A stretch of 64,000 nucleotides of DNA, taken from the NCBI RefSeq assembly GCF_013520865.1, contig NZ_JACDXJ010000001.1, forward strand, positions 4,387,501 through 4,451,500, read 5' to 3'. Position 1 is the stretch's first letter; the number at the start of each line of letters is the position of its first letter. The notes below the pieces were generated by a model. It was given only the letters and a program-made list of their open reading frames with translations, ran no database searches and had not been told where the DNA came from. Positions 1 through 64,000 of this stretch are shown here, one piece after another. This stretch comes from Microvirga mediterraneensis (GTDB lineage: Bacteria; Pseudomonadota; Alphaproteobacteria; Rhizobiales; Beijerinckiaceae). The position numbers were made by a program, and so were the translations under genes.

Positions 1-116
1 GGTGCGGGATAGGAACTCCGGATGATCCGATTAATAACTCCGCATTTCTCCTGGGCATACGCCTGTCGTTTCCATGTATAACAGGCACGGCGACAAGCCA
101 GACACAAGGGTGACCG

Positions 117-896
117 ATGATGGACCTTCAGCGCAATGTTTTCAAAGCCGCTCTCAAGAACAGGCAGTTGCAGATCGGACTCTGGAGCAGCCTTTGCAGC
201 AATATCGTGGCGGAGATCATTGCTCATAGCGGCTTCGATTGGATCCTGCTCGACATGGAGCATTCCCCCAACGAAGTCCCGGGAATCCTGAGTCAACTCC
301 AGGCCCTTGCAGGCGGCACCGCCACTCCCGTCGTGCGTCCGGCCTGGAACGATCCTGTTCTCATCAAACGCCTCCTCGATATCGGCGCGCCGGCTGTTCT
401 GATTCCCTTCGTGCAGAACGCGCGGGAAGCAGAGCAGGCGGTTGCCGCCTGTCGTTATCCTCCGGCAGGCATTCGCGGGATCACGTCGGTGGGCCGCCCC
501 AGCGGCTATGGACGCTTGCCCGCTTATCTCAAGCAAGCGGACCGGGAAACCTGCGTCCTGGTGCAGATCGAGACGTCGGCGGCGTTGAGAGAGCTGGAGG
601 CCATCGCAAGCGTTGACGGAGTTGATGGCGTGTTCATCGGCCCCGCCGATCTGTCAGCATCTCTGGGGCATATCGGCAACCCGCAGCATCCTGAGGTTCA
701 GGCTGCCATTCAAGATGCCGTGCGACGGCTCCAGACCGTGGGAAAGCCTGGAGGCATCCTTGCACCGCGTGAGGCGGATGCACGCCGCTACATCGAGTGG
801 GGTTATGAGTTCGTTGCCGTCGGATCCGACCTGGGACTTCTCGTGAAAGGCGCTGATGATCTGGCGACCAGCTTCAAGCCTGTCTCTTCGGAATAA
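117..896 (+). CDS. HpcH/HpaI-family aldolase
   Basis: A 259-residue class II pyruvate aldolase of the HpaI (4-hydroxy-2-oxoheptanedioate aldolase) family. Such enzymes cleave 4-hydroxy-2-oxo acids to pyruvate plus an aldehyde in the cytoplasm, using a divalent metal. The family's residues are visible: DMEH with Asp46 and His49, Arg74 in VVRPAW, Glu152 in VQIET and Asp178 in GPADLS. Length is normal for the family. AAGGGTG about six bases upstream supports a start at the ATG-ATG pair. No other aromatic-degradation genes lie nearby, so the substrate cannot be assigned; a 2-keto-3-deoxysugar aldolase role is equally possible. Confidence 0.85.
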   Translation: MMDLQRNVFKAALKNRQLQIGLWSSLCSNIVAEIIAHSGFDWILLDMEHSPNEVPGILSQLQALAGGTATPVVRPAWNDPVLIKRLLDIGAPAVLIPFVQNAREAEQAVAACRYPPAGIRGITSVGRPSGYGRLPAYLKQADRETCVLVQIETSAALRELEAIASVDGVDGVFIGPADLSASLGHIGNPQHPEVQAAIQDAVRRLQTVGKPGGILAPREADARRYIEWGYEFVAVGSDLGLLVKGADDLATSFKPVSSE

Positions 897-1090
897 ACCC
901 TGGCAGCCATTTCAAAGGACATACGGTTGTCCGGAACATCGCTGACGCATGCATCGGCTCAAAGGATGAAGCCACTCGTGGACGCATCATGCGGAGCGGC
1001 AATGCCGCTCCGACCGCAAGTCCACTCTTTTGGGTCCGGCGCCCTCGCCTATGGCTGCGCGCGAACGCTATGTGCGCCCCTCAAGCAACC

Positions 1091-1408
1091 CTACTCACGC
1101 TCGACCTGCATGTCGTTGGTCTCGAACTGCATTTGATAGGGTGTCCGCGTCCGTTCGTAGGTGGCCTCGGCAACAGTGTCGGGCTCAAGCGCCTCTTCCG
1201 GTTCGGCATAGACCGGCCGCTTTTGTTCCTTGCAAAAATTCTCACAAATGCTTCGGGTCGCCCGGCGATTGCTCGCTTCAATGCGCTTGTTGAATTTCTC
1301 TTGCTGAGCAAGCCAGTTGCCTTGGTGGTCAGGCTCGCGAGCGCAAGCGAGGTTTGCCACGAGAAGGCTGGCGATCGCCAGCAAGATTGATTTCAGTCGC
1401 ATCATCAT
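1091..1408 (-). CDS. Small secreted protein of unknown function
   Basis: About 106 residues when started at the ATG triplet near 1402-1408. From there the protein begins with a basic residue and a hydrophobic stretch (LLAIASLLVANLACA), a good Sec signal peptide. The mature part is short, charged and carries two cysteines (CENFC), with no motif I recognise. A longer in-frame start 81 bases upstream would put about 27 extra polar residues before the signal peptide and is less likely. No strong ribosome site was seen. Function unknown. Confidence 0.5.
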   Translation of the reverse strand: MMMRLKSILLAIASLLVANLACAREPDHQGNWLAQQEKFNKRIEASNRRATRSICENFCKEQKRPVYAEPEEALEPDTVAEATYERTRTPYQMQFETNDMQVERE

Positions 1409-1731
1409 ACCGCCAACGATCACCCTGCCGGGCATGGTGTCCGAGCTTGTCGCATCATCACTGTGATTAAAATGGAAAAGCTGGATCACGAACGACCCTG
1501 GAGTCGAAGCGAGGTGACTACAAAGTATGACACCCCCATCGTCCGTTCACAGCGCATCGCGCGAGCCCAGAAGGCCGCGCCCAGGAAGAGCTGGGCATCG
1601 GATCGCGTCCATTGCTCCAGCCCCTCCTTCGACGAGCCCCGGCACAATCGCCAGAAAGGCCGAGCGCTCGGCAGACTCGCCCTCGTGAATTGCAGTCTTG
1701 TGCAATCGCCTGGAAACTGAGCGGAGCGACC
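1409..1731. other. Intergenic region, no gene seen
   Basis: 323 bases between the small secreted protein and the 3' end of the autotransporter. Open frames here run on into, or lie opposite, the autotransporter gene and have no recognisable protein. No RNA gene or clear terminator was seen. Confidence 0.5.
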
Positions 1732-4700
1732 TCAGAAGCGCCAGGTGAGGTTGCCCTTGACGGCGTGCTCCTGAGCCTGCGCGCCGATCTGGCCGGCATA
1801 GGCCACGCCCAGACTGATCGCGTCCGAGGCCTGCCAGTCGAGACCGGCTTCGGCCACCAGCGCATCCCGGTCCACCGGCGTACCCGCCACCGAAAAGACC
1901 GACGCCCCGCCGCCGAAGGCCAGCAGCGCCGCAGGCTCGACGTCGCCATAGGCATGGCGCCAGCCGAGCAGGCCGCGCGCCACCAGCGGCACCGTGTCGC
2001 TCAACCGGGCCTCGGCCCGCACGCCCAGCGTGGTGGTGGCCAGGGCGTGGACGCGGGCAGAGCCGGTCAGGGCCGCGGCGCCGCCGTCCTCGGCAAAGCC
2101 GTCCGTGTGCAGCCGCAGCACGGCGGCGCCGGCGAACGGCTCCAGCTGCACCGGCCCCAGGTCGATCCGATAGCCGGCCTCGCCAAAGGCCTGCGCGCTC
2201 CAGCCGTCATAGGAGGCGCCGGTCTGGTCGCGGAAGCCGGGGAAGCGGATGGCGCGGTTCACCTCGAGGGCATGCCCTGCAGAGGCCGCGCCCAGCCGCA
2301 GCGTGACCCCGCCCCAGGCGCCGGAGCCGTAGAGCGCGCCGAACACGCTCTCGGTGCGGCCCGACGCGAGGCGCCCGTCGATGTCGAAGCCGGTGCGGAT
2401 CAACCCGCCGGCCAGGCCGAGCCGGACCGCGTCGGCCACCGGAGCGTCGGCGCCGAGGATGAAGCCGCCGGTGGCGGTGTCGAGGCCGGCGGCGTTGCCG
2501 TTGGCGCCGGCCCGCCCCCAGGAGCCGAAGCCCTCGCCCCACAGGGCGAAGCGGCCGGGCGCAGGGGCGTCGGGCTGGGCCGGGCGGGCGGCCAGCGGCT
2601 GGCGCAGGCGCGTGAGAAGGCCGTTGCGCACCCGCTCGGCATCGCCCAGCGCGACACCCGCGGCCGTCGCATGCGCCTCCCCAGAAAGGGAATCGAAGGC
2701 GGTGCCCGCCTGATCTGCGGAAAGCAGCACGAGAGCCTCATAGAGGTCGTTGCCGAAACCCAGCATCTCGGTGGCAGCCGCAGCCGCTCGTGCATTGGGG
2801 CTTCCCGCAAGGGCGCTGAAGTCCACCTGATTTCTGGTCAACGTAAGATAGGCGTTGTGAGGGTCGTAAGAGAGCGAGGGAGTCAGGAAAGCAAGGTCGG
2901 ATGAGGCAGAGGCGAACCTGCCGGTGATCCCACCCTGGGCGCTCAGGATCGTGTGAGTGCTCCTCGCTCCATAGAGGCCCCGGACCGCTCGGACATTCAC
3001 CGTGCCACCCGAGAGTGTGGCCGCGCCCGTCGCAGCGATGAGATCGTGCGCGCCGTCTGCCGTCACATCGACCGTGTAGTTCGAACCGGCATCGAAGGCT
3101 ACGTTGCCGGCAACGTTGAGCGTGCCGGGCGAATAGCCGGGTGAGACGGTGCCGCCCTGCCTGACGATCAGTCCGCCGATCGTGCCTGAGCCGCCGATGG
3201 TGCCGCCCTGCTCGATCGTAAAGATCGAACCCCAGCGTGAATGGGGTGCGAGGTTGAAGGTACTTGCTTCCACCGAAACCGGGCCGGCGTAGCTCGTGCC
3301 GGTGAAATTCACCGTACCGCCGACAATCGCGAGCGATCCCGTTCCGGTGATGGACGCGTTGACGTCGTAGGTTCCGGAGCGGTTCAAGACCAGCGCGCCG
3401 TTGTTGACGATCGAGCCGGAGATGCTTCCCGATCTTCCGCCGTCGCCGATCTGGAGCGTCCCCTCTTCGATGACCGTGCCGCCTGCGTGGCTGTTGTTGC
3501 CGGTGAGGATGAGAGTCCCGCTGCCTTGCTTGGTGAGCGCCCCCGAGCCCGAGATCGATCCGGAATACGTGCCGGTATGGCCCTGATCGAAAATGAGGGA
3601 GGAATTGTTGGTGATGTTGCCCGAAAGGCTGGACGAATTCCCGATCAGCGTTCCCTGCGCGATGGTCGTGCCGCCGGTATAGTTGTTGTCGCCGGTGAGC
3701 GTGAGCCGGCCTGCGCCTTGCTTGACGAGTGCGCCGGCCCCGAGAACCGCTCCGCCGAAAGTGACGTCATCACGCCGGTTGAAAACCAGTGTGCCGTTAT
3801 TGGCGACGTCACCGAGGATCGACCCGCTCGTGCCGCCATCGCCGATCTGCAATGTACCGGCTGAGATGACGGTGTGGCCCGTATAGCCGTTGTCACCGGT
3901 CAGCGTCAGCTTGCCCGCGCCTGTCTTGACGACACTGCCTGGCATCAAGCCGTCGCCGATCACGCCCGATAAGGTGGCGGCCTGATCGGAACCTGTTGCG
4001 ATATCGATGTTGCCACTGAGCGCCATGGCGTTTGCGACATTGAGCTGATCTGCGCCAAATGAAAGCCTTGTGCCGTCGCGCGCATCGAGACGCCCTGTGC
4101 CAAGGGCATTGTTCGAGGCGAGTGTCAGGGTACCGGCTTGGAGCAAGGTCCCGCCGGAATAGCTGTTCGCTCCCGCCAGAACGATCGTGCCCGCGCCGAT
4201 CTTGGTGAGGCTTCCCGCGCCGGTGAGCGGAGCAGAGACCGTCGCGGTCGTTTGAGCACCCTCGGCCCAGAGGCGGCCGCCTCCGTCGAGAAGGAGCTCG
4301 CCCCCGCTGCCGGCCACGAGTTCGTAGCCCGACGTCAGAAATTCCAGCGTGCCGATCCGTTGGGCTCCCTCGACCGTGATGCGGCCTGCGGGACCGTCGA
4401 AGACACCAGTGCCGTTCAACCAGGAGCGCTGCCTGCCATCAGGTTCGAGCCACCGTGTCGCGCCGCTCCAGGTGCCGCTTCCACCTCTGTCTGCGCCATT
4501 GCCGCTCCAATATTGAAGCGCCGACCCGTCGCCTGTGACCAGGACATCCACCGTGCGTTCGCCGATATCGAGCCGCGTGACGACGTTCTCGATGGTGGGC
4601 GCCGAGCCGAGAGCCAAGCCCGCATCCGTCACGGTGTCGCTCGTGGAAAAGATCCGGTAGATGCCGGTGCCATAACCTCCACCGCCCGTCACATTGAGCG

Positions 4701-7323
4701 TGCCATTAATTGTGAGGGGTCCGGCGACATCGAACAGCGCGGCACCCGAAGGCGCGTCGAGACTGACGTTGGTGGTTGAGCCTGCCGCCAGGCTGAGGCC
4801 ACCCATGCGAAGCGTGCCGCCGTTCTGTCCGCCGAACAGCGCGCCACCGCTTTCAACCGTCACTGCGCCCTCGACGGTGCCGCCCGCCGCAAAGAGAACA
4901 CCGTTTGGTCCAATCGCAACAGGTCCGCCGAGCGATCCCGACAGTTCCAGCACGCCCTGGCCGACCGTTGTGCCGCCGGTATGCGTGCTGGCGCCCGAAA
5001 GGACGAGCCTGCCGGTGCCTGTCTTCCGGAACGAGCCAGCACCGTTGAACTCACCCGAGAAAGTGCTGTCCGCCGTCTGATTGAGGGTGAGCGATTTGCC
5101 GCCAAGCGCGACGGTGCCATTTCCGGCGAGGTTGGAGAGCGTGGTTCCGGCCGCTGTCAGGCCGGAGATGTCCAGCACGCCATCGACACTCATGCCCCGC
5201 GACCGGCCGATATTGGCGTTGCCGGCCAATGCCAGGGTGCCCTCTTCGATCGCGATGGTCCCGATGAAGGGTGAGTAGATGTGGTCGAAGCGGGTGCTGT
5301 TGCCCGTCAGCGTGAGTGTGCCGGCACCGGTCTTTCTTACGGCCGCATAATTTTCCAAGCTGCCGGCAAAGGTACCATCTGCATCCTGATCGATTGTGAG
5401 CGAACCGCTGTTGCCCAGATAGAGCCTGCCCGTCTCGGAACCGGATAAGTTTCGGAAGACCAGATCTCCCGAGCCCGAGGTGCCCAGCATGCTGTCGATC
5501 TGGACGGCGCTTGAGTTTGCGATGCTGCCGTATCCAGTCAGCCTGAGACCGCCCCCACGGATGATGGTGGCACCGCTGTAACCCTGCTCGGCATAGAGCG
5601 TAAGCGCTCCTCCGCCATCTTTGATGAAGGATCCAGCGCCGATGATCCGGCCGGCGAAGTCACCGATGCTGCCCTGGTTGATGATGAGCGTTTTGTCGCC
5701 CAGGACGATATTGCCGGGCGCTGGCTCACCAAGCGCAGTTCGCGCGAGGCCTGGGACTGTAGTGCTGAAAGCCGACAGGCCCGAAATGTCGAGCGTGCCG
5801 TCGAGGCGCAGGCTGGCCGCACTCGCAAGGTTGCTCACGCCCGTCAGGGCCAGAGTGCCCTGGCCGATGACGATGCGGCCTCCGTACGCGTTTGCTCCCG
5901 ACAAGGTAAGCGTTCCGCTGCCCTGCTTTTCCAGCGTGCCGATGCCTCGAAAAGCCCCGTTGTAGCTGAAGTCCGACGGCGCATTGACCGTGAGGGCGCT
6001 CATGTAGCAGCTGCCTGATGGGCAATTGCCATAGTCGATGACAATGTCTCCCTCGATCACGGCGCCGGCGGAAAGATTGAGCGTGCTGTCCCCTGTGACC
6101 CTTATCGCGGCACCGCGTACGCTGCCGGCAAGCCCCCCGCTGACGACAGCATTCGCCTGCAGGGTGATTTCGTGGCCCGTGCCCTCGCCGTCGATGGCCG
6201 TGCCGCCGGACGTCGACCCGTTGCCGCCCCGCACAGACGAATTGACCGTGACGTCTGTGTCCGTACGCAGGAATATGCCGGTTCCGCCGGTGATACCTTC
6301 GCCCCCGCGGATGGGAGCGAATGTGTTTGCGTGGCTGGTACCTTTCAGCTCGATGCCGGTTCCCCCCAGACCGGTGTAGGCACCGTTCGAGCCGACCCCG
6401 CTGTTGCCGCCGCGGATTTCGGCCGAGACCGTCACGTCGCCCGATGCCTCCACGCCTGAGCCGCCGGTTCCGCCTTGACCGTTGTTGCTGTCGCCACCGT
6501 CGCCGCCGATAACCATCGCCTCGATGCTGGTGGAGCGGCTTGTCGAGTACACGCCCGCGCCGCCGCGACCACCCTTCCCGAGGCCGAGGCCGTCCAGCCT
6601 GTCGTTGCCGCCGCCGCGACCACCCTTGCCGCCCATCATGACGGCGCGCACAGCCAGTGAGTCGGCATTGGTGGCGGCGATCCCTATCCCGCCGTCGCCG
6701 CCGCCACCGCCCTGACCTTCTCCACCATGGCCACCATCCCCACCGGCACCGCCGACTGCCCGCTGCGTGATGCTGTAGTCAGTGCTGTTCTGCAGCACGA
6801 GACCGAAGCCACCGCCGCCACCGCCAGTGGTGCCGTTTCCGCCCTTACCGCCCCGGCCGCCGCTGAATTCCCGGTCCGCGATTGGTCCCGATACGTCGTT
6901 GAAGCCATGCGCGGCCCCGCCGCCGCCGCCGCCTCCACCCCTCCACGTGGCGTCCTGGCCATTGCCTCCATCGCCCCCGAGGCCATCCCTGACACCGGGC
7001 TGACCGCCGCTCCCGCCTGCGGCGGTCCCTGATGAGGTTCCACAATCCGAGTCCTCACAGCCCGTTGGGCTCCCACCATTTCCACCTGTAACGCCGGCTC
7101 CGCCTCCGCCGCCGCCATTGAGGCCCCGGACGACAGTGCCGCCTGTTTCGCCGGTTCCGGAAAAATGAGACTCTCCGCCGGACGAGATGAAACCGGCGTC
7201 TCCTCCGTCGGCCAGGACACCCGATGCGCCGACCATTGCGCAAATTGCCACCGAGCCGAGCAGGGTGGCGCGGAAGGAGCGATGCTCAAGGGCAGGAGCA
7301 GGAGGCGGGATCAGGTCGTGCAT
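1732..7323 (-). CDS. Giant glycine-rich autotransporter adhesin
   Basis: A 1863-residue type V secretion protein. It opens with a basic, extended signal region (about residues 1-38, ending in a VLADGG-like site). Next come about 300 residues dominated by GG-rich runs (GGDGG, GGAGG). From about 460 to 1480 there are many autotransporter-associated beta repeats of the form GAGxLTLTGxNxYxGGTxIxxGTL. The C-terminal ~270 residues are a beta-barrel translocator starting near an ALWGEGFGSWG motif, and the protein ends in the outer-membrane-type aromatic WRF. The passenger should form a surface beta-helix; adhesion or autoaggregation is the usual role. No enzymatic domain was seen. It appears to be transcribed alone. 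Confidence 0.9.
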   Translation of the reverse strand: MHDLIPPPAPALEHRSFRATLLGSVAICAMVGASGVLADGGDAGFISSGGESHFSGTGETGGTVVRGLNGGGGGGAGVTGGNGGSPTGCEDSDCGTSSGTAAGGSGGQPGVRDGLGGDGGNGQDATWRGGGGGGGGAAHGFNDVSGPIADREFSGGRGGKGGNGTTGGGGGGFGLVLQNSTDYSITQRAVGGAGGDGGHGGEGQGGGGGDGGIGIAATNADSLAVRAVMMGGKGGRGGGNDRLDGLGLGKGGRGGAGVYSTSRSTSIEAMVIGGDGGDSNNGQGGTGGSGVEASGDVTVSAEIRGGNSGVGSNGAYTGLGGTGIELKGTSHANTFAPIRGGEGITGGTGIFLRTDTDVTVNSSVRGGNGSTSGGTAIDGEGTGHEITLQANAVVSGGLAGSVRGAAIRVTGDSTLNLSAGAVIEGDIVIDYGNCPSGSCYMSALTVNAPSDFSYNGAFRGIGTLEKQGSGTLTLSGANAYGGRIVIGQGTLALTGVSNLASAASLRLDGTLDISGLSAFSTTVPGLARTALGEPAPGNIVLGDKTLIINQGSIGDFAGRIIGAGSFIKDGGGALTLYAEQGYSGATIIRGGGLRLTGYGSIANSSAVQIDSMLGTSGSGDLVFRNLSGSETGRLYLGNSGSLTIDQDADGTFAGSLENYAAVRKTGAGTLTLTGNSTRFDHIYSPFIGTIAIEEGTLALAGNANIGRSRGMSVDGVLDISGLTAAGTTLSNLAGNGTVALGGKSLTLNQTADSTFSGEFNGAGSFRKTGTGRLVLSGASTHTGGTTVGQGVLELSGSLGGPVAIGPNGVLFAAGGTVEGAVTVESGGALFGGQNGGTLRMGGLSLAAGSTTNVSLDAPSGAALFDVAGPLTINGTLNVTGGGGYGTGIYRIFSTSDTVTDAGLALGSAPTIENVVTRLDIGERTVDVLVTGDGSALQYWSGNGADRGGSGTWSGATRWLEPDGRQRSWLNGTGVFDGPAGRITVEGAQRIGTLEFLTSGYELVAGSGGELLLDGGGRLWAEGAQTTATVSAPLTGAGSLTKIGAGTIVLAGANSYSGGTLLQAGTLTLASNNALGTGRLDARDGTRLSFGADQLNVANAMALSGNIDIATGSDQAATLSGVIGDGLMPGSVVKTGAGKLTLTGDNGYTGHTVISAGTLQIGDGGTSGSILGDVANNGTLVFNRRDDVTFGGAVLGAGALVKQGAGRLTLTGDNNYTGGTTIAQGTLIGNSSSLSGNITNNSSLIFDQGHTGTYSGSISGSGALTKQGSGTLILTGNNSHAGGTVIEEGTLQIGDGGRSGSISGSIVNNGALVLNRSGTYDVNASITGTGSLAIVGGTVNFTGTSYAGPVSVEASTFNLAPHSRWGSIFTIEQGGTIGGSGTIGGLIVRQGGTVSPGYSPGTLNVAGNVAFDAGSNYTVDVTADGAHDLIAATGAATLSGGTVNVRAVRGLYGARSTHTILSAQGGITGRFASASSDLAFLTPSLSYDPHNAYLTLTRNQVDFSALAGSPNARAAAAATEMLGFGNDLYEALVLLSADQAGTAFDSLSGEAHATAAGVALGDAERVRNGLLTRLRQPLAARPAQPDAPAPGRFALWGEGFGSWGRAGANGNAAGLDTATGGFILGADAPVADAVRLGLAGGLIRTGFDIDGRLASGRTESVFGALYGSGAWGGVTLRLGAASAGHALEVNRAIRFPGFRDQTGASYDGWSAQAFGEAGYRIDLGPVQLEPFAGAAVLRLHTDGFAEDGGAAALTGSARVHALATTTLGVRAEARLSDTVPLVARGLLGWRHAYGDVEPAALLAFGGGASVFSVAGTPVDRDALVAEAGLDWQASDAISLGVAYAGQIGAQAQEHAVKGNLTWRF

Positions 7324-7462
7324 AAGCGGATCTCAGTATAGCGATGGGCTGCGGCGCGCCGTCGGCGGGGAACAGGCGACCCGACGAGCAAGCTTAACCG
7401 CCATGCCGGTTTATCGGTTGAAACCGAGGCGCCCGACAGTCCAAACCTTGCATCGAATTCCT

Positions 7463-7509
7463 AGAGCCTCGAACGCAGAACCGGTCCCCGCTTTTGCGGC
7501 CGATGCTCT
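7463..7509. repeat. Dispersed AGCATCGGAC-type imperfect palindrome
   Basis: A copy of an interspersed palindrome with end arms AGAGCNTCG and CGATGCTCT and a GC-rich stem inside. It lies between the autotransporter and the regulator gene. Related copies are at about 8508, 8564, 9974, 41041 and 55072. Confidence 0.5.
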
Positions 7510-7531
7510 CATCCCGATGGATCCCGATCCG

Positions 7532-8455
7532 TCATTCGGCCATCGTCTTCGGTGCTACGCCGCCCGGGTCGCACACCTGCTCCGCCAGCCCGCGGAAATG
7601 AGCCATCTGGCCCGCCGACCAGGTTTCGAACTCGGCAATGAGATCCTCGGAGATCGCCCTCAGGTGGCCGCCCGCCGCGATGCTGAACCAGCCCAGCCTC
7701 TCGGCCTCGGCGAGCATGTTGCCGATATGCTGGCGGGAGACCTGGAAACGTTCGGCCAGGACGCGGTAGGTCAGCGACGGCAGGCCGGCATCCACGCCGC
7801 GTTGCGCGGCGTAATGCGTCCCCAGGATAGCGGCCATCAGCGGGTAGCCGCACTCGCGCTCCGTGAGCTGCACGATGGTCCGGAATGGCGCGAAGAGGCT
7901 GTCATCCTTCTGATAGCAATCCACGGATCGGCCAAGCCAGTCGCACATTCGTTCCGGCGAAGCGGAGATTGCCGCGAGGAGAGGCCTCGAGGACGGCTCC
8001 AGGCGCTCGGACGCGGCGAGAAAAGCCAACGGCGAGCGCGCAACCTCCTGGATCAGCGCCGCCGTCGGGCGCAGATGATAGCGCCGGCGGTCGCTCTCCT
8101 GCTGCTCGGCAACGACATAGCCGCCATGCCTCAGGTCCTTGATGAAGCCGGCAATCTGCCGGGGGCTAGCCACAGCGGTGCGCTGCAGTGCTGCGAGCGT
8201 GGGCGGGCTTCCCTCCCCTCTCTGCCAGCGGGCATAGCTCCCGATCAGAATGTAGCACGTCAGGTAGCGCAGCTTCTGCACGAAGACCTTGTTGCTCGGC
8301 CACGAGGCACCGGGCGGCCGGGTCATCGTCACGCAATAATCCACCAACGCGTCAGGAAAGTCCGGCGTTGCGAGAAGCGTCCGCGCCCATCTCCATGTCG
8401 GATGAGCCGCGTCATGAATTGTCGAATGGAACAGATTGCGGCGTGTCGTCGGCAT
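7532..8455 (-). CDS. Putative regulator with two winged-helix segments
   Basis: A 307-residue protein without a known name. Two separate stretches look like winged helix-turn-helix domains. The first is at about 85-135 (LAALQRTAVASPRQIAGFIKDL, then a basic wing, ESDRRRYHL), as in MarR proteins. The second is at about 228-262 (YRVLAERFQVSRQHIGNMLAEAERLGW). The part between is helical with no ligand-domain signature. It follows the autotransporter gene in the opposite order of transcription (it is upstream of it, same strand), so it may control it; that is inference from position only. Confidence 0.55.
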   Translation of the reverse strand: MPTTRRNLFHSTIHDAAHPTWRWARTLLATPDFPDALVDYCVTMTRPPGASWPSNKVFVQKLRYLTCYILIGSYARWQRGEGSPPTLAALQRTAVASPRQIAGFIKDLRHGGYVVAEQQESDRRRYHLRPTAALIQEVARSPLAFLAASERLEPSSRPLLAAISASPERMCDWLGRSVDCYQKDDSLFAPFRTIVQLTERECGYPLMAAILGTHYAAQRGVDAGLPSLTYRVLAERFQVSRQHIGNMLAEAERLGWFSIAAGGHLRAISEDLIAEFETWSAGQMAHFRGLAEQVCDPGGVAPKTMAE

Positions 8456-8507
8456 GCGGTTCTAGGGTGGGGTCGTCCGGTGAGCTCGCGCGACGAGGTA
8501 CCCTTCC

Positions 8508-8547
8508 AGAGCTTCGGACATCAATTCGAACTCACGTCCGATGCTCT
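8508..8547. repeat. Dispersed AGCATCGGAC-type palindrome
   Basis: Arms AGAGCTTCGGAC and GTCCGATGCTCT pair with a single mismatch across a 16-base loop. Same family as the copies at about 9974 and 55072. It sits in the 5' intergenic region of the two-winged-helix regulator. Confidence 0.6.
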
Positions 8548-8563
8548 CAGCTTTTGTTGTGCC

Positions 8564-8604
8564 GCATCGCACGCGAAACCGGTTTCCGCTTGTAGATGCG
8601 ATGC
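8564..8604. repeat. Variant dispersed palindrome
   Basis: Arms GCATCGCA and TGCGATGC enclose a second pairing segment (GAAACC with GGTTTC). It is a diverged member of the same interspersed family, only 16 bases from the previous copy. Confidence 0.45.
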
Positions 8605-8641
8605 CTTAGCTGGTGAAAACCTTGTCTCACATGATCTAAAC

Positions 8642-8672
8642 GTTCAATGGGAGCGACGGGCTCCCATTGAAC
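8642..8672 (-). terminator. Strong stem-loop after the NarL-type regulator
   Basis: A perfect 13-bp stem (GTTCAATGGGAGC with its complement) and a five-base loop, 20 bases after the stop codon of the gene ending at 8692. On the minus strand only a short U-rich stretch (GUUUAG) follows, so termination efficiency is uncertain. Confidence 0.6.
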
Positions 8673-8691
8673 AAACGCTTCTGCCGATGGT

Positions 8692-9513
8692 CTAGCTGTT
8701 CGGCGTGCTTTGGTTCGACGGCAAATGGCTTGCTGCCCAGATTGCAGCCTGTGTGCGGTTTTTCGCCTGGATCTTGCGCAAAATCGCTTTCACATGGACT
8801 TTGACGGTCGCCTCGGTGATGTCGAACTTTCGGGCGATGATCTTGTTCGAGTCGCCATCCATGAGGCAACGCAGGATCACCGTCTCGCGGACGGACAGCC
8901 CTTTCGCAGGAAGGCTTGCCTCATGGTTTTCTTCGGACACCGGCGCCGGCTTGGCATGGTCGGCCTGCAGGTCCCGGTCACGGAGCAGATCCAGGATCGC
9001 ACCCGGGAAAATGGCTTCTCCCAGCATGACGAGATCCAGCGACTTCACCAGAACCTCGTGCGAGATCGACTTCTTGAGATAGGCATCCGCACCGGCCTGA
9101 AAGGCTGCAACCACCTGCTTGAGGTCGTACTCCTCGATCAGCATGACCACTTTGACGCTCGGATTGCCTTCTTTCAGCATCCTGGCCTGACGGCAGGTGG
9201 CATCATGGTCGCGGCTGGCATCGATGATGAGGACGATCGTGCTGTTCTCGATTCCCGGCACCACCCCCATTTCTTCCAGGCTCGCAGTGGCGACGGAAGG
9301 GGCATAGGCTGTCTCCGCAAGAATCCTGCGCAGGCCTTCCCTCAGCAAAGCGTTCGGCTCGATGAGAAGCGTCTTGACAGGGCGAGCGGCAACATGGTCT
9401 TCCGAAGCAGGCTCAACCGAACGGGCCAGCTCCATATATCTTGAATATGCAATATCCTTGGCCGAAGAGGCCCCAGGATGAGGAAGACTATCAAGATCGT
9501 AGGTGTTCCGCAT
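8692..9513 (-). CDS. NarL/LuxR-type regulator with degenerate receiver
   Basis: A 273-residue DNA-binding protein. After a 45-residue N-terminal tail comes a receiver-like domain (about 46-165), then a linker and a C-terminal LuxR-type helix-turn-helix (about 205-265; LSVRETVILRCLMDG, ATVKVHVKAILRKI). The usual acidic pair that binds Mg near the start of a receiver is replaced (LLIEPN rather than IVDDH), although an Asp-containing strand (LIIDAS) is kept. Regulation by phosphorylation is therefore doubtful. AAAGG eight bases upstream supports the start. A paralogue lies 0.5 kb upstream on the same strand. Confidence 0.8.
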   Translation of the reverse strand: MRNTYDLDSLPHPGASSAKDIAYSRYMELARSVEPASEDHVAARPVKTLLIEPNALLREGLRRILAETAYAPSVATASLEEMGVVPGIENSTIVLIIDASRDHDATCRQARMLKEGNPSVKVVMLIEEYDLKQVVAAFQAGADAYLKKSISHEVLVKSLDLVMLGEAIFPGAILDLLRDRDLQADHAKPAPVSEENHEASLPAKGLSVRETVILRCLMDGDSNKIIARKFDITEATVKVHVKAILRKIQAKNRTQAAIWAASHLPSNQSTPNS

Positions 9514-10044
9514 CGCAGATGCCTTTCTGGTCTTGATTCGGTGGGCAGATAATAAAATTTCCCCAACAATGTTTAGCTTATAATCTCATTATAGACAATC
9601 ATTACCCATTCAAATCATTTTAACAATCTTTAATTGCATTCACGATATATAATATTATTGCTTAAAATAGATATTTCATCTTCTGCTTGGAAGCAGCTTC
9701 ATATCATCCGTTGGAGAGCCCTACACTCCGGGATTTCGCCACCGCGGCCTCGACTTCCCCAGAACGGATTTCTTCTTTGCCATGACCCATGTTTGCGAGG
9801 CATGAACGAGCAGCTTCGCCGGAGGCGGCTTCAGCTGTTATCGGCTGCGAGGAAGCAGACCGCTCGGCACTTGAACGGTCTCTTCCTAAAAAGTTTGAGG
9901 CAGCAGGCCCATCCGCTTTACGGCAGCCTCCTCATTCCGTCCGATCCGCCAAGCGGACCAACGAGAATGAATGGAGCATCGGACCGAGAAGGACATGCCC
10001 TGCCTTAAGCCCGATGCTCTGTGCGCGAATATTTTATCGACGGA
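9514..10044. other. AT-rich intergenic region between paralogous regulators
   Basis: About 530 bases. The part from about 9545 to 9680 is markedly AT-rich against the GC-rich background and is the likely promoter region of the regulator starting at 9513. The right-hand half holds a dispersed palindrome. Two overlapping plus-strand open frames exist here, but neither has recognisable protein features. Confidence 0.5.
9974..10019. repeat. Dispersed AGCATCGGAC-type palindrome
   Basis: End arms GAGCATCGG and CCGATGCTC are perfectly complementary, with a partly self-complementary middle. It lies just 3' of the second NarL-type gene and could act as its transcription end. Confidence 0.55.
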
Positions 10045-10779
10045 TTATGCCCAGGGCGTATCTGTTGAACTGGGCGACAGATGATTGACAGCCCACATGG
10101 CGGCCTGCGTCCGATTGGCAACCCGGATCTTACGCAGAATAGCCTTGATGTGAACTTTCACGGTTGCTTCAGCGACATCGAGCTTGCGCGCGATGACCTT
10201 GTTTGGAGCTCCTTGCATCAGGCATTGCAGAATCTCAGCCTCTCGGCTCGACAGCGTACGGACCGGAGAGTCATGGCCTTCCGGAGCCGATGCGACCTGC
10301 AGAGGCTGCATCCGGATGGAGGCAGTGTCTCTCGCGTCATCGGATCCTTCCGCGCTGCCCGTGATCGCCGTCAGGAAAGCCGCCGATGGAAAGACGACCT
10401 CGCCCATCATGACGAGGTCGAGATACTTGATCAGAGCCTCGCATCCCGTGCTGGCAAGGCAATATCCATCCGCCCCGGATTGGAAGGCGGATTTCATGCC
10501 TTCGAGGTTGAAGCTGTCAGACAGCACCACGATACGAGCCTGCGCATATCGCTGCTTCAACGACCAGATTCCTTCAGCCAAACCGGATGGATACAGGCTC
10601 GCATCGAGGATGAAGAGCAGCTGGCTTTCCTGATCGACGTGATCCAGAGCCATCTCTCCGCGCATCAGATTTTCCGGGTGCAATCGAAACCGGGTGCTTG
10701 AGAGAACGTGTCTCAAGCCCTCACGTAGCATCGAATTCTTGCAGCCTAAAATCGTCGTGACCGGCAGAAGGTGTGACAT
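10045..10779 (-). CDS. NarL/LuxR-type regulator with pseudo-receiver
   Basis: A 244-residue paralogue of the neighbouring regulator at 8692-9513. The C-terminal helix-turn-helix (about 180-235; LSSREAEILQCLMQG, ATVKVHIKAILRKI) is nearly the same. The N-terminal 120 residues have the receiver fold, but the acidic pocket is absent: the first strand reads TILGCKN in place of the two acidic residues. An Asp remains at LFILDAS. A phosphorylation-independent sensor or dimerisation role is likely. The two copies may bind related sites. Confidence 0.8.
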   Translation of the reverse strand: MSHLLPVTTILGCKNSMLREGLRHVLSSTRFRLHPENLMRGEMALDHVDQESQLLFILDASLYPSGLAEGIWSLKQRYAQARIVVLSDSFNLEGMKSAFQSGADGYCLASTGCEALIKYLDLVMMGEVVFPSAAFLTAITGSAEGSDDARDTASIRMQPLQVASAPEGHDSPVRTLSSREAEILQCLMQGAPNKVIARKLDVAEATVKVHIKAILRKIRVANRTQAAMWAVNHLSPSSTDTPWA

Positions 10780-11191
10780 GCGAGGGGGCCTTTCCGCAGA
10801 GGTTACCTCGAATTGTACAAATTAACCGTTTGTTAGCCATCCTTAATAAAGAGGTAGCGAATTATGCTTAGGTGGTAGAATTCAAATCCTCAGATGGAAG
10901 CATCATCTTGAGTGTACTCATGAGAGCGGGCAACTGCCACACTCGGCTCGCGAAAATTCGCTCATAATCCTTCCAGGTCCACTGCGCACCGGCTTGTGCA
11001 TGCACACAAACGTCGTGAGCGAATCTGCAGTCCGCGCCCGCATTCACCGCCGCATTTCACATCTGAAATGCCCTGCTCGTCCATTGCACGAAACGTAGCA
11101 CCCGAGTGCATGCGATGATCGCCATACGGCCAAGCTGACGTCCAATTGCCATGATTGGTGATGAGAAATCTCCTCAAACAAGGGGACATTC
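10780..11191. other. Divergent intergenic region
   Basis: 412 bases between two divergently transcribed genes. The left 100 bases are AT-rich (GTACAAATTAACCG and flanks), as expected for the promoter of the regulator starting at 10779. A short minus-strand open frame within it (10962-11189) shows no protein-like composition. No RNA gene was recognised. Confidence 0.5.
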
Positions 11192-11674
11192 ATGATTTCT
11201 CGTCTTGTGCTCGCATGCGCAACGATCGCCTGTACTCTGCCTGCAACAGCGTCTGAGCGCGCCCAACTCGATGCGCTGATCGCGCAGCACGCGAAGGCTC
11301 ATGGGGTTCCCGAAACATTGGTACACAGAGTCATCAAACGCGAAAGCGGCTATAATCCGCGTGCATCCCACAGAGGGAATCTCGGACTCATGCAGATCCG
11401 CTACGCCACGGCACGCGGCATGGGCTACACGGGTGCGGCCTCCGGGCTGCTCGATGCAAACACCAATCTGACCTACGCGGTTCCCTATCTGGCGAATGCC
11501 TACATGGTCGCAGGCGGCAACCCGGATCGCGCGGTGGCTCTTTATTCCGGCGGCTATTATTACGAAGCCAAACGCAAGGGCCTGCTGAATGCACTCAGGA
11601 CAGGTTCCAACGATCCCATCATGACCGGAGCCATTTCCACCTCCTCCGGCTTTGCATCGGCCACGGCTCGCTAG
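11192..11674 (+). CDS. Lytic transglycosylase, SLT-type
   Basis: A 160-residue exported peptidoglycan lyase. A signal peptide covers about residues 1-20 (ending PATA-SER). The SLT domain follows, with catalytic Glu51 in KRESGYNPRA, the GLMQIR motif at about 65-70 and the AVALYSGGYY-like AYNxG region near 115. This class cleaves the MurNAc-GlcNAc bond, forming 1,6-anhydro ends in the periplasm. AAGGGGA upstream supports the start. A short single-domain form like this often serves wall remodelling or a secretion apparatus, but no such genes adjoin it. Confidence 0.85.
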   Translation: MISRLVLACATIACTLPATASERAQLDALIAQHAKAHGVPETLVHRVIKRESGYNPRASHRGNLGLMQIRYATARGMGYTGAASGLLDANTNLTYAVPYLANAYMVAGGNPDRAVALYSGGYYYEAKRKGLLNALRTGSNDPIMTGAISTSSGFASATAR

Positions 11675-11898
11675 AGTTTCTTCAGTGGTGGGGAGCCGGC
11701 TCACCGTCGGGAATGCGGTGTCGCCAGGAGCAGAGCTGATGCTGCGCACGTGGGAACAGCTGCAGCGGATCGCGCCGATACGGACGTTGCGCCGCCTCGG
11801 AAAGCGAACACCCGATGTGAGAGGATGGCCCTTACCTCCAGGACCGTGATATTGGGTATTCGTGGTCGGCGGCGCCGACATGTGCGAGTTGATCCACG

Positions 11899-12483
11899 AT
11901 GCTCTGCCTATCAGATATCGTCTTCCTCGATTTCGAAGCATCGTCCCTCGGCAAGCAGGGATACCCCATCGAAGTCGCATGGGTCTTCGCGAGCGGAGAG
12001 GAGGAGAGCCACCTCATCAGGCCGGCCGCGTCGTGGACCGATTGGGACGTCAAGGCCGCCAGAATTCACGGCATTTCCAGAGAACAGATGAACTCGGAAG
12101 GAACGCCGCTCGAAGACGTCGCCAAACGCATGGTATCGGTTCTAACAGGTCGCAAACTTTATGCGACGGCACCGTCCTGGGACGGCAAATGGTTGAGCAA
12201 ACTGTTACGCGCCGCGGGATTGCCTCGCCATGCATTGCGCCTTGAGGATACCGAGATGGCGCATCGACGGATCATGCGGGAGGTGCTGAGGGACGCAGAG
12301 GTTCCGGAAGAACTTCAGCGCTCGCTCATGCAGGCCATACTTGCTCAGGCTCAACGCAACAACGAAGAACTCGGCCCTGCCGCACATCGCGCCCTCGCGG
12401 ATGCGAGGAGGGAGAGAAACCTCTGGCTCGACATTCATCGCCGCGTGCAGGAAAAGGCCGCGGAAGCGAGAAACCTCCATTGA
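11899..12483 (+). CDS. DEDDh-type 3'-5' exonuclease
   Basis: A 194-residue member of the DnaQ/RNase T exonuclease superfamily. The first motif DFEAS holds Asp11 and Glu13. Asp95 lies in APSWDGKWLS. The last motif HRALADARRE provides His163 and Asp168, which makes it the DEDDh type. The IHGISREQM stretch near 56-64 is typical of the family. It should remove nucleotides from 3' ends of DNA or RNA in the cytoplasm; the substrate is not evident. No strong ribosome site precedes the ATG, so the start is provisional. Confidence 0.75.
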   Translation: MLCLSDIVFLDFEASSLGKQGYPIEVAWVFASGEEESHLIRPAASWTDWDVKAARIHGISREQMNSEGTPLEDVAKRMVSVLTGRKLYATAPSWDGKWLSKLLRAAGLPRHALRLEDTEMAHRRIMREVLRDAEVPEELQRSLMQAILAQAQRNNEELGPAAHRALADARRERNLWLDIHRRVQEKAAEARNLH

Positions 12484-12562
12484 GCCGCAGATAGCGACAG
12501 CAGAACGTCATCGATCGGACGGAGTTTTCCAGTTCATCCTTCCGCCGAGCCTCACACGATGA

Positions 12563-13168
12563 TCAATATCCGTCCGGCAACCCGGATGCGATGTCCTGAT
12601 CGGGGCGTGTCAGAACTTCGATACGACGGCCATCCGGAAGCTGAATGGTTCTGAGTCTCATAACCTGAAGACCCGCATCCAATCCTTCCTGAACGGAGCC
12701 GTATCGCACCGCTCGCACGCGACGTTCAATGGCGTTGCGCGGTTCAGCCTGCGACACCTCGGTCCCGCCAGTACGCCGACGCACGACCTGTGTCGTCTGT
12801 CGCTGATTGCGTGACGACGAGCTGGCCTGCTGTGAAACGGCACGAGCCTTGCGTTCGACGACCGACTTCTGCTTCGCGGGCTTGTCGGTTGCCGTCTTGA
12901 CGGGCTTTGGAGGAGCTGTGTCCTCCACCGGCAGCGTCTCCGTGCTGGCCTTGGCTTCGGAAGGAGACTGAGCCGGAGGCGCCGCAGCTTGGGATGGCGG
13001 CTTGGCCGGCAAGGACGCCGGCGCCGATGCGGGGGCCCGGATCTTGCTGTCCGCCTCGGAGGGAGGGTCGACCCAGGGCCGCCCTGACTGCGCGAGAGCG
13101 GCCACCGGGCTCCCCAGAACTCCCACAAGGGAGGCAGCCACCAGCCAACGTCCTGAGAATTCCGCCAC
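12563..13168 (-). CDS. Exported proline/alanine-rich protein of unknown function
   Basis: About 201 residues if started at the GTG at 13168, which has GGAGG six bases upstream; longer in-frame ATG starts have poorer ribosome sites. A signal peptide (WLVAASLVGVLGSPVAALA) is followed by a low-complexity Pro/Ala/Lys segment (about 35-120) and a small C-terminal block (about 140-200) with the phrase LPDGRRIEVLTRPDQD. The linker suggests a protein spanning periplasm or wall. No family recognised. Confidence 0.55.
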   Translation of the reverse strand: MAEFSGRWLVAASLVGVLGSPVAALAQSGRPWVDPPSEADSKIRAPASAPASLPAKPPSQAAAPPAQSPSEAKASTETLPVEDTAPPKPVKTATDKPAKQKSVVERKARAVSQQASSSSRNQRQTTQVVRRRTGGTEVSQAEPRNAIERRVRAVRYGSVQEGLDAGLQVMRLRTIQLPDGRRIEVLTRPDQDIASGLPDGY

Positions 13169-13468
13169 AACATGCCTCCAGATCATTCCATGAGGAAACG
13201 CTTCTCCTGCCACGAGCGGTTCCACAGCGCTGACGCCGCATAGCCGAAATAGGAACTAAAACACTGGAATCAAAGCATTTCTCCACAGCCAAAACGAACG
13301 CGACTGCCATGCTTCTTCACGATATGTGGGCGCCGGAACGCACAGTTCAACGGCCCGCTCCGGAAATCGGCCGCCACAAATGGGGCGAATAATATCGAGT
13401 CTCTGGCAAAGCCCCTTGCACAAGCCCGGCAGTCACCAAAATAAAGCCTGACAGTTAGGAATGGCTTC

Positions 13469-14203
13469 ATGGATTATCTTCTTGCCTTGGCCACGAATCC
13501 GGCCGCCTGGGCGGCTTTGGCGACCCTCGTCGTCATGGAAGTCGTGCTCGGGATCGACAACCTCATCTTCATCTCGATTCTGACCAACAAGCTCCCGGCC
13601 GACCGGCAGGCGACCGCCCGGCGCATCGGGATCGGCCTTGCCCTTATTCTTCGCCTGGGCCTGCTGGGCACCATTGCGATCATCGTCCAGCTCACCGAGC
13701 CTCTTTTCACGGCCTTCGGGCACGGCTTCTCCTGGCGCGACCTGATCCTCATCGCGGGCGGCCTGTTTCTGGTCTGGAAGGCGACAAAGGAAATCCATCA
13801 TAATGTCGATCCCGATCCCGGCCCCGATCTCTTCGAGAGCGGAAAGGCTCAGATGAGCTTCGCCTCGGCAATCGCCCAAATCCTGCTCCTGGATCTCGTC
13901 TTTTCCATCGACAGCATCATCACGGCCGTCGGCATGACGGATCACGTACCGATCATGGTCGTCGCCGTCGTTGTCGCCGTCACAGTCATGCTGCTGGCGG
14001 CCGATCCCCTGGCACGCTTCATCCAGGCTAACCCGACGGTGGTCATGCTCGCGCTCGGATTCCTGCTCATGATCGGCATGGTCCTGATCGCGGAAGGCTT
14101 CGGAGCTCATGTGCCGAAGGGCTATATCTACGCGGCAATGGCGTTCTCGGCTCTTATCGAAGGCCTGAACATGCTCTCGCGGCGTGCCCGCACGAAACGA
14201 TAG
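13469..14203 (+). CDS. TerC-family integral membrane protein
   Basis: A 244-residue inner-membrane protein with about seven hydrophobic segments. The two TerC signature regions are present: an early helix with the acidic motif [10 protein letters not shown] (Asp30) and a later repeat, [16 protein letters not shown]. TerC proteins are linked to metal-ion export, for example manganese loading of exported proteins, and to tellurite resistance; the exact substrate here is unknown. AGGA lies nine bases before the ATG. The 300 bases upstream of it hold nothing else recognisable. Confidence 0.85.
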
Positions 14204-14531
14204 GCAAGCCGGTAACCGGACGCAGCCGAGGAGCTCCTCGGCTGCGTCCGGAATGTCTTCAGAAACCGGCTCTCTTCGTTTCATCCTTCAGCGGGATGAT
14301 GCAGGCCCATACGATCTCATATGGGGGCAGGCTTCCGGACCTTCCGCTTTTGGTCGGAGAAACATTCCCTAAAGCAAAAGATATGTTATTTCAGCAATAG
14401 TGCAGATCATACATCTTCCCTAAATTTTTCCAGGGAAATACCATACTTCAATAGTCTCATCCGGCCCCGATTGTGAGAATCCCTTGGGATCGCCTATAGA
14501 ATATATTCTGTAGAAACTTGCGCGACGCCGA
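14204..14531. other. Intergenic region with large palindrome and AT-rich leader
   Basis: 328 bases. The left end carries the terminator palindrome listed separately. The right half (about 14370-14520) is AT-rich and is the probable promoter and leader of the diguanylate cyclase gene. No small gene was seen. Confidence 0.5.
14216..14251 (+). terminator. Perfect 36-base palindrome after terC
   Basis: Two 18-base arms, CCGGACGCAGCCGAGGAG and its exact complement, meet without a spacer 12 bases after the terC stop codon. As RNA it would form a very stable hairpin with a tight loop. No long T run follows, so it may act as a mRNA 3'-end stabiliser as well as a terminator. Confidence 0.6.
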
Positions 14532-16046
14532 ATGAAACGTCTGTTCTCAGAAGTCTATTTGCACCTGATTGCAGGCGTGATCGCCCTGGGCATCCTGGGG
14601 ATCTCGGCTCACACGCTTTGGATCGACCGCCAGAACACGTGGCAGGAGGCGGAAAGGTCTTCGCGGAACGTCCTGACGACCATTGCCCGGGACCTCGAGG
14701 GCAAGCTCGATCTGCTCGATTTGTCGCTCAGGGGAGCCATGGAGGGGCTGAAATATCTCGGCTCCGAGCAGCTTCCTCCAGACCTTCAGTACCGGATGCT
14801 CTTCGACCGCGCGGCCACAGCCTCCTTCATGGGGACTTTGCTGCTCGTGGATCAGGCCGGCAACCTCATTGCCGATGCCGGCCCCATAATCGCCCCGCGG
14901 TCCCTCAACGTTGCAGACCGCGAATACTTCATTGCCCATAAAGAGAACAACCATATCGGCCTGTATATCAGCCGTCCCTACACGAGCCGAACACGCCTCG
15001 GCGACACGAGTATCGGGATCAGCCGGAAGCTTTCGGATCCCGCCGGACGCTTCGCCGGGGTGGTGATGGGATCCATGCCCCTGACCACCATCAATCAATT
15101 GTTCGACAACCTGAGCCTCGGCCAACACGGAGCGATCAATCTCTTCCGGAACGACGGCATCCTCCTGACGCGCTATCCCTATGATGCGAGCCAGATCGAT
15201 CAGGATCATGGCGGCTCTCCGCATGTCAGGCGCATCCTTGCGGATAAATCCGGCACCTTCGACTCGGTCTCTCCCATCGACGGCGTCCGGCGCATCATCT
15301 CCTACGAACGGCTGGAGCGGTACCCGCTCGTTCTCACCGTTGCCCTCTCGGTCGAGGAGATTTTCTCCGCCTGGCAGCGCAAGGCGCTTGTCCTGAGCCT
15401 TGCGACCCTCGCCCTGTGCTGCGCCGTCGTCGGATTGACGATTCTGTTCCAGCGCGAACTGATGCGCCGTACGAAAGCGGAGACCAAGCTCCGGCGCATC
15501 GCGCGCACCGACGATCTCACGGGCCTGCCGAACCGCCGCGCCTTCCGTGAGACCTTCGAGCGGGAATGGCGCCACGCCATCCGGTCAGGCTCGGCCCTGT
15601 CGCTGCTCTACATCGACGCCGACTACTTCAAGAACTTCAACGACCATTACGGCCATGGGCGGGGCGACGAGGCTCTGCGCGCCGTTGCCGGTACGCTCGA
15701 AAACAATATCCGCCGTCCGCGCGATGTCGCGGCCCGCTATGGCGGTGAGGAATTCGCCATCGTGCTGCCGGAGACGGATCTGGCGGGCGCCCGGCTCATC
15801 GCCGAGAACATCCGCCAGAACATCATCGCGCTGGATATCGCGCATGAGGGCAGCCCCTATCGGGTGGTGACGGTCAGCATCGGCATCGCATCCGTCCACC
15901 CCTCGCGCGGAAGCGTCCGCGCCACCCTTCTCGAGGCGGCGGACCGGGCGCTCTACGGAGCCAAGGCCGCCGGCCGGAACTGCATCCACCATCATGAGCC
16001 CGGCGCCGACCCGCAACACATGCGCCTTCCCCACGCCGCCGCGTGA
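14532..16046 (+). CDS. Membrane diguanylate cyclase with periplasmic Cache-like sensor
   Basis: A 504-residue protein that makes the second messenger c-di-GMP. There is a transmembrane helix at about 10-30, a periplasmic double-Cache-like sensor domain (about 31-280, with a SRPYTSRTRLGDTSIGISR region) and a second transmembrane helix at about 285-305. The GGDEF domain occupies about 320-495. The active site reads GGEEF at 404-408, which is catalytically competent. The inhibitory RxxD site (RPRD) is five residues before it, so product feedback is expected. A small extracellular ligand is likely; none is identifiable. Confidence 0.88.
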   Translation: MKRLFSEVYLHLIAGVIALGILGISAHTLWIDRQNTWQEAERSSRNVLTTIARDLEGKLDLLDLSLRGAMEGLKYLGSEQLPPDLQYRMLFDRAATASFMGTLLLVDQAGNLIADAGPIIAPRSLNVADREYFIAHKENNHIGLYISRPYTSRTRLGDTSIGISRKLSDPAGRFAGVVMGSMPLTTINQLFDNLSLGQHGAINLFRNDGILLTRYPYDASQIDQDHGGSPHVRRILADKSGTFDSVSPIDGVRRIISYERLERYPLVLTVALSVEEIFSAWQRKALVLSLATLALCCAVVGLTILFQRELMRRTKAETKLRRIARTDDLTGLPNRRAFRETFEREWRHAIRSGSALSLLYIDADYFKNFNDHYGHGRGDEALRAVAGTLENNIRRPRDVAARYGGEEFAIVLPETDLAGARLIAENIRQNIIALDIAHEGSPYRVVTVSIGIASVHPSRGSVRATLLEAADRALYGAKAAGRNCIHHHEPGADPQHMRLPHAAA

Positions 16047-16157
16047 TCGTCACCGCCGGCAAGGACAGCATGGGCCCGACGATCGCCGAGCAGAACGCGC
16101 GCATAGCCTTATCCGAATGACCGAAGGGCCGCCTGTTCAATTTTGCTTTGGGAAGTT

Positions 16158-16234
16158 TGGTAGCGGAGGAGGGATTTGAACCCCCGACACAAGGATTATG
16201 ATTCCTCTGCTCTGACCAACTGAGCTACTCCGCC
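16158..16234 (-). tRNA. tRNA-Met (CAT), elongator type
   Basis: A 77-nt cloverleaf on the minus strand. The acceptor stem GGCGGAG pairs with CTCCGCT, the D-loop GTAGCTCAG is present, the anticodon loop is ATCATAA (anticodon CAT), the T-arm reads GGGGGTTCAAATCCC, and the 3' CCA is encoded. The G-T first pair and standard D arm fit elongator rather than initiator tRNA. Confidence 0.93.
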
Positions 16235-16377
16235 CCAGGAAGCGGGGCGGGCCCCGCGTCAGGCATGCGCGATATAGGGAAGGTTGCCCCCCAGTGTCAA
16301 GGAAGACGCGCGGCAAAGCTGCGGATTTATGCAGCGCGCTTCCGGTTGAGGTTCTCAGGGCCGGTTCGGCAGCTCCG

Positions 16378-16596
16378 TCAGCCCTTCGACTTCATGCGCC
16401 AGAGCTGGAAGCCGTCGGTCGAAATCGCCTGTTCGATGGCTTTGCGCGGAAACTTGTGCGGCGGGGACTCGCGGGAGCCCAGCGTGCCGGTCAACCCCCA
16501 GGGCGCATATTTGGACGGGAGCTTGCTGCCCGCTTCATCGCCGGCAAACGCGTGCAGGTCGTCCTTGGCTTGGGAGGTGAACATGAAGAGGCGCAT
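16378..16596 (-). CDS. Conserved small protein of unknown function
   Basis: A 72-residue protein beginning MRLFMFTSQAKDDLHAFAGD, with central KLPSKYAPW and C-terminal AIEQAISTDGFQLWR segments. From memory, small proteins of this pattern are common in Hyphomicrobiales genomes, but no function is known to me. It is soluble, with no cysteines and no membrane segment. It is transcribed alone next to tRNA-Met. Confidence 0.65.
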   Translation of the reverse strand: MRLFMFTSQAKDDLHAFAGDEAGSKLPSKYAPWGLTGTLGSRESPPHKFPRKAIEQAISTDGFQLWRMKSKG

Positions 16597-16760
16597 GGGA
16601 ATGACTTTCGCTTTTTAAGAGATGGCAGCCCCTATGGAGATAGGGTTCAAGCCACGAAAGTCATCTCGGCGCCGGAAACGCCCCGATGAGGCGTCCCAGA
16701 TGAGGCCTCCCCATTGACCGAAGCGGGCTGGACGCGGCCCGCCCGGTTCCGGTCCCGTCC

Positions 16761-17402
16761 TTACGCCTTCTTCCTGATCCTCATCAGCTTGAAGAAGCCG
16801 ACCGGGAACAGGGTTCGCAGCTCCACGACCTCCATGCGGCCGGTCCTGCGGGCCCAGTCCTCGACCCGGGCCGCCTTGAAGGCCGAGCTCCAGCCGATGG
16901 CCTTGGCGACGGGCGACGCCAGCTCCTCCAGGGCGGCGATCGGTCCCGAGGGCTGGCCCCAGTGATTGGCGAGCACGATCTCGCCGCCCGGCTTCAGGAC
17001 GCGCATGAACTCGTCGAGGGCCGTTTCGGGCTCCGGCACGAGGGTGATGATGAACTGGGCCGTGACGGCGTCGAAGCTTTCGTCGGGAAAGCCCAGGCGG
17101 GTGACGTCCATCACCTGCAGGCTCTTCACGTGGCTGAGCCCCCGCTTCTCCACCTTGTCCTGCGCCCGGCGCAGCATGTCCTCGGAGAGATCGACGCCAT
17201 AGACCTCCGCGTGCCTGGGATAGTAACCGAGGGACAGGCCCGTGCCGACGCCCGCCTCCAGCACCTTGGGCCCGCAGGCGACCGCGGCGTTCACGGCCGC
17301 GCGGGCGGCCGGTTCGGTCAGCTTGTCGTAGACGAGGTCATAGATCGGGGCCCAACGCGCATAAGCCTTGCGCATCAGGACGGTGGTCGCTCCATCCGAC
17401 AT
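16761..17402 (-). CDS. pmtA: Phosphatidylethanolamine N-methyltransferase-like (PmtA)
   Basis: A 213-residue class I SAM-dependent methyltransferase. Motif I is KVLEAGVGTGLSLGYYP at about 46-62, followed by VYGVDLSEDMLRRAQ (motif II) and the motif IV region FDAVTAQFIITLVPEPE. The N-terminal RKAYARWAPIYDLVYDKL and the whole layout match the small alphaproteobacterial PmtA enzymes, which methylate phosphatidylethanolamine towards phosphatidylcholine at the inner membrane. A ubiquinone/menaquinone-type methyltransferase is the main alternative. It lies 22 bases downstream of mnmA's minus-strand stop, on the same strand but 5' of it in no operon sense. Confidence 0.7.
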   Translation of the reverse strand: MSDGATTVLMRKAYARWAPIYDLVYDKLTEPAARAAVNAAVACGPKVLEAGVGTGLSLGYYPRHAEVYGVDLSEDMLRRAQDKVEKRGLSHVKSLQVMDVTRLGFPDESFDAVTAQFIITLVPEPETALDEFMRVLKPGGEIVLANHWGQPSGPIAALEELASPVAKAIGWSSAFKAARVEDWARRTGRMEVVELRTLFPVGFFKLMRIRKKA

Positions 17403-17424
17403 AAACTATCCCTAGGTAAACACC

Positions 17425-18579
17425 TCAGGCCGCGGCGGGCGCGGCTTCGGCGAGAGTCCGAGCAATGGTGCCCCCGCCAAGCACACGCGCCCGGGGAGCA
17501 TCGCTCTCATAGATGACACAAGCTTGACCGGGAGACACCCCATCTTCCGCCGATAACAGCTCGACCGTAGTGTGGGTTCCTGTGGATCGTAAAGTGGCCG
17601 GACGCGGCTCGCGGGTGGAGCGGACGCGCACGGCCACCTCCATGCCCCGGTCGCCCAGGGCTTCCAGCGGAACGTCGCCGAGCCAGTTCATGTCGGTCAC
17701 GCGGATCAGGCGGGTGGCCAGGGCCTCACGGGGCCCCACGACCACGCGGGCCTCCTTGGCGTCCAGGCGGACCACATAGAGCGGCTCGCCCACGGACAGG
17801 CCGAGGCCCTTCCGCTGCCCAACGGTGTAATGGATGATGCCCTCGTGGCGGCCGAGCACGCGGCCATCCACATGGACGATCTCCCCGCCCTGCACGGCGC
17901 CGGGCTTCAGCCGCTCGATCACGTCGCTGTAGCGCCCCTGCGTGACGAAGCAGATGTCCTGGCTGTCGGCCTTCTCGGCCACGGTGAGGCCGAATTCGCG
18001 CGCCAGCTCGCGGGTCTTCTCCTTGGGCAGCTCGCCCAGGGGAAAGCGCAGCAGGTCGAGCTGCTCCGGGGTGGTGGCATAGAGGAAATAGCTCTGGTCC
18101 CGGTCCGGGTCGGCGGCCCGGTGGAGCGCCCGGCGCCCGTCCGGCAGGGCGCGGCTTGCCACGTAATGGCCCGTGGCAAGCACGTCGGCGCCGAGCTCCC
18201 GGGCGGTTTCCAGCAGGTCGCGGAACTTGATGGAGCGGTTGCACTCGACGCAGGGGATCGGCGTCTCGCCCGCCAGGTAGCTCTGGGTGAAACGGTCGAT
18301 CACGGCCTCGCGGAAGCGGGCCTCGTAATCGAGCACGTAATGGGGAATGCCGATCGCCTCCGCCACCCGGCGGGCATCGTAGATGTCCTGGCCGGCGCAG
18401 CAGGCGCCCTTTCGGTGGGCGGCGGCCCCGTGGTCGTAGAGCTGGAGCGTGATGCCCAGGACATCGTAGCCCTCGCGCTTGAGCAGGGCCGCGACGACGG
18501 AGGAGTCCACGCCGCCCGACATCGCGACGACGACGCGGGTCTTCGAGGGATCGGTGGGAAGATCGAGTGAGTTGAGCAT
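17425..18579 (-). CDS. mnmA: tRNA-specific 2-thiouridylase MnmA
   Basis: A 384-residue enzyme that thiolates U34 of tRNA-Lys, Glu and Gln in the cytoplasm. The ATP PP-loop SGGVDSS is at 21-27. The catalytic cysteines are Cys110 in PIPCVECNR and Cys210 in DSQDICFV. The later tRNA-binding region includes [11 protein letters not shown]. Length and order match the family. The start is placed at the ATG followed by LNSLDLPTD. The PmtA-like gene follows 22 bases downstream on the same strand, so the two may be co-transcribed. Confidence 0.95.
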
Positions 18580-18940
18580 GTTTCCATCCAGAGGCGCCGT
18601 TCAAGGCGGCGCACGGGAGGGGTTGCAAAGCCCCTCTATAACCTATCGCGCGGAAATGTGGACCCGTTTTCGCTGACGCGGCCCTTCGGGCCCGCGGCTA
18701 ACGATGCGCCGGCAAGGACCAACAGCATCGGATCCGGCTCCGAATGCCGGGACGATTCGCGGGCGGGATGCTCCCGCGCCACAATTCTTAAAGGGAAAAT
18801 GCGCCGCAATAAGGCAACGTTAACGTTTATGGCTAAGCTTAGGCATTCTCGTAACCGCCTGATGGGCTTAGGGAAACATTAAGTCCCGTCACGTAGGTTC
18901 GAGCCTGTCAAAGGTCGTTGAATTTTTGTGTGAGCGTATC
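18580..18940. other. Divergent mnmA/sciP intergenic region
   Basis: 361 bases with no gene seen. The right-hand 120 bases (about 18800-18900) are richer in A and T and carry a CtrA-like box, listed separately. This fits a promoter for sciP. Confidence 0.55.
18868..18882. promoter_or_regulatory. Candidate CtrA-binding box upstream of sciP
   Basis: TTAG-N7-TTAA (TTAGGGAAACATTAA) lies 59 bases before the sciP start. The CtrA consensus is TTAA-N7-TTAA, so seven of eight fixed bases match with exact spacing. In Caulobacter sciP is a CtrA target, which supports the reading. Confidence 0.5.
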
Positions 18941-19216
18941 ATGACCGAACCCCACCGCCCAAGGGTCAAGTATGTCATTGGGCCCGACGGCAGTCCCCTG
19001 ACGATTGCCGACCTTCCCCCGTCCAGCACCCGCCGCTGGGTCATCCGTCGCAAGGCCGAGGTCGTCGCCGCCGTCCGCGGCGGGTTGCTCAGCCTCGAGG
19101 AGGCCTGCCAGCGCTACACGCTGACCACCGAGGAATTCCTGAGCTGGCAGATGTCCATCGACCAGCATGGCCTGGCCGGCCTGCGCACCACGCGCATCCA
19201 GCAATACCGCCAGTAA
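18941..19216 (+). CDS. sciP: CtrA inhibitor SciP (DUF1153)
   Basis: A 91-residue helix-turn-helix protein. The conserved N-terminus RVKYVIGPDGSPLTIADLPP and the RWVIRRKAEVVAAVRGGLLS segment (about 32-51) identify the DUF1153/SciP family. In Caulobacter, SciP binds CtrA and blocks transcription of CtrA-activated genes in G1. The ATG at 18941 gives the family's normal length; an in-frame start 15 bases earlier adds only MCERI. ctrA and chpT lie 4.4-6 kb away in this window. Confidence 0.92.
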   Translation: MTEPHRPRVKYVIGPDGSPLTIADLPPSSTRRWVIRRKAEVVAAVRGGLLSLEEACQRYTLTTEEFLSWQMSIDQHGLAGLRTTRIQQYRQ

Positions 19217-19240
19217 GCATCTCCAGAGACCCTCCTGAAA

Positions 19241-19269
19241 GGCGCCTGTCATCCGACCGGCGCTTTTTT
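19241..19269 (+). terminator. Rho-independent terminator of sciP
   Basis: A GGCGCC/GGCGC-containing stem closes a loop and is followed by a run of six Ts, 24 bases after the sciP stop. Confidence 0.6.
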
Positions 19270-19298
19270 CATGGGAGCCGTCATCGCAAGCTCGGCCG

Positions 19299-19313
19299 TT
19301 AAGACCTTCCTAA
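19299..19313. promoter_or_regulatory. Candidate CtrA box upstream of the Fis-type gene
   Basis: TTAA-N7-CTAA with a following C, one base off the CtrA consensus TTAA-N7-TTAA and with exact spacing, about 55 bases before the GTG start at 19368. A GAATC site lies between the box and the gene. Confidence 0.35.
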
Positions 19314-19367
19314 CCATAGAATGAGCATATATCCCCTGAATCACTTCCCTTAAGGCAGGCTCGCATC

Positions 19368-19667
19368 GTGCTCGGCACCTCGGATTCGTTGGAACAGCAA
19401 GGCTCAACCCAGGCGAATGCAGGTGCGACGACGCCCGAACCGGAACAGGCCATCGAAGTCCTGCGACGTATCCTGGTCGGGCGCACCATCGCCGACGTTG
19501 AGCGTCACCTCATCCTCGATACCCTTGCCTCCTGTTTCGGCAACAGGACCCATGCCGCGCGGATCCTCGGCATCTCGATCCGCACCCTGCGCAACAAGCT
19601 GAACGAATACATGGAAGCCGGCATCGCCGTGCCGGAGCCGGGCCAGAGACCTATGGCCGTCGCCTGA
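19368..19667 (+). CDS. Fis-type helix-turn-helix regulator (FlbD/NtrC C-terminal-like)
   Basis: A 99-residue protein made of a polar N-terminus (1-25) and a Fis/NtrC-type DNA-binding domain (about 42-85; VERHLILDTLASCFGNRTHA, then ARILGISIRTLRNKLNEY). This is the C-terminal domain of sigma-54 activators such as FlbD without the receiver and ATPase modules. It starts with GTG behind AGGCAGG. Its position beside sciP and near fliJ and ctrA suggests a role in motility or cell-cycle control; this is inference. Confidence 0.75.
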   Translation: MLGTSDSLEQQGSTQANAGATTPEPEQAIEVLRRILVGRTIADVERHLILDTLASCFGNRTHAARILGISIRTLRNKLNEYMEAGIAVPEPGQRPMAVA

Positions 19668-19670
19668 ACT

Positions 19671-20498
19671 CTACCGTTTCCGCAGCCACAGGCTCGTCTC
19701 GTGCCCGCCGGGCACGACCGGAATTTCCGACAGGACGCCACGGGCCAACGCGCCGCCGCCGGTTTTCGCCACATGATGGCTCGCGAAGACGAGGTCGTAA
19801 CCGCCTCCCTGGAGCAGAGCCCCGACGAGAAGCTGCTCGTTATACCCGCGCCAGTCCCAGATCGCCGGATAGGCATGGGGGAGCGTGATGTCGTGGATGT
19901 GGACCAGGGTCCCGCCCGCCAGGCGGGGCAGCACATCGAGGAAGAGACGATCCACATCGGTGCCGGGCATGGCGATGTGGCTGGAATCGATGAACAGGAT
20001 GTCCCCGGCCTCCAGAGCCTCGAACACGCCAGGGTCGGCATCCCGTAGCAGCACCTGCCGGTGCTCCACGTCGAGCGTCCGCAGCGTCGCCCGGGGGGCG
20101 GGATCGATGCAGGTGATGCGGGTGGCAAGTCCGCCGTCCTGGACCGCCTGGGCCATGAAGCGGGTCGAATGGCCGGAGCCGATCTCCACGATCCGGCGCG
20201 GCTTCTCCCGGCGGACGATGGCATAGGCGGCGGCCGCATCGAGGCGGGGGAACCAGCTCTGGTCGAAGCGCGCAGGCCCCCTGCCCCGCAGGATGGCGCG
20301 CAGATCCTCCGCATGGCACTCGATGGCTTCGATCACCCCGGTAAAGCGAGGCCGGGCCGTCTCGAAGAGCGGGCGCAGGGCCGGGTAGTCCTGCGCCTCG
20401 ACGCTCTCCGCATAGCGGTAGGGGATGAAGAAGCCGAGCCGCTTGACGCCGAGCAGCGTCGAGAGACCGAAGCGCAGCCGCCGCCAGAAAGGACTCAT
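19671..20498 (-). CDS. Class I SAM-dependent methyltransferase (Methyltransf_24-like)
   Basis: A 275-residue protein. Motif I is RIVEIGSGHSTRFMAQA at about 102-118, with the acidic loop ITCIDPAP after it and an ILFIDSSH motif near 167-174, all typical of Methyltransf_24. The substrate is not evident. It overlaps the upstream membrane-protein gene by four bases (ATGA), so the two are translationally coupled, suggesting a joint role in lipid or envelope modification. Its 3' end converges with the Fis-type gene three bases away. Confidence 0.75.
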   Translation of the reverse strand: MSPFWRRLRFGLSTLLGVKRLGFFIPYRYAESVEAQDYPALRPLFETARPRFTGVIEAIECHAEDLRAILRGRGPARFDQSWFPRLDAAAAYAIVRREKPRRIVEIGSGHSTRFMAQAVQDGGLATRITCIDPAPRATLRTLDVEHRQVLLRDADPGVFEALEAGDILFIDSSHIAMPGTDVDRLFLDVLPRLAGGTLVHIHDITLPHAYPAIWDWRGYNEQLLVGALLQGGGYDLVFASHHVAKTGGGALARGVLSEIPVVPGGHETSLWLRKR

Positions 20499-21508
20499 TT
20501 TTCCGAAGAGGACAGGGGCGGCGGCGGCACGGCGCCGTCGGGGGTCCCCGCCCGCGCACGCCAGGCCTGGGCCAGGCGGGCGCGCTCGAACATCAGCACG
20601 ACCACGAGGGAGAGGGCGAAGGGGATCAGGAGGTAGAAGAGGCGGAAGATGATGAGGGCCGCCAGCACGTCGGCCTTGGGGATATCCGGCATGGCCGTCA
20701 GGAAGACCAGCTCGAACACCCCGAGCCCTCCGGGCGCATGGCTGACCAGGGCGGCCGAGAAGGAAGCCAGGAAGACCGCCAGCACGATGATGAAGCTCGG
20801 CTCCAGATGGGCCGGCAGCACAAAATAGATGATGCCTGCGGCGCCCAGGAGTTCGAGCGGCGCGGCGATCAGCTGGCGCACCATCACGGCGGGGCGGGGA
20901 TATTCCAGCTTGGCCTTGCGGATGACAAGCGGCGGCAGGTGCAGGATGGACCCCACCACATAGAGCGCGACGAAACCGAGAAGCAGGAACCCCACGATGC
21001 GGGCGGTCGCCGGATTGGTGAGCATCGGCGGCAGAAGATCCTCAAGCCGGTGCAGGAGCGTCGGGTCTGACACCAGCACGACGCCGCCGAGCAGAATGGT
21101 GCCGAGGCCGAAGGTGAAGGAGCACAGGGCCACCAGCACGGCGATCTGCGGCGCGCCCAGGCCTTTCGACGTGTAGGCCCGATAGCGCACGACGGCGCCG
21201 GAAAAGACCGAGGCGCCGATATTGTGGGACAGGGCATAGGTCGTGAACGATGTGACCGACACGAACAGCCACGAGATATGGTGCACTCCTAAATGCAGCA
21301 GGGCGATCCGGTCGTACCAGGCGAGAGCCGCATAGGCCACGAGGGTGGAGAGCGCCGCGAGAGCATAGCGGTGTGACGGGACGGCAGTCAGGCTGTCCCA
21401 GACATCGTCGAGAGACATCCCCCGCAGCTCACGATAAAGAAGCCAGCCCGACACGACGACTGCAAGCAGCCCGATCATGGGCCAAATGAACTCACGCACA
21501 TTCTTCAT
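20495..21508 (-). CDS. LPG-synthase transmembrane-domain protein (YbhN/UPF0104 family)
   Basis: A 337-residue inner-membrane protein with about eight hydrophobic helices, no soluble catalytic domain and the family's SHNIGASVFSGAVVRYRAY and SHAPGGLGVFELVFL motifs. It corresponds to the flippase-like half of MprF, without the lysyl-transfer domain. A role in lipid translocation is likely. It starts the two-gene unit with the methyltransferase at 19671-20498 (four-base overlap). Confidence 0.8.
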   Translation of the reverse strand: MKNVREFIWPMIGLLAVVVSGWLLYRELRGMSLDDVWDSLTAVPSHRYALAALSTLVAYAALAWYDRIALLHLGVHHISWLFVSVTSFTTYALSHNIGASVFSGAVVRYRAYTSKGLGAPQIAVLVALCSFTFGLGTILLGGVVLVSDPTLLHRLEDLLPPMLTNPATARIVGFLLLGFVALYVVGSILHLPPLVIRKAKLEYPRPAVMVRQLIAAPLELLGAAGIIYFVLPAHLEPSFIIVLAVFLASFSAALVSHAPGGLGVFELVFLTAMPDIPKADVLAALIIFRLFYLLIPFALSLVVVLMFERARLAQAWRARAGTPDGAVPPPPLSSSEK

Positions 21509-21737
21509 CGAGCCGGCGGAACTCCCTCGTTGCTTCTTCTGTGCCTACAATCCCATTGTTCTGCAAGGGGATTATGCCTTACCGGGGCATGACATAAGGT
21601 CCAAGGCAGGCATCCGCCGCAAGAGCGAGATCCGTGAAGGATCCGAAGGCTGCCTGAAGAGGCGTGACGCAGGGGAACAATCGCCGTATCAAACAGCGCA
21701 GCTCCTCTTCTTCACCGATTTCACGAGGCACGGGCCC

Positions 21738-22361
21738 ATGACGGCGGAACCTGCGGCAACTCTCAATCTCGATGGATATACCGATCTGCCGCAAGGTAAG
21801 ATCGCGACGATCGTCACCTTTCTGGAGATGCGCCGACGCCCAGTCCTCACGCCTTTTCGGAAGCCGGACAACTGGAGCCTGCAGCGCATCGACAGGGACC
21901 ATCGACGCTATCGGGCGCTGTTCAGGACGATCGGGGAGCCATGGCTCTGGTTCAGCCGGGCGATGATGCCGGATGACGAATTGGCGGCCATCCTCGACCA
22001 CCCCAAGGTCGAGGCCTATGCCCTGCACGACGGCACGGCCGATGTCGGCCTGCTCGAACTCGATTTCCGCACTGAAGGAGAGGCCGAGCTGGCCTTCCTC
22101 GGGCTCGTTCCAGGATTCATCGGCCAGGGTGCCGGGCGGTTCCTGATGGGCGAGGCCATCGCCCGCGCCTTCGCCGACCCGGTCGAGCGCTTCTTCGTCC
22201 ATACCTGTACGCTCGACTCGCCGGGCGCCCTGCCCTTCTATTTACGCTCGGGCTTCACGCCGTACCGCCGAGCCATCGAGGTGGCCGACGATCCGCGCCT
22301 CCTCGGCTTGCTCCCCATGGAGGCAGCGCCTCACATGCCGGTCCTGAGCTCCATGAAATAA
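21738..22361 (+). CDS. GNAT-family N-acetyltransferase
   Basis: A 207-residue acetyltransferase when started at the ATG at 21738, where GAGG lies just upstream; the longer frame upstream is non-conserved in look. The acetyl-CoA site is in the LAFLGLVPGFIGQGAGRFLM region (about 118-137), and the C-terminal NSPGALPFYLRSGF-type motif reads DSPGALPFYLRSGFTPY. Substrate unknown. It converges on fliJ with a shared terminator between. Confidence 0.82.
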   Translation: MTAEPAATLNLDGYTDLPQGKIATIVTFLEMRRRPVLTPFRKPDNWSLQRIDRDHRRYRALFRTIGEPWLWFSRAMMPDDELAAILDHPKVEAYALHDGTADVGLLELDFRTEGEAELAFLGLVPGFIGQGAGRFLMGEAIARAFADPVERFFVHTCTLDSPGALPFYLRSGFTPYRRAIEVADDPRLLGLLPMEAAPHMPVLSSMK

Positions 22362-22363
22362 GG

Positions 22364-22394
22364 AAAGGGCGCGCCCGGACAGGGCGCGCCCTTT
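22364..22394. terminator. Bidirectional terminator between GNAT gene and fliJ
   Basis: AAAGGGCGCGCCC and its exact complement form a 13-bp stem with a five-base loop, flanked by A and T triplets. It serves both convergent genes. Confidence 0.8.
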
Positions 22395-22418
22395 CACCGA
22401 ATTCACGTGAACCGATCG

Positions 22419-22808
22419 TCAAGCCGATGCGCGAACCGCGCGACCGTGCCCGGCCTGGGCGATGGCGGCATCGAGGGTCCGCTCCCGGTCTTCCAGGCTC
22501 TCGGCCTTCTTCAGATCCTCGAAGGCCTCGCCGAGTTCGGCCTTCGCATCGTCGAGCTGGATGTGCAGGTTCTGGGCCGAGTGGCGAAGGTTGTCCCGCC
22601 TCTGGGCCGCAGCGCGCGCGTAGGTCGGATAGGCAAAGTGGTTGGGGTCGGCGATGCCGGCCTTCTGCTCTTCCGCGGCGATTTCCCGGTCCAGGTCAGC
22701 CGCCATGCGGTCGAACTCAGAGATCATCATCTCGATCTGCGCTACCCGGCGACGCTTCTCGTCGACCTGAAAACGCTTGAGGCGGATGAGCGTATCCCGC
22801 GACTTCAT
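22419..22808 (-). CDS. fliJ: Flagellar export chaperone FliJ
   Basis: About 129 residues, almost wholly charged coiled coil, beginning MKSRDTLIRLKRFQVDEKRR, the usual start of alphaproteobacterial FliJ. FliJ works with FliI/FliH at the cytoplasmic gate of the flagellar type III exporter. The ATG at 22808 has GGAG about 11 bases upstream; six residues could be added from an earlier ATG. It stands alone here, divergent from ctrA, with no other flagellar genes in view. Confidence 0.8.
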   Translation of the reverse strand: MKSRDTLIRLKRFQVDEKRRRVAQIEMMISEFDRMAADLDREIAAEEQKAGIADPNHFAYPTYARAAAQRRDNLRHSAQNLHIQLDDAKAELGEAFEDLKKAESLEDRERTLDAAIAQAGHGRAVRASA

Positions 22809-23327
22809 CTTGATTGAACTCCACACGTCGCTGTTTCACTGCATCTCACGGATCGCTCAGTTATCCGCCAGACATGCCTCACCTTCGTCCATGGAAGTTG
22901 AGCTTTCCTTACCGGCTGCGACAAAAAATTTCCTATCCCCGGAGGCCCCCTCGATGATGCCGCGCGCCGGGAAGCCTGCCGCCGAGTCTCGTAAACCTTT
23001 CGTTTACCGATTTCGTTAAGACTGGCTCGGTCACGGATGCGGCCGCTTCGGATCCGCCTCTGGGTTCACTTGAAACGCTTAGGTTACAAGAATTTGGGAT
23101 GATGTGAGGCGGTTCCCTATGGTTACCCAGAATCCACAGGATAATCACCTTCGGCAGATGATCTGCCTCTCCAGGTCGTTAAGCGCTTGCATCCCGGAAT
23201 CAGTGTTTGTTAACCATTCTGAATTAGCGTTTCGAATCAGTTCAAAAGAGCATCCGCCGCAGGCCCGGTGGCGGATGGGCGGCTGTCCGCTGCTCGAAGG
23301 CTCAAGGGCAAGGGCTGGGGATTGAAC
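22809..23327. promoter_or_regulatory. fliJ/ctrA divergent regulatory region with GANTC sites
   Basis: 519 bases without a gene. It holds four GANTC sequences, the CcrM methylation site: GAGTC at 22984 and GAATC at 23130, 23197 and 23234. It also has a perfect inverted repeat GTAAAC-N5-GTTTAC at 22991-23007 and several TTAA tracts. In Caulobacter the ctrA promoter is controlled by GANTC methylation and by CtrA itself, so this clustering is consistent with cell-cycle control. Confidence 0.55.
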
Positions 23328-24029
23328 ATGCGCGTACTTCTGATCGAAGACGACAGCGCGACTGCGCAAAGCATCGAACTGATGCTGAAGTCCGAGAACT
23401 TCAACATTTATACGACGGATCTCGGCGAAGAGGGCATCGACCTCGGCAAACTGTACGATTACGACATCATCCTTCTCGACCTGAACCTCCCCGACATGTC
23501 GGGCTACGAGGTTCTGCGCACGCTGCGCGTCGCGAAGGTGAAGACGCCGATCCTGATCCTCTCCGGCATGGCCGGCATCGAGGACAAGGTGAAGGGCCTG
23601 GGCTTCGGCGCCGACGATTATCTCACCAAGCCGTTCCACAAGGACGAGATGGTGGCCCGCATCCATGCGATCGTCCGCCGCTCGAAGGGTCACGCCCAGT
23701 CGGTGATCACCACCGGCGACCTGATCGTGAACCTCGACACGAAAACGGTCGAAGTCGGTGGCGCCCGCGTGCACCTGACCGGCAAGGAATACCAGATGCT
23801 GGAGCTCCTCTCCCTGCGTAAGGGCACGACCCTGACGAAGGAGATGTTCCTCAACCACCTCTACGGCGGCATGGACGAGCCGGAGCTGAAGATCATCGAC
23901 GTGTTCATCTGCAAGCTGCGCAAGAAGCTTGCCAATGCCTCGCAGGGCCGTAACTACATCGAGACGGTCTGGGGACGCGGCTACGTGCTGCGCGAGCCGA
24001 ACGAGGCGGAAGAGCGCATCGCGATCTGA
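23328..24029 (+). CDS. ctrA: Cell-cycle master response regulator CtrA
   Basis: A 233-residue OmpR-type regulator. The receiver has acidic residues in LLIEDD, phosphoacceptor Asp51 in [18 protein letters not shown] and the conserved Lys in DDYLTKPF. The winged helix spans about 130-225 ([44 protein letters not shown]). The sequence is characteristic of CtrA, which controls replication, division and motility genes in alphaproteobacteria. The protein ends in EERIAI rather than the terminal Ala-Ala of Caulobacter CtrA. chpT, its phosphotransferase, lies 0.5 kb downstream. Confidence 0.96.
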
Positions 24030-24055
24030 TCGTCGCGATCGGCAGGAATTCAAAG

Positions 24056-24082
24056 AAGCCCGGCTCGAGTCCGGGCTTTTTT
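24056..24082 (+). terminator. Terminator of ctrA
   Basis: AAGCCCGG and its complement form the stem, with loop CTCGAGT and six following Ts, 27 bases after the ctrA stop. Confidence 0.85.
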
Positions 24083-24106
24083 GTTTTGACAGGCATGGAG
24101 GTTCAC

Positions 24107-24544
24107 ATGAAATCCGTTCTGTTGTCGTGGCAGTTCTGGGCCCTGCTCTCGGCCGCCTTCGCGGCCCTGACGGCGATCTTCGCCAAGGTCGGCATCGAAC
24201 ACATCAATTCGGATTTCGCGACCTTCATCCGGACCGTCGTGATCCTGGTCGTGCTCGGCGGAATCCTGATCGGCACGGGCCAGTGGCAGGACCCGGCATC
24301 CGTCTCCGGCAGGACGTATCTCTTCCTCGCCCTCTCGGGACTTGCCACGGGCGCATCCTGGCTCTGCTACTTCCGGGCCCTGAAGCTCGGCGACGCGGCG
24401 CGCGTCGCTCCGATCGACAAGCTCAGCGTCGTGCTCGTCGCCCTGTTCGGCGTGCTTTTTCTTGGAGAGAAACTTGCGATGCCGAATTGGATCGGCATCG
24501 CGCTCATCGCGTCCGGCGCGGTCCTCGTCGCCTACAAGGCATAA
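24107..24544 (+). CDS. Half-size EamA/DMT-type transporter
   Basis: A 145-residue protein with about five hydrophobic helices that matches one EamA repeat only (FWALLSAAFAALTAIFAKVG at the start; LSVVLVALFGVLFLGEKL near 110). Ordinary EamA transporters have two such repeats in about 300 residues, so this one should act as a dimer. GGAGG five bases before the ATG at 24107 fixes the start. It ends one base before the convergent chpT stop. Substrate unknown. Confidence 0.78.
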   Translation: MKSVLLSWQFWALLSAAFAALTAIFAKVGIEHINSDFATFIRTVVILVVLGGILIGTGQWQDPASVSGRTYLFLALSGLATGASWLCYFRALKLGDAARVAPIDKLSVVLVALFGVLFLGEKLAMPNWIGIALIASGAVLVAYKA

Positions 24545-24545
24545 A

Positions 24546-25187
24546 TCAGACCGTCGCGGCCTTGATCGTCACCTCGTCGCCCTCGATGCCGAAGGCGATG
24601 CTCATGTTCGAGGCGCGGGCCACCATGCCGGCGTAATAGACCTGGATGCCGTGGGCATCGACCGTGCCGGTCTCGGAATCGCCGGCGAGCAGCGCTTCGG
24701 AATGTGCGGGAATGCGGGCGTTCAGCCCCTTCGACACGAGAGTGAAGGCGCAGTTCTCCGCGTCGCCCGTCACAGTCACGGCAATCGAGCCGCCGCGCGG
24801 GATCGCCGTGGTGGCGATCATGACCAGATTGAGGAGCAGCTTCACCCGGTTCTTCGGAAACAGGAGCCGGGGCGACGACCAGGAAAAGCTGATCTTGTCG
24901 TCCAGGAAGAGTCCACGGGCCACCTGCTCGGCGTCGCCGAGATCGATGGAAGCCCCGGCCGATCCGGCGGCTCCGAAGGCGAGGCGCGCGAACTGGAGGC
25001 GCGCGGAGGCCTGCTTGGCGCTCTTCTGGATCAGGTCGAGCGCGAAATCGCGCATGGAGGCGTCGCTGTCGTCCTCGAGAACCTCCAGCCCGTTGACGAT
25101 CGCGCCCACCGGCGAAATCACGTCATGGCAGACGCGCGAGCAGAGGAGAGCGGCGAGGTCGAGCGAATCGAGCGAGATCGTGGCCAT
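24546..25187 (-). CDS. chpT: Histidine phosphotransferase ChpT
   Basis: A 213-residue phosphorelay protein. The phosphorylated His is His21 in SRVCHDVISPVGAIVNGLEVL, followed by the helical-hairpin domain and a degenerate ATPase-like C-terminal domain (from about 100; SPRLLFPKNRVKLLLNLVMIA) without nucleotide-binding motifs. ChpT moves phosphate from CckA to CtrA and CpdR. Its place next to ctrA supports the call. The ATG at 25187 is preceded by GGAG. Confidence 0.9.
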   Translation of the reverse strand: MATISLDSLDLAALLCSRVCHDVISPVGAIVNGLEVLEDDSDASMRDFALDLIQKSAKQASARLQFARLAFGAAGSAGASIDLGDAEQVARGLFLDDKISFSWSSPRLLFPKNRVKLLLNLVMIATTAIPRGGSIAVTVTGDAENCAFTLVSKGLNARIPAHSEALLAGDSETGTVDAHGIQVYYAGMVARASNMSIAFGIEGDEVTIKAATV

Positions 25188-25359
25188 GAGGGCTCCGGAG
25201 GCACCGTAATGTCAGCTATATGTTCATGAAATCGAGATTTCGACGCGTACCCATACAGCCAAACAGGAAAGAGAACGTGAACCCGGATACCCGGCTACGA
25301 GTTCTTTGGGAAGCGGGCAAAAAGAGATCGACAGATCTCGAGGGAACGGGCACAAAGCC

Positions 25360-26196
25360 ATGATGCGCTTCGATGGTCAAAACCCTGACGAAATCGCCCT
25401 GAAGCTCGCTCACATCGCCGTCGAGGCGGGCCGCGTCCTGCGCGGCATGGAGACGGCTTTTCTCGACCAGCGCATCAAGGACGACGGAACCCCCACCACG
25501 GCGGCGGACCTTGCCGCCGAACAACTGATCCTCAAGCGCCTGGAGGAAGCCTGGCCGGGGGTGCCGGTCGTGGCGGAAGAGACCTGCAGCGCCGGACATG
25601 CCGATCACTCTTTCTTCCTGGTCGACCCCCTCGACGGCACGGGCGACTTCATCCGGGGAACCGGCGAATACAGCGTCAACATCGCCCTGGTCCAGGGCGC
25701 AAGGCCGATCGCGGCCGTGGTCGCCGCCCCCGCCATGGGGGCGATCTGGATCGCGGGAGAAACGGCCCGGACGAGTCTCCTCCCCGACGGGACGACGGAT
25801 TTCGACTGGCGCGAGGCAAAGGTCCGCCCGGCGCCCGAGAAGGATCTCGTGGCCCTGGTGAGCCGCCGCCATGGGGACAGCGCCACGGAGGTCTGCCTTT
25901 CGGCCCTGTCCATCGGGACGCGGCGCATGACCTCGTCGGCCCTGAAATTCTGCCTCATCGCGTCAGGCGAGGCGGACGTCTATGTGCGCTGCGGCCCGAC
26001 CATGGAATGGGACACGGCGGCGGGCGACCACATTCTGACCCGCGCGGGCGGAAGCGTCGTCGGCCCCGGCGGCATTCCCCTGACCTATGGCCACGAGGAC
26101 AGGGGTTACCGGAACGGGCCTTTCGCAGCCCTCGGCGACAACGCCTTGGCCTCGCGCCTCGACCTGCCGGCGGCGTCGGATAAAACGCACAGCTAG
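25360..26196 (+). CDS. cysQ: 3'(2'),5'-bisphosphate nucleotidase CysQ-like
   Basis: A 278-residue metal-dependent phosphatase of the inositol monophosphatase superfamily. Metal-binding motifs are EE in VVAEET, DPLDGTGDF (about 84-92) and the C-terminal WDTAAGDHILTRAGG. The TGDFI form after DPLDGT is typical of CysQ, which removes the 3' phosphate of PAP from sulfate assimilation. A plain inositol phosphatase is less likely. The start is the first of two tandem ATGs at 25360. Confidence 0.85.
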   Translation: MMRFDGQNPDEIALKLAHIAVEAGRVLRGMETAFLDQRIKDDGTPTTAADLAAEQLILKRLEEAWPGVPVVAEETCSAGHADHSFFLVDPLDGTGDFIRGTGEYSVNIALVQGARPIAAVVAAPAMGAIWIAGETARTSLLPDGTTDFDWREAKVRPAPEKDLVALVSRRHGDSATEVCLSALSIGTRRMTSSALKFCLIASGEADVYVRCGPTMEWDTAAGDHILTRAGGSVVGPGGIPLTYGHEDRGYRNGPFAALGDNALASRLDLPAASDKTHS

Positions 26197-26214
26197 GCTA
26201 CGCATCCTGCACTG

Positions 26215-26814
26215 TCAGGCCGGGTCCATCGACCCGAAAGCGAGCCTGCGAGCATAGGCGCGCACGTCCTCGGGCCATGGGGCCGTCAGGTCGGCGAACT
26301 GCTTTTCATGTCCGGCGAAGAGGGCGCGGAGTGCCTCCTCGTAGCCGGGGAAGTCGCCTGCGACGGCGGACATGAAGCGGTAGCTCGCCTCCTGCGCGGC
26401 CCTTTTCCGGCTCTCGCCTCCATCCGTCTGGCGCGCCTCATCCACGAGGCGGCGCACGGCCTGGGATGCGCCTCCAGGCTGCGCCGACAGCCATTCCCAA
26501 TGACGCGGCAGCAGGGTGACCTCGCGTGAGACGACGCCCAGTCTGGGGCGCCCGCGCCCTTGCGCCGGTGCGGAAGCCTTCGAAGCCGCATCCGCCTCCT
26601 GCTCCCGCGCGACAAGGCGGGACACGATCTCCGCGGAGCCGCCGCGCATGTCCACATCGACGACACGACCGGTCGCGTCCTCGAAGATGATGGCGGGCCC
26701 CTCTTGCGCTCCCTCAAGAGCCTTTGCGGCTAGGGCGACATCGACGAGCGGCCCCGCGGCCATGATCCGCGTCCCTGCGAAGAGGGTACAGGGTTTGGAC
26801 AGGAATTCCGACAT
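26215..26814 (-). CDS. DUF2239 family protein
   Basis: A 199-residue cytoplasmic protein. The N-terminal half carries the DUF2239 pattern (CTLFAGTRIMAAGPLVDVALA; IIFEDATGRVVDVDMRGG), the middle has GRGRPRLGVVSREVTLLPRHWEWL, and the C-terminal half is helical (YRFMSAVAGDFPGYEEALRALF). The GRPRLGVVSREVTLLPRHW stretch resembles a DNA- or nucleic-acid-contacting basic motif. Function unknown. A perfect inverted repeat lies 20 bases upstream of the start, implying dedicated transcriptional control. Confidence 0.8.
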   Translation of the reverse strand: MSEFLSKPCTLFAGTRIMAAGPLVDVALAAKALEGAQEGPAIIFEDATGRVVDVDMRGGSAEIVSRLVAREQEADAASKASAPAQGRGRPRLGVVSREVTLLPRHWEWLSAQPGGASQAVRRLVDEARQTDGGESRKRAAQEASYRFMSAVAGDFPGYEEALRALFAGHEKQFADLTAPWPEDVRAYARRLAFGSMDPA

Positions 26815-26834
26815 TGACGCCTCCGTTACGATGA

Positions 26835-26853
26835 ATTTTTACCGGGTAAAAAT
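26835..26853. promoter_or_regulatory. Perfect operator-like palindrome
   Basis: ATTTTTACC-G-GGTAAAAAT: two exact nine-base arms around one base, 20 bases before the DUF2239 start and about 80 bases before the GIY-YIG start. A further half-like element TTATTACC lies at 26869-26876. The symmetry and AT-rich setting suggest a repressor site; the regulator is not encoded next to it. Confidence 0.6.
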
Positions 26854-26935
26854 TTCCCTGTCAAAGGTTTATTACCCGTGCAATATTCGGTCATAGGAAC
26901 ATGCCGGCGACGCGGCAGGCGGAATGGAGACTCTG

Positions 26936-27271
26936 ATGCAAGGCATTGAAAGGAAGGCCGCAATCGCGGCCTACAAGGAAGCAAAGGTAGTGGCTGGCAT
27001 CTATGCCGTTCGATGTCGGCCGACCGGCATGTGCTGGTTGGGCCGGTCGCCGAACCTGTCCAAGATCCAGAACCGGGTCTGGTTTACGCTTCGGCAGGGC
27101 AGCCATACCTGCCGCTCTCTGCAGGCTGAATGGCGCGCGCACGGCCCGGACGCCTTCATCCTGGAGGAGATCGAGCGGCTCGAGGATGAGAGCAGCGCCT
27201 ATCTTCAGGATCGGCTCTTGAAGGAGCGCCTCGCTCACTGGACCGAAAAGCTGGGCGCCGAAGCCCTATGA
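26936..27271 (+). CDS. GIY-YIG nuclease-family protein
   Basis: About 111 residues. The GIY motif is at 21-23 (VVAGIYAVRC) and the YIG position reads WLG (34-36) followed by Arg37, then NRVWFTLRQGSH, matching the single-domain GIY-YIG fold. The catalytic Tyr, Arg and C-terminal Glu region (AFILEEIERL) are recognisable, so nuclease activity is possible. GGAG six bases before the ATG at 26936 favours this start over one 12 bases upstream. It is divergent from DUF2239, and the pair shares an operator region. Confidence 0.8.
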   Translation: MQGIERKAAIAAYKEAKVVAGIYAVRCRPTGMCWLGRSPNLSKIQNRVWFTLRQGSHTCRSLQAEWRAHGPDAFILEEIERLEDESSAYLQDRLLKERLAHWTEKLGAEAL

Positions 27272-27436
27272 TCCCGCTTCGGTTCGACGGGGCTTCTCTA
27301 AATGAACCTTGCCGTATGGTCATCAAACCGCCGGCGTACAGGTTTTGTTAGGGTTGATAGCCTTAAAACTAAGCCTCACGAAGATTGTCCGGCTCTGTTG
27401 CCGGATCGTCGAACGCTTCATGCGAGGAGATGGCCC

Positions 27437-28039
27437 ATGCGCTCCCGGTCCACGATTGTTGCGGCAGCGGCTTTCGCCGCCCTCATCAGCGCCCTGCCCC
27501 TGCAGGCCTCCGCCCAAACCGTTCAACGCGCCTACGCGAACAATCCCGGCGGCCCCAACTCGTTCAATTCCAACGAGTTGGTGGAGTCGGGCCACCAGTT
27601 CTTCGGCTCCGCCTCGCGCGGCCTCGCCCTCGCCGTTCAGGAGGCCACCCGGCGCTGGGGTGAGCCCAACGGCTACATCCTGGGCCAGGAAGCCTCAGGC
27701 GCCTTCTTCGGCGGGTTGCGCTACGGCGAGGGCAAGCTCTTCACCCGCAATGCGGGCGAGCGCAAGGTGTTCTGGCAGGGCCCGTCTCTGGGCTTCGACG
27801 TGGGCGGCGACGGCGCCCGCACCATGATGCTGGTCTACAACATGCCCTTCACGGACGCGCTCTATAAGCGTTTCGTGGGTCTCGACGGCTCGGCCTATTT
27901 CATTGGCGGCTTCGGCGTCACGGCTGTCGCGGCGGACGAGATGATCGTGGTCCCGATCCGGGCCGGCGTCGGCGCCCGCCTCGGCGTCAATGTCGGCTAC
28001 CTGAAATTCACCCCGGAACCGACCTGGAATCCTTTCTGA
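27437..28039 (+). CDS. eipA: Envelope integrity protein EipA (DUF1134)
   Basis: A 200-residue periplasmic protein. Signal peptide about 1-27 (ending LQASAQ). The DUF1134 core shows VQEATRRWGEPNGYILGQEASGAF-type sequence (about 72-95) and GPSLGFDVGGDGARTMMLVYN (about 115-135). EipA in Brucella is a small periplasmic beta-barrel needed for envelope integrity, and its gene is CtrA-controlled there. GAGGAG before the ATG at 27437 supports the start. Confidence 0.85.
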   Translation: MRSRSTIVAAAAFAALISALPLQASAQTVQRAYANNPGGPNSFNSNELVESGHQFFGSASRGLALAVQEATRRWGEPNGYILGQEASGAFFGGLRYGEGKLFTRNAGERKVFWQGPSLGFDVGGDGARTMMLVYNMPFTDALYKRFVGLDGSAYFIGGFGVTAVAADEMIVVPIRAGVGARLGVNVGYLKFTPEPTWNPF

Positions 28040-28348
28040 GGTCGATCAAGGAGCCGGGACCCGGGTAGGGCTTGGTGTCCCCTCCTCGTCTTGGTCGGCC
28101 TTGTGCCGGCCATCCCGATACGGTGAGGCGCCAGGCTCTTCCAGTCGGGGGCTCCGGCACGAGGCCCGCGACGACATGCGGAGCCAGGCTCCGCAAGCTT
28201 TCGGATCATGCCGCCGCGCCGCCAGTGGAAACCGTCCCCGAATGCGCTACAACGGGCGGTCTGGAGCAAGATATCTCCGGGAAGCTGCGCAGGCACAAGA
28301 CAGGGTGCTTGAGCGTTAACGGTCAAGCATTTTGGAGTTGGCGTCCGC
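28040..28348. other. Intergenic region with dispersed repeat fragments
   Basis: 309 bases. A GCCGGCCATC-CGATACGG segment at about 28106-28123 also occurs at about 60802-60819, so this is a copy of an interspersed repeat. The rest shows GC-rich inverted repeats and no gene. Confidence 0.5.
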
Positions 28349-29356
28349 GTGATCGAAAGCATCATGATCTTTGCGTTGGGGTTCGTCGCAGCATCCCTCA
28401 TCGCACTTCTCATCATCCCGGCCGTCAATGCCCGGGCGGAGCGTCTGGCCCGCCGCAGGGCGGAGGCGCTGTTTCCCATGTCGATCTCGGAATTGACAGC
28501 CGAGAAGGACCATTTGCGGGCCGAGTTCGCGGTGCTGCAGCGGCGGCTCGAACGCAAGGCCGAGGAAGCCCTGGCGACCAAGCACGAGAGCATGGAGGAG
28601 CTCGGCCGGCGGGCCATCCGGATCGAGGCCCTGGAGGCCACGCTCGTGGAACGCGACCGCACGGTGTCCGAACTGGAGACCCGGCTCGCGGAAACGCAGA
28701 CCCGGCTCGCGGCCACCGAAGCCGACCAGGCGCAGACGCAGGCCCACCTCTCCGGCACCCGCGAAACGCTCACGGCCCTCGAGAACGCCCACCGGTCGAC
28801 CCTGGACGAGCTTTCCAATACCCGCATGGAGCTCGACATCGCCCAGGGCGAGGGCGCGAAGCTCAAGAACGAGATGCTCCATCTGGAAGACAAGCTCGCC
28901 CGCCTGGAGGCGGACTTCACCGACGCCCAGAGGCGTCTTACGACCTCCTTGAGCGAACTCGACACCAAGCGCATCACCATCTCGGACCTGGAAACCCGCC
29001 TGATGACCCAGACGGCCCGGGGCAACGACTTCGAGCGCGCCCTCGGCGAGCGCCACAGCGAGCTCTCCGACGAGCGCCTGCGTCTCGCCGAGCTCGCTAA
29101 GAGCCTGGCCGCCGAGCAGGAGCGCGGCCTGATCCTCGAGCAGCGGATCCGTGAGATCGAAGGCGAGCGGGACGAGGTGCAGACCCGCCTCGCGGGCCTG
29201 GAAAGCTCCGGGAGTCAGACCGACGAGCTGCGCCGCCAGATCACGGAAGTCGCCGCTCAGATCATGAAGAGCGACAACAGCAACTCAGGCAACGGCAAGA
29301 CGCGGGAGAACAACCGCTCCCGCGAGGGCAAGCGCCGCCGCTCGGCGGGGAAGTAG
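28349..29356 (+). CDS. Membrane-anchored long coiled-coil protein
   Basis: A 335-residue protein with one N-terminal transmembrane helix (about 4-24; FALGFVAASLIALLIIPAV) and a continuous heptad-rich coiled coil from about 30 to 300 rich in Glu, Leu, Arg and Thr. The C-terminal tail (about 310-335) is very basic (RSREGKRRRSAGK). The layout is that of a cytoplasmic scaffold tied to the inner membrane. No enzyme domain. The start is GTG with GGAG 13 bases upstream; an ATG five codons later is an alternative. Not a family I can name. Confidence 0.65.
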   Translation: MIESIMIFALGFVAASLIALLIIPAVNARAERLARRRAEALFPMSISELTAEKDHLRAEFAVLQRRLERKAEEALATKHESMEELGRRAIRIEALEATLVERDRTVSELETRLAETQTRLAATEADQAQTQAHLSGTRETLTALENAHRSTLDELSNTRMELDIAQGEGAKLKNEMLHLEDKLARLEADFTDAQRRLTTSLSELDTKRITISDLETRLMTQTARGNDFERALGERHSELSDERLRLAELAKSLAAEQERGLILEQRIREIEGERDEVQTRLAGLESSGSQTDELRRQITEVAAQIMKSDNSNSGNGKTRENNRSREGKRRRSAGK

Positions 29357-29380
29357 ACCCTCCCCGCCCCTTCCAAAGAC

Positions 29381-29737
29381 TTATTTGGGCTGGACCTGCT
29401 GATTACCGCCGGGGCTGCCCGGTGGGGGGATCACCGGCGTGGTGCCGGGATCAGGCACCGGCGGACGCACGGTATTGTCGGGAGACATGTTCGCCGGCGG
29501 GCGGATCACCCCATCGGAGCGCTCCAGCTTGTCGCTCAGGGTGTTGGTCGAGCCGGTCTCGGCCGGGCCGTTGTTCGGGCCGGAGAGATTGCTGTCGGGC
29601 TCGACCTTCTCGGCCGGCATCTGGCTCGGCGCAGGCATGTTCGGGGCCTGCTGCTTCAGAACCTCGGGATTTTGAGCCAGGGCAGCCGTGCCGAGGCCGG
29701 CGGCCAGGATCGTGGATAGGACCAGCACACGCTTCAT
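29381..29737 (-). CDS. Small exported Pro/Asn-rich protein
   Basis: About 118 residues: signal peptide MKRVLVLSTILAAGLGTAALA, then a low-complexity mature part rich in Pro, Asn, Gly and Ser, ending in runs of Pro-Gly. AAAGGAGC upstream of the ATG at 29737 fixes the start. The mature part looks intrinsically disordered. Function unknown. Confidence 0.6.
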   Translation of the reverse strand: MKRVLVLSTILAAGLGTAALAQNPEVLKQQAPNMPAPSQMPAEKVEPDSNLSGPNNGPAETGSTNTLSDKLERSDGVIRPPANMSPDNTVRPPVPDPGTTPVIPPPGSPGGNQQVQPK

Positions 29738-29790
29738 GGGTCGCTCCTTTGAAAAGGCAACGGGCGACCCAGGAGCGGGTTCCGGCAAAG

Positions 29791-30654
29791 CTACTCGGCC
29801 GCCAGGGCCGGCGCGGCGGCCATCTGGAGGTAAAGCGCGCGCAGCCTCGTCGTGACCGGCCCAGGCTTGCCGTCGCCGACCGGACGCCCGTCGATGGACA
29901 CGATGGGGAGAACGAAGTTCGAGGCGCTGGTCAGGAAGGCTTCCGCTGCCTCATAGGCCTCCTCCACTGTGAAGCGGCGCTCCTCCAGGACGATCCCGTC
30001 CTCCTGCGAGAGCCTGAGCAGGGACTTGCGCGTGATGCCGGGCAGGATGGCGTTCGAGAGCGGACGCACGACGATGCTGCCCTGCTTCGTCACGATGAAA
30101 GCGCTCGACGAACCGCCTTCGGTTACGAAACCGTCCTCCACAAGCCAAGCCTCCTGGGCGCCCGCCTCCTTGGCCGCCTGCTTGGCGAGCACCTGTGCGA
30201 GCAGGTTGATCGACTTGATGTCGCGCCGCTGCCAGCGCAGATCCGGCACGGTCACGACGGCGATCCCGGTCCTAGCCGCCGGAGCGTCGGCGATGGACTT
30301 GGCCTGGGTGAACATCGCGACCGTGGGCTTGGGATCGTCAGGGAAGAAGAAATCCCGCTCGGCAACCCCGCGGGTCACCTGGAAATAGATGAAGCCCTCG
30401 GTCATGCCGTTGCGGCGCGCGAGCTCCTCCTGAAAGCGGGTCCATTCGGCTCGGGTATAGGGGTTGGGGATGCGGATCTCGGCGAGCGAACGCTCCAGGC
30501 GCTCCAGATGGGCCTCGTTGTCGATGAGGCGGCCGTCGAGCATGCCGATGCCCTCATAGACGCCGTCCCCGAACATGAAGCCGCGGTCCATGAAAGGCAC
30601 CTTGGCCTCTTCGATCGGCAGGAAGGATCCGTTCAGGAAGACGATGCGGGACAT
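29791..30654 (-). CDS. dat: D-amino-acid transaminase
   Basis: A 287-residue PLP enzyme of fold type IV. It begins MSRIVFLNGSFLPIEEAKV and shows FMDRGFMFGDGVYE early on. The PLP lysine is Lys147 in RRDIKSINLL, and TEGGSSSAFIV, typical of D-amino-acid transaminases, follows near 175. Branched-chain aminotransferases have a different motif here. It interconverts D-amino acids and keto acids, for example for D-glutamate or D-alanine supply to the wall. The start is at 30654, in agreement with the family's normal beginning. Confidence 0.85.
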   Translation of the reverse strand: MSRIVFLNGSFLPIEEAKVPFMDRGFMFGDGVYEGIGMLDGRLIDNEAHLERLERSLAEIRIPNPYTRAEWTRFQEELARRNGMTEGFIYFQVTRGVAERDFFFPDDPKPTVAMFTQAKSIADAPAARTGIAVVTVPDLRWQRRDIKSINLLAQVLAKQAAKEAGAQEAWLVEDGFVTEGGSSSAFIVTKQGSIVVRPLSNAILPGITRKSLLRLSQEDGIVLEERRFTVEEAYEAAEAFLTSASNFVLPIVSIDGRPVGDGKPGPVTTRLRALYLQMAAAPALAAE

Positions 30655-30764
30655 GAGAACTCCAAAGTCGTAACGGGTTCGCAAGCTTAACCTATGGGCA
30701 GAAGAAACGCCCGATCTATATGGCCAGGGATCGCTGCAACCTCTCGCCGATAGGTAAACTCATC

Positions 30765-31382
30765 ATGAGAGCGACGCCACTTCTCATTTTGAAGGCCCTG
30801 CCCTTCCTGTTGCTCATGGCCCCGCCGGCCGGCGCCGCCTCCCTGCCGGCCCAAAGCTGGTTCAACCAGCAGGGCTATGTGGGGCCGACGGGGAGCCGGA
30901 TCATCGCCTGCCATGGCTATGGCTGCGTACGACGGATGGCGATCTCGGTCGATGGGGCGTGGCTGAGCAGGGCAAGGGAGATTCTCCGGGCCGGCCAGGG
31001 CTCTCCCGATGCGGAACGCCGGGCCCTGGGCGAGGTGATCCGGTCCTATACGGCCTATCTGGCCACCTCGCTCGGCGGCAGGCCCGATACTCCGGGGTCG
31101 CCGCCCCAGATGTCGGGGGTCTACGGGCAGATGGATTGCCTGGACGAGACCGCGAACACCACGAGCGTTCTCCTGGTCCTGCAGGAACAGGGGCTTCTGG
31201 CCCATCATGCGGTGCAATACCCGGAATCGCGCGGCTTCTTCCTCGATGGGCGCTACCCGCATTTCACCGCCGTGATCACCGAGAGGCGGACGGGCACGGC
31301 CTGGGCCGTGGATCCCTGGAAGAAGGCGCCAGGCCAGAGGCCGGATATCCTGCCGCTCACGCGGTGGCGGCAGGATTCTTGA
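30765..31382 (+). CDS. Exported protein with transglutaminase-like Cys-His-Asp residues
   Basis: About 205 residues with a signal peptide (1-25, ending PAGAAS). The mature part holds Cys125 in GQMDCLDETANTTSVLLVLQ, His166 in RYPHFTAVI and Asp183 in AVDPWKK. These spacings resemble the Cys-His-Asp triad of transglutaminase-like or NlpC-type thiol enzymes, so a periplasmic amidase, peptidase or cross-linker is possible; the family is not certain. Two further cysteines (Cys49, Cys54) may form a disulfide. Start at the ATG before RATPLLILK. Confidence 0.6.
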   Translation: MRATPLLILKALPFLLLMAPPAGAASLPAQSWFNQQGYVGPTGSRIIACHGYGCVRRMAISVDGAWLSRAREILRAGQGSPDAERRALGEVIRSYTAYLATSLGGRPDTPGSPPQMSGVYGQMDCLDETANTTSVLLVLQEQGLLAHHAVQYPESRGFFLDGRYPHFTAVITERRTGTAWAVDPWKKAPGQRPDILPLTRWRQDS

Positions 31383-31404
31383 TCGAGCTTAAGGCTCGTT
31401 CAGC

Positions 31405-31713
31405 TTATTTCAGGTGCTGGGCGAGGTGCTTGTTCATCTCGAACATCGTCACCTTCGGCTTGCCGAAGATCGGCTGCAGCTTGTCGTCAGCCAGGATCTC
31501 GCGCTTGTTCTCGGGATTCTGAAGGTTGTTCTTCTTGATGTAATCCCAGATCTTGCTCACGACCTCACCGCGCGGCAGCGGATCCGAGCCTACGATGGCG
31601 GCCAGTTCCTTGGACGGCTGCAAGGGCTTCTGAAGAGCGTTGGGCTTCGAGCCTTCCGTCTTCGTGGCAGCCTTCTTCGCACCGGCTTTTCCGTCTGTAG
31701 TCTTGGTCGGCAT
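31405..31713 (-). CDS. SWIB/MDM2-domain protein
   Basis: A 102-residue protein with a Lys-rich N-terminus (about 1-30) and a SWIB domain (about 30-100; LQPSKELAAIVGSDPLPRGE, then KIWDYIKKNNLQNPENKREIL). SWIB is best known from eukaryotic SWI/SNF and MDM2. Bacterial copies occur in some alphaproteobacteria and chlamydiae, usually of unknown function, possibly DNA- or nucleoid-associated. The basic tail supports nucleic acid binding. No operon partner visible. Confidence 0.88.
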   Translation of the reverse strand: MPTKTTDGKAGAKKAATKTEGSKPNALQKPLQPSKELAAIVGSDPLPRGEVVSKIWDYIKKNNLQNPENKREILADDKLQPIFGKPKVTMFEMNKHLAQHLK

Positions 31714-31897
31714 TTATTCCTCCGGGAATGGGATGGGAAAGCTCGTCGACAGCCCTGAACCAGGCCCGAAAAGCTCATTGACCAGCCTTCGGTCGGACCG
31801 CTCGGCTCCAATACCGGAGCCCGGCCCCCTGACAGAAGGTCAATTCCGGCAGAGCTTATGTCCGCTCAGCGCCAGCAGCAAGCCGCAGTTCAGGAAT

Positions 31898-32350
31898 TTA
31901 GGCGGTTTTCGGAAAGGGAAGGATCTTCCCCGCATGATCGACCGCAGGTCGTGGATTTTTGGCAACATGGCCGAATCGCCGGGTCCGCTCCGCAGCGGAG
32001 GCCACATGGGACACGATCGCCTCGTTGGGACATGGCTTGGCGAGGAACGCCGCGCCGGGCGGGAGATCCCCCTCCGAGGGCCATTGCCGGCCCGACATGA
32101 TGAGGATCTCGATCTCGGGCCAGGCGCGATGGATCCGGTGCGCCAATTCGAAGCCGCTACACCCCAGAGGCATGTCCACATCGGTCAGGAGAACATTGAC
32201 GGGCAGCCCTGCCTCCAGAAGCACCATTGCCTCCGTGGCATTCGCAGCCTCCACCACCTTGAAGCCGGCATCTTCAAGCAGATCTGAGATGAACAGGCGG
32301 ATGAGTGGTTCGTCTTCGACGAGGAGAACCGTGGAGGGATCGGCGGCCAT
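31898..32350 (-). CDS. Receiver-only response regulator
   Basis: A 150-residue single receiver domain. Acidic pair Glu12-Asp13 in LLVEDEP, phosphoacceptor Asp57 in LLTDVDMPLGCSGFEL, and Lys in AFLAKPCP. A 30-residue tail follows without an output domain. Such CheY-like proteins pass phosphate to other proteins in phosphorelays. It lies near another receiver-only gene (33518-33871) with uvsE between, all on one strand. Confidence 0.85.
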   Translation of the reverse strand: MAADPSTVLLVEDEPLIRLFISDLLEDAGFKVVEAANATEAMVLLEAGLPVNVLLTDVDMPLGCSGFELAHRIHRAWPEIEILIMSGRQWPSEGDLPPGAAFLAKPCPNEAIVSHVASAAERTRRFGHVAKNPRPAVDHAGKILPFPKTA

Positions 32351-32430
32351 CGACTTCTTGATTCACTGCACAATGCTCAATAACGCCGCCAAATCGGTTT
32401 GGTTCCAGAGCTGTCACTAAAAACGAAATA

Positions 32431-33471
32431 TCATGTCGATACGAGCCCGGTCGCCTGCCTCAGCTCCCTGTGGCGGGCCAGGCCTTCCGAGGCGATGTTC
32501 TTGAGCTTGGCCTCGATTTCGAAATCAGACCAGGCGAGGTGGCGCATCACGAGGTCGTTGACGGCCCGGTTCCACATGAGATCCGAATGGGCCCGCAGGT
32601 CCTTCGGCTTGATCCCGGCAGCGGCCAGGGTCTGGAAGTCCGGAAGCACTTCCATGTCCGGGTCGGGCAGCAGATCCTCCCGGGAGACGCTCACATGGCT
32701 TACGGGACGCACGCCGCGCCACGAGGCGACGATCCGCGCGATCCTGGGGTCTTCCGGCTCGATATACTCGCCCCGGCTCATGATCCAGTGGTGGTGGAGA
32801 TCGAGGACGAGCGGCACATCGTCCGCGAGAGGCAGAAGATCGTCGAGGCCGAAGCTGACCTCGTCGTTCTCTAGGGTGATCAGGTTGCGGGCCGTGCGCG
32901 ACAGATGCGCGAGACCGCCGCGGATCCCCTCCGCGCCGAGAGCTTTCGCGCCGCCGTGAATGTTGATGTGCGCGCCGTGGGGATGCCACCCCTGGCCGTA
33001 GCCCATGAGCGCCATGACCTCGGCATGGTACTCGAACTCCGCCAATCCGTTGGCCGCAGCGGACGGGTTGGCGGAGGCGATGACGCAGAACTGGCCCGGA
33101 TGCATGCTGAGCCGCACATCGTTGTCGCGCGCGAAATCTCCGAGCGCGGCGAGCTTGGTTTCGATCAGTCGGCGCAGGTCCGGGTCGCGGTAGATGTCCC
33201 GGCAGCTGGCATGGGTGTAGCCGGGAAGCAGATCGCTCGACAGGCGATGCAGGCGCTCGATCTTCGGCCGTGTCGCCACGTGGGCGACCTGCAGACGGAA
33301 CGCTTCGAGATTATGCGCCACGACCGCGCTGATCTTGTCGTAGGCCGCCTTCGGATCGAGCCGGCCGAGATAGGCCATCGTGACCGTACTCGTGTTCATC
33401 GCCCGCGCGGTCCGGGCGTCGCCGTCCTCGGGAATGTATTTGCAGCAGAAGCCGAAGCGGGAATTTTGCAT
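32431..33471 (-). CDS. uvsE: UV damage endonuclease UvsE
   Basis: About 346 residues, a TIM-barrel nuclease of the UVDE family that nicks 5' of pyrimidine dimers and other lesions. The N-terminus MQNSRFGFCCKYIPEDGDAR is typical. Metal-site motifs run in order: RLSMHPGQFCVI, AHINIHGGAKALG, LITLENDEVSFG, PLVLDLHHHWI and the late GVRPVSHVS. A start 22 codons downstream of the longest frame fits the family. It is followed by one receiver-only regulator and preceded 46 bases upstream by another, same strand. Confidence 0.9.
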   Translation of the reverse strand: MQNSRFGFCCKYIPEDGDARTARAMNTSTVTMAYLGRLDPKAAYDKISAVVAHNLEAFRLQVAHVATRPKIERLHRLSSDLLPGYTHASCRDIYRDPDLRRLIETKLAALGDFARDNDVRLSMHPGQFCVIASANPSAAANGLAEFEYHAEVMALMGYGQGWHPHGAHINIHGGAKALGAEGIRGGLAHLSRTARNLITLENDEVSFGLDDLLPLADDVPLVLDLHHHWIMSRGEYIEPEDPRIARIVASWRGVRPVSHVSVSREDLLPDPDMEVLPDFQTLAAAGIKPKDLRAHSDLMWNRAVNDLVMRHLAWSDFEIEAKLKNIASEGLARHRELRQATGLVST

Positions 33472-33517
33472 TGCGAGAGACGACACCATCAGGTCGCGAC
33501 AGGTTCCCGCAATGCCG

Positions 33518-33871
33518 TCAGCAAGGCAAGCGGCCAAGGGAGAGATGATCGACGGATTCGAGAAGAGTCCGCTCCTCGAAAGGCTTTGCCACGAACGCCG
33601 CCTGCCGGAGAGTTTGCGGCAGATCGGAGGGCTGGGACGCCGACACGAACACGAAGGGAATTCGCCGCTCGGCGAGGGCCTCCGCCACGCCGAAACTCTT
33701 GCCTCCGATCACGTCGATGTCGAGCAGCGCGCAATCGAATCCATCATCCAGATGCCGATAGGCTTCATCGAGGGAACTCAAGGAATCAACGATCTCATGC
33801 CCGTCCGACTCGAGGATCGCCTGCAGGTCGGTGGCAATCCATGGATCGTCTTCCAGGATCAGAATACGCAT
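33518..33871 (-). CDS. Receiver-only response regulator, probably in an operon with uvsE
   Basis: A 117-residue receiver domain. Acidic pair in ILILEDDPW, phosphoacceptor Asp51 in CALLDIDVIGGKSFG, Lys in AAFVAKPFEE. GGAG six bases before the ATG at 33871 supports the start. It lies 46 bases upstream of uvsE on the same strand. No output domain. Similar single receivers in Hyphomicrobiales act in the general stress response, but assignment here is inference. Confidence 0.8.
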   Translation of the reverse strand: MRILILEDDPWIATDLQAILESDGHEIVDSLSSLDEAYRHLDDGFDCALLDIDVIGGKSFGVAEALAERRIPFVFVSASQPSDLPQTLRQAAFVAKPFEERTLLESVDHLSLGRLPC

Positions 33872-34377
33872 ACCCAACTCCAACATCCGATCCTTCGACT
33901 GGATCGCAAATCTCCCAGGCATCTCGACGATAGGAAATCTTTTTCTTGTGCAGGAGCAACAAGTTCGAAAGCGGCTCGTTCCAGCGCGAGTGACATCCAG
34001 CTGATTTTTGGCGTGTTACGGTTAAGAGATGAATAGCAAGCGCATGCAATCCACCATGAAGCCTTGAAACCGAAGGGTTCGATCCTATCTTATTCTCAAC
34101 CTGGCGGCACACTCGCTTGCCAGAAGCGGTCACGATGCCGAGATGATGACGCCGGATGTACGCGCATCATCTCGCCGTGGCCGTTGTTATTTGCGCAGAG
34201 CCTTCTAGTGACCGGCGCATTCGTCCGCTGCAGGGGAGCCCTCCACCGCCCGATAAGGACGCCGGCGTCTGGCAGCAATGACGACCTGATTGGTTATCGA
34301 ACAGACGCTTTCCACCATGACTCGCCTGGATAAGGCGTCAGGCCGCGTCCCAGGACCCCGATCTCCGTGGAGGCGGT
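33872..34377. other. Intergenic region, no gene seen
   Basis: About 500 bases between the receiver gene and the 3' side of the phenicol exporter. Open frames in it have no protein-like composition and overlap on both strands. No RNA gene was recognised. The left part is the promoter region of the receiver gene. Confidence 0.45.
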
Positions 34378-34402
34378 GTAGTCGGGCATGATGCCCGACT
34401 AC
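34378..34402 (-). terminator. Stem-loop after the phenicol exporter
   Basis: GTAGTCGGGCAT and its exact complement around one base, eight bases after the exporter's stop codon. As RNA it forms a stable hairpin; no U run follows, so it may act as a weak terminator or a 3' stabiliser. Confidence 0.5.
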
Positions 34403-34410
34403 ACGTTGGA

Positions 34411-35610
34411 TCACGTCCGCAGACGGTCTCGGTCATGCAGCCATCCCTGCGCAATCAGGACGACGACGGCCATGATCGAGGAGAAGGTCGCAAGCGGCCA
34501 TGCGGTATCGCCGCGTAGCCAGATCACGGCCAGCGTTCCACCGATGCTGACGATGAGGCTCTGCACGCAGAAATACAGCGCCACCGCCGACCCGGCGATG
34601 TCCCCGAACTCCTCCAGGGCTCCGTTCGCCGTCACCGACCCGGTGAAGACGATGCCGATCGCCATGACCCACATAGGGACAATGAACGTCCAAAAGGATG
34701 GGTTTCCGAACACCTGTCCGATGCTCAGGAGCCCTGCGCCCAGGAGCAGCATCGCCATGCCGCGCGCAAGACTGCCGGAGGTTCCCCACCGGGCCACGAA
34801 CCGCTTGGCGAAGCGTGTCGTCATGATCATCACGACCGCAGCCGTCGCGAAGGCGAGGCTGAATTCCAGCTCGGAGTACCCGGCCCTGTCGATGAGGACG
34901 CTTGGAGCGGTCGAGAAGAACACGAAGAACGTCCCCATGGCGGCACTGAACCCGAGCGTATAGGTCCAGAACGCAAGGCTGCGGAGGACAGGCAGGAACG
35001 AGCGTCGTGACAGGGTGGCTCTTCTCGGCCGGGTCTCATGCCAGCGGAGCTGAGCTTGCAGGGTCGCGAGAACGGCAAGAATACCCAGGACCACGAAGAT
35101 CGAGCGCCATCCGAAGCTGTCCGCGAGAAGTGCCCCGGCGATGGGCCCTAACGCAGGCACGAAGGCCAACATGGAGCTGAACAGGCTGTAGATCACCACG
35201 CTTTCCGGGCGGTCGGCATACACGTCCCGGACTGTCGCGAAGGTGGCCACCATGGCTGCCGAGGCCCCGACCGCTTGCAGGAAGCGGAGGGCGATAAAGG
35301 GAACGGCGGTCGAGGATGCCGCCAGGCAGAATGACGCCGCCGCGAACAGGATCGCGCCGCTGACCAGAACGGGCCGCCGTCCGAAGCGGTCGGAGACCGG
35401 CCCGAAGATGATCTGGCCGAGCCCGAGCATCACCATATAGATGCTCAAGGTAAGTTGGACGATGGCCGGGCTGGTGCCGAGAATGCCCGGCATGGCCGGA
35501 ACGATGGGGAGATAGATGTCCATCGCCAGGGAAGCGAGGATGTCGAAGGGGGCCATCAGCAGGAGGGCCGTTGGCAGGGAATAGGCCCACACGGGGGGCT
35601 TTGGAGACAT
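34411..35610 (-). CDS. floR: Chloramphenicol/florfenicol exporter, FloR/CmlA-type MFS
   Basis: A 399-residue twelve-helix drug/proton antiporter (DHA1). Recalled FloR sequence matches it closely along its length: the N-terminal LLLMAPFDILASLAMDIYLP, FGPVSDRFGRRPVLVSG after helix 2, GTFFVFFSTAPSVLI and VTANGALEEFGDIAGSAVA. FloR is 404 residues. It exports chloramphenicol and probably florfenicol from the cytoplasmic membrane. The start at 35610 lacks a strong ribosome site, which fits translational attenuation by the upstream leader. Copies on mobile elements are common, but here no mobile genes flank it. A broader Bcr/CflA drug range is possible. Confidence 0.8.
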   Translation of the reverse strand: MSPKPPVWAYSLPTALLLMAPFDILASLAMDIYLPIVPAMPGILGTSPAIVQLTLSIYMVMLGLGQIIFGPVSDRFGRRPVLVSGAILFAAASFCLAASSTAVPFIALRFLQAVGASAAMVATFATVRDVYADRPESVVIYSLFSSMLAFVPALGPIAGALLADSFGWRSIFVVLGILAVLATLQAQLRWHETRPRRATLSRRSFLPVLRSLAFWTYTLGFSAAMGTFFVFFSTAPSVLIDRAGYSELEFSLAFATAAVVMIMTTRFAKRFVARWGTSGSLARGMAMLLLGAGLLSIGQVFGNPSFWTFIVPMWVMAIGIVFTGSVTANGALEEFGDIAGSAVALYFCVQSLIVSIGGTLAVIWLRGDTAWPLATFSSIMAVVVLIAQGWLHDRDRLRT

Positions 35611-35642
35611 AGTGAGGCATCCGCTCAAATGAGGAACATTCG

Positions 35643-35729
35643 GCGGCGGTCTGCCTGTCAGCATAGGCTGGGATCGGTTCGACAGACGCCGCAACAACAA
35701 GAAAAGGGTTGTTGCGGCTTACTTGTCTG
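35643..35729 (-). promoter_or_regulatory. Attenuator with mutually exclusive hairpins in the floR leader RNA
   Basis: On the minus-strand RNA, directly after the leader stop codon, GCCGCAACAAC (35718-35708) pairs exactly with GUUGUUGCGGC (35698-35688), nine-base loop. This stem extends by CAGAC (35729-35725, inside leader codons 7-8) with GUCUG (35687-35683). The right arm can instead pair with CAGACCGCCGC (35653-35643), ten pairs and one bulge. A ribosome stalled on the leader would cover the first arm and favour the second structure. This is the layout of cmlA- and cat-type attenuation. Effect on the exporter's ribosome site is inference. Confidence 0.65.
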
Positions 35730-35748
35730 CGGACTTTTGGGCTCCCAT
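35719..35748 (-). CDS. Nine-codon leader peptide MGAQKSADK for floR attenuation
   Basis: ATG GGA GCC CAA AAG TCC GCA GAC AAG TAA, with GGAG seven bases before the ATG. It has the length and C-terminal pattern of the known cmlA leader MSTSKNADK (recalled), whose translation stalls in the presence of chloramphenicol. It ends immediately before the first arm of a hairpin and 108 bases before the exporter's start codon. The KSADK ending, the ribosome site and the position all agree, so the reading is strong although the peptide is tiny. Confidence 0.75.
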   Translation of the reverse strand: MGAQKSADK

Positions 35749-35911
35749 GCCACGACTCCAGGTTCATACGAGGTTAGAAGAGAACCGGTTGAGTATCATG
35801 TTGATCTGGAGCCGACAATCCTCGCAGGATCCTCGCGACGAATTCGTCTAAGCCTGCGGCGAGTTTGCGATGGGAGGAGATTGAGAGTCGCGTTCGCTAT
35901 CGAATGCTGCA

Positions 35912-35939
35912 AAAAACGCCGGCTTTCGCCGGCGTTTTT
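35912..35939. terminator. Bidirectional rho-independent terminator
   Basis: AAAAACGCCGGC and its exact complement form a 12-bp stem with a TTTC loop. It follows the stop codon of the envelope-stress operon's last gene (35964) by 24 bases and has T runs in both directions. Confidence 0.88.
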
Positions 35940-35963
35940 CATCTCGGTTCAGCGGTTCATGCG

Positions 35964-36674
35964 TTAGTGGCGATTGGCATCGCGCTGGCCGTTGAACTCG
36001 CTCTCATGCCGGCTGAAACGCGCTTCGTCGCCGCTGAAGGTATCCTCGACATATTCGCGACCACGGTTGGCGGCGTCGCGGGCATAGCGCAGGCCCTGGC
36101 TGCGGACCTCGTCCGCCCATTCGCCGAACATCTCGTTCTCGCGACGGGTGCGCGGCAGCAGGGCGCCCAGGAGAAGGCCCGCGGCCAATCCCACGAGGCC
36201 GACGACCATCGGGTTCTCGGACACGTAGCTCTGGACGCCGCCACGGGCATTGCCGAAGGCGCGAGCGGAACGACCGCCCATCTGGTTCATACGGCGGCGC
36301 TGCCCCTCATAGGTGTCCGAGGCCCAATGCGAGGCGCGGTCATAGGTGTCGCGCGCCCAATCGGAAGCGCCTTCATAGGCTTGCTCCGCCTTCTGCCGAG
36401 CCTGATCGGCAGCCTGCTGGGCCTTGTCGGAGATCGACCCGCCCTGATCCTGCGCATTCTGCTGTGAGGACTGGCCCTTCGGCTGGCCAGATGTCTGCTG
36501 GCCGCCGGTCGCGCCGGAGCCTTGAGCATTGGAGCCTTGGGCAGAGCGCTGCTCATGGGCATGCGGCATGGGCGGCTCGCCGATATTGCCCACCGACGTC
36601 CCGGCGGAAACATTCCCTGTCGCGCCCGACTGGGCTCCGCTCGGCTTGCCGGTTTCGTTCTTGCTGTTGGCCAT
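35964..36674 (-). CDS. Gln/Gly/Ser-rich membrane-anchored stress-type protein
   Basis: About 236 residues. A disordered N-terminal half rich in Ser, Gly, Gln and Asn (1-85) is followed by an amphipathic Ala/Gln/Tyr-rich stretch (about 85-135; KAQQAADQARQKAEQAYEGA), a single membrane segment with Gly/Leu repeats (about 155-180; MVVGLVGLAAGLLLGALLP) and a charged tail. This fits the ElaB/YqjD/DUF883-like pattern of membrane ribosome-binding or stress proteins, but only the architecture supports that. It is the last gene of a four-gene minus-strand cluster. GGAG precedes the ATG at 36674. Confidence 0.6.
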   Translation of the reverse strand: MANSKNETGKPSGAQSGATGNVSAGTSVGNIGEPPMPHAHEQRSAQGSNAQGSGATGGQQTSGQPKGQSSQQNAQDQGGSISDKAQQAADQARQKAEQAYEGASDWARDTYDRASHWASDTYEGQRRRMNQMGGRSARAFGNARGGVQSYVSENPMVVGLVGLAAGLLLGALLPRTRRENEMFGEWADEVRSQGLRYARDAANRGREYVEDTFSGDEARFSRHESEFNGQRDANRH

Positions 36675-36692
36675 GGAAAACTCCTGTTTCAT

Positions 36693-37115
36693 TCATCGAA
36701 ATCGAGAAGAGGTGCCCGGACGTTCGAACATCGGATCGGACGTGCTCAGCGGCGCGGGCTCCGCGCCGTAAAGGCGAGGATCCTCCGCCTCCATCAGGAG
36801 ATGCTCTTCCGTGATCAGATCCTCGTCTGCCGCGATCAGACGGGTTCTCCGTGGCGCGGCGGACCGTCCGAGACGATAGGCGAGAAGCCCGACGCCCATG
36901 GCGATCAGCATGACCGGCACGGGGTTGCGCCTGACCGTATCCAGAACCTTGTCGTAAAGCGGCCCGTACTGGCCGTTCCGCGCCGTGCCGAGCATGTCAT
37001 CGACCACACCGGAGACCGTCATCTTGTTCTGGAGACGGTCGATGGTCTGGTCGAGCTGAGCGCGGCTGCGCTCGATATCGCTCTCCAACTCCTGCAGACT
37101 CTGCGACGTCATCAT
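36693..37115 (-). CDS. DUF3618-type membrane protein
   Basis: About 140 residues starting at the ATG at 37115, which overlaps the upstream gene's stop (ATGA), with AGAGGTG upstream. The N-terminus SQSLQELESDIERSRAQLDQ, then TIDRLQNKM, is the DUF3618 pattern: an amphipathic helix pair before one transmembrane helix (about 67-85; VPVMLIAMGVGLLAYRLG). Such proteins accompany phage_holin_3_6-type proteins in stress clusters. Function unknown, presumably envelope related. Confidence 0.8.
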   Translation of the reverse strand: MMTSQSLQELESDIERSRAQLDQTIDRLQNKMTVSGVVDDMLGTARNGQYGPLYDKVLDTVRRNPVPVMLIAMGVGLLAYRLGRSAAPRRTRLIAADEDLITEEHLLMEAEDPRLYGAEPAPLSTSDPMFERPGTSSRFR

Positions 37116-37504
37116 GCACCTCTTTCCGACAGGACTTCCGCATCGCGCTTGAGCGAGTGCATCGTCCGCTTCGGCGTGAGCGTGGACGACGACATGGCGC
37201 TGCGTCCCCATAACCCGAGGCCGATGGCGATCACGGCCAATACGCCACCGACGATGAGCGCGGCGAGCGCTTCGGAGTTGACGACGGTCGCCAGCCATTT
37301 CACCAGGGAGTCGGTCAGCAGCATCACGGCCGCGATGGCGAAGATCGCCGCCACGACCACCATGGCGAGACCCATGAAAAGCGTGCGGATGTTCTGGGAT
37401 ACTTCAGCCTTGAAGAGGGTGAATTCCTTCTGCGCGAGATCGGTCGATTCCCGCAGCGCCTCACCCACGAGACCCTGGATCGTTTGGTTGCCGTTGCCCT
37501 GCAT
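37112..37504 (-). CDS. Phage_holin_3_6-type (YqjE-like) membrane protein
   Basis: A 130-residue protein with an N-terminal amphipathic region (LVGEALRESTDLAQKEFTLF) and two transmembrane helices (about 40-62 and 80-102). This is the YqjE/DUF1469 layout, chromosomally common and not from a phage. It overlaps the DUF3618 gene by four bases and lies 11 bases after the gene at 37516. Likely part of an envelope-stress complex with its neighbours; inference from gene order. Confidence 0.8.
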   Translation of the reverse strand: MQGNGNQTIQGLVGEALRESTDLAQKEFTLFKAEVSQNIRTLFMGLAMVVVAAIFAIAAVMLLTDSLVKWLATVVNSEALAALIVGGVLAVIAIGLGLWGRSAMSSSTLTPKRTMHSLKRDAEVLSERGA

Positions 37505-37515
37505 GGCGGCCTCCG

Positions 37516-38037
37516 TCAGGCGCCGGAGCGCGAGCGCTGGGCCTGCCGCGCACGGGACCGCGCATTCTGAGCCTGGCTTGCGCGCACGTCGTCATAGCGA
37601 AGATCCTCCGCCGTGCTCTTGATGAAGCGTGCCGCAAGGAAGCCGATGGCGACGGATGCGGCTGCCACGGTTGCCGGGCGGCGGCGGACCACATCCTCGA
37701 AGTCGTTGAAGAAATCCGCGAAGGTGCGCTCGCGGATGGACCCAGCAAGCTGCTCCAGACCTTCCGCCGCGGTGTCGACGACGGCGCGGATGTTGGGCCG
37801 CTCATCGAAGGAATGGGTGGATTCGCGCAGGGAATTGGCGAAGTCCGCAACGGATTGCGCGATATCGTCCTTGCGGCGATCGACGTAATCCGTCGCCTGT
37901 TCCCGCGCGGAATCGATGAAGTAGCGGCTGCGCTCCACGGCGGCGCCTGCGATATCGCCGACATCGCCCTTGAGCGCATCCCAATCCTCGTTGCCGTTGT
38001 CCTGCTGCCTGTCGGTGTTCTGCTGTCCCACGCCCAT
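37516..38037 (-). CDS. First gene of the envelope-stress cluster; membrane-anchored protein
   Basis: About 173 residues. Polar N-terminus (NTDRQQDNGNEDW), a helical middle (about 30-110) rich in Asp, Ala and Arg, a hydrophobic segment (about 125-145; ATVAAASVAIGFLAARFI), and a basic tail (ARSRARQAQRSRSGA). The ATG at 38037 has GAGG six bases upstream; an in-frame ATG four codons earlier lacks this. Eleven bases separate it from the phage_holin_3_6-type gene. Function unknown; the architecture matches its partners. Confidence 0.6.
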   Translation of the reverse strand: MGVGQQNTDRQQDNGNEDWDALKGDVGDIAGAAVERSRYFIDSAREQATDYVDRRKDDIAQSVADFANSLRESTHSFDERPNIRAVVDTAAEGLEQLAGSIRERTFADFFNDFEDVVRRRPATVAAASVAIGFLAARFIKSTAEDLRYDDVRASQAQNARSRARQAQRSRSGA

Positions 38038-38146
38038 GGTCAACCTCATTCAATCGTGAGTGAGTAACCATTAGAAGCGCGGCGGGTTCCGAAGCTCTCC
38101 GATGCCCCTTGCCGGAAGGCGCCCAGCACACGTCGGGTAGGCGGCC

Positions 38147-38551
38147 CTACTTGGCCGATGCGAGCCAGTCGACGAGATCGGCCACCTTGCGGCGGGCTTC
38201 GTCGTCCTTCAGCTTCAGGAAGCCGCGGACGAGGCGGTCGCTGTCCGAGCGCGTCAGGAACTCGGCCATCAGGCTGTCGTCGGAGAACCCGCCGGCCCGC
38301 AGGCCGGGAAGCCCTTCGAAGAAGAACTCGAAGCTCACGTCCAGAATGCCCGCGATATGGAGCAGGCGGCTCGCGCCGATGCGGTTCGCGCCCTTCTCGT
38401 ATTTCTGGACCTGCTGGAACGTGAGCCCCAGGGCATCCGCAAGCTTCTCCTGGCTCATACCGAGCATGATCCGCCGTGCCCTGACACGGCTTCCGATATG
38501 CCGATCGACCTCGTTGGGGGACTTCTTCTGCAAGGGGGGCTCCTGCGTCAT
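38147..38551 (-). CDS. XRE-family repressor, PraR-like
   Basis: A 134-residue regulator with a Cro/CI helix-turn-helix at about 18-75 (IGSRVRARRIMLGMSQEKLA, then LTFQQVQKYEKGANRIGASRL), and a C-terminal helical part that in relatives mediates dimerisation. The sequence resembles rhizobial PraR/PhrR, which represses quorum-sensing and biofilm genes; this likeness is recalled, not computed. It is divergent from luxR, with 85 bases between, so it may control luxR. Confidence 0.75.
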   Translation of the reverse strand: MTQEPPLQKKSPNEVDRHIGSRVRARRIMLGMSQEKLADALGLTFQQVQKYEKGANRIGASRLLHIAGILDVSFEFFFEGLPGLRAGGFSDDSLMAEFLTRSDSDRLVRGFLKLKDDEARRKVADLVDWLASAK

Positions 38552-38636
38552 CCTTTTTGCTCTCTAGGCCATTACTAAAACGTTTGATAGTATTGATACA
38601 ACAATTAACCTTGGGTTGAATAGCTTTGTTTGGGAG

Positions 38637-39380
38637 ATGCCCTTGAGTGGCTGCGCCTTCGACCATGCGACGGAAGCCTTCGCCTTCATCGACAGCCTCG
38701 ACAGCCTAACCGGCCCGGACGACGTGGTGGAGGCGGTCGCCCGGACTTTCTCTTTGTTCGGCTTCGAGAATTTCATCATGACCGGACTGCCGAACCCCAA
38801 GGAGCGTTTCGAACAGGTCGTCCTGCTCAAGAAGTGGCCCATGGGCTGGTTCGACATCTATGCCAAGCATGATTACGTAAGGTCCGACCCCATCATTCGC
38901 CTCTGCAAGAACACCACCCAGCCCTTCGAGTGGTCGGAGGCGCCCTTCGATCGGGCGACGGAGCGGAAGGCCGCCGAGGTCATGGACCGGGCCACGGACT
39001 TCCGGATGCGGGACGGCTTCTGCCTGCCCATTCATGGGATCAACGGCTACGAGGCCTGCTTCTCCATGAGCGGTGTGGACCTGGACCTCTCCCCGCGGAC
39101 GAAACCCGCGCTCCACCTGATGGCCATGTACGCCTTCGAGCGCGCCCGTCGGCTGCTCGAGCCCCAGCCGCCAGTCGTCCCGAGCCTGCTCACGCCTCGC
39201 GAACGCGAAGCCCTGATCTGGGCCGCCGCAGGGAAATCGGCGGCTGATACGGGCGAAATCCTCGGGATCACGGAGCGCACGGTCACGGCCCACATCGTCA
39301 GTGCATGCCAGAAGCTCGAGGCGGTCAACAAGACCCAGGCCGTGGCGCGGGCTCTGCAATACAAGCTGATCCGGCTGTGA
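38637..39380 (+). CDS. LuxR-type autoinducer-binding regulator
   Basis: About 247 residues. The acyl-homoserine-lactone domain occupies about 15-165, with the signature Trp, Tyr, Asp and Pro in KKWPMGWFDIYAKHDYVRSDPII and Trp in FEWSEAPF. The LuxR helix-turn-helix is at about 180-240 (LTPREREALIWAAAG; ITERTVTAHIVSACQKL). It should bind the signal made by the adjacent luxI. Starts are ambiguous: a TTG at 38616, the ATG at 38637 used here, or a TTG at 38643 behind GGGAG six bases upstream. Confidence 0.88.
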   Translation: MPLSGCAFDHATEAFAFIDSLDSLTGPDDVVEAVARTFSLFGFENFIMTGLPNPKERFEQVVLLKKWPMGWFDIYAKHDYVRSDPIIRLCKNTTQPFEWSEAPFDRATERKAAEVMDRATDFRMRDGFCLPIHGINGYEACFSMSGVDLDLSPRTKPALHLMAMYAFERARRLLEPQPPVVPSLLTPREREALIWAAAGKSAADTGEILGITERTVTAHIVSACQKLEAVNKTQAVARALQYKLIRL

Positions 39381-39471
39381 CGTCTCACCTGTAATTTCCT
39401 ACAATATCTTTCTTCCGTCGGACGCGGGAAGACTTCTCCACCAAGCAAGAATGGAGGGGGAGCTGCATCCG

Positions 39472-40113
39472 ATGACGAAAATCCATGTGATCCGCAGAGA
39501 TAACCAGCATTTATACGAAGCTTCGCTAGAGGAATACTTTCGTCTCCGGCACGAGGTCTTCGTGAGGGAGCGTGGATGGCGCAACCTGCATCGCCTCGAC
39601 GGACGGGAGATCGATGCCTACGACAACGACAACGCGGTTTATCTCCTCGCCATCGACCAGGACCGGGTCGTGGGAGGCCAGCGGCTCTATCCGACGGTTC
39701 TGCCCCACATGCTGAGCGAGGTCTTCGGCCACATGGCGCAGCGGGGCATCCCCCGGGCCGACCGCATCTTCGAGTGGACGCGGTACTTCGTCGTCAAGGA
39801 AAGGCGCATGGGGCGGACGGATTGCCGCCTTCTCGCGGCCGTGCAGGAGTTCTGCCTCGAGGAAGGCATCACGGAGCTCACGGCGGTGGTCGAGATGTGG
39901 TGGCTGCCGCGCTGGCAGCAGGCCGGCTTCAAGGTGAAGCCCCTGGGCCTGCCGACCGTGATCGAAGGCCAGCCCTGCATCGCGGCGGCGATCACGGTTT
40001 CACGGGAGAGCCTGGAGCAGGTTCGCCGCCTTGCCGGACTGCGCGGATCCATGCTCCTCCGCAATGCCCAGATGTCTCCTGTCCTTGATCGGGTGCCCCA
40101 TGTCGCTGCCTGA
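39472..40113 (+). CDS. Acyl-homoserine-lactone synthase (LuxI family)
   Basis: A 213-residue autoinducer synthase that joins an acyl group to S-adenosylmethionine. The family's invariant residues are visible: FRLRHEVFVRERGW (Arg24-Trp36), DGREIDAYDNDNA with Asp49 and Asp51, VVGGQRLYPT (Arg71) and FEWTRYFV with Glu and Arg. The start at 39472 follows GGAGGGGGAG; a further start seven codons upstream has a weaker site. It lies 91 bases after luxR and overlaps a small downstream gene by 14 bases. Confidence 0.92.
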   Translation: MTKIHVIRRDNQHLYEASLEEYFRLRHEVFVRERGWRNLHRLDGREIDAYDNDNAVYLLAIDQDRVVGGQRLYPTVLPHMLSEVFGHMAQRGIPRADRIFEWTRYFVVKERRMGRTDCRLLAAVQEFCLEEGITELTAVVEMWWLPRWQQAGFKVKPLGLPTVIEGQPCIAAAITVSRESLEQVRRLAGLRGSMLLRNAQMSPVLDRVPHVAA

Positions 40114-40348
40114 AGAACTCACCCCCGTGTCTCTTGTCAGCCAGGAAGAGCTGATGGAGCATGCGATTCAAAACATGGCGCAGTGCCTCGCTCATTTTCC
40201 ACCGATCGCGCGCCTGAGGCTCTTGGCCTTTATGCATCTGGTGGAATATCCCGACACGACGAGAGCCTCGCTCGAGGTCACGCCGTCGGGATCTATGCGC
40301 CTGACCCTGGACACGAAGGTCGCGCCGGATTCGGCACATCGGCATTGA
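40100..40348 (+). CDS. Unknown 82-residue protein overlapping luxI
   Basis: It begins MSLPEELTPVSLVSQEELME inside the last 14 bases of luxI, so its translation is coupled to luxI. The rest is helical (AHFPPIARLRLLAFMHLVEY) with a beta-like end (ASLEVTPSGSMRLTLDTKV). No membrane segment and no known motif. A partner of quorum sensing, such as an anti-activator or accessory factor, is suggested only by coupling. The GTG-rich start region has no separate ribosome site. Confidence 0.6.
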   Translation: MSLPEELTPVSLVSQEELMEHAIQNMAQCLAHFPPIARLRLLAFMHLVEYPDTTRASLEVTPSGSMRLTLDTKVAPDSAHRH

Positions 40349-40381
40349 TTGCGCTTTTCCCGAGCGCCTCAAAAAACAGGA

Positions 40382-40409
40382 AGGCCGCGCGCCCCGCGGC
40401 GCGCGGCCT
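40382..40409 (-). terminator. Terminator between luxI operon and ferritin-like gene
   Basis: AGGCCGCGCGCC with its exact complement, loop CCGC, and six As at 40371-40376 that make a U run on the minus strand. It serves the ferritin-like gene ending at 40428 and probably the luxI operon as well. Confidence 0.8.
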
Positions 40410-40427
40410 GTCGTTCGAAGGAGCGGG

Positions 40428-40922
40428 TTAGGCGGCTTTGGTGTTCACGCGCGCCTCGGCAAGCTGGGTCAGCAGCTTGTCGGTCTTCTTCTCCTCCTCG
40501 AGGTTCTGGTCGAGAAGCTTCACGGCGTCGTTCAGGCCCAGCTCGCCCGCCCAGGTCTTCAGGGAGCCGTAGCGGGTGATCTCGTAGTGCTCGACGGCCT
40601 GCGCGGCGGCGAGGATGCCCGCATCGAGAGCCTCGCTGTCGGCGAAGTCCTCCATGACTTCCTTGCCTTCCTCGATGATGCCGTTGATGGCTTCGCACTG
40701 TACGCCGCGAGCCGGCTTGCCGAGCATCTCGAACACCTTCTCGAGCCGTTCGATCTGGCCTTCCGTTTCTTCGCGATGGGTCTCGAAGGCCTGTTTCAGC
40801 TCCTCGGAATCCGCATTCTTGGCCATCCGAGGCAGGGCCTTCAGGATCTGCTTCTCGGCGTAGTAGACGTCCTTCAGCGTGTGAAGGAACAGGTCGTTCA
40901 GGGTCTTTTCCTTGGCTGCCAT
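40428..40922 (-). CDS. Ferritin-like DUF892 (YciF/YciE-type) protein
   Basis: A 164-residue four-helix protein. N-terminus MAAKEKTLNDLFLHTLKDVYYAE, with the metal-site pattern of Glu and His across helices (YYAEKQILKALPRMA; HREETEGQIERLEKVFEML; AVEHYEITRYGSL). The DUF892 family is induced by stress; an oxidative or osmotic role is likely. AAGGAG eight bases before the ATG at 40922 marks the start; the longer frame upstream is not coding. A paralogue is at 53143-53646. Confidence 0.85.
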   Translation of the reverse strand: MAAKEKTLNDLFLHTLKDVYYAEKQILKALPRMAKNADSEELKQAFETHREETEGQIERLEKVFEMLGKPARGVQCEAINGIIEEGKEVMEDFADSEALDAGILAAAQAVEHYEITRYGSLKTWAGELGLNDAVKLLDQNLEEEKKTDKLLTQLAEARVNTKAA

Positions 40923-41040
40923 CGTAACAACTCCTTCGTTGAGCGTGGACTCAACGAGGGTCAAGCTTCGGGGTTCCTCCGGTTTTTCGGCGTCATGGCT
41001 CGAGAGGAACAACACGGCTTCGCGTCGCGTTCGGCCTTCG

Positions 41041-41091
41041 GGCACCGGACCGAAAAGTGGACACCGCTTTTGGGACCGATCCGATGCTCTA
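41041..41091. repeat. Dispersed AGCATCGGAC-type palindrome
   Basis: CCGGACCGAAAAGTGG and CCGCTTTTGGGACCGATCCGATGCTC form an imperfect inverted repeat of the same family as at 55072. It lies upstream of the ferritin-like gene. Confidence 0.45.
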
Positions 41092-41172
41092 CCCCATAAG
41101 CGGCGCATCGCCGAGGCGGAAAACCAAGGCCCCTTTTCCGCACGATGCGCTGGTCGAACAAGGAGAACCGAT

Positions 41173-41409
41173 GTGACGAACATGATGGACGCAGAGCCCA
41201 ACCTCAGCACGGTCGAGCGCGGGGCCTATATGCTGGCCGGCCTTGGCCTTGCGGCGGCGGCGGCCAAGCCGCGCCCCAATCCCCTCTTGAACATCCTCGC
41301 GCTTGCCGGTGGCTCTTATCTCGCCTGGCGCGGTTATGTGGGCAATTGCCCCGTCAAGGCGGCTCTCATGGGCTCTCACGACCAGGACCGCATCGCCCAT
41401 CACGGCTAA
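41173..41409 (+). CDS. DUF2892-type inner-membrane protein
   Basis: A 78-residue protein with two hydrophobic segments (about 17-33 and 43-55) and the VERGAYMLAGLGLAAAA start and CPVKAALMG motif of YgaP-like DUF2892 proteins. The start is GTG at 41173, with AGGAG seven bases upstream, rather than the later ATG pair. Small proteins of this type are stress induced; function unknown. Confidence 0.7.
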   Translation: MTNMMDAEPNLSTVERGAYMLAGLGLAAAAAKPRPNPLLNILALAGGSYLAWRGYVGNCPVKAALMGSHDQDRIAHHG

Positions 41410-41459
41410 GGCATCGAACCCGAAGGCGGCGTCCGCCTTCAGGTTCCATCCCATGCAAG

Positions 41460-41486
41460 AAGGGCCACAGTCTCGCTGTGGCCCTT
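41460..41486. terminator. Bidirectional terminator
   Basis: AAGGGCCACAG and its exact complement with a TCTCG loop, between two convergent small membrane-protein genes. T/A richness outside the stem is low. Confidence 0.7.
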
Positions 41487-41513
41487 GGCGTTTCGGCTCG
41501 GTCCTGGAACCGA

Positions 41514-41780
41514 TCAGTACGACGACGTCGAGCGGCGTCCGACGATCAGGCCATAGATGAAGAGCACGACGATGGCGCCGACGATGGCACCGATGAAGCC
41601 CGCTCCTTCGTCGGCCCGGTACCAGCCCAGAGCCTGACCGAGATAGGTGGCGACCACGGCACCCACGATGCCCAAGATGGTCGTCATGATGAAGCCGGAG
41701 GGCTCATTCCGTCCGGGCATGATCCATTTAGCGATCACACCTGCCACGAAGCCGATGATGATGGTCCAGAGAATGCTCAT
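41514..41780 (-). CDS. GlsB/YeaQ/YmgE-type membrane protein
   Basis: An 88-residue protein with three hydrophobic helices, beginning MSILWTIIIGFVAGVIAKWI, then GRNEPSGFIMTTILGIVGAVVATYLGQ, the transglycosylase-associated family pattern. Small stress-induced membrane proteins. It starts at the ATG at 41780 with AAGGA upstream; the longer frame is not coding. Confidence 0.85.
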   Translation of the reverse strand: MSILWTIIIGFVAGVIAKWIMPGRNEPSGFIMTTILGIVGAVVATYLGQALGWYRADEGAGFIGAIVGAIVVLFIYGLIVGRRSTSSY

Positions 41781-41926
41781 GTTGCGGTCCTTGGTCTGCG
41801 TTGCCTCCACAAGGAACGCGCATCCTCGGCTAAGGTTGCGGCGGAACCGTTCCCCGAACCTCCATTTCATCATCTCGCCGCACTTGCGACGGACGCTTGT
41901 GCTTCGTTCACAGGGAGAAGCATGCC

Positions 41927-42094
41927 ATGAACCCCGCCGGAGACCATTGGAGCTATGAGGCCGTCCAGGCTCTTCTGTCCCTTGCACGGGAGGGAGCCCC
42001 GGTCTCGGTGATCAGCCTGAAGCTGAAACGGCCGGTCACGGAGGTTCGAGCCAAGCTCACGGACCTCGGCATCACTCCGGCGGCCGAGGTCTAG
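41927..42094 (+). CDS. Small protein with a helix-turn-helix-like pattern
   Basis: A 55-residue protein, MNPAGDHWSYEAVQALLSLA, then REGAPVSVISLKLKRPVTEV, RAKLTDLGITPAAEV. The spacing of helices (AVQALL, VSVISLKL, VTEVRAKL) resembles a short DNA-binding helix-turn-helix. GGGAG lies about 11 bases upstream of the ATG. Function unknown; the gene may be missed by automated annotation because of its length. Confidence 0.5.
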   Translation: MNPAGDHWSYEAVQALLSLAREGAPVSVISLKLKRPVTEVRAKLTDLGITPAAEV

Positions 42095-42185
42095 AACCCT
42101 CAAGACCTGGATATCGGCGCAGGGGATGCCGCGCTCAACAGATTCCGGGTCCAAGCCGAGGATCCTGCAAAGCAGAGCGCCATCG

Positions 42186-42286
42186 GTGTCATTCCCGGCC
42201 GAAACGTCAGCGGTAGGGAGGGAAATCCATAGCTACGCGCGTGGGAGTGGATGCCCTTCCCGCACTTCGTGCGCCGGGGATGACAC
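42186..42286. repeat. Dispersed ~100-base intergenic repeat, diverged copy
   Basis: Starts GTCATTCCCGGCCG and ends GCCGGGGATGACAC, the end sequences of the family also found at 52971, 60659 and 63899. Its ends are inverted repeats; the inner part is more diverged than in the other copies. Confidence 0.65.
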
Positions 42287-42385
42287 CCGACGCCATGGCG
42301 GCCATGACGTGCGAAACGACTAGGGAGTCCGGACGCTCAGCAATGAGCCTCGAACTCTCGTCTTCATCGATTGTCGAAAGGAAAA

Positions 42386-42462
42386 TGGCGCGCCCGAAAG
42401 GATTCGAACCTCTGACCCCCAGATTCGTAGTCTGGTGCTCTATCCAGCTGAGCTACGGGCGC
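42386..42462 (-). tRNA. tRNA-Arg (ACG)
   Basis: A 77-nt cloverleaf on the minus strand: acceptor GCGCCCG with CGGGCGC, GTAGCTCAGCTGGATAGAGC D-arm, anticodon loop CTACGAA (anticodon ACG), GAGGTTCGAATCCTT T-arm, and encoded CCA. Confidence 0.95.
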
Positions 42463-42567
42463 TTTGTCGGCCGGTCGTTGCGGGGAGCAACGTTCGCCGA
42501 GGCCGCTGACATAGAGGCATCTGATCCGCTTGGCAAGCCTCTTCGTGCAGAAGATATGCGGAAAGCG

Positions 42568-44004
42568 TCAGTTTGATCCCGGGACGGAGGGGCGGTCCGG
42601 AATCGCGATCTTGAAGCAGGTCGTGCCGTGGCTCTCGTCGAGGGCGATCGTCCCGCCATGCAGCTGGACGAGCTCCGCGGCGATCGGAAGCCCCAGCCCC
42701 GTCCCGCCCTTCTGGGCCGAGCCCTGGAAGGGCGTGAAGAGCGTCGGCTTCGCCCGCTCGGGAATCCCGGGGCCGTTGTCCTTGATCAGGATGCATACCG
42801 TTCCGCCCTCCCGGGAAGCCGTCACGTCGATGCGGGGCCGCCCCCCGGGCGATCCGGTCTGGCTCAGGGCCTGGACGGCGTTGCGGACCACGTTGACCAA
42901 AACCCGGGAGAGCTGGTCCGGATCCGCATCGACCATCAGGTCCTCCGGCACCTGGGCGTCGAAGGCGATGCCGACCTCCGGCGCCAGGTCCGTGAGGTTC
43001 GACAGTTCCTCGATCAGGGGCGCCAGCGGAATCAGCCTCCGCTGCGGCAGGGGCTCCGTGGCCCGGCCATAGGCCAGGGTGGTCTCGCAGAAGGCGATGG
43101 CCCGGTCGAGGGTGTTGACGAGCCTGGGGGCGATGCGCTGGACGCTCTCGTCGCTGACGTTGTCCAGGCGATCCGTGAGGAGCTGGGCCGTGGTGAGCAT
43201 GTTGCGCAGCTCGTGATTGATCTTGCTGACCGCCAGCCCCAGCTGCGCCAGGCGGCGCTTCTGACGCAGCTCGTCGGCGAGCGTCGTCTCCATGCGGGCG
43301 AGCGCCTGTTCGGCGAGACCGATCTCGTCGACGCGGTCGGTCGGCTGAATGACCCGCGACGCATCCTCCGGATTGCTGGAGAACTCCGCGATGTTGCCGG
43401 TGAGACGCCGCACGGGGCGCACGATCACCCATTGCAGGGTGAGATAGACAAGAAACGCCGTGATGCCGGAAATGAACAGGGACAGGAACAGGATGTTGCG
43501 CGAGAATCGAATCATGGCCTGGCGGAGAGGCGCCTGATCGAGGATCATCTCGACGAACTCCACCCCCATGCCGGCCCCGATGACGCGAATCGGCTTGTGC
43601 GCGGGGGTGAACAGAACGGAGAAGGCGTCCTGCACCAGGGTCGGCCAATGGGCGTCGCGCAGATCGACCGTCTTGCTCACCTCATCCGGCATCTCGCCCG
43701 AAGCCAGCAGGCTCCTGCGCCCGCCACCTTTGAGGGCGATGGCCTTGGCGCCGACCCCGTGCAGGAGGCGCAGCTCCAGCTCCTCCGTCAGGCTATCCTC
43801 GGGCGCCGCATCGAGGACCATGGCGGCGATCTGCGCCGCCGCCAGACGGTCGTTCAACCATGTCAGCCGGAAATTGGCCACGGAGGGCACATAGATGAGC
43901 ACCTCCGCGATCATGACGAAGAGCACGGTCAGCAGGAGCAGGCGCGCGGAAAGCCCGAACTGGCTCAGGATGCGTCCTGTGAGAGTGGTCGGCTCGCGGC
44001 TCAT
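42568..44004 (-). CDS. Membrane sensor histidine kinase with HAMP domain
   Basis: About 478 residues. Transmembrane helices at about 20-40 and 175-195 bracket a periplasmic or extracytoplasmic sensor part. A HAMP domain follows (VRPVRRLTGNIAEF), then HisKA with the phosphorylated His in SKINHELRNMLTTAQLL, and HATPase_c (about 365-470; N-box NVVRNAVQAL, G1 DNGPGIPE, G2 GGTGLGLPIA). Autophosphorylation from ATP and phosphotransfer are expected. No response regulator adjoins, so it is an orphan kinase. The start is at 44004, after a weak GGGA. Confidence 0.88.
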   Translation of the reverse strand: MSREPTTLTGRILSQFGLSARLLLLTVLFVMIAEVLIYVPSVANFRLTWLNDRLAAAQIAAMVLDAAPEDSLTEELELRLLHGVGAKAIALKGGGRRSLLASGEMPDEVSKTVDLRDAHWPTLVQDAFSVLFTPAHKPIRVIGAGMGVEFVEMILDQAPLRQAMIRFSRNILFLSLFISGITAFLVYLTLQWVIVRPVRRLTGNIAEFSSNPEDASRVIQPTDRVDEIGLAEQALARMETTLADELRQKRRLAQLGLAVSKINHELRNMLTTAQLLTDRLDNVSDESVQRIAPRLVNTLDRAIAFCETTLAYGRATEPLPQRRLIPLAPLIEELSNLTDLAPEVGIAFDAQVPEDLMVDADPDQLSRVLVNVVRNAVQALSQTGSPGGRPRIDVTASREGGTVCILIKDNGPGIPERAKPTLFTPFQGSAQKGGTGLGLPIAAELVQLHGGTIALDESHGTTCFKIAIPDRPSVPGSN

Positions 44005-44190
44005 TCCCGTTTCATTCCAGGCGGCAGCCCTGAAGGCCGGCCGCCGCACTCATGGATTGTGGGCCGATGATTCGAGAAACACCACCGCCGTACCCACCAT
44101 GGGCTGGGATAAAGGGAGATCAGAATGGAGCAAGCCCGAAAGCGAGGTCCACGCCAGGATTCGATACCCTCATCCCCGCCCGCTTGACCA

Positions 44191-44985
44191 TCAGCCCTCG
44201 TCGGCGACGCGCCTGCGCCAATGCTTCAGCGCAACCGGAACCAGTGCCAGACCTCCCAGGATAGCGAGAGCGATCAGAAACTCCGGCGTCAACAGGCTTC
44301 GGACGTCGAAATCGACCGCGCAATCGCTTCGCCCGGCCGCCCGGCAATCGGCCAGGAGCGTCTCGTGCCGGGACAGCGCCTCGTCGAGGCCCGAGCCGGC
44401 GAAGGCGAAGGCGAAGGACACCGGCAGGATGCCCAGTTGGGTCGCCAGCACGAAGGTCCTGGCGGGCATGCCGAAGAAGGCCGCGGCGAGATTCGTCAGC
44501 CAGAAGGGCACCGCGGGAATCAGGCGCAGGAAAAGGAGATAGAAGAAGGCCTGCCTCCGAAATCCCGCCGCGAGGGCCTGGATCCGAACGCCCGCGCTTT
44601 GGAGGAGTGGTCCCGCCAGGGATGTGCGGGCCATCAGGAACAGGCCGGTTGCCCCCAGGGTGGCCGCCACGGAAGCCGTCAGCCCTCCGAGAACCCAGCC
44701 GAACAGATAGCCCCCGATGGTCGTCAGGAGAGCGGAAACCGGCAGGGACAGGGTGACCGCCGCCACGTAGATCGCGCCGAACAGGCCGAGCATGGCCAGC
44801 CGATGGGCGGCGACATGGTCCTGCAGCCATGCCTGGTAGCGGATGAAGGTCTCGAAGCTCAAGGAGCGGTGCAGGCCCGATGCGAAGCAAGCTCCCAGGA
44901 CCAGGACGACGAGGCCAAGGGGCAGGATGCGCAGGAGACGGGCCGTTCCTTTTGAACTATGAGGGTTCCGTTGCGGATCGACCAC
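44191..44985 (-). CDS. TVP38/TMEM64-family membrane protein
   Basis: A 264-residue protein with about six hydrophobic segments and the SNARE-associated/DedA-type core GLFGAIYVAAVTLSLPVSAL, then GGYLFGWVLGGL, and FLRLIPAVPFWLTNLAAAFF. TVP38 relatives move or scramble lipids; the substrate here is unknown. It is divergent from rpmH, 268 bases away, and those bases hold the rpmH promoter region. Confidence 0.85.
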   Translation of the reverse strand: MVDPQRNPHSSKGTARLLRILPLGLVVLVLGACFASGLHRSLSFETFIRYQAWLQDHVAAHRLAMLGLFGAIYVAAVTLSLPVSALLTTIGGYLFGWVLGGLTASVAATLGATGLFLMARTSLAGPLLQSAGVRIQALAAGFRRQAFFYLLFLRLIPAVPFWLTNLAAAFFGMPARTFVLATQLGILPVSFAFAFAGSGLDEALSRHETLLADCRAAGRSDCAVDFDVRSLLTPEFLIALAILGGLALVPVALKHWRRRVADEG

Positions 44986-45253
44986 GACTTCTCCTTGTTT
45001 TCAGGCCCTATGTAGGGCCTGCTGGCGGCGGGCCCACGAACCTGCCTCCCGAAGCGAAGCCGCCGGGCCGATTGCCGCATAAAGGCCAGAGCGGCGTTGA
45101 CTTTGCCCCTCCGTTCCTTCATAAGCCCGCAAGCTGACAGCGCTCTTCTGGGGCGCTGATCGTTTTTTCGAGACAGTTTCGGGGGCAACCCCATTTTAAC
45201 CAGACGGGCGCGAGCCATCGAGCACCGCTGCCCCATTCGACCGGAGATGTGCC

Positions 45254-45388
45254 GTGAAGAGGACGTATCAACCGAGCAAGCTGGTTCGCAAGCGCCGCCA
45301 CGGCTTCCGTGCGCGCATGGCGACCAAGGGTGGCCGCAAGGTCATTGCCGCTCGCCGCGCCCATGGCCGCAAGCGCCTTTCGGCGTAA
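45254..45388 (+). CDS. rpmH: Ribosomal protein bL34
   Basis: A 44-residue basic ribosomal protein beginning with [21 protein letters not shown], then [26 protein letters not shown]. It is the 50S protein L34 in full. It heads the conserved rpmH-rnpA-yidC order. Too short for most gene tracks but unmistakable. Confidence 0.97.
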
Positions 45389-45406
45389 GCAGCTTAGGAT
45401 CGCCCG

Positions 45407-45841
45407 ATGCGCGAGCCTCGCGCAGAGCTAAGCCTCGGGCGTCTGACGAAAAGACCTGACTTCGTCGCGGCGGCCTCTGGCCGCCGCTTTCATACCGAGC
45501 GGATGTCGGTTCAGGCTCGGCTGCGCGAGGGCTCGGGCCTCGGCCTGCGCTTCGGCCTCACGGTCACGAAGCGCGTCGGCCACGCCACCGAGCGCAACCG
45601 GATCAAGCGCCGGCTCCGGGCCGCCCTTCCCGCGGCGGGCCGGGATTACGCGAATATCGATGCGGACGTCGTCATCATCGGACGACGCGATATCCTCTCC
45701 GCCGATTTCGATCTGCTCATCGACGATCTCAGACGCGCGCTGCGGACGGTCACCAAGCCGAAAAGCGCGCCGTCGGCAGAGCGTCGGCCCCCTTCCTCAC
45801 CTCCCCCCAACGGCGAGCGTCGCGGACATTCCCATGCGTGA
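45407..45841 (+). CDS. rnpA: Ribonuclease P protein component
   Basis: A 144-residue protein subunit of RNase P, which matures the 5' ends of tRNAs. The conserved central motif is [21 protein letters not shown], preceded by [18 protein letters not shown]. The C-terminal 25 residues are a Pro/Ser-rich extension that reads into the yidC start. It lies 18 bases after rpmH and overlaps yidC by eight bases. Confidence 0.93.
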
Positions 45842-47693
45842 AGACAACAAAAACCTCATCGTCGCCATCGCGCTATCGCTGGCGATCTTGCTAGGCTGGC
45901 AATACTTCTATGCGGCTCCCCAGGCCGAGAAGCAGCGGCTGGCCGCCCAGCAGGCGCAATCCACGCAGGTGAATCCCACGGCGCCGAATCCTCCGGCGAG
46001 CCCGAGCCAGGCCGGCGGCGCCTCCCCGACGGTGCCGGGAACCGTCCCCGGCGCCCCTTCGGTCCCAACCGTTCAGTCCCGTGAGGCGGCGCTCGCCGCC
46101 TCGCCGCGCATCGCCATCGACACGCCTGCGATCTCCGGCTCGATCAACCTGCGCGGCGGCCGCGTCGACGACGTGTCCCTCAAGCATTACCGTGAAACGG
46201 TGGACCCCAAGAGCCCGATCATCGTGCTCCTGTCGCCCACCGGCACCCAGAACCCGTATTACGCTGAGTTCGGCTGGGTCGGCGCCGACGCCGGCAGCCT
46301 GCCGAACCAGAACACGGTCTGGACGGCGGACAAGACCTCTCTGACCCCCGGCAGCCCCGTGACCCTGACCTGGCAGAACGACCAGGGCCTGGTCTTCCGC
46401 CGCACGATCTCGGTGGACGACAAGTACATGTTCACGGTCAAGGACGCGGTCGAGAACCGGGGTTCGGCTCCCGTGACGCTGCAATCCTACAGCCTCGTCT
46501 CCCGCCACGGAAAGCCGGTCACGCTGGGTTACTACGTCCTGCACGAAGGCATGATCGGCGTGCTCGGCGACAACGGACTCCAGGAGGTCACCTACGCGAA
46601 CCTGGACAAGAAGGAGCCGATCTCGGGCGGCAGCACGGTCGGCCAGATCTGGAACTCGGTCACCGGCGGCTTCCTCGGCATCACGGACAAGTACTGGGCG
46701 GCGGCCGTCATTCCCGACCAGACGCAGCCTTTCCAGGGCTCCTTCACGTCGCAGCAGGGCCAGACGGCGGATCGCACGTACCAGGCCACCGTGGCCGGCG
46801 CGTCGCAGACGCTCCAGCCCGGCGCCACCACCGAAGTGACCCAGCGCCTGTTCGCCGGCGCCAAGGAGGTCGCGACCGTCGACGCCTATCACAGCGCCCT
46901 GAACATCAAGAACTTCGATCTCCTGATCGACTGGGGCTGGTTCTACTTCATCACCAAGCCGCTCTTTAAGGTCCTGGACTTCTTCTTCCGCCTGTTCGGC
47001 AACTTCGGCATCGCGATCCTTCTCGTCACCGTGATCCTGAAGGGGCTGTTCTTCCCGCTCGCCAGCAAGTCCTATCGCTCCATGGCGAAGATGAAGGCAG
47101 TGCAGCCGGAGATGGCCTCGATCCGCGAGCGCTACGGCGACGACAAGATGAAGCAGCAGCAGGCGCTGATGGAGCTCTACCGCAAGGAGAAGATCAACCC
47201 GGTCGCCGGCTGCTGGCCGGTCCTGATCCAGATCCCGGTGTTCTTCGCGCTCTACAAGGTGCTCTTCGTCACCATCGAAATGCGCCATGCGCCGTTCTTC
47301 GGCTGGATCCGCGACCTCGCGGCTCCCGACCCGACCTCGATCTTCAACCTGTTCGGCCTCCTGCCCTACAATCCGGGCGCCGTGCCGGTGATCGGCCACT
47401 TCCTGATGCTCGGCGTCTGGCCGATCATCATGGGCTTCACCATGTGGCTGCAGATGAAGATGAACCCGGAGCCGCCGGACCCGGTGCAGAAGCAGGTCTT
47501 CTCCTGGATGCCGGTGATCTTCACCTTCATGCTCGGCTCGTTCCCGGCTGGTCTCGTGATCTACTGGGCCTGGAACAACCTTCTCTCGGTGAGCCAGCAG
47601 GCCTTCATCATGAAGCGCAACGGCGTGAAGATCGAGCTGTGGGACAACCTGCGCAAGACCTTCAGCCGCAAGGCCAGCCCAGCCAAGGGCTGA
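45834..47693 (+). CDS. yidC: Membrane protein insertase YidC
   Basis: A 619-residue insertase. An N-terminal transmembrane helix (about 8-24; [19 protein letters not shown]), a Pro/Ala/Gln-rich linker (about 30-80), a large periplasmic domain (about 80-370) and five C-terminal helices with the conserved [40 protein letters not shown] and [10 protein letters not shown] segments. It inserts and folds inner-membrane proteins with or without SecYEG. Starts at the ATG overlapping rnpA. Confidence 0.96.
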
Positions 47694-47719
47694 GCGGTCG
47701 CCAGGCGAAACGAACCAGA

Positions 47720-47745
47720 AACCCCGGGTCGCACCCGGGGTTTTT
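47720..47745 (+). terminator. Terminator of the rpmH-rnpA-yidC operon
   Basis: AACCCCGGGT and its complement with a three-base loop and five Ts, 26 bases after the yidC stop. Confidence 0.88.
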
Positions 47746-47750
47746 CTTTG

Positions 47751-48335
47751 CTAGCCTCCTGCAAGGCCTTTGAGCTTCAGGTGCTGCAGCAGCATGATGG
47801 TCTTGCCGTCAATAATCCGGCCCTGGCCCACCATGGCGAGGGCTTCGTCGAGGGCCATTTCCAGCACCTCGATGTCCTCCCCCTCATGCCTGTCGCCTCC
47901 CCCCTGGCCGATCCGGTCGTCCGGGGAATAGCGGGCCATGAAGAACATCAGCCTCTCCGTCACGCTGCCTGGGCTCATGAAGGCATGGAAAACGGGCTCG
48001 GTCTCGCGGAGCCGGTAGCCGAGCTCCTCCTCCGCCTCGCGGCGGATGCAGGTCTCCGGGTCGTCCTTGTCGAGCAGTCCGGCGCAGGCCTCGATCAGGG
48101 GCTCGGTATGGCCGCTCACATAGGCCGGCAGCCGGAACTGCCGGACGAGGAGCACCGTGCCGCGATCCGGATCGTAGGGCAGGATCACGGCGCCGTGGCC
48201 GCGATCATAGGTCTGCCGGACCTGCCGCTCCAGGCTGCCGTCCCGGCGGCGGTAGTCGAAGGTGAATTTCTTGAGGATGGCCCAATCCTCGGAGAGGATT
48301 TCGACCGAGCGGATGAGAATGGGGGCGTCCGTCAT
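47751..48335 (-). CDS. Nudix hydrolase, NudK/GDP-mannose pyrophosphatase-like
   Basis: A 194-residue Nudix enzyme. The Nudix box is about residues 80-102: GLLDKDDPETCIRREAEEELG in place of GX5EX7REUXEEXGU, with REAEEELGY intact. The N-terminal SEDWAILKKFTFDYRRRDGS and RGHGAVILPYDP match the NudK branch (GDP-mannose or ADP-ribose hydrolysis). A long open frame continues upstream, but the ATG at 48335 is the family's start. Confidence 0.8.
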   Translation of the reverse strand: MTDAPILIRSVEILSEDWAILKKFTFDYRRRDGSLERQVRQTYDRGHGAVILPYDPDRGTVLLVRQFRLPAYVSGHTEPLIEACAGLLDKDDPETCIRREAEEELGYRLRETEPVFHAFMSPGSVTERLMFFMARYSPDDRIGQGGGDRHEGEDIEVLEMALDEALAMVGQGRIIDGKTIMLLQHLKLKGLAGG

Positions 48336-48530
48336 ATGCGCATTCCCGTCATGTCCAAGACGGCACAGCATGGCGGCGGCCTGTCCGAATGCACTCCTCC
48401 GGTTTTGGAGAACAGTGGTAGATTTCTGGTAGCTTCTGTCTGAAAGGATCTGCCAGAGATCTTCCACATGGCATTCGCCGTGAATCGCTCTACATGACCG
48501 CTGGAGCAGGAACCGGAGTCGAGGCTGGCC

Positions 48531-50081
48531 ATGAATGCCGGATGGCAGGACAAGCACGGACCCGAAAGGGCGAGCGAGATCGAGCTGAAACTGGAACTCG
48601 CCGCGGATGCCGCAGGCAAGCTCCTCCGCCACCCGCTGATGTCGCAGGCCCGGGCACTTCCCGACCAGGGCGGAGCCCTCCACGCGGTCTATTACGATTC
48701 GACGGATTGCGCCCTGCACAAGGCGGGACTGACCCTCCGTGTCCGACAGCGGAACGGTCGCAGCACGCAGACCATCAAGGCCGAGCGCAAGACACGGGGC
48801 CTCGCCCTCGATCGCGGAGAATGGGAGATCCCGGTCGAGGACGGGCCCGATCTCGCGGCGGCGGCCGGTACGCCCCTGGCCCCGCTCGTCGCCAGGGAAG
48901 CCGTCCGCCACGACCTCAAGCCGGTTTTCACGGTCGACACGGACCGCCGGGCCTTCGAGATCGAGCGCGACGGAGCCACGATCGAACTCGCCCTGGACGA
49001 GGCCCGGGCATCGACCGGGGCAGGCGCCGAGCATTTCTGCGAGGTCGAGCTCGAATTGAAGAAGGGCAACCCGTCCGCCCTGTTCGCTCTCGCCGAGGAT
49101 CTCGCGGGCAGCATTCCATTCCGCCTCTCTCCCGTGACGAAATCGGAACGCGGCTACCGGCTCCTCGGCCAGGCCGACGTCACGCCGGTCAAGGCCGGCC
49201 GGATCGTCCTTCCGACCCAGGCCTCGTGCGCGGAGGCGTTCCAGGTGATCGCGCGCGCCTGCCTGTCCCAGATCATCCGGAACGAGGCGCTGCTGCGTCG
49301 AAGCGACGATCCCGAACTGGTGCACCAGATGCGGGTCGGGTTCCGGCGGCTCAACGCGGCGGTCTCGCTGTTCGAGCCGATGCTGCGGGACCGGGACAGC
49401 AAGGCCGTCAGGGCCGAGATCCGATGGGCCGGCAAGAAGCTCGGCCTGGTGCGCGACCTCGACGTCCTGATCGCGCGGCTGCGGAAGGCCGACGATCCCG
49501 ACAAGGGCCCGCAGGTGCTGGAGGAAGCCGAACGGCTGCGGGCGGAGGCCTTCGAGAAGGTCCTGAAGATCCTGTCCAAGCCCCGCTTCATGCGGGCGGT
49601 CCTGAAGGCCGCGACCTGGGTCGAATCCGGTCGCTGGCTCGCGCGGCGCAAGCCGTCCATCGTGGCCGCGCGGGATCTTCCCGCTCGGGCGCTGGCGGCC
49701 GAGGAATTCTCGCGCCGGTGGCAGCGAATCCGGCAGGGCGCGCGGCGGATGGACGACCTGGACGGGGAAGACCGACACAAGCTTCGCATCCGCATCAAGA
49801 AACTGCGCTACGGCGTGGAGTTCTTCGCCACCCTGTTTCCGGGCATCCCGGCGCGGAAGAGCCGCAAGGCGATGCTGGACCTTCTCGAGGGCCTGCAGGA
49901 CATGCTGGGCAAGCTGAACGACATCGAGGTGGGCAAGACCCTGCTCGATCCACCGTTCCGGAAATGGGTCCGAAAGGCCGCCGGCGACACGAAACGGCGC
50001 GAACGCAAGCTCCTGTCCCAGGCCGGGAAGGCCTCCCGGAAGCTCGCAAAGGCGGAACCGTTCTGGGCCTCGACACCCTAA
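48531..50081 (+). CDS. CYTH-CHAD domain inorganic triphosphatase-like protein
   Basis: A 516-residue protein. The CYTH domain (about 14-205) shows the ExExK motif in SEIELKLELAADA and tunnel-forming RVRQRNGR and EIPVEDGP segments; relatives hydrolyse inorganic triphosphate. A CHAD domain follows (about 228-500), helical, with conserved His and Arg (ELVHQMRVGFRRLNAA; HKLRIRIKKLRYG) that bind polyphosphate. The pair of domains suggests polyphosphate or triphosphate metabolism. A long antisense open frame on the other strand is a composition artefact. Confidence 0.85.
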   Translation: MNAGWQDKHGPERASEIELKLELAADAAGKLLRHPLMSQARALPDQGGALHAVYYDSTDCALHKAGLTLRVRQRNGRSTQTIKAERKTRGLALDRGEWEIPVEDGPDLAAAAGTPLAPLVAREAVRHDLKPVFTVDTDRRAFEIERDGATIELALDEARASTGAGAEHFCEVELELKKGNPSALFALAEDLAGSIPFRLSPVTKSERGYRLLGQADVTPVKAGRIVLPTQASCAEAFQVIARACLSQIIRNEALLRRSDDPELVHQMRVGFRRLNAAVSLFEPMLRDRDSKAVRAEIRWAGKKLGLVRDLDVLIARLRKADDPDKGPQVLEEAERLRAEAFEKVLKILSKPRFMRAVLKAATWVESGRWLARRKPSIVAARDLPARALAAEEFSRRWQRIRQGARRMDDLDGEDRHKLRIRIKKLRYGVEFFATLFPGIPARKSRKAMLDLLEGLQDMLGKLNDIEVGKTLLDPPFRKWVRKAAGDTKRRERKLLSQAGKASRKLAKAEPFWASTP

Positions 50082-50143
50082 CGATTGGAAAAGCTTGAGC
50101 GAGATGCCTTGAACTCCGGCCCCCAAGCGCCGATAAGGGCCCC

Positions 50144-50800
50144 ATGACCGATATGGAACCTGATACCGACCCCTTTCTCGAGATCGGCCGCAAGCTCTTT
50201 GCCGGCGAGGCGGATTTCATCTGGGCCGCGAACTCCCTGACGAACCTGCCGCCCATGAGCAAGGTGGAGATCGCCTTCGCGGGCCGCTCCAATGTCGGCA
50301 AGTCGAGCCTCGTGAACGCCCTGACCGGGCGCAACACGCTGGCCCGCACCTCGCATACGCCGGGCCGCACCCAGCAGCTCAACTTCTTCAACGTCAACGA
50401 TCGCTTCCATCTGGTCGACATGCCCGGCTACGGCTACGCGGCCGTCGACAAGCAGAAGGTCGCGGCCTGGACGCAGCTGATCCACGACTACCTTCGCGGC
50501 CGCGCGAGCCTCGCCCGCGTCTATGTGCTGATCGATGCCCGCCACGGCATCAAGCCGGTGGACGAGGCGGTCCTGGAGACCCTCGGCACCGCCGCCGTCT
50601 CGTACCAGATCGTCCTGACGAAGGCCGACGAGCTGAAGAAGGACGAGCTCGACAAGCGCATGGCCGATACCCTCCAGAAGATCGAGAAGCGCGCCGCCGC
50701 CTTCCCGGAGATCCTGCCCACATCGAGCCGCACGGGCTTCGGCATTCCCGAGCTGCGTGCCGGCATCGCCAGGCTCCTGAGCGAGCGAGGCGCGGGATGA
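50144..50800 (+). CDS. engB: Ribosome-biogenesis GTPase EngB/YihA
   Basis: A 218-residue GTPase of the TrmE-Era-EngA-YihA class. G1 [18 protein letters not shown]2 [12 protein letters not shown]3 [12 protein letters not shown]4 TKADELKK. Needed for assembly of the 50S subunit. It lies near yidC and argB, as in many Hyphomicrobiales. It overlaps the DUF423 gene by four bases. Confidence 0.95.
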
Positions 50801-51165
50801 ACCTCGCCGCCCGGATCCTGATCGTCCTGGCTTCCCTCTCGGGCCTCCTCGGCGTCGGCCTGTCGGCGGCCGCGGCCCACATCGCGGGCGGGAACCTCGC
50901 CACCGCGGCGCAGTTCCTGCTCTTCCATGCCCCTGCCCTGCTGGCCCTCGTGGCCCTGATGGCGGCCGGAGCCGTGAACCCCATGCTGGCCCAGATGGCA
51001 GGCTACGTGCTGGTGCTCGGCCTGATCCTGTTCTGCGGCGACCTGTCCCGCCGGGCCTTCTCGGGCGTGGCGCTCTTTCCCCGGGCCGCGCCCACGGGCG
51101 GCATCCTGCTCATGCTGGGCTGGCTGCTCGTCGGAATCTCCGCCCTTCTGCGCCTGAGGGCCTGA
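50797..51165 (+). CDS. DUF423 small membrane protein
   Basis: A 122-residue protein with four hydrophobic helices and the DUF423 pattern ([13 protein letters not shown] early, [28 protein letters not shown] late). It is coupled to engB by a four-base overlap. Function unknown. Confidence 0.75.
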
Positions 51166-51240
51166 AGTCCTGTTTGCAGCCGCCTTTCCTTGAGCTAGAA
51201 GGCAGGCCGTTTGATCCCGATCCCCGCGCCGGAGCCGTTC

Positions 51241-52146
51241 ATGTCCGATCCGTCCATGCCCCTTCCCGACGTTCATGTGCAGGCCGAGGTGCTTGTTCAG
51301 GCCCTGCCGCACATGCAGCGCTACGACCAGCAGGTGGTGGTGATCAAGTATGGCGGCCACGCCATGGGCGACCGTGCAGCGGCCGAGGACTTCGCCGAGG
51401 ACGTGGTCCTGCTCGAGCAATCGGGCATCAAGCCGATCATCGTCCATGGCGGCGGACCGCAGATCGGCAAGATGCTGAACAAGCTCGGCATCAAGTCCGA
51501 GTTCAAGGGCGGCCTGCGCGTGACGGACGAGGCCACGGTCGAGGTCGTCGAGATGGTGCTCGCCGGCTCCATCAACAAGCAGATCGTCGGCTGGATCGGC
51601 GCCGAGGGCGGCAAGGCCGTCGGCCTTTCCGGCAAGGACGGCAACATGGTCACGGCCCGGAAGGTGACCCGCACCGCCGTCGACCCGGATTCCAACATCG
51701 AGAAAGTGGTGGATCTCGGCTTCGTGGGCGAGCCGGAGCATGTGAACCGGGCCGTCCTGGACCAGGTTCTCCAGGCCGAGCTGATCCCCGTCTTGGCCCC
51801 GGTCGCGACCGGGCATGACGGCCAGACCTACAACGTCAATGCCGACACCTTCGCCGGTGCCATCGCGGGCGCCATGACGGCCAAGCGCCTCCTGCTGCTC
51901 ACGGACGTCCCGGGCGTTCTCGACAAGAACAAGAACCTCATCCCGGACATGACCATCGACGATTGCCGCCGCCTGATCGCCGACGGCACCATCACGGACG
52001 GCATGATCCCGAAGATCGAGACCTGCATCTATGCCCTGGAAAGAGGCGTGGAAGCGGTCGTCATCCTCGACGGCAAGGTGCCCCATGCGGTGCTGCTGGA
52101 GCTCTTCACCGACCACGGCGCGGGCACCATGATCCGCAGGGGATAA
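51241..52146 (+). CDS. argB: Acetylglutamate kinase ArgB
   Basis: A 301-residue enzyme that phosphorylates N-acetyl-L-glutamate in arginine synthesis. Substrate and ATP motifs [27 protein letters not shown] and [15 protein letters not shown], then the [19 protein letters not shown] sequence. Length and order match the arginine-sensitive hexameric type. The start at 51241 is at the family's usual position; 75 bases separate it from DUF423. Confidence 0.96.
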
Positions 52147-52229
52147 GGTATCGCCCTTCACGGATCGGCCGAAAGAGCCTATATATTTGTCAGTGGGGCC
52201 GCACGGCCCCATTGTCGTCTTTGGGATCC

Positions 52230-52961
52230 ATGAACGCTAAGCCGCCTGTCGAAAATCACCTGTCGTCGTCCGACTCCCGCCCCTTCGCCCATGTGGAGAC
52301 ATGGGTCTTCGACCTGGACAATACGCTCTACCCGCACACCTCGCGGGTCTGGCCCCAGGTCGACGAGCGGATCACGCTCTATGTCGCGAACCTGTTCGGG
52401 ATCGACGGTCTCTCCGCCAAGGCGCTGCAGAAATATTTCTATCACAAGCACGGCACGACCTTGCGGGCGCTGATCGAGGAACACGATGTCGATCCGACCG
52501 ACTTTCTCGATTTCGCCCACGACATCGATCACACGGATATCGAGCTGAACCACAGCCTGGGCGAGGCCATCGAGAAGCTCCCGGGGCGGAAGCTGATCCT
52601 CACCAACGGCTCCCGCAAGCACGCGGAGAACGTGGCGAGGAAGATCGGCATTCTCGACCATTTCGAGGACGTGTTCGACATCGCCGCCTCGAACTTCGTG
52701 CCCAAGCCCGACCGGCGCGCCTATGAGGTCTTTCTCGACAAGCACGGGGTCGAACCGGCCCGCGCGGCCATGTTCGAGGACATCGCCAAGAACCTCACGG
52801 TGCCGCACGAACTCGGCATGACGACCACGCTCATCGTGCCCAAGACCTTCGACCCGTTCCGGGAGAGCTTCGAGCAGGAAGCGGTCCGGACGCCGGAGAT
52901 CGACTACATCACCAACGATCTGGCGGACTTTCTGCGCGCCTATGCGTTGCCGGTGAAGTAA
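52230..52961 (+). CDS. HAD-superfamily pyrimidine 5'-nucleotidase-like phosphatase
   Basis: A 243-residue haloacid-dehalogenase phosphatase. Catalytic Asp motif WVFDLDNTLYP, second motif LILTNGSRKHAENVA, Lys/Asp motif FVPKPDRRAYEVF with MFEDIAKN. The pattern matches the alphaproteobacterial SDT1-like pyrimidine 5'-nucleotidases that remove phosphate from UMP/CMP analogues. It lies 83 bases after argB; co-transcription possible. Confidence 0.85.
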   Translation: MNAKPPVENHLSSSDSRPFAHVETWVFDLDNTLYPHTSRVWPQVDERITLYVANLFGIDGLSAKALQKYFYHKHGTTLRALIEEHDVDPTDFLDFAHDIDHTDIELNHSLGEAIEKLPGRKLILTNGSRKHAENVARKIGILDHFEDVFDIAASNFVPKPDRRAYEVFLDKHGVEPARAAMFEDIAKNLTVPHELGMTTTLIVPKTFDPFRESFEQEAVRTPEIDYITNDLADFLRAYALPVK

Positions 52962-52970
52962 CCGATCCTT

Positions 52971-53079
52971 TGTCACTCCCGGCCGGAGATGGCGAAGCCA
53001 TCGGAGGGGAAGGGAATCCACGTTCAGGCGCAACGCCATGAATCCCCTTCCCTCGCCTGCGGCTCGCCGGGGATGACAG
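52971..53079. repeat. Dispersed ~100-base intergenic repeat
   Basis: Ends TGTCACTCCCGGCCGGAG and CTCGCCGGGGATGACAG are imperfect inverted repeats with GGAAGGGAATCCACG and CCCCTTCC arms inside. Copies also at 42186, 60659 and 63899. It lies after the HAD gene and before a terminator. Confidence 0.8.
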
Positions 53080-53096
53080 CGGGCAGCCAAAACAAA

Positions 53097-53120
53097 AATG
53101 ACCTCCTTTCGGAGGCCATT
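53097..53120 (-). terminator. Terminator of the second ferritin-like gene
   Basis: AATG-CCTCC-TTTC-GGAGG-CATT stem with one mismatched pair and an A-rich left flank, which is a U run on the minus strand. Confidence 0.6.
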
Positions 53121-53142
53121 TCCGTTTCGTCTGACAAAGACC

Positions 53143-53646
53143 TTACGCGGCCTTCGTGTTGATCTTGCTCTCGGCGATCCGGTTGAGCTTCTGGTCCGTG
53201 GACTTTTCCTGGTCCAGGATCTGATGCAGGACGCCGGCGCAGTCTTCGCGGCCGAGCTGCTTGGCCCAGGCGACGAGCGTGCCATAGCGGGTGATCTCGT
53301 AGTGTTCGACGGCCTGAGCGGCGGCCAGAAGCGCCGCGTCGAGAACCTGCGGGTCGTCGATGTCGCCGGCGATGTCCTGGGCTTCGTCGATGATGCCGTC
53401 GATCGCCGGGCAGGTTACGCCCTTCGGGTCGTGGCCGTGCATGCGGAACACCTGCTCGACCATCTGGATCTGCTGCTGGGTTTCGCCGAGATGGGTCTGG
53501 AACGCCTGCTTCAGCTGCGGGTCGCTCGCCTTCTCGATCATCTCCGGCAACGCCTTCGTGATCTGCTGCTCGGCGTAGTAGATGTCCTGCAGGGTGTGGA
53601 TGAAGAGATCATCCAACGACTTGATGTCCTTCGAGAAAAGGCCCAT
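53143..53646 (-). CDS. Ferritin-like DUF892 protein, second copy
   Basis: A 167-residue paralogue of the gene at 40428-40922. It starts MGLFSKDIKSLDDLFIHTLQ and shows YYAEQQITKALPEMI, HLGETQQQIQMVEQVFRMHG and AVEHYEITRYGTLVAW. Four-helix bundle with probable metal ligands. Stress-response role likely. It stands alone. Confidence 0.85.
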   Translation of the reverse strand: MGLFSKDIKSLDDLFIHTLQDIYYAEQQITKALPEMIEKASDPQLKQAFQTHLGETQQQIQMVEQVFRMHGHDPKGVTCPAIDGIIDEAQDIAGDIDDPQVLDAALLAAAQAVEHYEITRYGTLVAWAKQLGREDCAGVLHQILDQEKSTDQKLNRIAESKINTKAA

Positions 53647-53785
53647 AGCGCAATCCTTCCCAAAATCCGTGATGTACCGTCGTCAAACGCCATCATTCCA
53701 TGGCGTGTCGTGCAGCGTGGGAAGAACGTTGCGGGAGAAAGGCGGTTCCCGGCGCCAACCGTCATGAACGCATCGTCGGGTGCTT

Positions 53786-54973
53786 TTATTCCACGGCACG
53801 GAGATTCCGTCCTTGGAGGCGCAGCCACTCGGCCCGAGCCTCGGCCTCATCCTCGTCGAATTCGAGGGTTTCGATCTTCTGGCCGCGCTTGACGATCTTG
53901 TCGGCCGAAACCCGGATCTGCGACACATCTTCCTGGGCCTGCCGGAAGTGGGTGTCGAGCTTCGCCACCCGGGCATCGAGGCGCACCACGTCCTCCAGGA
54001 GCTTCTGCACCTCGACCTGGATCACCCGCGCCTCCTCGCGGATGCGGGCATCGCGGACCAGGGCCTGCATGACCTGGATGGCGAGCGTCAGGAGCGACGG
54101 GGACACGATGACAATGCGGGCGCGATGCGCCTTCTGGACTACGTCGTCGAAATGCTCGGCCAGATCGGCATAGATGGATTCCGCCGGGACGAAGAGCATG
54201 GCGATATCCTGGGTCTCTCCCGGGATAAGGTACTTCTCCGCGATATCCTTCACATGAACGAGCATGTCGTTGCGGACCCTCGCGGCCGCACGGCTGCGCG
54301 CCTCATCGCCTTTGGCCTCCCGGAAAAGTGTGAAGCCTTCCAGCGGGAACTTGGCGTCGATCACGAGGCCGCGCCCGTCGCCGGGCAGGCGCACGAGGCA
54401 GTCGGGCCTCGTGCGGTTCGACAGGGTCGCCTGGAACTCGAAGGCATTGGCGGGAAGCCCGTCGCGGACGATGGCCTCCATGCGCCCCTGCCCATAGGCG
54501 CCCCGGGTCTGCTTGTTGGACAGGATATCCTTCAAGCCGACGATCTCGCCCGTGAGGCTCGTCAGGTTCTGCTGCGCAGCATCGATCACGGCGAGACGCT
54601 CGTTGAGCTTCGAGAGGTTTTCCGTCTGATGGCGCGTGGAGGCCTCGAGCCCTTGGCCGACCCGGTGCTGCAACCCGTCGATCCGCTCCGAGATCATGCG
54701 GACGAAATCGCTCTGGCGGGAACCGAAGACCTCGGCCATGGTCCGCATCCGGCCGGTCATTTCCGACTGGATCCGGGTGAGCTCGGCCACCTTGTCGTCC
54801 ATCTCCCGGGCCCGCTCGTCCGCAATGGCGGCCTCCAGGGCCCTGTCCCGGCGCGTTCGCAGGAGGAGCATCGTCACGATGAGGAGCAGGACGAGGCTCA
54901 AGCCGGCCATGCCCATGACGATCTGCCCCCAGGTCAGGGGAGTCTGGCCGAGGATCAGGACGACGTCGTTCAT
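53786..54973 (-). CDS. rmuC: DNA recombination protein RmuC
   Basis: About 395 residues with an N-terminal transmembrane helix (about 16-38; VMGMAGLSLVLLLIVTMLLL), a coiled coil (about 45-150), and a nuclease-like domain from about 155 with the RmuC motifs (GAYGQGRMEAIVRD, RPDCLVRLPG, VIDAKFPLEGF, IAMLFVPAESIYADL). RmuC limits inversion-type recombination at short inverted repeats. The start at 54973 lacks a strong ribosome site and upstream in-frame starts exist. Confidence 0.9.
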   Translation of the reverse strand: MNDVVLILGQTPLTWGQIVMGMAGLSLVLLLIVTMLLLRTRRDRALEAAIADERAREMDDKVAELTRIQSEMTGRMRTMAEVFGSRQSDFVRMISERIDGLQHRVGQGLEASTRHQTENLSKLNERLAVIDAAQQNLTSLTGEIVGLKDILSNKQTRGAYGQGRMEAIVRDGLPANAFEFQATLSNRTRPDCLVRLPGDGRGLVIDAKFPLEGFTLFREAKGDEARSRAAARVRNDMLVHVKDIAEKYLIPGETQDIAMLFVPAESIYADLAEHFDDVVQKAHRARIVIVSPSLLTLAIQVMQALVRDARIREEARVIQVEVQKLLEDVVRLDARVAKLDTHFRQAQEDVSQIRVSADKIVKRGQKIETLEFDEDEAEARAEWLRLQGRNLRAVE

Positions 54974-55071
54974 GGGATTATGGTTCCGGTGGACGGCGCA
55001 TCCGAACACAAGTGCCTCGTGGGGCAAAGCGGAATCCCCTTTTCCGCGGAAACGATGCACTTATGAATGGC

Positions 55072-55119
55072 GAGCATCGGACGAGGCCCAAAGCGGATCC
55101 GCTTTTGCGTCCGATGCTC
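55072..55119. repeat. Dispersed AGCATCGGAC-type palindrome, best copy
   Basis: GAGCATCGGAC at one end and GTCCGATGCTC at the other pair perfectly, with an inner exact 16-base palindrome AAAGCGGATCCGCTTT. It lies between rmuC and def. Confidence 0.75.
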
Positions 55120-55168
55120 TAGATGAACGATTTGACCATCCTTCTCCGAGCGCTTATCTCCCGCGATC

Positions 55169-55687
55169 ATGAGCATCAGACCCCTCGTCATCATCCCCGA
55201 TTCAAAGCTCCGGCTGGTTTCCGAACCCATCACGGACATCACGAGCGAGATCCGCCAGCTGGCCGACGACATGCTGGAAACCATGTACGACGCCCCCGGC
55301 GTCGGCTTGGCTGCCATCCAGATCGGCGTGCCGGTCCGCATGGTGACCATGGACGTGTCCAAGTCCGATGACGAGCGCCAGCCGATGGTGCTCCTCAACC
55401 CGGAGATCACCTGGGCGTCGGAGGAGAAGCGGGTCTACGAGGAGGGCTGCCTGTCGATCCCCGAATATTATGAGGAGGTCGAGCGTCCCGATCGGGTGCG
55501 GTTCCGCTTCATGAACCTGCAGGGCGAGACCGTCGAGCAGGATGCGGACGGCCTGCTGGCCACCTGCGTGCAGCACGAGATCGACCACCTGAACGGGGTC
55601 CTGTTCATCGACTACCTGTCGAAGCTCAAGCGCGACCGGGTGATGACCAAGTTCAAGAAGGCCGCCAAGCGCGAGGCCGGGGCATGA
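55169..55687 (+). CDS. def: Peptide deformylase
   Basis: A 172-residue metalloenzyme that removes the N-formyl group from new proteins. Motif [11 protein letters not shown], motif [11 protein letters not shown] (metal Cys) and motif [15 protein letters not shown] (metal His pair and catalytic Glu) are intact. It overlaps fmt by four bases, the usual order. Confidence 0.97.
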
Positions 55688-56616
55688 GTCTGCGCGTCGT
55701 CTTCATGGGCACGCCGGATTTCGCCGTGCCGACCTTGTCCGAGATCGTCGGCCAAGGCCACGACGTGGTGGCCGTCTATACCCGCGCGCCGGCGGCGGCC
55801 GGCCGCGGCATGGCGCTGAAGCCCTCTCCGGTCCACACCATGGCGGATCGTTTCGGCTTTCCCGTGCTGACGCCGAAAACCCTGCGAACCGAGGAGGCCG
55901 CCGAGATTTTCCGCAGCCACAACGCCGACGTGGCGGTGGTGGTGGCCTACGGCATGCTGCTGCCGAAGGCCGTCCTGGAGGCGCCGGAACTCGGCTGCCT
56001 CAACCTTCACGCCTCCCTGCTGCCGCGCTGGCGCGGCGCCGCGCCGATCCAGCGGGCCATCATGGCCGGCGACAAGGAAACGGGCGTCGCCGTCATGAGG
56101 ATGGAGGAAGGCCTGGATACCGGCCCCGTCGCCATGGTCGAGCGGGTTGCGATCGCCCCGGACATGAACGCCGGCGAGCTCCACGACCGCCTCATGGTCC
56201 TCGGCGCCGACCTGATGGTGCGGGCGCTCGCCGCTCTTTCCCGCGGAGGCTTAAGCTTCACGCCCCAGCCCGAGGAGGGCGTGACCTATGCCCACAAGCT
56301 CAAGAACGAGGACGCCCTGATCGACTGGTCGAAACCCGCGCAGGCCGTTCACGACCACATCCGTGGCCTCTCGCCCTTCCCGGGCGCCTATTTCACGGCC
56401 GATTTCGGCAAGGGGCAGGAACGGGTGAAGGTTCTCAGGGCCGCCATGGGAAAAGGTTCAGCTTCGCCCGGGACTCTGCTGGACAATGATGGTACAATAT
56501 CCTGTGGCGAGGGTGCGATCCGCCTGATCCAGGTTCAGCGTGCCGGAAAGGGCCCCGTGGCCTTCGAGGAGTTCCTGCGGGGAGTGAGGCTTGGCCCGGG
56601 CGCCCAATTCGCGTGA
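55684..56616 (+). CDS. fmt: Methionyl-tRNA formyltransferase
   Basis: A 310-residue enzyme that formylates initiator Met-tRNA. N-terminal [18 protein letters not shown], catalytic triad segment [20 protein letters not shown] (Asn, His) and the later [19 protein letters not shown] with Asp. A C-terminal tRNA-binding part follows (about 205-310). Coupled to def by a four-base overlap. Confidence 0.96.
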
Positions 56617-56624
56617 GGTCCGAC

Positions 56625-57119
56625 ATGGAGGTTCGCCTGGAGGAAGCTGCCGACTGGTCCATCCTCTACGCCATCTATTCCGCCTCGTTCGGACAACTGG
56701 CAGAGGCCGATCTCGTGCGGAACATGCACAGGGACGGCGATCTCATCCTGTCTCTGACCGCCCATGCCGATGAGCCGGCCGGCCATGTTGCCTATTCCCG
56801 CCTGATCCTCCACGATGCCCCGTCCGTCAAAGGGGCGGTGCTGGCTCCGCTCGCCGTCGTTCCCGCCTTCCAGCGGCAGGGCATCGGGGCAACCCTCGTG
56901 CGGGACGGCCTGATGCGCCTCACGGACGAGGGCTACGATCTTGTCCTCGTGCTGGGGGAACCGCACTATTACGGCCGCTTCGGCTTCACACCCCAGCTGG
57001 CGGAACAGGTGAAAACGCCCTATGACGGGCCCTATCTCCAGGCCCTCGCGCTTTCCGCAAAAGGGAAAGACGCCCATGGCTCGGTAACTTACGCCAAGGC
57101 CTTCGCAGAACTGGAATAA
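56625..57119 (+). CDS. GNAT acetyltransferase, YhbS-like
   Basis: A 164-residue acetyltransferase. Acetyl-CoA motif [20 protein letters not shown] (about 72-91), then [21 protein letters not shown], the YhbS signature. Starts at the ATG at 56625 with GAGG seven bases upstream. Part of the def-fmt-GNAT-truA run (gaps of eight and one bases). Substrate unknown. Confidence 0.85.
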
Positions 57120-57120
57120 C

Positions 57121-57873
57121 ATGCCTCGCTACAAGCTTGTCGTCGAATACGACGGCACGCCCTTCACCGGTTGGCAGCATCAGACGAACGGGCTCTCCGT
57201 GCAGCAGGCGGTGGAGGATGCCATCGCGCGCTTCACGGGCGCGGCGGTGCGCATCCATTGCGCCGGGCGGACGGATTCGGGGGTTCACGCCACCCATCAG
57301 GTCGTTCACGTGGACCTGGACAAGGACTGGCGGCCGGACACGGTCCGCGACGCCACCAACGCTCATCTGAAACCCGCTCCCGTGGCCATTCTCTCGGCTG
57401 AGGCCGTGCCGGAGACGTTCCACGCCCGCCTGTCCGCCGTGAAGCGCCACTACGTCTATCGCATCCTCAACCGCCGCGCCCCACCGGCGCTGGAGACGAA
57501 CCGGGTCTGGCACGTGGCCTGGAAGCTCGACGCCGACGCCATGCACGAGGCCGCGCAGACGCTGATCGGGCGGCACGACTTCACCACCTTCCGGGCCGCC
57601 GAGTGCCAGGCCAATAGCCCGGTCCGCACCCTCGACCGGCTCGACGTGGAGCGGATCGGCGACGAGATCCGCATCTATGCCTCGGCCCGGTCCTTCCTGC
57701 ACCATCAGGTGCGTTCCATGACGGGAACCCTGGAGCGGGCCGGCGCGGGGCGCTGGTCCGTGGAGGATGTGCGCGCGGCGCTCGACGCGCGCGACCGCAG
57801 GCGCTGCGGGCCGATGGCCCCGTCGTCGGGGCTTTACCTGATCGGCGTCGATTATCCGGATCTATCCGAGTAG
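57121..57873 (+). CDS. truA: tRNA pseudouridine synthase A
   Basis: A 250-residue enzyme making pseudouridine at positions 38-40 of tRNA. Catalytic Asp in [15 protein letters not shown], with [13 protein letters not shown] before it and [14 protein letters not shown] later. It starts one base after the GNAT stop, so it is co-transcribed. It ends by overlapping the convergent membrane-protein gene by 12 bases. Confidence 0.96.
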
Positions 57874-58464
57874 GCCCCGCATCGCCGTTCCGATGACGGA
57901 ATTGAGCAGGATGCCGAGCACCACGATTCCGAGCGCCGGCAGGCTCGCGATCTTCAGCGTCTCCTTGGTGGCGAACCATTGCATCCGCACGATGATGACC
58001 GCAAAGGCAAGGGCGAACAGGCTCGCGAGCCCGGGAGGCGCCCAGCCGAGCAGCATGAGCATGGCCGGCACGGAGAGGAGCAGCATGCCGATGACCGAGA
58101 TCCAGTTCGTCACGATGACGAAGGGCACATAGGCCTTCTCGAGCCGGAACCACCGGGCGACCCAGATCATGGCGAGCGGCAGGGCGATGAAGCCCGCCAC
58201 GTGGCCGAGCGCCACCACGACGTCTATCCAGAAACTGTCGAGAAGGGGCCGATCCGGCTGGAGGAGGCCGAGGCGGAGGCGCTCGAAGGCCAGGGAGACC
58301 ACATAGGCCGGAAGCGTCAGCCAGATCGCCATGAAGGAGCGCCAGAAGCCCCGCTCGCTCATGTCGAAGGACTTCAGGCCCTCGGACCTGCTGTTGAGCA
58401 GATCGAGCGTTCCTCTGAACGAGCGGTTGACCTCCTCAGCCGTAACGATCATCAGCGGCCTCAT
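57862..58464 (-). CDS. Multi-helix membrane protein of unknown function
   Basis: A 200-residue protein with five or six hydrophobic segments between about 45 and 195 and a hydrophilic N-terminus ([20 protein letters not shown]). The arrangement resembles Yip1-type proteins but no motif proves it. It lies 96 bases downstream of dapE on the same strand. An ATG four codons in is an equal start. Confidence 0.6.
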
Positions 58465-58560
58465 TTTCGAAGACGATTGCCCTCGAAAATGGATGGCGCC
58501 TGCAAAACGTTCCGCTCTTTCTTCGACTTTAGTTTAGACAGTCAAGTTTCCCGGTCGGAC

Positions 58561-59718
58561 TCACGCGGCGAAGTATGCGTCGAGCACCTTGCGGTAAATC
58601 GTTGCGAGCCGGTCCAAATCCGCAACGGCCACCCGCTCGTCCACCTGGTGCATGGTCTGTCCGACGAGGCCGAATTCGACCACGGGGCAGTCCTTCACGA
58701 TGAAGCGAGCATCCGACGTGCCGCCCGTGGTGGACAGCTTCGGCTGCGAACCGGTCTCGGTCTTGATGGCGTCGGCGATGAAGCCCACGAAGGCGTTCGG
58801 CGGCGTCAGGAAGGCGACTGCGTTGGTCGGCTCCATGGTCAGGGTGTAGCGCACCGTGTTGCCGGCGGCCTCGCGCAGGCGGCGCTCGATCTCGGCCTCC
58901 AGGCTGTGAGGCGTCCAGAGATCGTTGAAGCGGATGTTGAAGGTGGCCTTCACCTCGGCCGGGATCACGTTCGCCGCCGGATTGCCGACGTCGATGGTGG
59001 TCACCTCCAGGTTCGAGGCATCGAAATGGTCGGTGCCCCGGTCGAGCGGCTCCTTCAGAAGCCCGTCGAGCAGGCGCATCATGCCCGGAATGGGATTGTC
59101 CGCGAGATGCGGATAGGCCACGTGACCCTGCTTGCCCTCGACCACGATCCGGCCGGTGAGCGACCCGCGCCGCCCAATCTTGATCATGTCGCCGAGCTGG
59201 TTCGGATTGGTCGGCTCGCCGAGGATGCAATGGTCGAACCGCTCGCCGCGCCCCTTCGCCCACTCAAGCAGCTTCACCGTGCCGTTGACGGCGGGCCCCT
59301 CCTCGTCGCCCGTGATCAGGAAGCCGATAGAGCCCTTGAAGTCCGGGTTGCTGCGGATGAACTCCAGCGCCGCCGCCATCATGCAGGCGATGCCGCCCTT
59401 CATGTCGACCGCGCCGCGCCCATAAAGCTCGCCGCCGTGGATCTCGCCGCCGAACGGATCGTAGGTCCAACGGGCCGCATCGCCGGGAGGCACCACATCG
59501 GTGTGGCCCGCAAAGAGCAGGTAAGGCTCGCCCTTGCCGTAGCGGGCATAGAGGTTTTCCACGTCCGGCGTACCCGGCTCGGAAAAGACCGGTCGGTGGA
59601 CCTCGAACCCCGCCTCCTTCAGCACGCCCTCGATGAAGGCGAGCGCGCCGCCCTCCTCCGGCGTCACGGAGGGGCAGCGCAGGAGGGATTGTGCGAGGGA
59701 GAGCGGCGAGTGTTCCAT
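58561..59718 (-). CDS. dapE: Succinyl-diaminopimelate desuccinylase
   Basis: A 385-residue zinc peptidase-family enzyme (M20) in lysine and meso-diaminopimelate synthesis. Zinc motifs [25 protein letters not shown] and [13 protein letters not shown], then [12 protein letters not shown], complete the set. Four bases separate it from dapD. Confidence 0.96.
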
Positions 59719-59722
59719 CGGA

Positions 59723-60565
59723 TCAGTCCCGCAACAGCTCGTTGATCCCCGTCTTCGCGCGGGTCTGCGCGTCGACGCGCTTCACGATCACGGCGCAGTA
59801 GAGCGACGGGCCGGGGGTGCCGTCCGGGAGCGGCTTGCCGGGGAGCGAGCCGGGGACGACCACGGAATACGGCGGCACGCGGCCGACGAAGACTTCTCCC
59901 GTGTTGCGGTCGATGATCTTGGTCGAGGCCGAGATGAACACGCCCATGGACAGCACCGAGCCCTCGCCCACGACGACGCCTTCCACCACCTCGGAGCGGG
60001 CGCCGATGAAGCAGTTGTCCTCGATGATGGTGGGATTGGCCTGGAGCGGCTCCAGCACGCCGCCGATGCCGACGCCGCCGGAGAGGTGCACGTTCTTGCC
60101 GATCTGAGCGCAGGAGCCGACCGTCGCCCAGGTGTCGACCATGGTGTTCTCGTCCACATAGGCGCCGAGATTGACGAAGGACGGCATCAGCACCACGCCG
60201 GGCGCGATATAGGCGCCGCGCCGCACGGTGCAGTTCGGGACGGCGCGGAAGCCTGCAGCCCGGAAGCGGTTCTCACCCCATCCGGCGAACTTGGACGGCA
60301 CCTTGTCCCACCACGTGGCCTCGCCGGGCCCGCCGCCGATCACTTCCATGTCGTTGAGGCGGAAGGACAGCAGCACGGCCTTCTTCAGCCACTGATGCAC
60401 CTGCCACTCGTCTCCGGTCTTCTCGGCCACGCGTGCCTTGCCGGAATCGAGAAGGTTCATCGCCTCGTCGACGGCCTCACGGACGGCGCCGGCCGTCGAA
60501 GGGTTCACGTTGGCCCGGTCCTCCCAGGCGGCGTCGATGGTGCGGGCGAGGTCAGCTGTGGACAT
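59723..60565 (-). CDS. dapD: Tetrahydrodipicolinate N-succinyltransferase
   Basis: A 280-residue left-handed beta-helix succinyltransferase, the step before DapE's pathway branch. Hexapeptide repeats run from about 110 to 240 ([40 protein letters not shown]). The ATG at 60565 gives the normal start [10 protein letters not shown]. First gene of the dapD-dapE pair. Confidence 0.96.
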
Positions 60566-60658
60566 GGGCAACTCGGGTCAGGGTTTCGTTGCCGCCTGAT
60601 TAGCAACGGCGCCCGGGCCTGTCACGTCATCATCTGCTGCTCGCATGCGAACCGCGCT

Positions 60659-60757
60659 TGTCATTCCCGGCCGGAGCGCAGCGGAGGGGAAGGGAATCCA
60701 CGTCCATGCGCGACGCCATGGATCCCCTTCCCGCACTGCGTGCGCCGGGGATGACAC
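60659..60757. repeat. Dispersed ~100-base intergenic repeat
   Basis: Begins TGTCATTCCCGGCCGGAGCG and ends GCGCCGGGGATGACAC, with the GGGGAAGGGAATCCACG / GGATCCCCTTCCC inner arms. Nearly the same as the copy at 63899. Confidence 0.88.
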
Positions 60758-60764
60758 TTGCATC

Positions 60765-60822
60765 GTCATGGCCGTCCCCGGACTTGATCCGGGGATCAGT
60801 CCCGGCCATCTCGATACGGAAA
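60765..60822. repeat. Second dispersed repeat type (GTCATGGCCG...CGGCCAT)
   Basis: GTCATGGCCGTCCCCGGACT and TCCCGGCCATCTCGATACGG flank a CCGGACTTGATCCGG palindrome. The CCGGCCATC-CGATACGG end recurs at about 28106. Confidence 0.6.
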
Positions 60823-60893
60823 AGCTCGGCGTTTCATGCAATCGATATCACCGGCACAAGGCCGGTGATGACGTGATAGCAATCAAAACTGTA

Positions 60894-61499
60894 TCAAAAC
60901 GACGTGCGCTGCCGGATCGCGGCCGAGAGCGTGCCCTCGTCGAGATAGTCGAGCTCGCCGCCGACCGGGACGCCGTGGGCGAGCTTGGTCACCTTCACGG
61001 GCAGGTGAGCGAGAAGCTCGGTGATGTAATGGGCCGTGGTCTGGCCGTCGACCGTGGCGTTGAGCGCCAGGATCACCTCGTTCACGCCGGGCTCGGAGGC
61101 GCGGGCGACGAGGCGCTCCAGGTTCAGGTGCTCGGGCCGCACGCCGTCGAGCGGCGAGAGCACGCCGCCGAGCACGTGATATTTCGCGTTGACCGCGCCG
61201 GAGCGCTCCAGCGCCCAGAGATCGGACACGTCCTCCACCACCACGAGGATGGACGGATCGCGCTTGGGATCCCGGCACACCGTGCAGGGATCTGTCGTAT
61301 CGACATTGCCGCAGGACGAGCACACGACGATGCGCTCGTTGGCGATGCGCATGGCATCGCTCAACGGGTTGAGCAGCGTCTCGCGCTTCTTGATGAGATG
61401 GAGCGCCGCGCGCCTGGCCGAACGCGGCCCCAGACCCGGCAGGCGGGCGAGGAGCTGGATCAGGCGCTCGATCTCGGGGCCGGCAACGTGCTGGGCCAT
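60894..61499 (-). CDS. recR: Recombination mediator RecR
   Basis: A 201-residue protein that loads RecA in the RecFOR pathway. Helix-hairpin-helix [20 protein letters not shown], zinc finger [16 protein letters not shown], Toprim [15 protein letters not shown], and the late [17 protein letters not shown]. Last gene of the dnaX-ybaB-recR run, 17 bases from ybaB. Confidence 0.96.
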
Positions 61500-61516
61500 C
61501 GATATCTCGCGAAATC

Positions 61517-61837
61517 TCAGAACAGCTTCAGGCCCGGAGGCAGCGGCAGGCCCTTGGTGATGCCTTCCATGCGCTCCTGGGTGGCGCGCTCGGCCTTGCC
61601 GCGGGCATCGTTCATGGCCGCGACGATGAGATCCTCGAGGATCTCCTTCTCGTCCGGATTCATGAGCGAGGGATCGATATTGATGGCTTTCAGGCTGCCC
61701 TTGCCGGTCACCTTCACGGTCACGACGCCGCCGCCGGCGGTGCCGTCGACTTCGAGGGTTTCGAGCTCGGCCTGGGCGTCCTGCAGCTTCTGCTGCATGG
61801 CCTGAGCCTGCTTCATCAATCCCATGATGTCCTTCAT
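61517..61837 (-). CDS. ybaB: YbaB/EbfC nucleoid-associated protein
   Basis: A 106-residue DNA-binding dimer. Sequence [20 protein letters not shown], then VEVDG-like [20 protein letters not shown] and [17 protein letters not shown]. The ATG at 61837 has GAGGA upstream. It lies between dnaX and recR as usual. Confidence 0.93.
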
Positions 61838-61865
61838 GACCGTATCCTCAATCTGGAAATGAAAA

Positions 61866-63686
61866 TCAGAAAAGATCGTCGTCGTCTTCGGCCTCGTGCG
61901 CGGCCAGCGCGTCGGCCTCGCCGAGGATCTCGGTTTCCGCATCCTCGCCGGGCTTCTCGGCCCGTTCGATCACGTTCACGATCTGCGCGCCGGGAAACTT
62001 CGTCAGCACCGCCTGCACGAGCGGATGATTGGCGGCACCTTCCTTGCGCTCGCGCTCGGCCTCGACCGCCTTCTCATGCAGGGTCGCCTGCCCCTCCTCC
62101 GAGGACAGGGCCACCATCCAGCGCTCGCCGGTCCATTGCTGGAGGGCGCGGGTCAGGTCGTTGGCGATGGTGCGGCTGCCGGTGTCGGTGAGGCTGAGCT
62201 CGATGCGGCCCTCCTCAAAGCGCACGAGACGCACGTCCCGTTCGAGCTGCGCCTTCAGGACGATCTCGCGCTTCTCGCCGGCGAGCGCCACCACGTCCTC
62301 GAAGCGGCGAAGCCGCATGGTCGGCTCGGGTTGAGCAGTTTGCGGGCGCGGCTGAGGATAAGGCTGGGACGTCGCAAGCGCCATGTTGCCGGACGTGGCG
62401 GGACCGGACGGCCGGGGCGCGGGCGCCGAGGGGCCGCCGACGGGAACCGGCGCGCCGTCCTTCAAGGCGCGCAGGGCCTCGTCAGGGGTCGGCAGGTCGG
62501 CCGCATAGGCGAGGCGCACGATCACCATCTCGGCCGCCGCGATCGGACGGTTCGAGGACTGCACCTCGGGAATGCCCTTGAGAAGGATCTGCCAGGCGCG
62601 CGACAGGGTCCTGACCGAAAGCTTCTGGGCGTAATCGGTGCCGCGCGTCCGCTCGATCTCGGAGAGAGCGGGATCCCTGGCGGCCTCAGGGATCAGCTTG
62701 AGGCGGGTGACCACATGCGAGAAGGCCGCGAGATCGGACAGGATTACGGCCGGGTCCGCGCCGGCATCGTATTGCGAGCGCAAGCCCGCGAAGGCCCCCG
62801 GCACGTCGCCGCGCATCACGGCCTCGAAGAGGTCGATCACCTGCGTGCGGTCGGCGAGGCCCAGCATGTCGCGCACGGTGTCGGGCGTCACCACGCCGGC
62901 CCCGTGCGCGATGGCCTGGTCCATCAGCGACAGGGAATCGCGCGCCGAGCCTTCCGCCGCGCGGGCGATGGCGGCGAGCGCTTCCGCATCGGCCTGCACG
63001 CCCTCGGCGGCGCAGATGCGGCCGAGATGGGCCACGAGCTTGTCCGCCTCGATGCGGCGCAGGTCGAAGCGCTGGCAGCGGGACAGGATCGTGACGGGCA
63101 CTTTCCGGATTTCGGTGGTGGCGAAGATGAACTTCGCGTGCGGCGGCGGTTCCTCGAGCGTCTTCAGGAAGGCGTTGAACGCCTTCTCCGAGAGCATGTG
63201 GACCTCGTCGATGATGTAGACCTTGTAGCGGGCCGAGACCGGCGAATAGCGGATGCCGTCGATGATCTGGCGGACGTCGTCGATGCCGGTATGGGACGCG
63301 GCGTCCATCTCCAGCACGTCCACGTGCCGCGATTCCATGATCGCCTGACAATGCACGCCGAGCTCCGGCATGTGGATGGTCGGCTGACCGGAGCCGTCGG
63401 CCTTCTGGTAGTTGAGGCCGCGGGCGAGAATGCGGGCCGTGGTGGTCTTGCCGACGCCGCGGACGCCGGTGAGCATCCAGGCCTGCGGGATGCGCCCGGT
63501 CTCGAAGGCGTTCGAGAGGGTGCGCACCATCGCCTCCTGACCGATCAGGTCGTCGAAGGTTCGAGGGCGGTATTTACGGGCAAGGACGCGGTAGGGAGAG
63601 GCCGGCGCTGCGGAAGCGGGCGCGGCGGGGAAGCCCGGCAGGGCCGGCTCGTCGTTCGGGGGCGTGCCGGCTGTGGTATCGTCCAT
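61866..63686 (-). CDS. dnaX: DNA polymerase III subunits gamma and tau
   Basis: A 606-residue clamp-loader ATPase. Walker A GVRGVGKTTTARILARG, Walker B DEVHMLSEKAFNAFLKTLEE, sensor region FATTEIRKVPVTILSRCQRF. The C-terminal part (about 370-606) is the tau region. The usual four-cysteine zinc module after Walker A is degraded: only one Cys (GVHCQAIMESRHVDV) remains. Start at 63686 by the MDDTTAGTPPNDEP beginning; the longer frame runs into the SRP RNA gene. Confidence 0.95.
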   Translation of the reverse strand: MDDTTAGTPPNDEPALPGFPAAPASAAPASPYRVLARKYRPRTFDDLIGQEAMVRTLSNAFETGRIPQAWMLTGVRGVGKTTTARILARGLNYQKADGSGQPTIHMPELGVHCQAIMESRHVDVLEMDAASHTGIDDVRQIIDGIRYSPVSARYKVYIIDEVHMLSEKAFNAFLKTLEEPPPHAKFIFATTEIRKVPVTILSRCQRFDLRRIEADKLVAHLGRICAAEGVQADAEALAAIARAAEGSARDSLSLMDQAIAHGAGVVTPDTVRDMLGLADRTQVIDLFEAVMRGDVPGAFAGLRSQYDAGADPAVILSDLAAFSHVVTRLKLIPEAARDPALSEIERTRGTDYAQKLSVRTLSRAWQILLKGIPEVQSSNRPIAAAEMVIVRLAYAADLPTPDEALRALKDGAPVPVGGPSAPAPRPSGPATSGNMALATSQPYPQPRPQTAQPEPTMRLRRFEDVVALAGEKREIVLKAQLERDVRLVRFEEGRIELSLTDTGSRTIANDLTRALQQWTGERWMVALSSEEGQATLHEKAVEAERERKEGAANHPLVQAVLTKFPGAQIVNVIERAEKPGEDAETEILGEADALAAHEAEDDDDLF

Positions 63687-63717
63687 CGACTGCAAGGCTT
63701 TGGAGAATCTTAAAAAA

Positions 63718-63817
63718 GGTGGGAGGCTGGACGAAGACCCGTTCGGTCTCGTTAGGGCTGCTTCCTTCCGGACCTGACCCGGTTGGCGAGTGAGACGTCC
63801 CTCGCCAACCTCCCACC
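63718..63817 (-). ncRNA. ffs: Signal recognition particle RNA (4.5S, bacterial small type)
   Basis: A ~100-nt RNA on the minus strand. It holds the apical domain GGTCAGGTCCGGAAGGAAGC, whose GGAA tetraloop and asymmetric loop bind Ffh. The ends GGTGGGAGG and CCTCCCACC pair, and a T run (63712-63717 as A's on the plus strand) follows the 3' end. Located just upstream of dnaX, as usual. Confidence 0.95.
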
Positions 63818-63898
63818 GGCTATATGGGCGTATTGCCTGAGAAACGCAAGTTGGAAACGAGCCGCTCGCGCGGCCATCCCCGCTCTCCACCGCCGTCT

Positions 63899-63999
63899 GT
63901 GTCATTCCCGGCCGGAGCGCAGCGGAGGGGAAGGAATCCACGATCAGGCGCAACGCCATGGATCCCCTTCCCCGCCTTCGGCTCGCCGGGGATGACACG
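63899..63999. repeat. Dispersed ~100-base intergenic repeat
   Basis: Begins GTGTCATTCCCGGCCGGAGC and ends CTCGCCGGGGATGACAC at the window edge; same family as 60659, with the palindromic end arms. Confidence 0.85.
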
Positions 64000-64000
64000 T

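Follow-up and report, generated by a model that had tools for sequence, protein, structure and literature searches.

A probable phenicol-responsive translational attenuator with four RNA segments ahead of a chromosomal CmlA/FloR-family exporter in Microvirga mediterraneensis

In the attenuators of catA/cat-86 and fexA, a ribosome stalled by a phenicol within a short leader frees the ribosome site of the resistance gene. In trp-type attenuators a stalled ribosome sets the choice among alternating 1:2, 2:3 and 3:4 pairings. The gene floR is a common determinant of florfenicol resistance.

The cmlA attenuator, with its alternative stem-loops, is well established (PMC8876359). Its leader belongs to class 1 integron cassettes (Stokes and Hall 1991, via PMC8876359, PMC11190716 and PMC5890775), is arrested by chloramphenicol when Asp8 occupies the P site and Lys9 the A site (PMC11190716), and has been counted among the attenuators that overlap the ribosome site (PMC5890775). 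Ahead of floR, an ORF of nine amino acids and a perfect 11-bp repeat are conserved on many plasmids and ICEs, and floR RNA is raised by chloramphenicol (PMC5890775). An attenuator has likewise been described before floR variants, with leaders of 6-9 amino acids; florfenicol or chloramphenicol raised floR-T2 RNA strongly and floR-T1 RNA slightly (PMC8256890). The ribosome site of floR lies outside the stem-loop (PMC5890775, PMC8256890), whose part in induction has been called unclear (PMC8256890). The attenuator type itself is not new, since the cmlA examples are classic and reports on floR date from 2017 and 2021; the suggestion in an earlier sequence-only reading of the present locus, that no such leader had been described for FloR-type genes, therefore falls (PMC5890775, PMC8256890). 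Among the matches listed in open-licence PMC, no description was recognised of a third and fourth RNA segment for floR or of a rule for residue -1 in the leaders, and no paper was found there on attenuators with Sinorhizobium or with Microvirga.

The window, that is, the whole stretch of 64,000 nucleotides analysed, carries the following features of a leader of this kind and its exporter.

35756..35759, minus strand: GGAG, the likely leader ribosome-binding site, read from the sequence
35719..35748, minus strand: leader ORF MGAQKSADK*, nine codons (ATG GGA GCC CAA AAG TCC GCA GAC AAG TAA)
35708..35718, minus strand: segment 1 (arm 1), GCCGCAACAAC, starting at the base after the leader stop
35681..35698, minus strand: segment 2, GTTGTTGCGGC (arm 2, 35698-35688) plus GTCTGTC, from pairing, folding and covariation
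35643..35655, minus strand: segment 3, GGCAGACCGCCGC, from pairing, folding and covariation
35621..35631, minus strand: segment 4, CATTTGAGCGG, at the exporter translation-initiation region, before the exporter ATG at 35610
34411..35610, minus strand: CmlA/FloR-family exporter of 399 amino acids (NF033134, 646.9 bits, cut-off 450)

As in the cmlA and floR systems, a short ORF with its own ribosome site lies 5' of a phenicol exporter, and Microvirga and Sinorhizobium relatives have GGAG-like sites in the same position. Segments 1 and 2 form a perfect 11-bp hairpin with a loop of 9 nt, so the sequence itself bears out the earlier description of a nine-codon frame with its own ribosome site that ends at such a hairpin. 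If the edge of a stalled ribosome is taken to lie at +15, a stall at codon 8 would cover the first 7 nt of segment 1; by sequence and predicted folding this is an inverted repeat with a first arm that a stalled ribosome could cover. Segment 3 can pair with segment 2 or, together with the CCGAATG that follows it, with segment 4, which contains a weak Shine-Dalgarno match. The 4-bp complementarity between CCGC and GCGG noticed in the sequence-only reading is real, and is lengthened by further AATG/CATT pairing. The 171-nt region folds with a z of -4.32, and none of 200 shuffles folded as well.

A covariance model, R1, was built from 52 leaders, the window's own among them. In a scan of the whole genome (G000) it gave a single strong site, the window's, at 71.1 bits; the next matches were the opposite strand of the same hairpin (25.0 bits) and one of 17.8 bits. 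A search of Rfam release 15 over 34000-36600 returned no match above the gathering score, the four sub-threshold matches all lying in 35904-36006, outside the leader. A catA-type attenuator, in which the stem overlaps the ribosome site, was ruled out because arm 2 ends at 35688 and the exporter ATG stands at 35610. A transcriptional terminator within the leader was discarded because no T run stands behind either hairpin and a terminator scan lists none in 35600-36000, which is a weak negative, as the same scan passes over an evident terminator-like hairpin near 35912-35940. No promoter was listed by a consensus promoter scan; by eye, a TTGTC...GATAAT-like pair is seen upstream in several Microvirga relatives.

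The locus shares with cmlA the nine codons, the KxADK* end, the hairpin directly after the stop, the alternative stem-loops and the family of the exporter, as judged from alignment with the cmlA1 copy L003 (MSTSKNADK*), in which 65 nt separate the end of hairpin 1:2 from the exporter. It differs in that the two exporters are 48% identical, cmlA segments 3 and 4 have another sequence, and cmlA sits on an integron cassette whereas the window's gene is chromosomal. With the putative floR attenuator it has in common the ORF of nine amino acids and the 11-bp inverted repeat, and the mobile floR copy L001 has a leader of the same type (MGNSKSADK*). In contrast, the floR reports, in the excerpts used, present a single stem-loop, without segments 3 and 4, and floR copies on plasmids or ICEs (PMC5890775, PMC8256890). 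The proposed stall in a short leader, freeing the start of a resistance gene, resembles catA/cat-86 and fexA. Their attenuators are reported to overlap the ribosome site (PMC5890775), whereas the window hairpin ends 77 nt before the exporter (arm 2 end 35688, ATG 35610). The four segments, the alternating pairings and the control by a stalled ribosome recall the trp type; unlike there, the window's last helix would mask translation initiation and has no T run behind it.

The exporter is not a FloR allele in the strict sense (NF000219), for which its 605.9 bits fall under the curated cut-off of 700. It is chromosomal, on a 4.7-Mb contig within a genome of 5.35 Mb. Among the best 80 of 365 relatives, the nearest named exporters come from Microvirga (L017, 89% identity over residues 1-398; L023, 93% over residues 1-381), and rhizobia and Microvirga account for many of the named hosts. 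Within the genus the exporter is accessory, being found in 11 of the 48 genomes searched, the window's own included. Elsewhere in the window lie a UvdE-type UV endonuclease gene (PF03851; 32431-33537) and, at 38616-40113 on the plus strand, genes for a LuxR-type regulator (PF03472, PF00196) followed by an autoinducer synthase (PF00765), which are likely to be a quorum-sensing pair.

The distribution of the leader was surveyed with 152 exporters chosen by protein: a plasmid search gave 3 mobile genes, contigs of named genomes gave the best 80 of 365 relatives, and whole genomes gave 69 that scored above the NF033134 cut-off. Distant Bcr/CflA exporters lay outside the scope of this survey. The whole-genome and named collections overlap, and the 152 therefore contain duplicates; 98 are non-redundant. 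The window's own locus (L009) was dropped before counting and the weak paralogues L012-L016 were omitted; the window, L008, and L004-L007, which entered by leader DNA, stand outside the 152. A leader of the same kind precedes 150 of the 152 exporters, or 96 of the 98, which answers the sequence-only reading's proposal that such leaders be sought before other floR and cmlA genes. Of these leaders 148 were found by script, and L161 and L163, which the finder misplaced or missed, by eye. The two exporters that have none are L087 and L128. L087 is a floR gene from Flavobacterium kayseriense whose upstream DNA looks different from that of the other copies. The paralogues L010 and L011, kept as controls, have no such hairpin.

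On plasmids, leader and gene occur about equally often, with matches to each counted separately and not as adjacent pairs. Most of the floR leader query was present in 2,219 records and most of the floR 5' half (its first 500 bases) in 2,244 of 72,556; for cmlA the figures were 1,208 for the leader and 1,125 for the 5' half, or 1,212 and 1,217 when any match was counted. With R1 run under stricter filters on 337 genomes of the class, taken whether or not they carry the exporter, the best match outside G000 reached 27.5 bits. Fifteen R1 matches lay outside, and at the nine inspected in their immediate surroundings (L171-L178, L185) no leader was seen; the other six were weaker. One of the nine, L178, reads KSADK* and has no nearby in-frame start. 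None of 36 pattern matches in viral contigs was a relative.

Several individual loci were observed along the way. In L040, L050, L146, L101 and L155 the distance from hairpin 1:2 to the exporter is about 30 to 75 nt above the median of 78 nt, with the leader still conserved. In L054 (a Comamonas testosteroni record) and L107, the cmlA1-type peptide MSTSKNADK precedes a floR2-type hairpin and exporter; by their sequences these loci look as if two attenuators had recombined within the shared leader-stem sequence. On a Pseudomonas plasmid (L008, around 3000-3317) the leader MGASITADK persists before a short floR fragment, beside blaAFM-2.

Next, the leaders were compared at the presumed site of arrest. 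Published work on the sequence context of chloramphenicol action indicates that Ala is preferred at position -1, Ser and Thr less so, that Asp at position 0 and Lys at -3 help, and that Gly at 0 or +1 leaves almost no inhibition; linezolid has the same context dependence (PMC11832420). Here the P-site codon was set by geometry, as the codon that ends six bases before the GCCG stem, with the spacing taken from the canonical GAC AAG TAA GCCGC; because this spacing was fixed from canonical leaders ahead of the count at -1, it is a definition and not a result. The window leader has K5 at -3, A7 at -1, D8 at 0 and K9 at +1, with no Gly at 0 or +1. By analogy with cmlA, a ribosome would stall on it when its P site has reached D8 and its A site K9, with A7 at -1 and K5 at -3.

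Across the family, every one of the 150 leaders of the protein-selected exporters has Ala, Ser or Thr as residue -1 (103 Ala, 41 Ser, 6 Thr), as do all 101 of a non-redundant set that includes the window and L004-L007 (64, 31 and 6, respectively). On a quick exporter tree, which leaves out L008 (a truncated floR) and L046 (whose approximate start yields no protein), position -1 of the 101 leaders changes at least 14 times and never leaves these three residues. In the same set position -2 takes seven residues in 18 changes, and position -3 takes K, P, E, H, V or I in 17. Position 0 is Asp in 84 of the 101 and otherwise T, V, A, S or R, and none of 156 leaders has Gly at 0 or +1. By a rough estimate only about a third of the single-base replacement changes from these codons would remain within Ala, Ser and Thr, so that drift is unlikely to have kept all 14 changes there. 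The stop codon is not fixed: it falls in the A site in L113 and L132 and comes later in L033, L039, L163, L164 and L165. These leaders still obey the rule at -1 with the same spacing, and in L033 and L039, where the stop after codon 9 is lost, ribosomes would cross the hairpin. Together, the family-wide counts at -1 and for Gly fit the published chloramphenicol rule. They also refine the sequence-only comparison with cmlA: the likeness in length and in the KxADK end is present in L003, but KxADK as such is not kept in the family, in which the Lys at -3 and the last Lys both vary, the Ala/Ser/Thr at -1 is constant and position 0 is mostly Asp.

The three helices were then examined in an alignment (A2) of 51 diverse leaders out of 99, from which stretches longer than 150 bases and near-duplicates were omitted. 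Pairing of segment 2 with segment 3 excludes both 1:2 and 3:4, whereas 1:2 and 3:4 could coexist. Standard pairs occupy 98.8% of the cells for 1:2, 89.9% for 2:3 and 85.1% for 3:4, and double changes occur at 3 of 11, 7 of 12 and 5 of 9 pairs, respectively. For each helix neither the covariation score nor the percentage paired was reached by any of 500 shuffles, and both were lower in every slid version. The number of double-change pairs is less discriminating, being reached by 37 (1:2), 1 (2:3) and 53 (3:4) of the 500 shuffles, and slid versions sometimes had more double-change cells (3:4 slid by +1, 19 versus 18; 2:3 slid by -1, 20 versus 15). RNAalifold on the 51 leaders predicts 1:2 only and no 3:4.

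Folding was carried out on 99 of the 101 non-redundant leaders (L161 and L163 out). The median predicted cost of opening the exporter start falls from 12.8 kcal/mol in the free RNA to 7.4 when segment 1 is covered, and is lower in the covered state in 97 of 99, the exceptions being L124 and L164. When the leader was removed and segment 1 left intact the median was 11.9 kcal/mol, above the covered state in 96 of 99; scrambling segment 2 in the stalled state brought it back up to 10.8, above the unscrambled value in 94 of 99. As the ribosome advances, the median goes from 12.0 at three codons short of the stall codon to 10.6 at two and 7.4 at one and zero. Pairing of the start region with segment 3 drops from a median of 0.53 to 0.18 (falling in 84 of 99), and the mean unpaired probability of the start region rises in 82 of 99, by median only from 0.38 to 0.44. 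Mean 2:3 pairing exceeds 0.5 in 50 of 99.

Against shuffled linkers, p < 0.05 was obtained for 2:3 in 54 and for 3:4 in 57 of the 99. Such per-sequence tests are too weak alone, and the case is weighted on conservation and covariation. In the window, covering segment 1 lowers the predicted opening cost from 12.0 to 6.2 kcal/mol and raises the mean unpaired probability of the start region from 0.45 to 0.57, with p values of 0.03 (2:3) and 0.005 (3:4). By prediction the start is less costly to open once the first arm is covered, the comparison that the sequence-only reading had proposed. Its two structural claims, that the second hairpin arm can pair with a downstream segment and that the exporter start may be masked without drug, are strengthened by the covariation of 2:3 and 3:4 and by a pattern kept far beyond the window.

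For the mobile floR copies L001 and L002 the tests are not significant (3:4, p 0.70 and 0.64; 2:3, p 0.15 and 0.10), and cmlA1 (L003) gives p 0.29 for 3:4. Opening is scarcely eased in L002 (7.7 to 6.6) and in L054 (11.3 to 10.4). Among floR-like copies the predicted change lies below the median of 5.5 kcal/mol in L001, L002, L054 and L080, and above it in the Rhodobacter plasmid copy L007. In these models, support for the four-segment arrangement is weak in the two common mobile floR copies folded, L001 and L002, and because both miss significance the explanation is weakest for the very floR genes where the question arose.

Taken together, the conservation of the leader, the rule at -1, the three covarying helices and the falling opening cost make a translational attenuator that responds to phenicols and uses four RNA segments a very likely reading of the window element. 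The rise of floR RNA with phenicols in two studies (PMC5890775, PMC8256890) agrees with it, though those inductions were seen at RNA level and floR-T1 rose only slightly; the leaderless exporters L087 and L128 and the lost stop of L033 and L039 count against it. The reading is based on sequence, conservation, covariation and predicted energies, and from them we infer the leader arrest, the induction and the switch in vivo. Without drug, the nine-codon leader would be translated to its end and the ribosomes would leave; the 1:2 hairpin would form, and segment 3 would be free to pair with segment 4, masking the exporter initiation region. With chloramphenicol or a relative, a ribosome would arrest once codon 8 (Asp) is in its P site, with Ala at -1, and would cover segment 1, so that segment 2 could pair with segment 3, segment 4 would be released and the exporter translated.

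A stalled ribosome might instead act chiefly on the transcript, by protecting the mRNA or preventing an early stop of RNA polymerase, with the hairpins secondary. The published floR inductions, which were measured as RNA (PMC5890775, PMC8256890), would agree with this, but the initiation region is where segment 4 is found, covariation is seen in 2:3 as well as 3:4, no T run follows either hairpin and no terminator is listed in 35600-36000 (a weak negative), which together leave such an action improbable. There is a somewhat better, though still small, chance that the natural signal is another inhibitor of the peptidyl-transferase centre, or a natural product, with the same preference at -1. 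The context dependence that linezolid shares (PMC11832420) and the many rhizobial and Microvirga hosts among the best 80 of 365 relatives speak for it; against it, family model NF033134 is named for chloramphenicol efflux, and Asp at 0 and Lys at -3 are the published helpers of chloramphenicol itself (PMC11832420). A different signal would in any case be compatible with the attenuator reading. It seems very improbable that this genome has merely inherited the element as a relic and makes no use of it now: two exporters (L087, L128) do without a leader and the exporter is accessory in the genus, but residue -1 has stayed within Ala/Ser/Thr through at least 14 changes and the pairings covary.

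Beyond the window, the data lean towards a wider reading of the translational attenuator, in which the four-segment switch is ancestral and near-universal in the CmlA/FloR exporters of Proteobacteria, chromosomal lineages were the source of the switch in mobile cmlA and floR, and residue -1 is kept by selection within the very Ala/Ser/Thr set that permits chloramphenicol binding. Confidence in this was lowered a little, to somewhat above even, in view of the non-significant tests on L001 and L002; the reading of the window element, which concerns the window, is unaffected.

Ribosome profiling and structures gave the context rule for chloramphenicol, and the strict rule at -1 supports it independently, from evolution. 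The pairing among four segments shows a route by which a hairpin some 80 nt upstream could control the exporter start, and the comparative evidence yields a specific and cheaply testable proposal for floR induction. If the switch is indeed ancestral, the action of the floR attenuator on a ribosome site lying outside its hairpin would be accounted for, and the leaders would record selection by phenicol-like drugs in soil.
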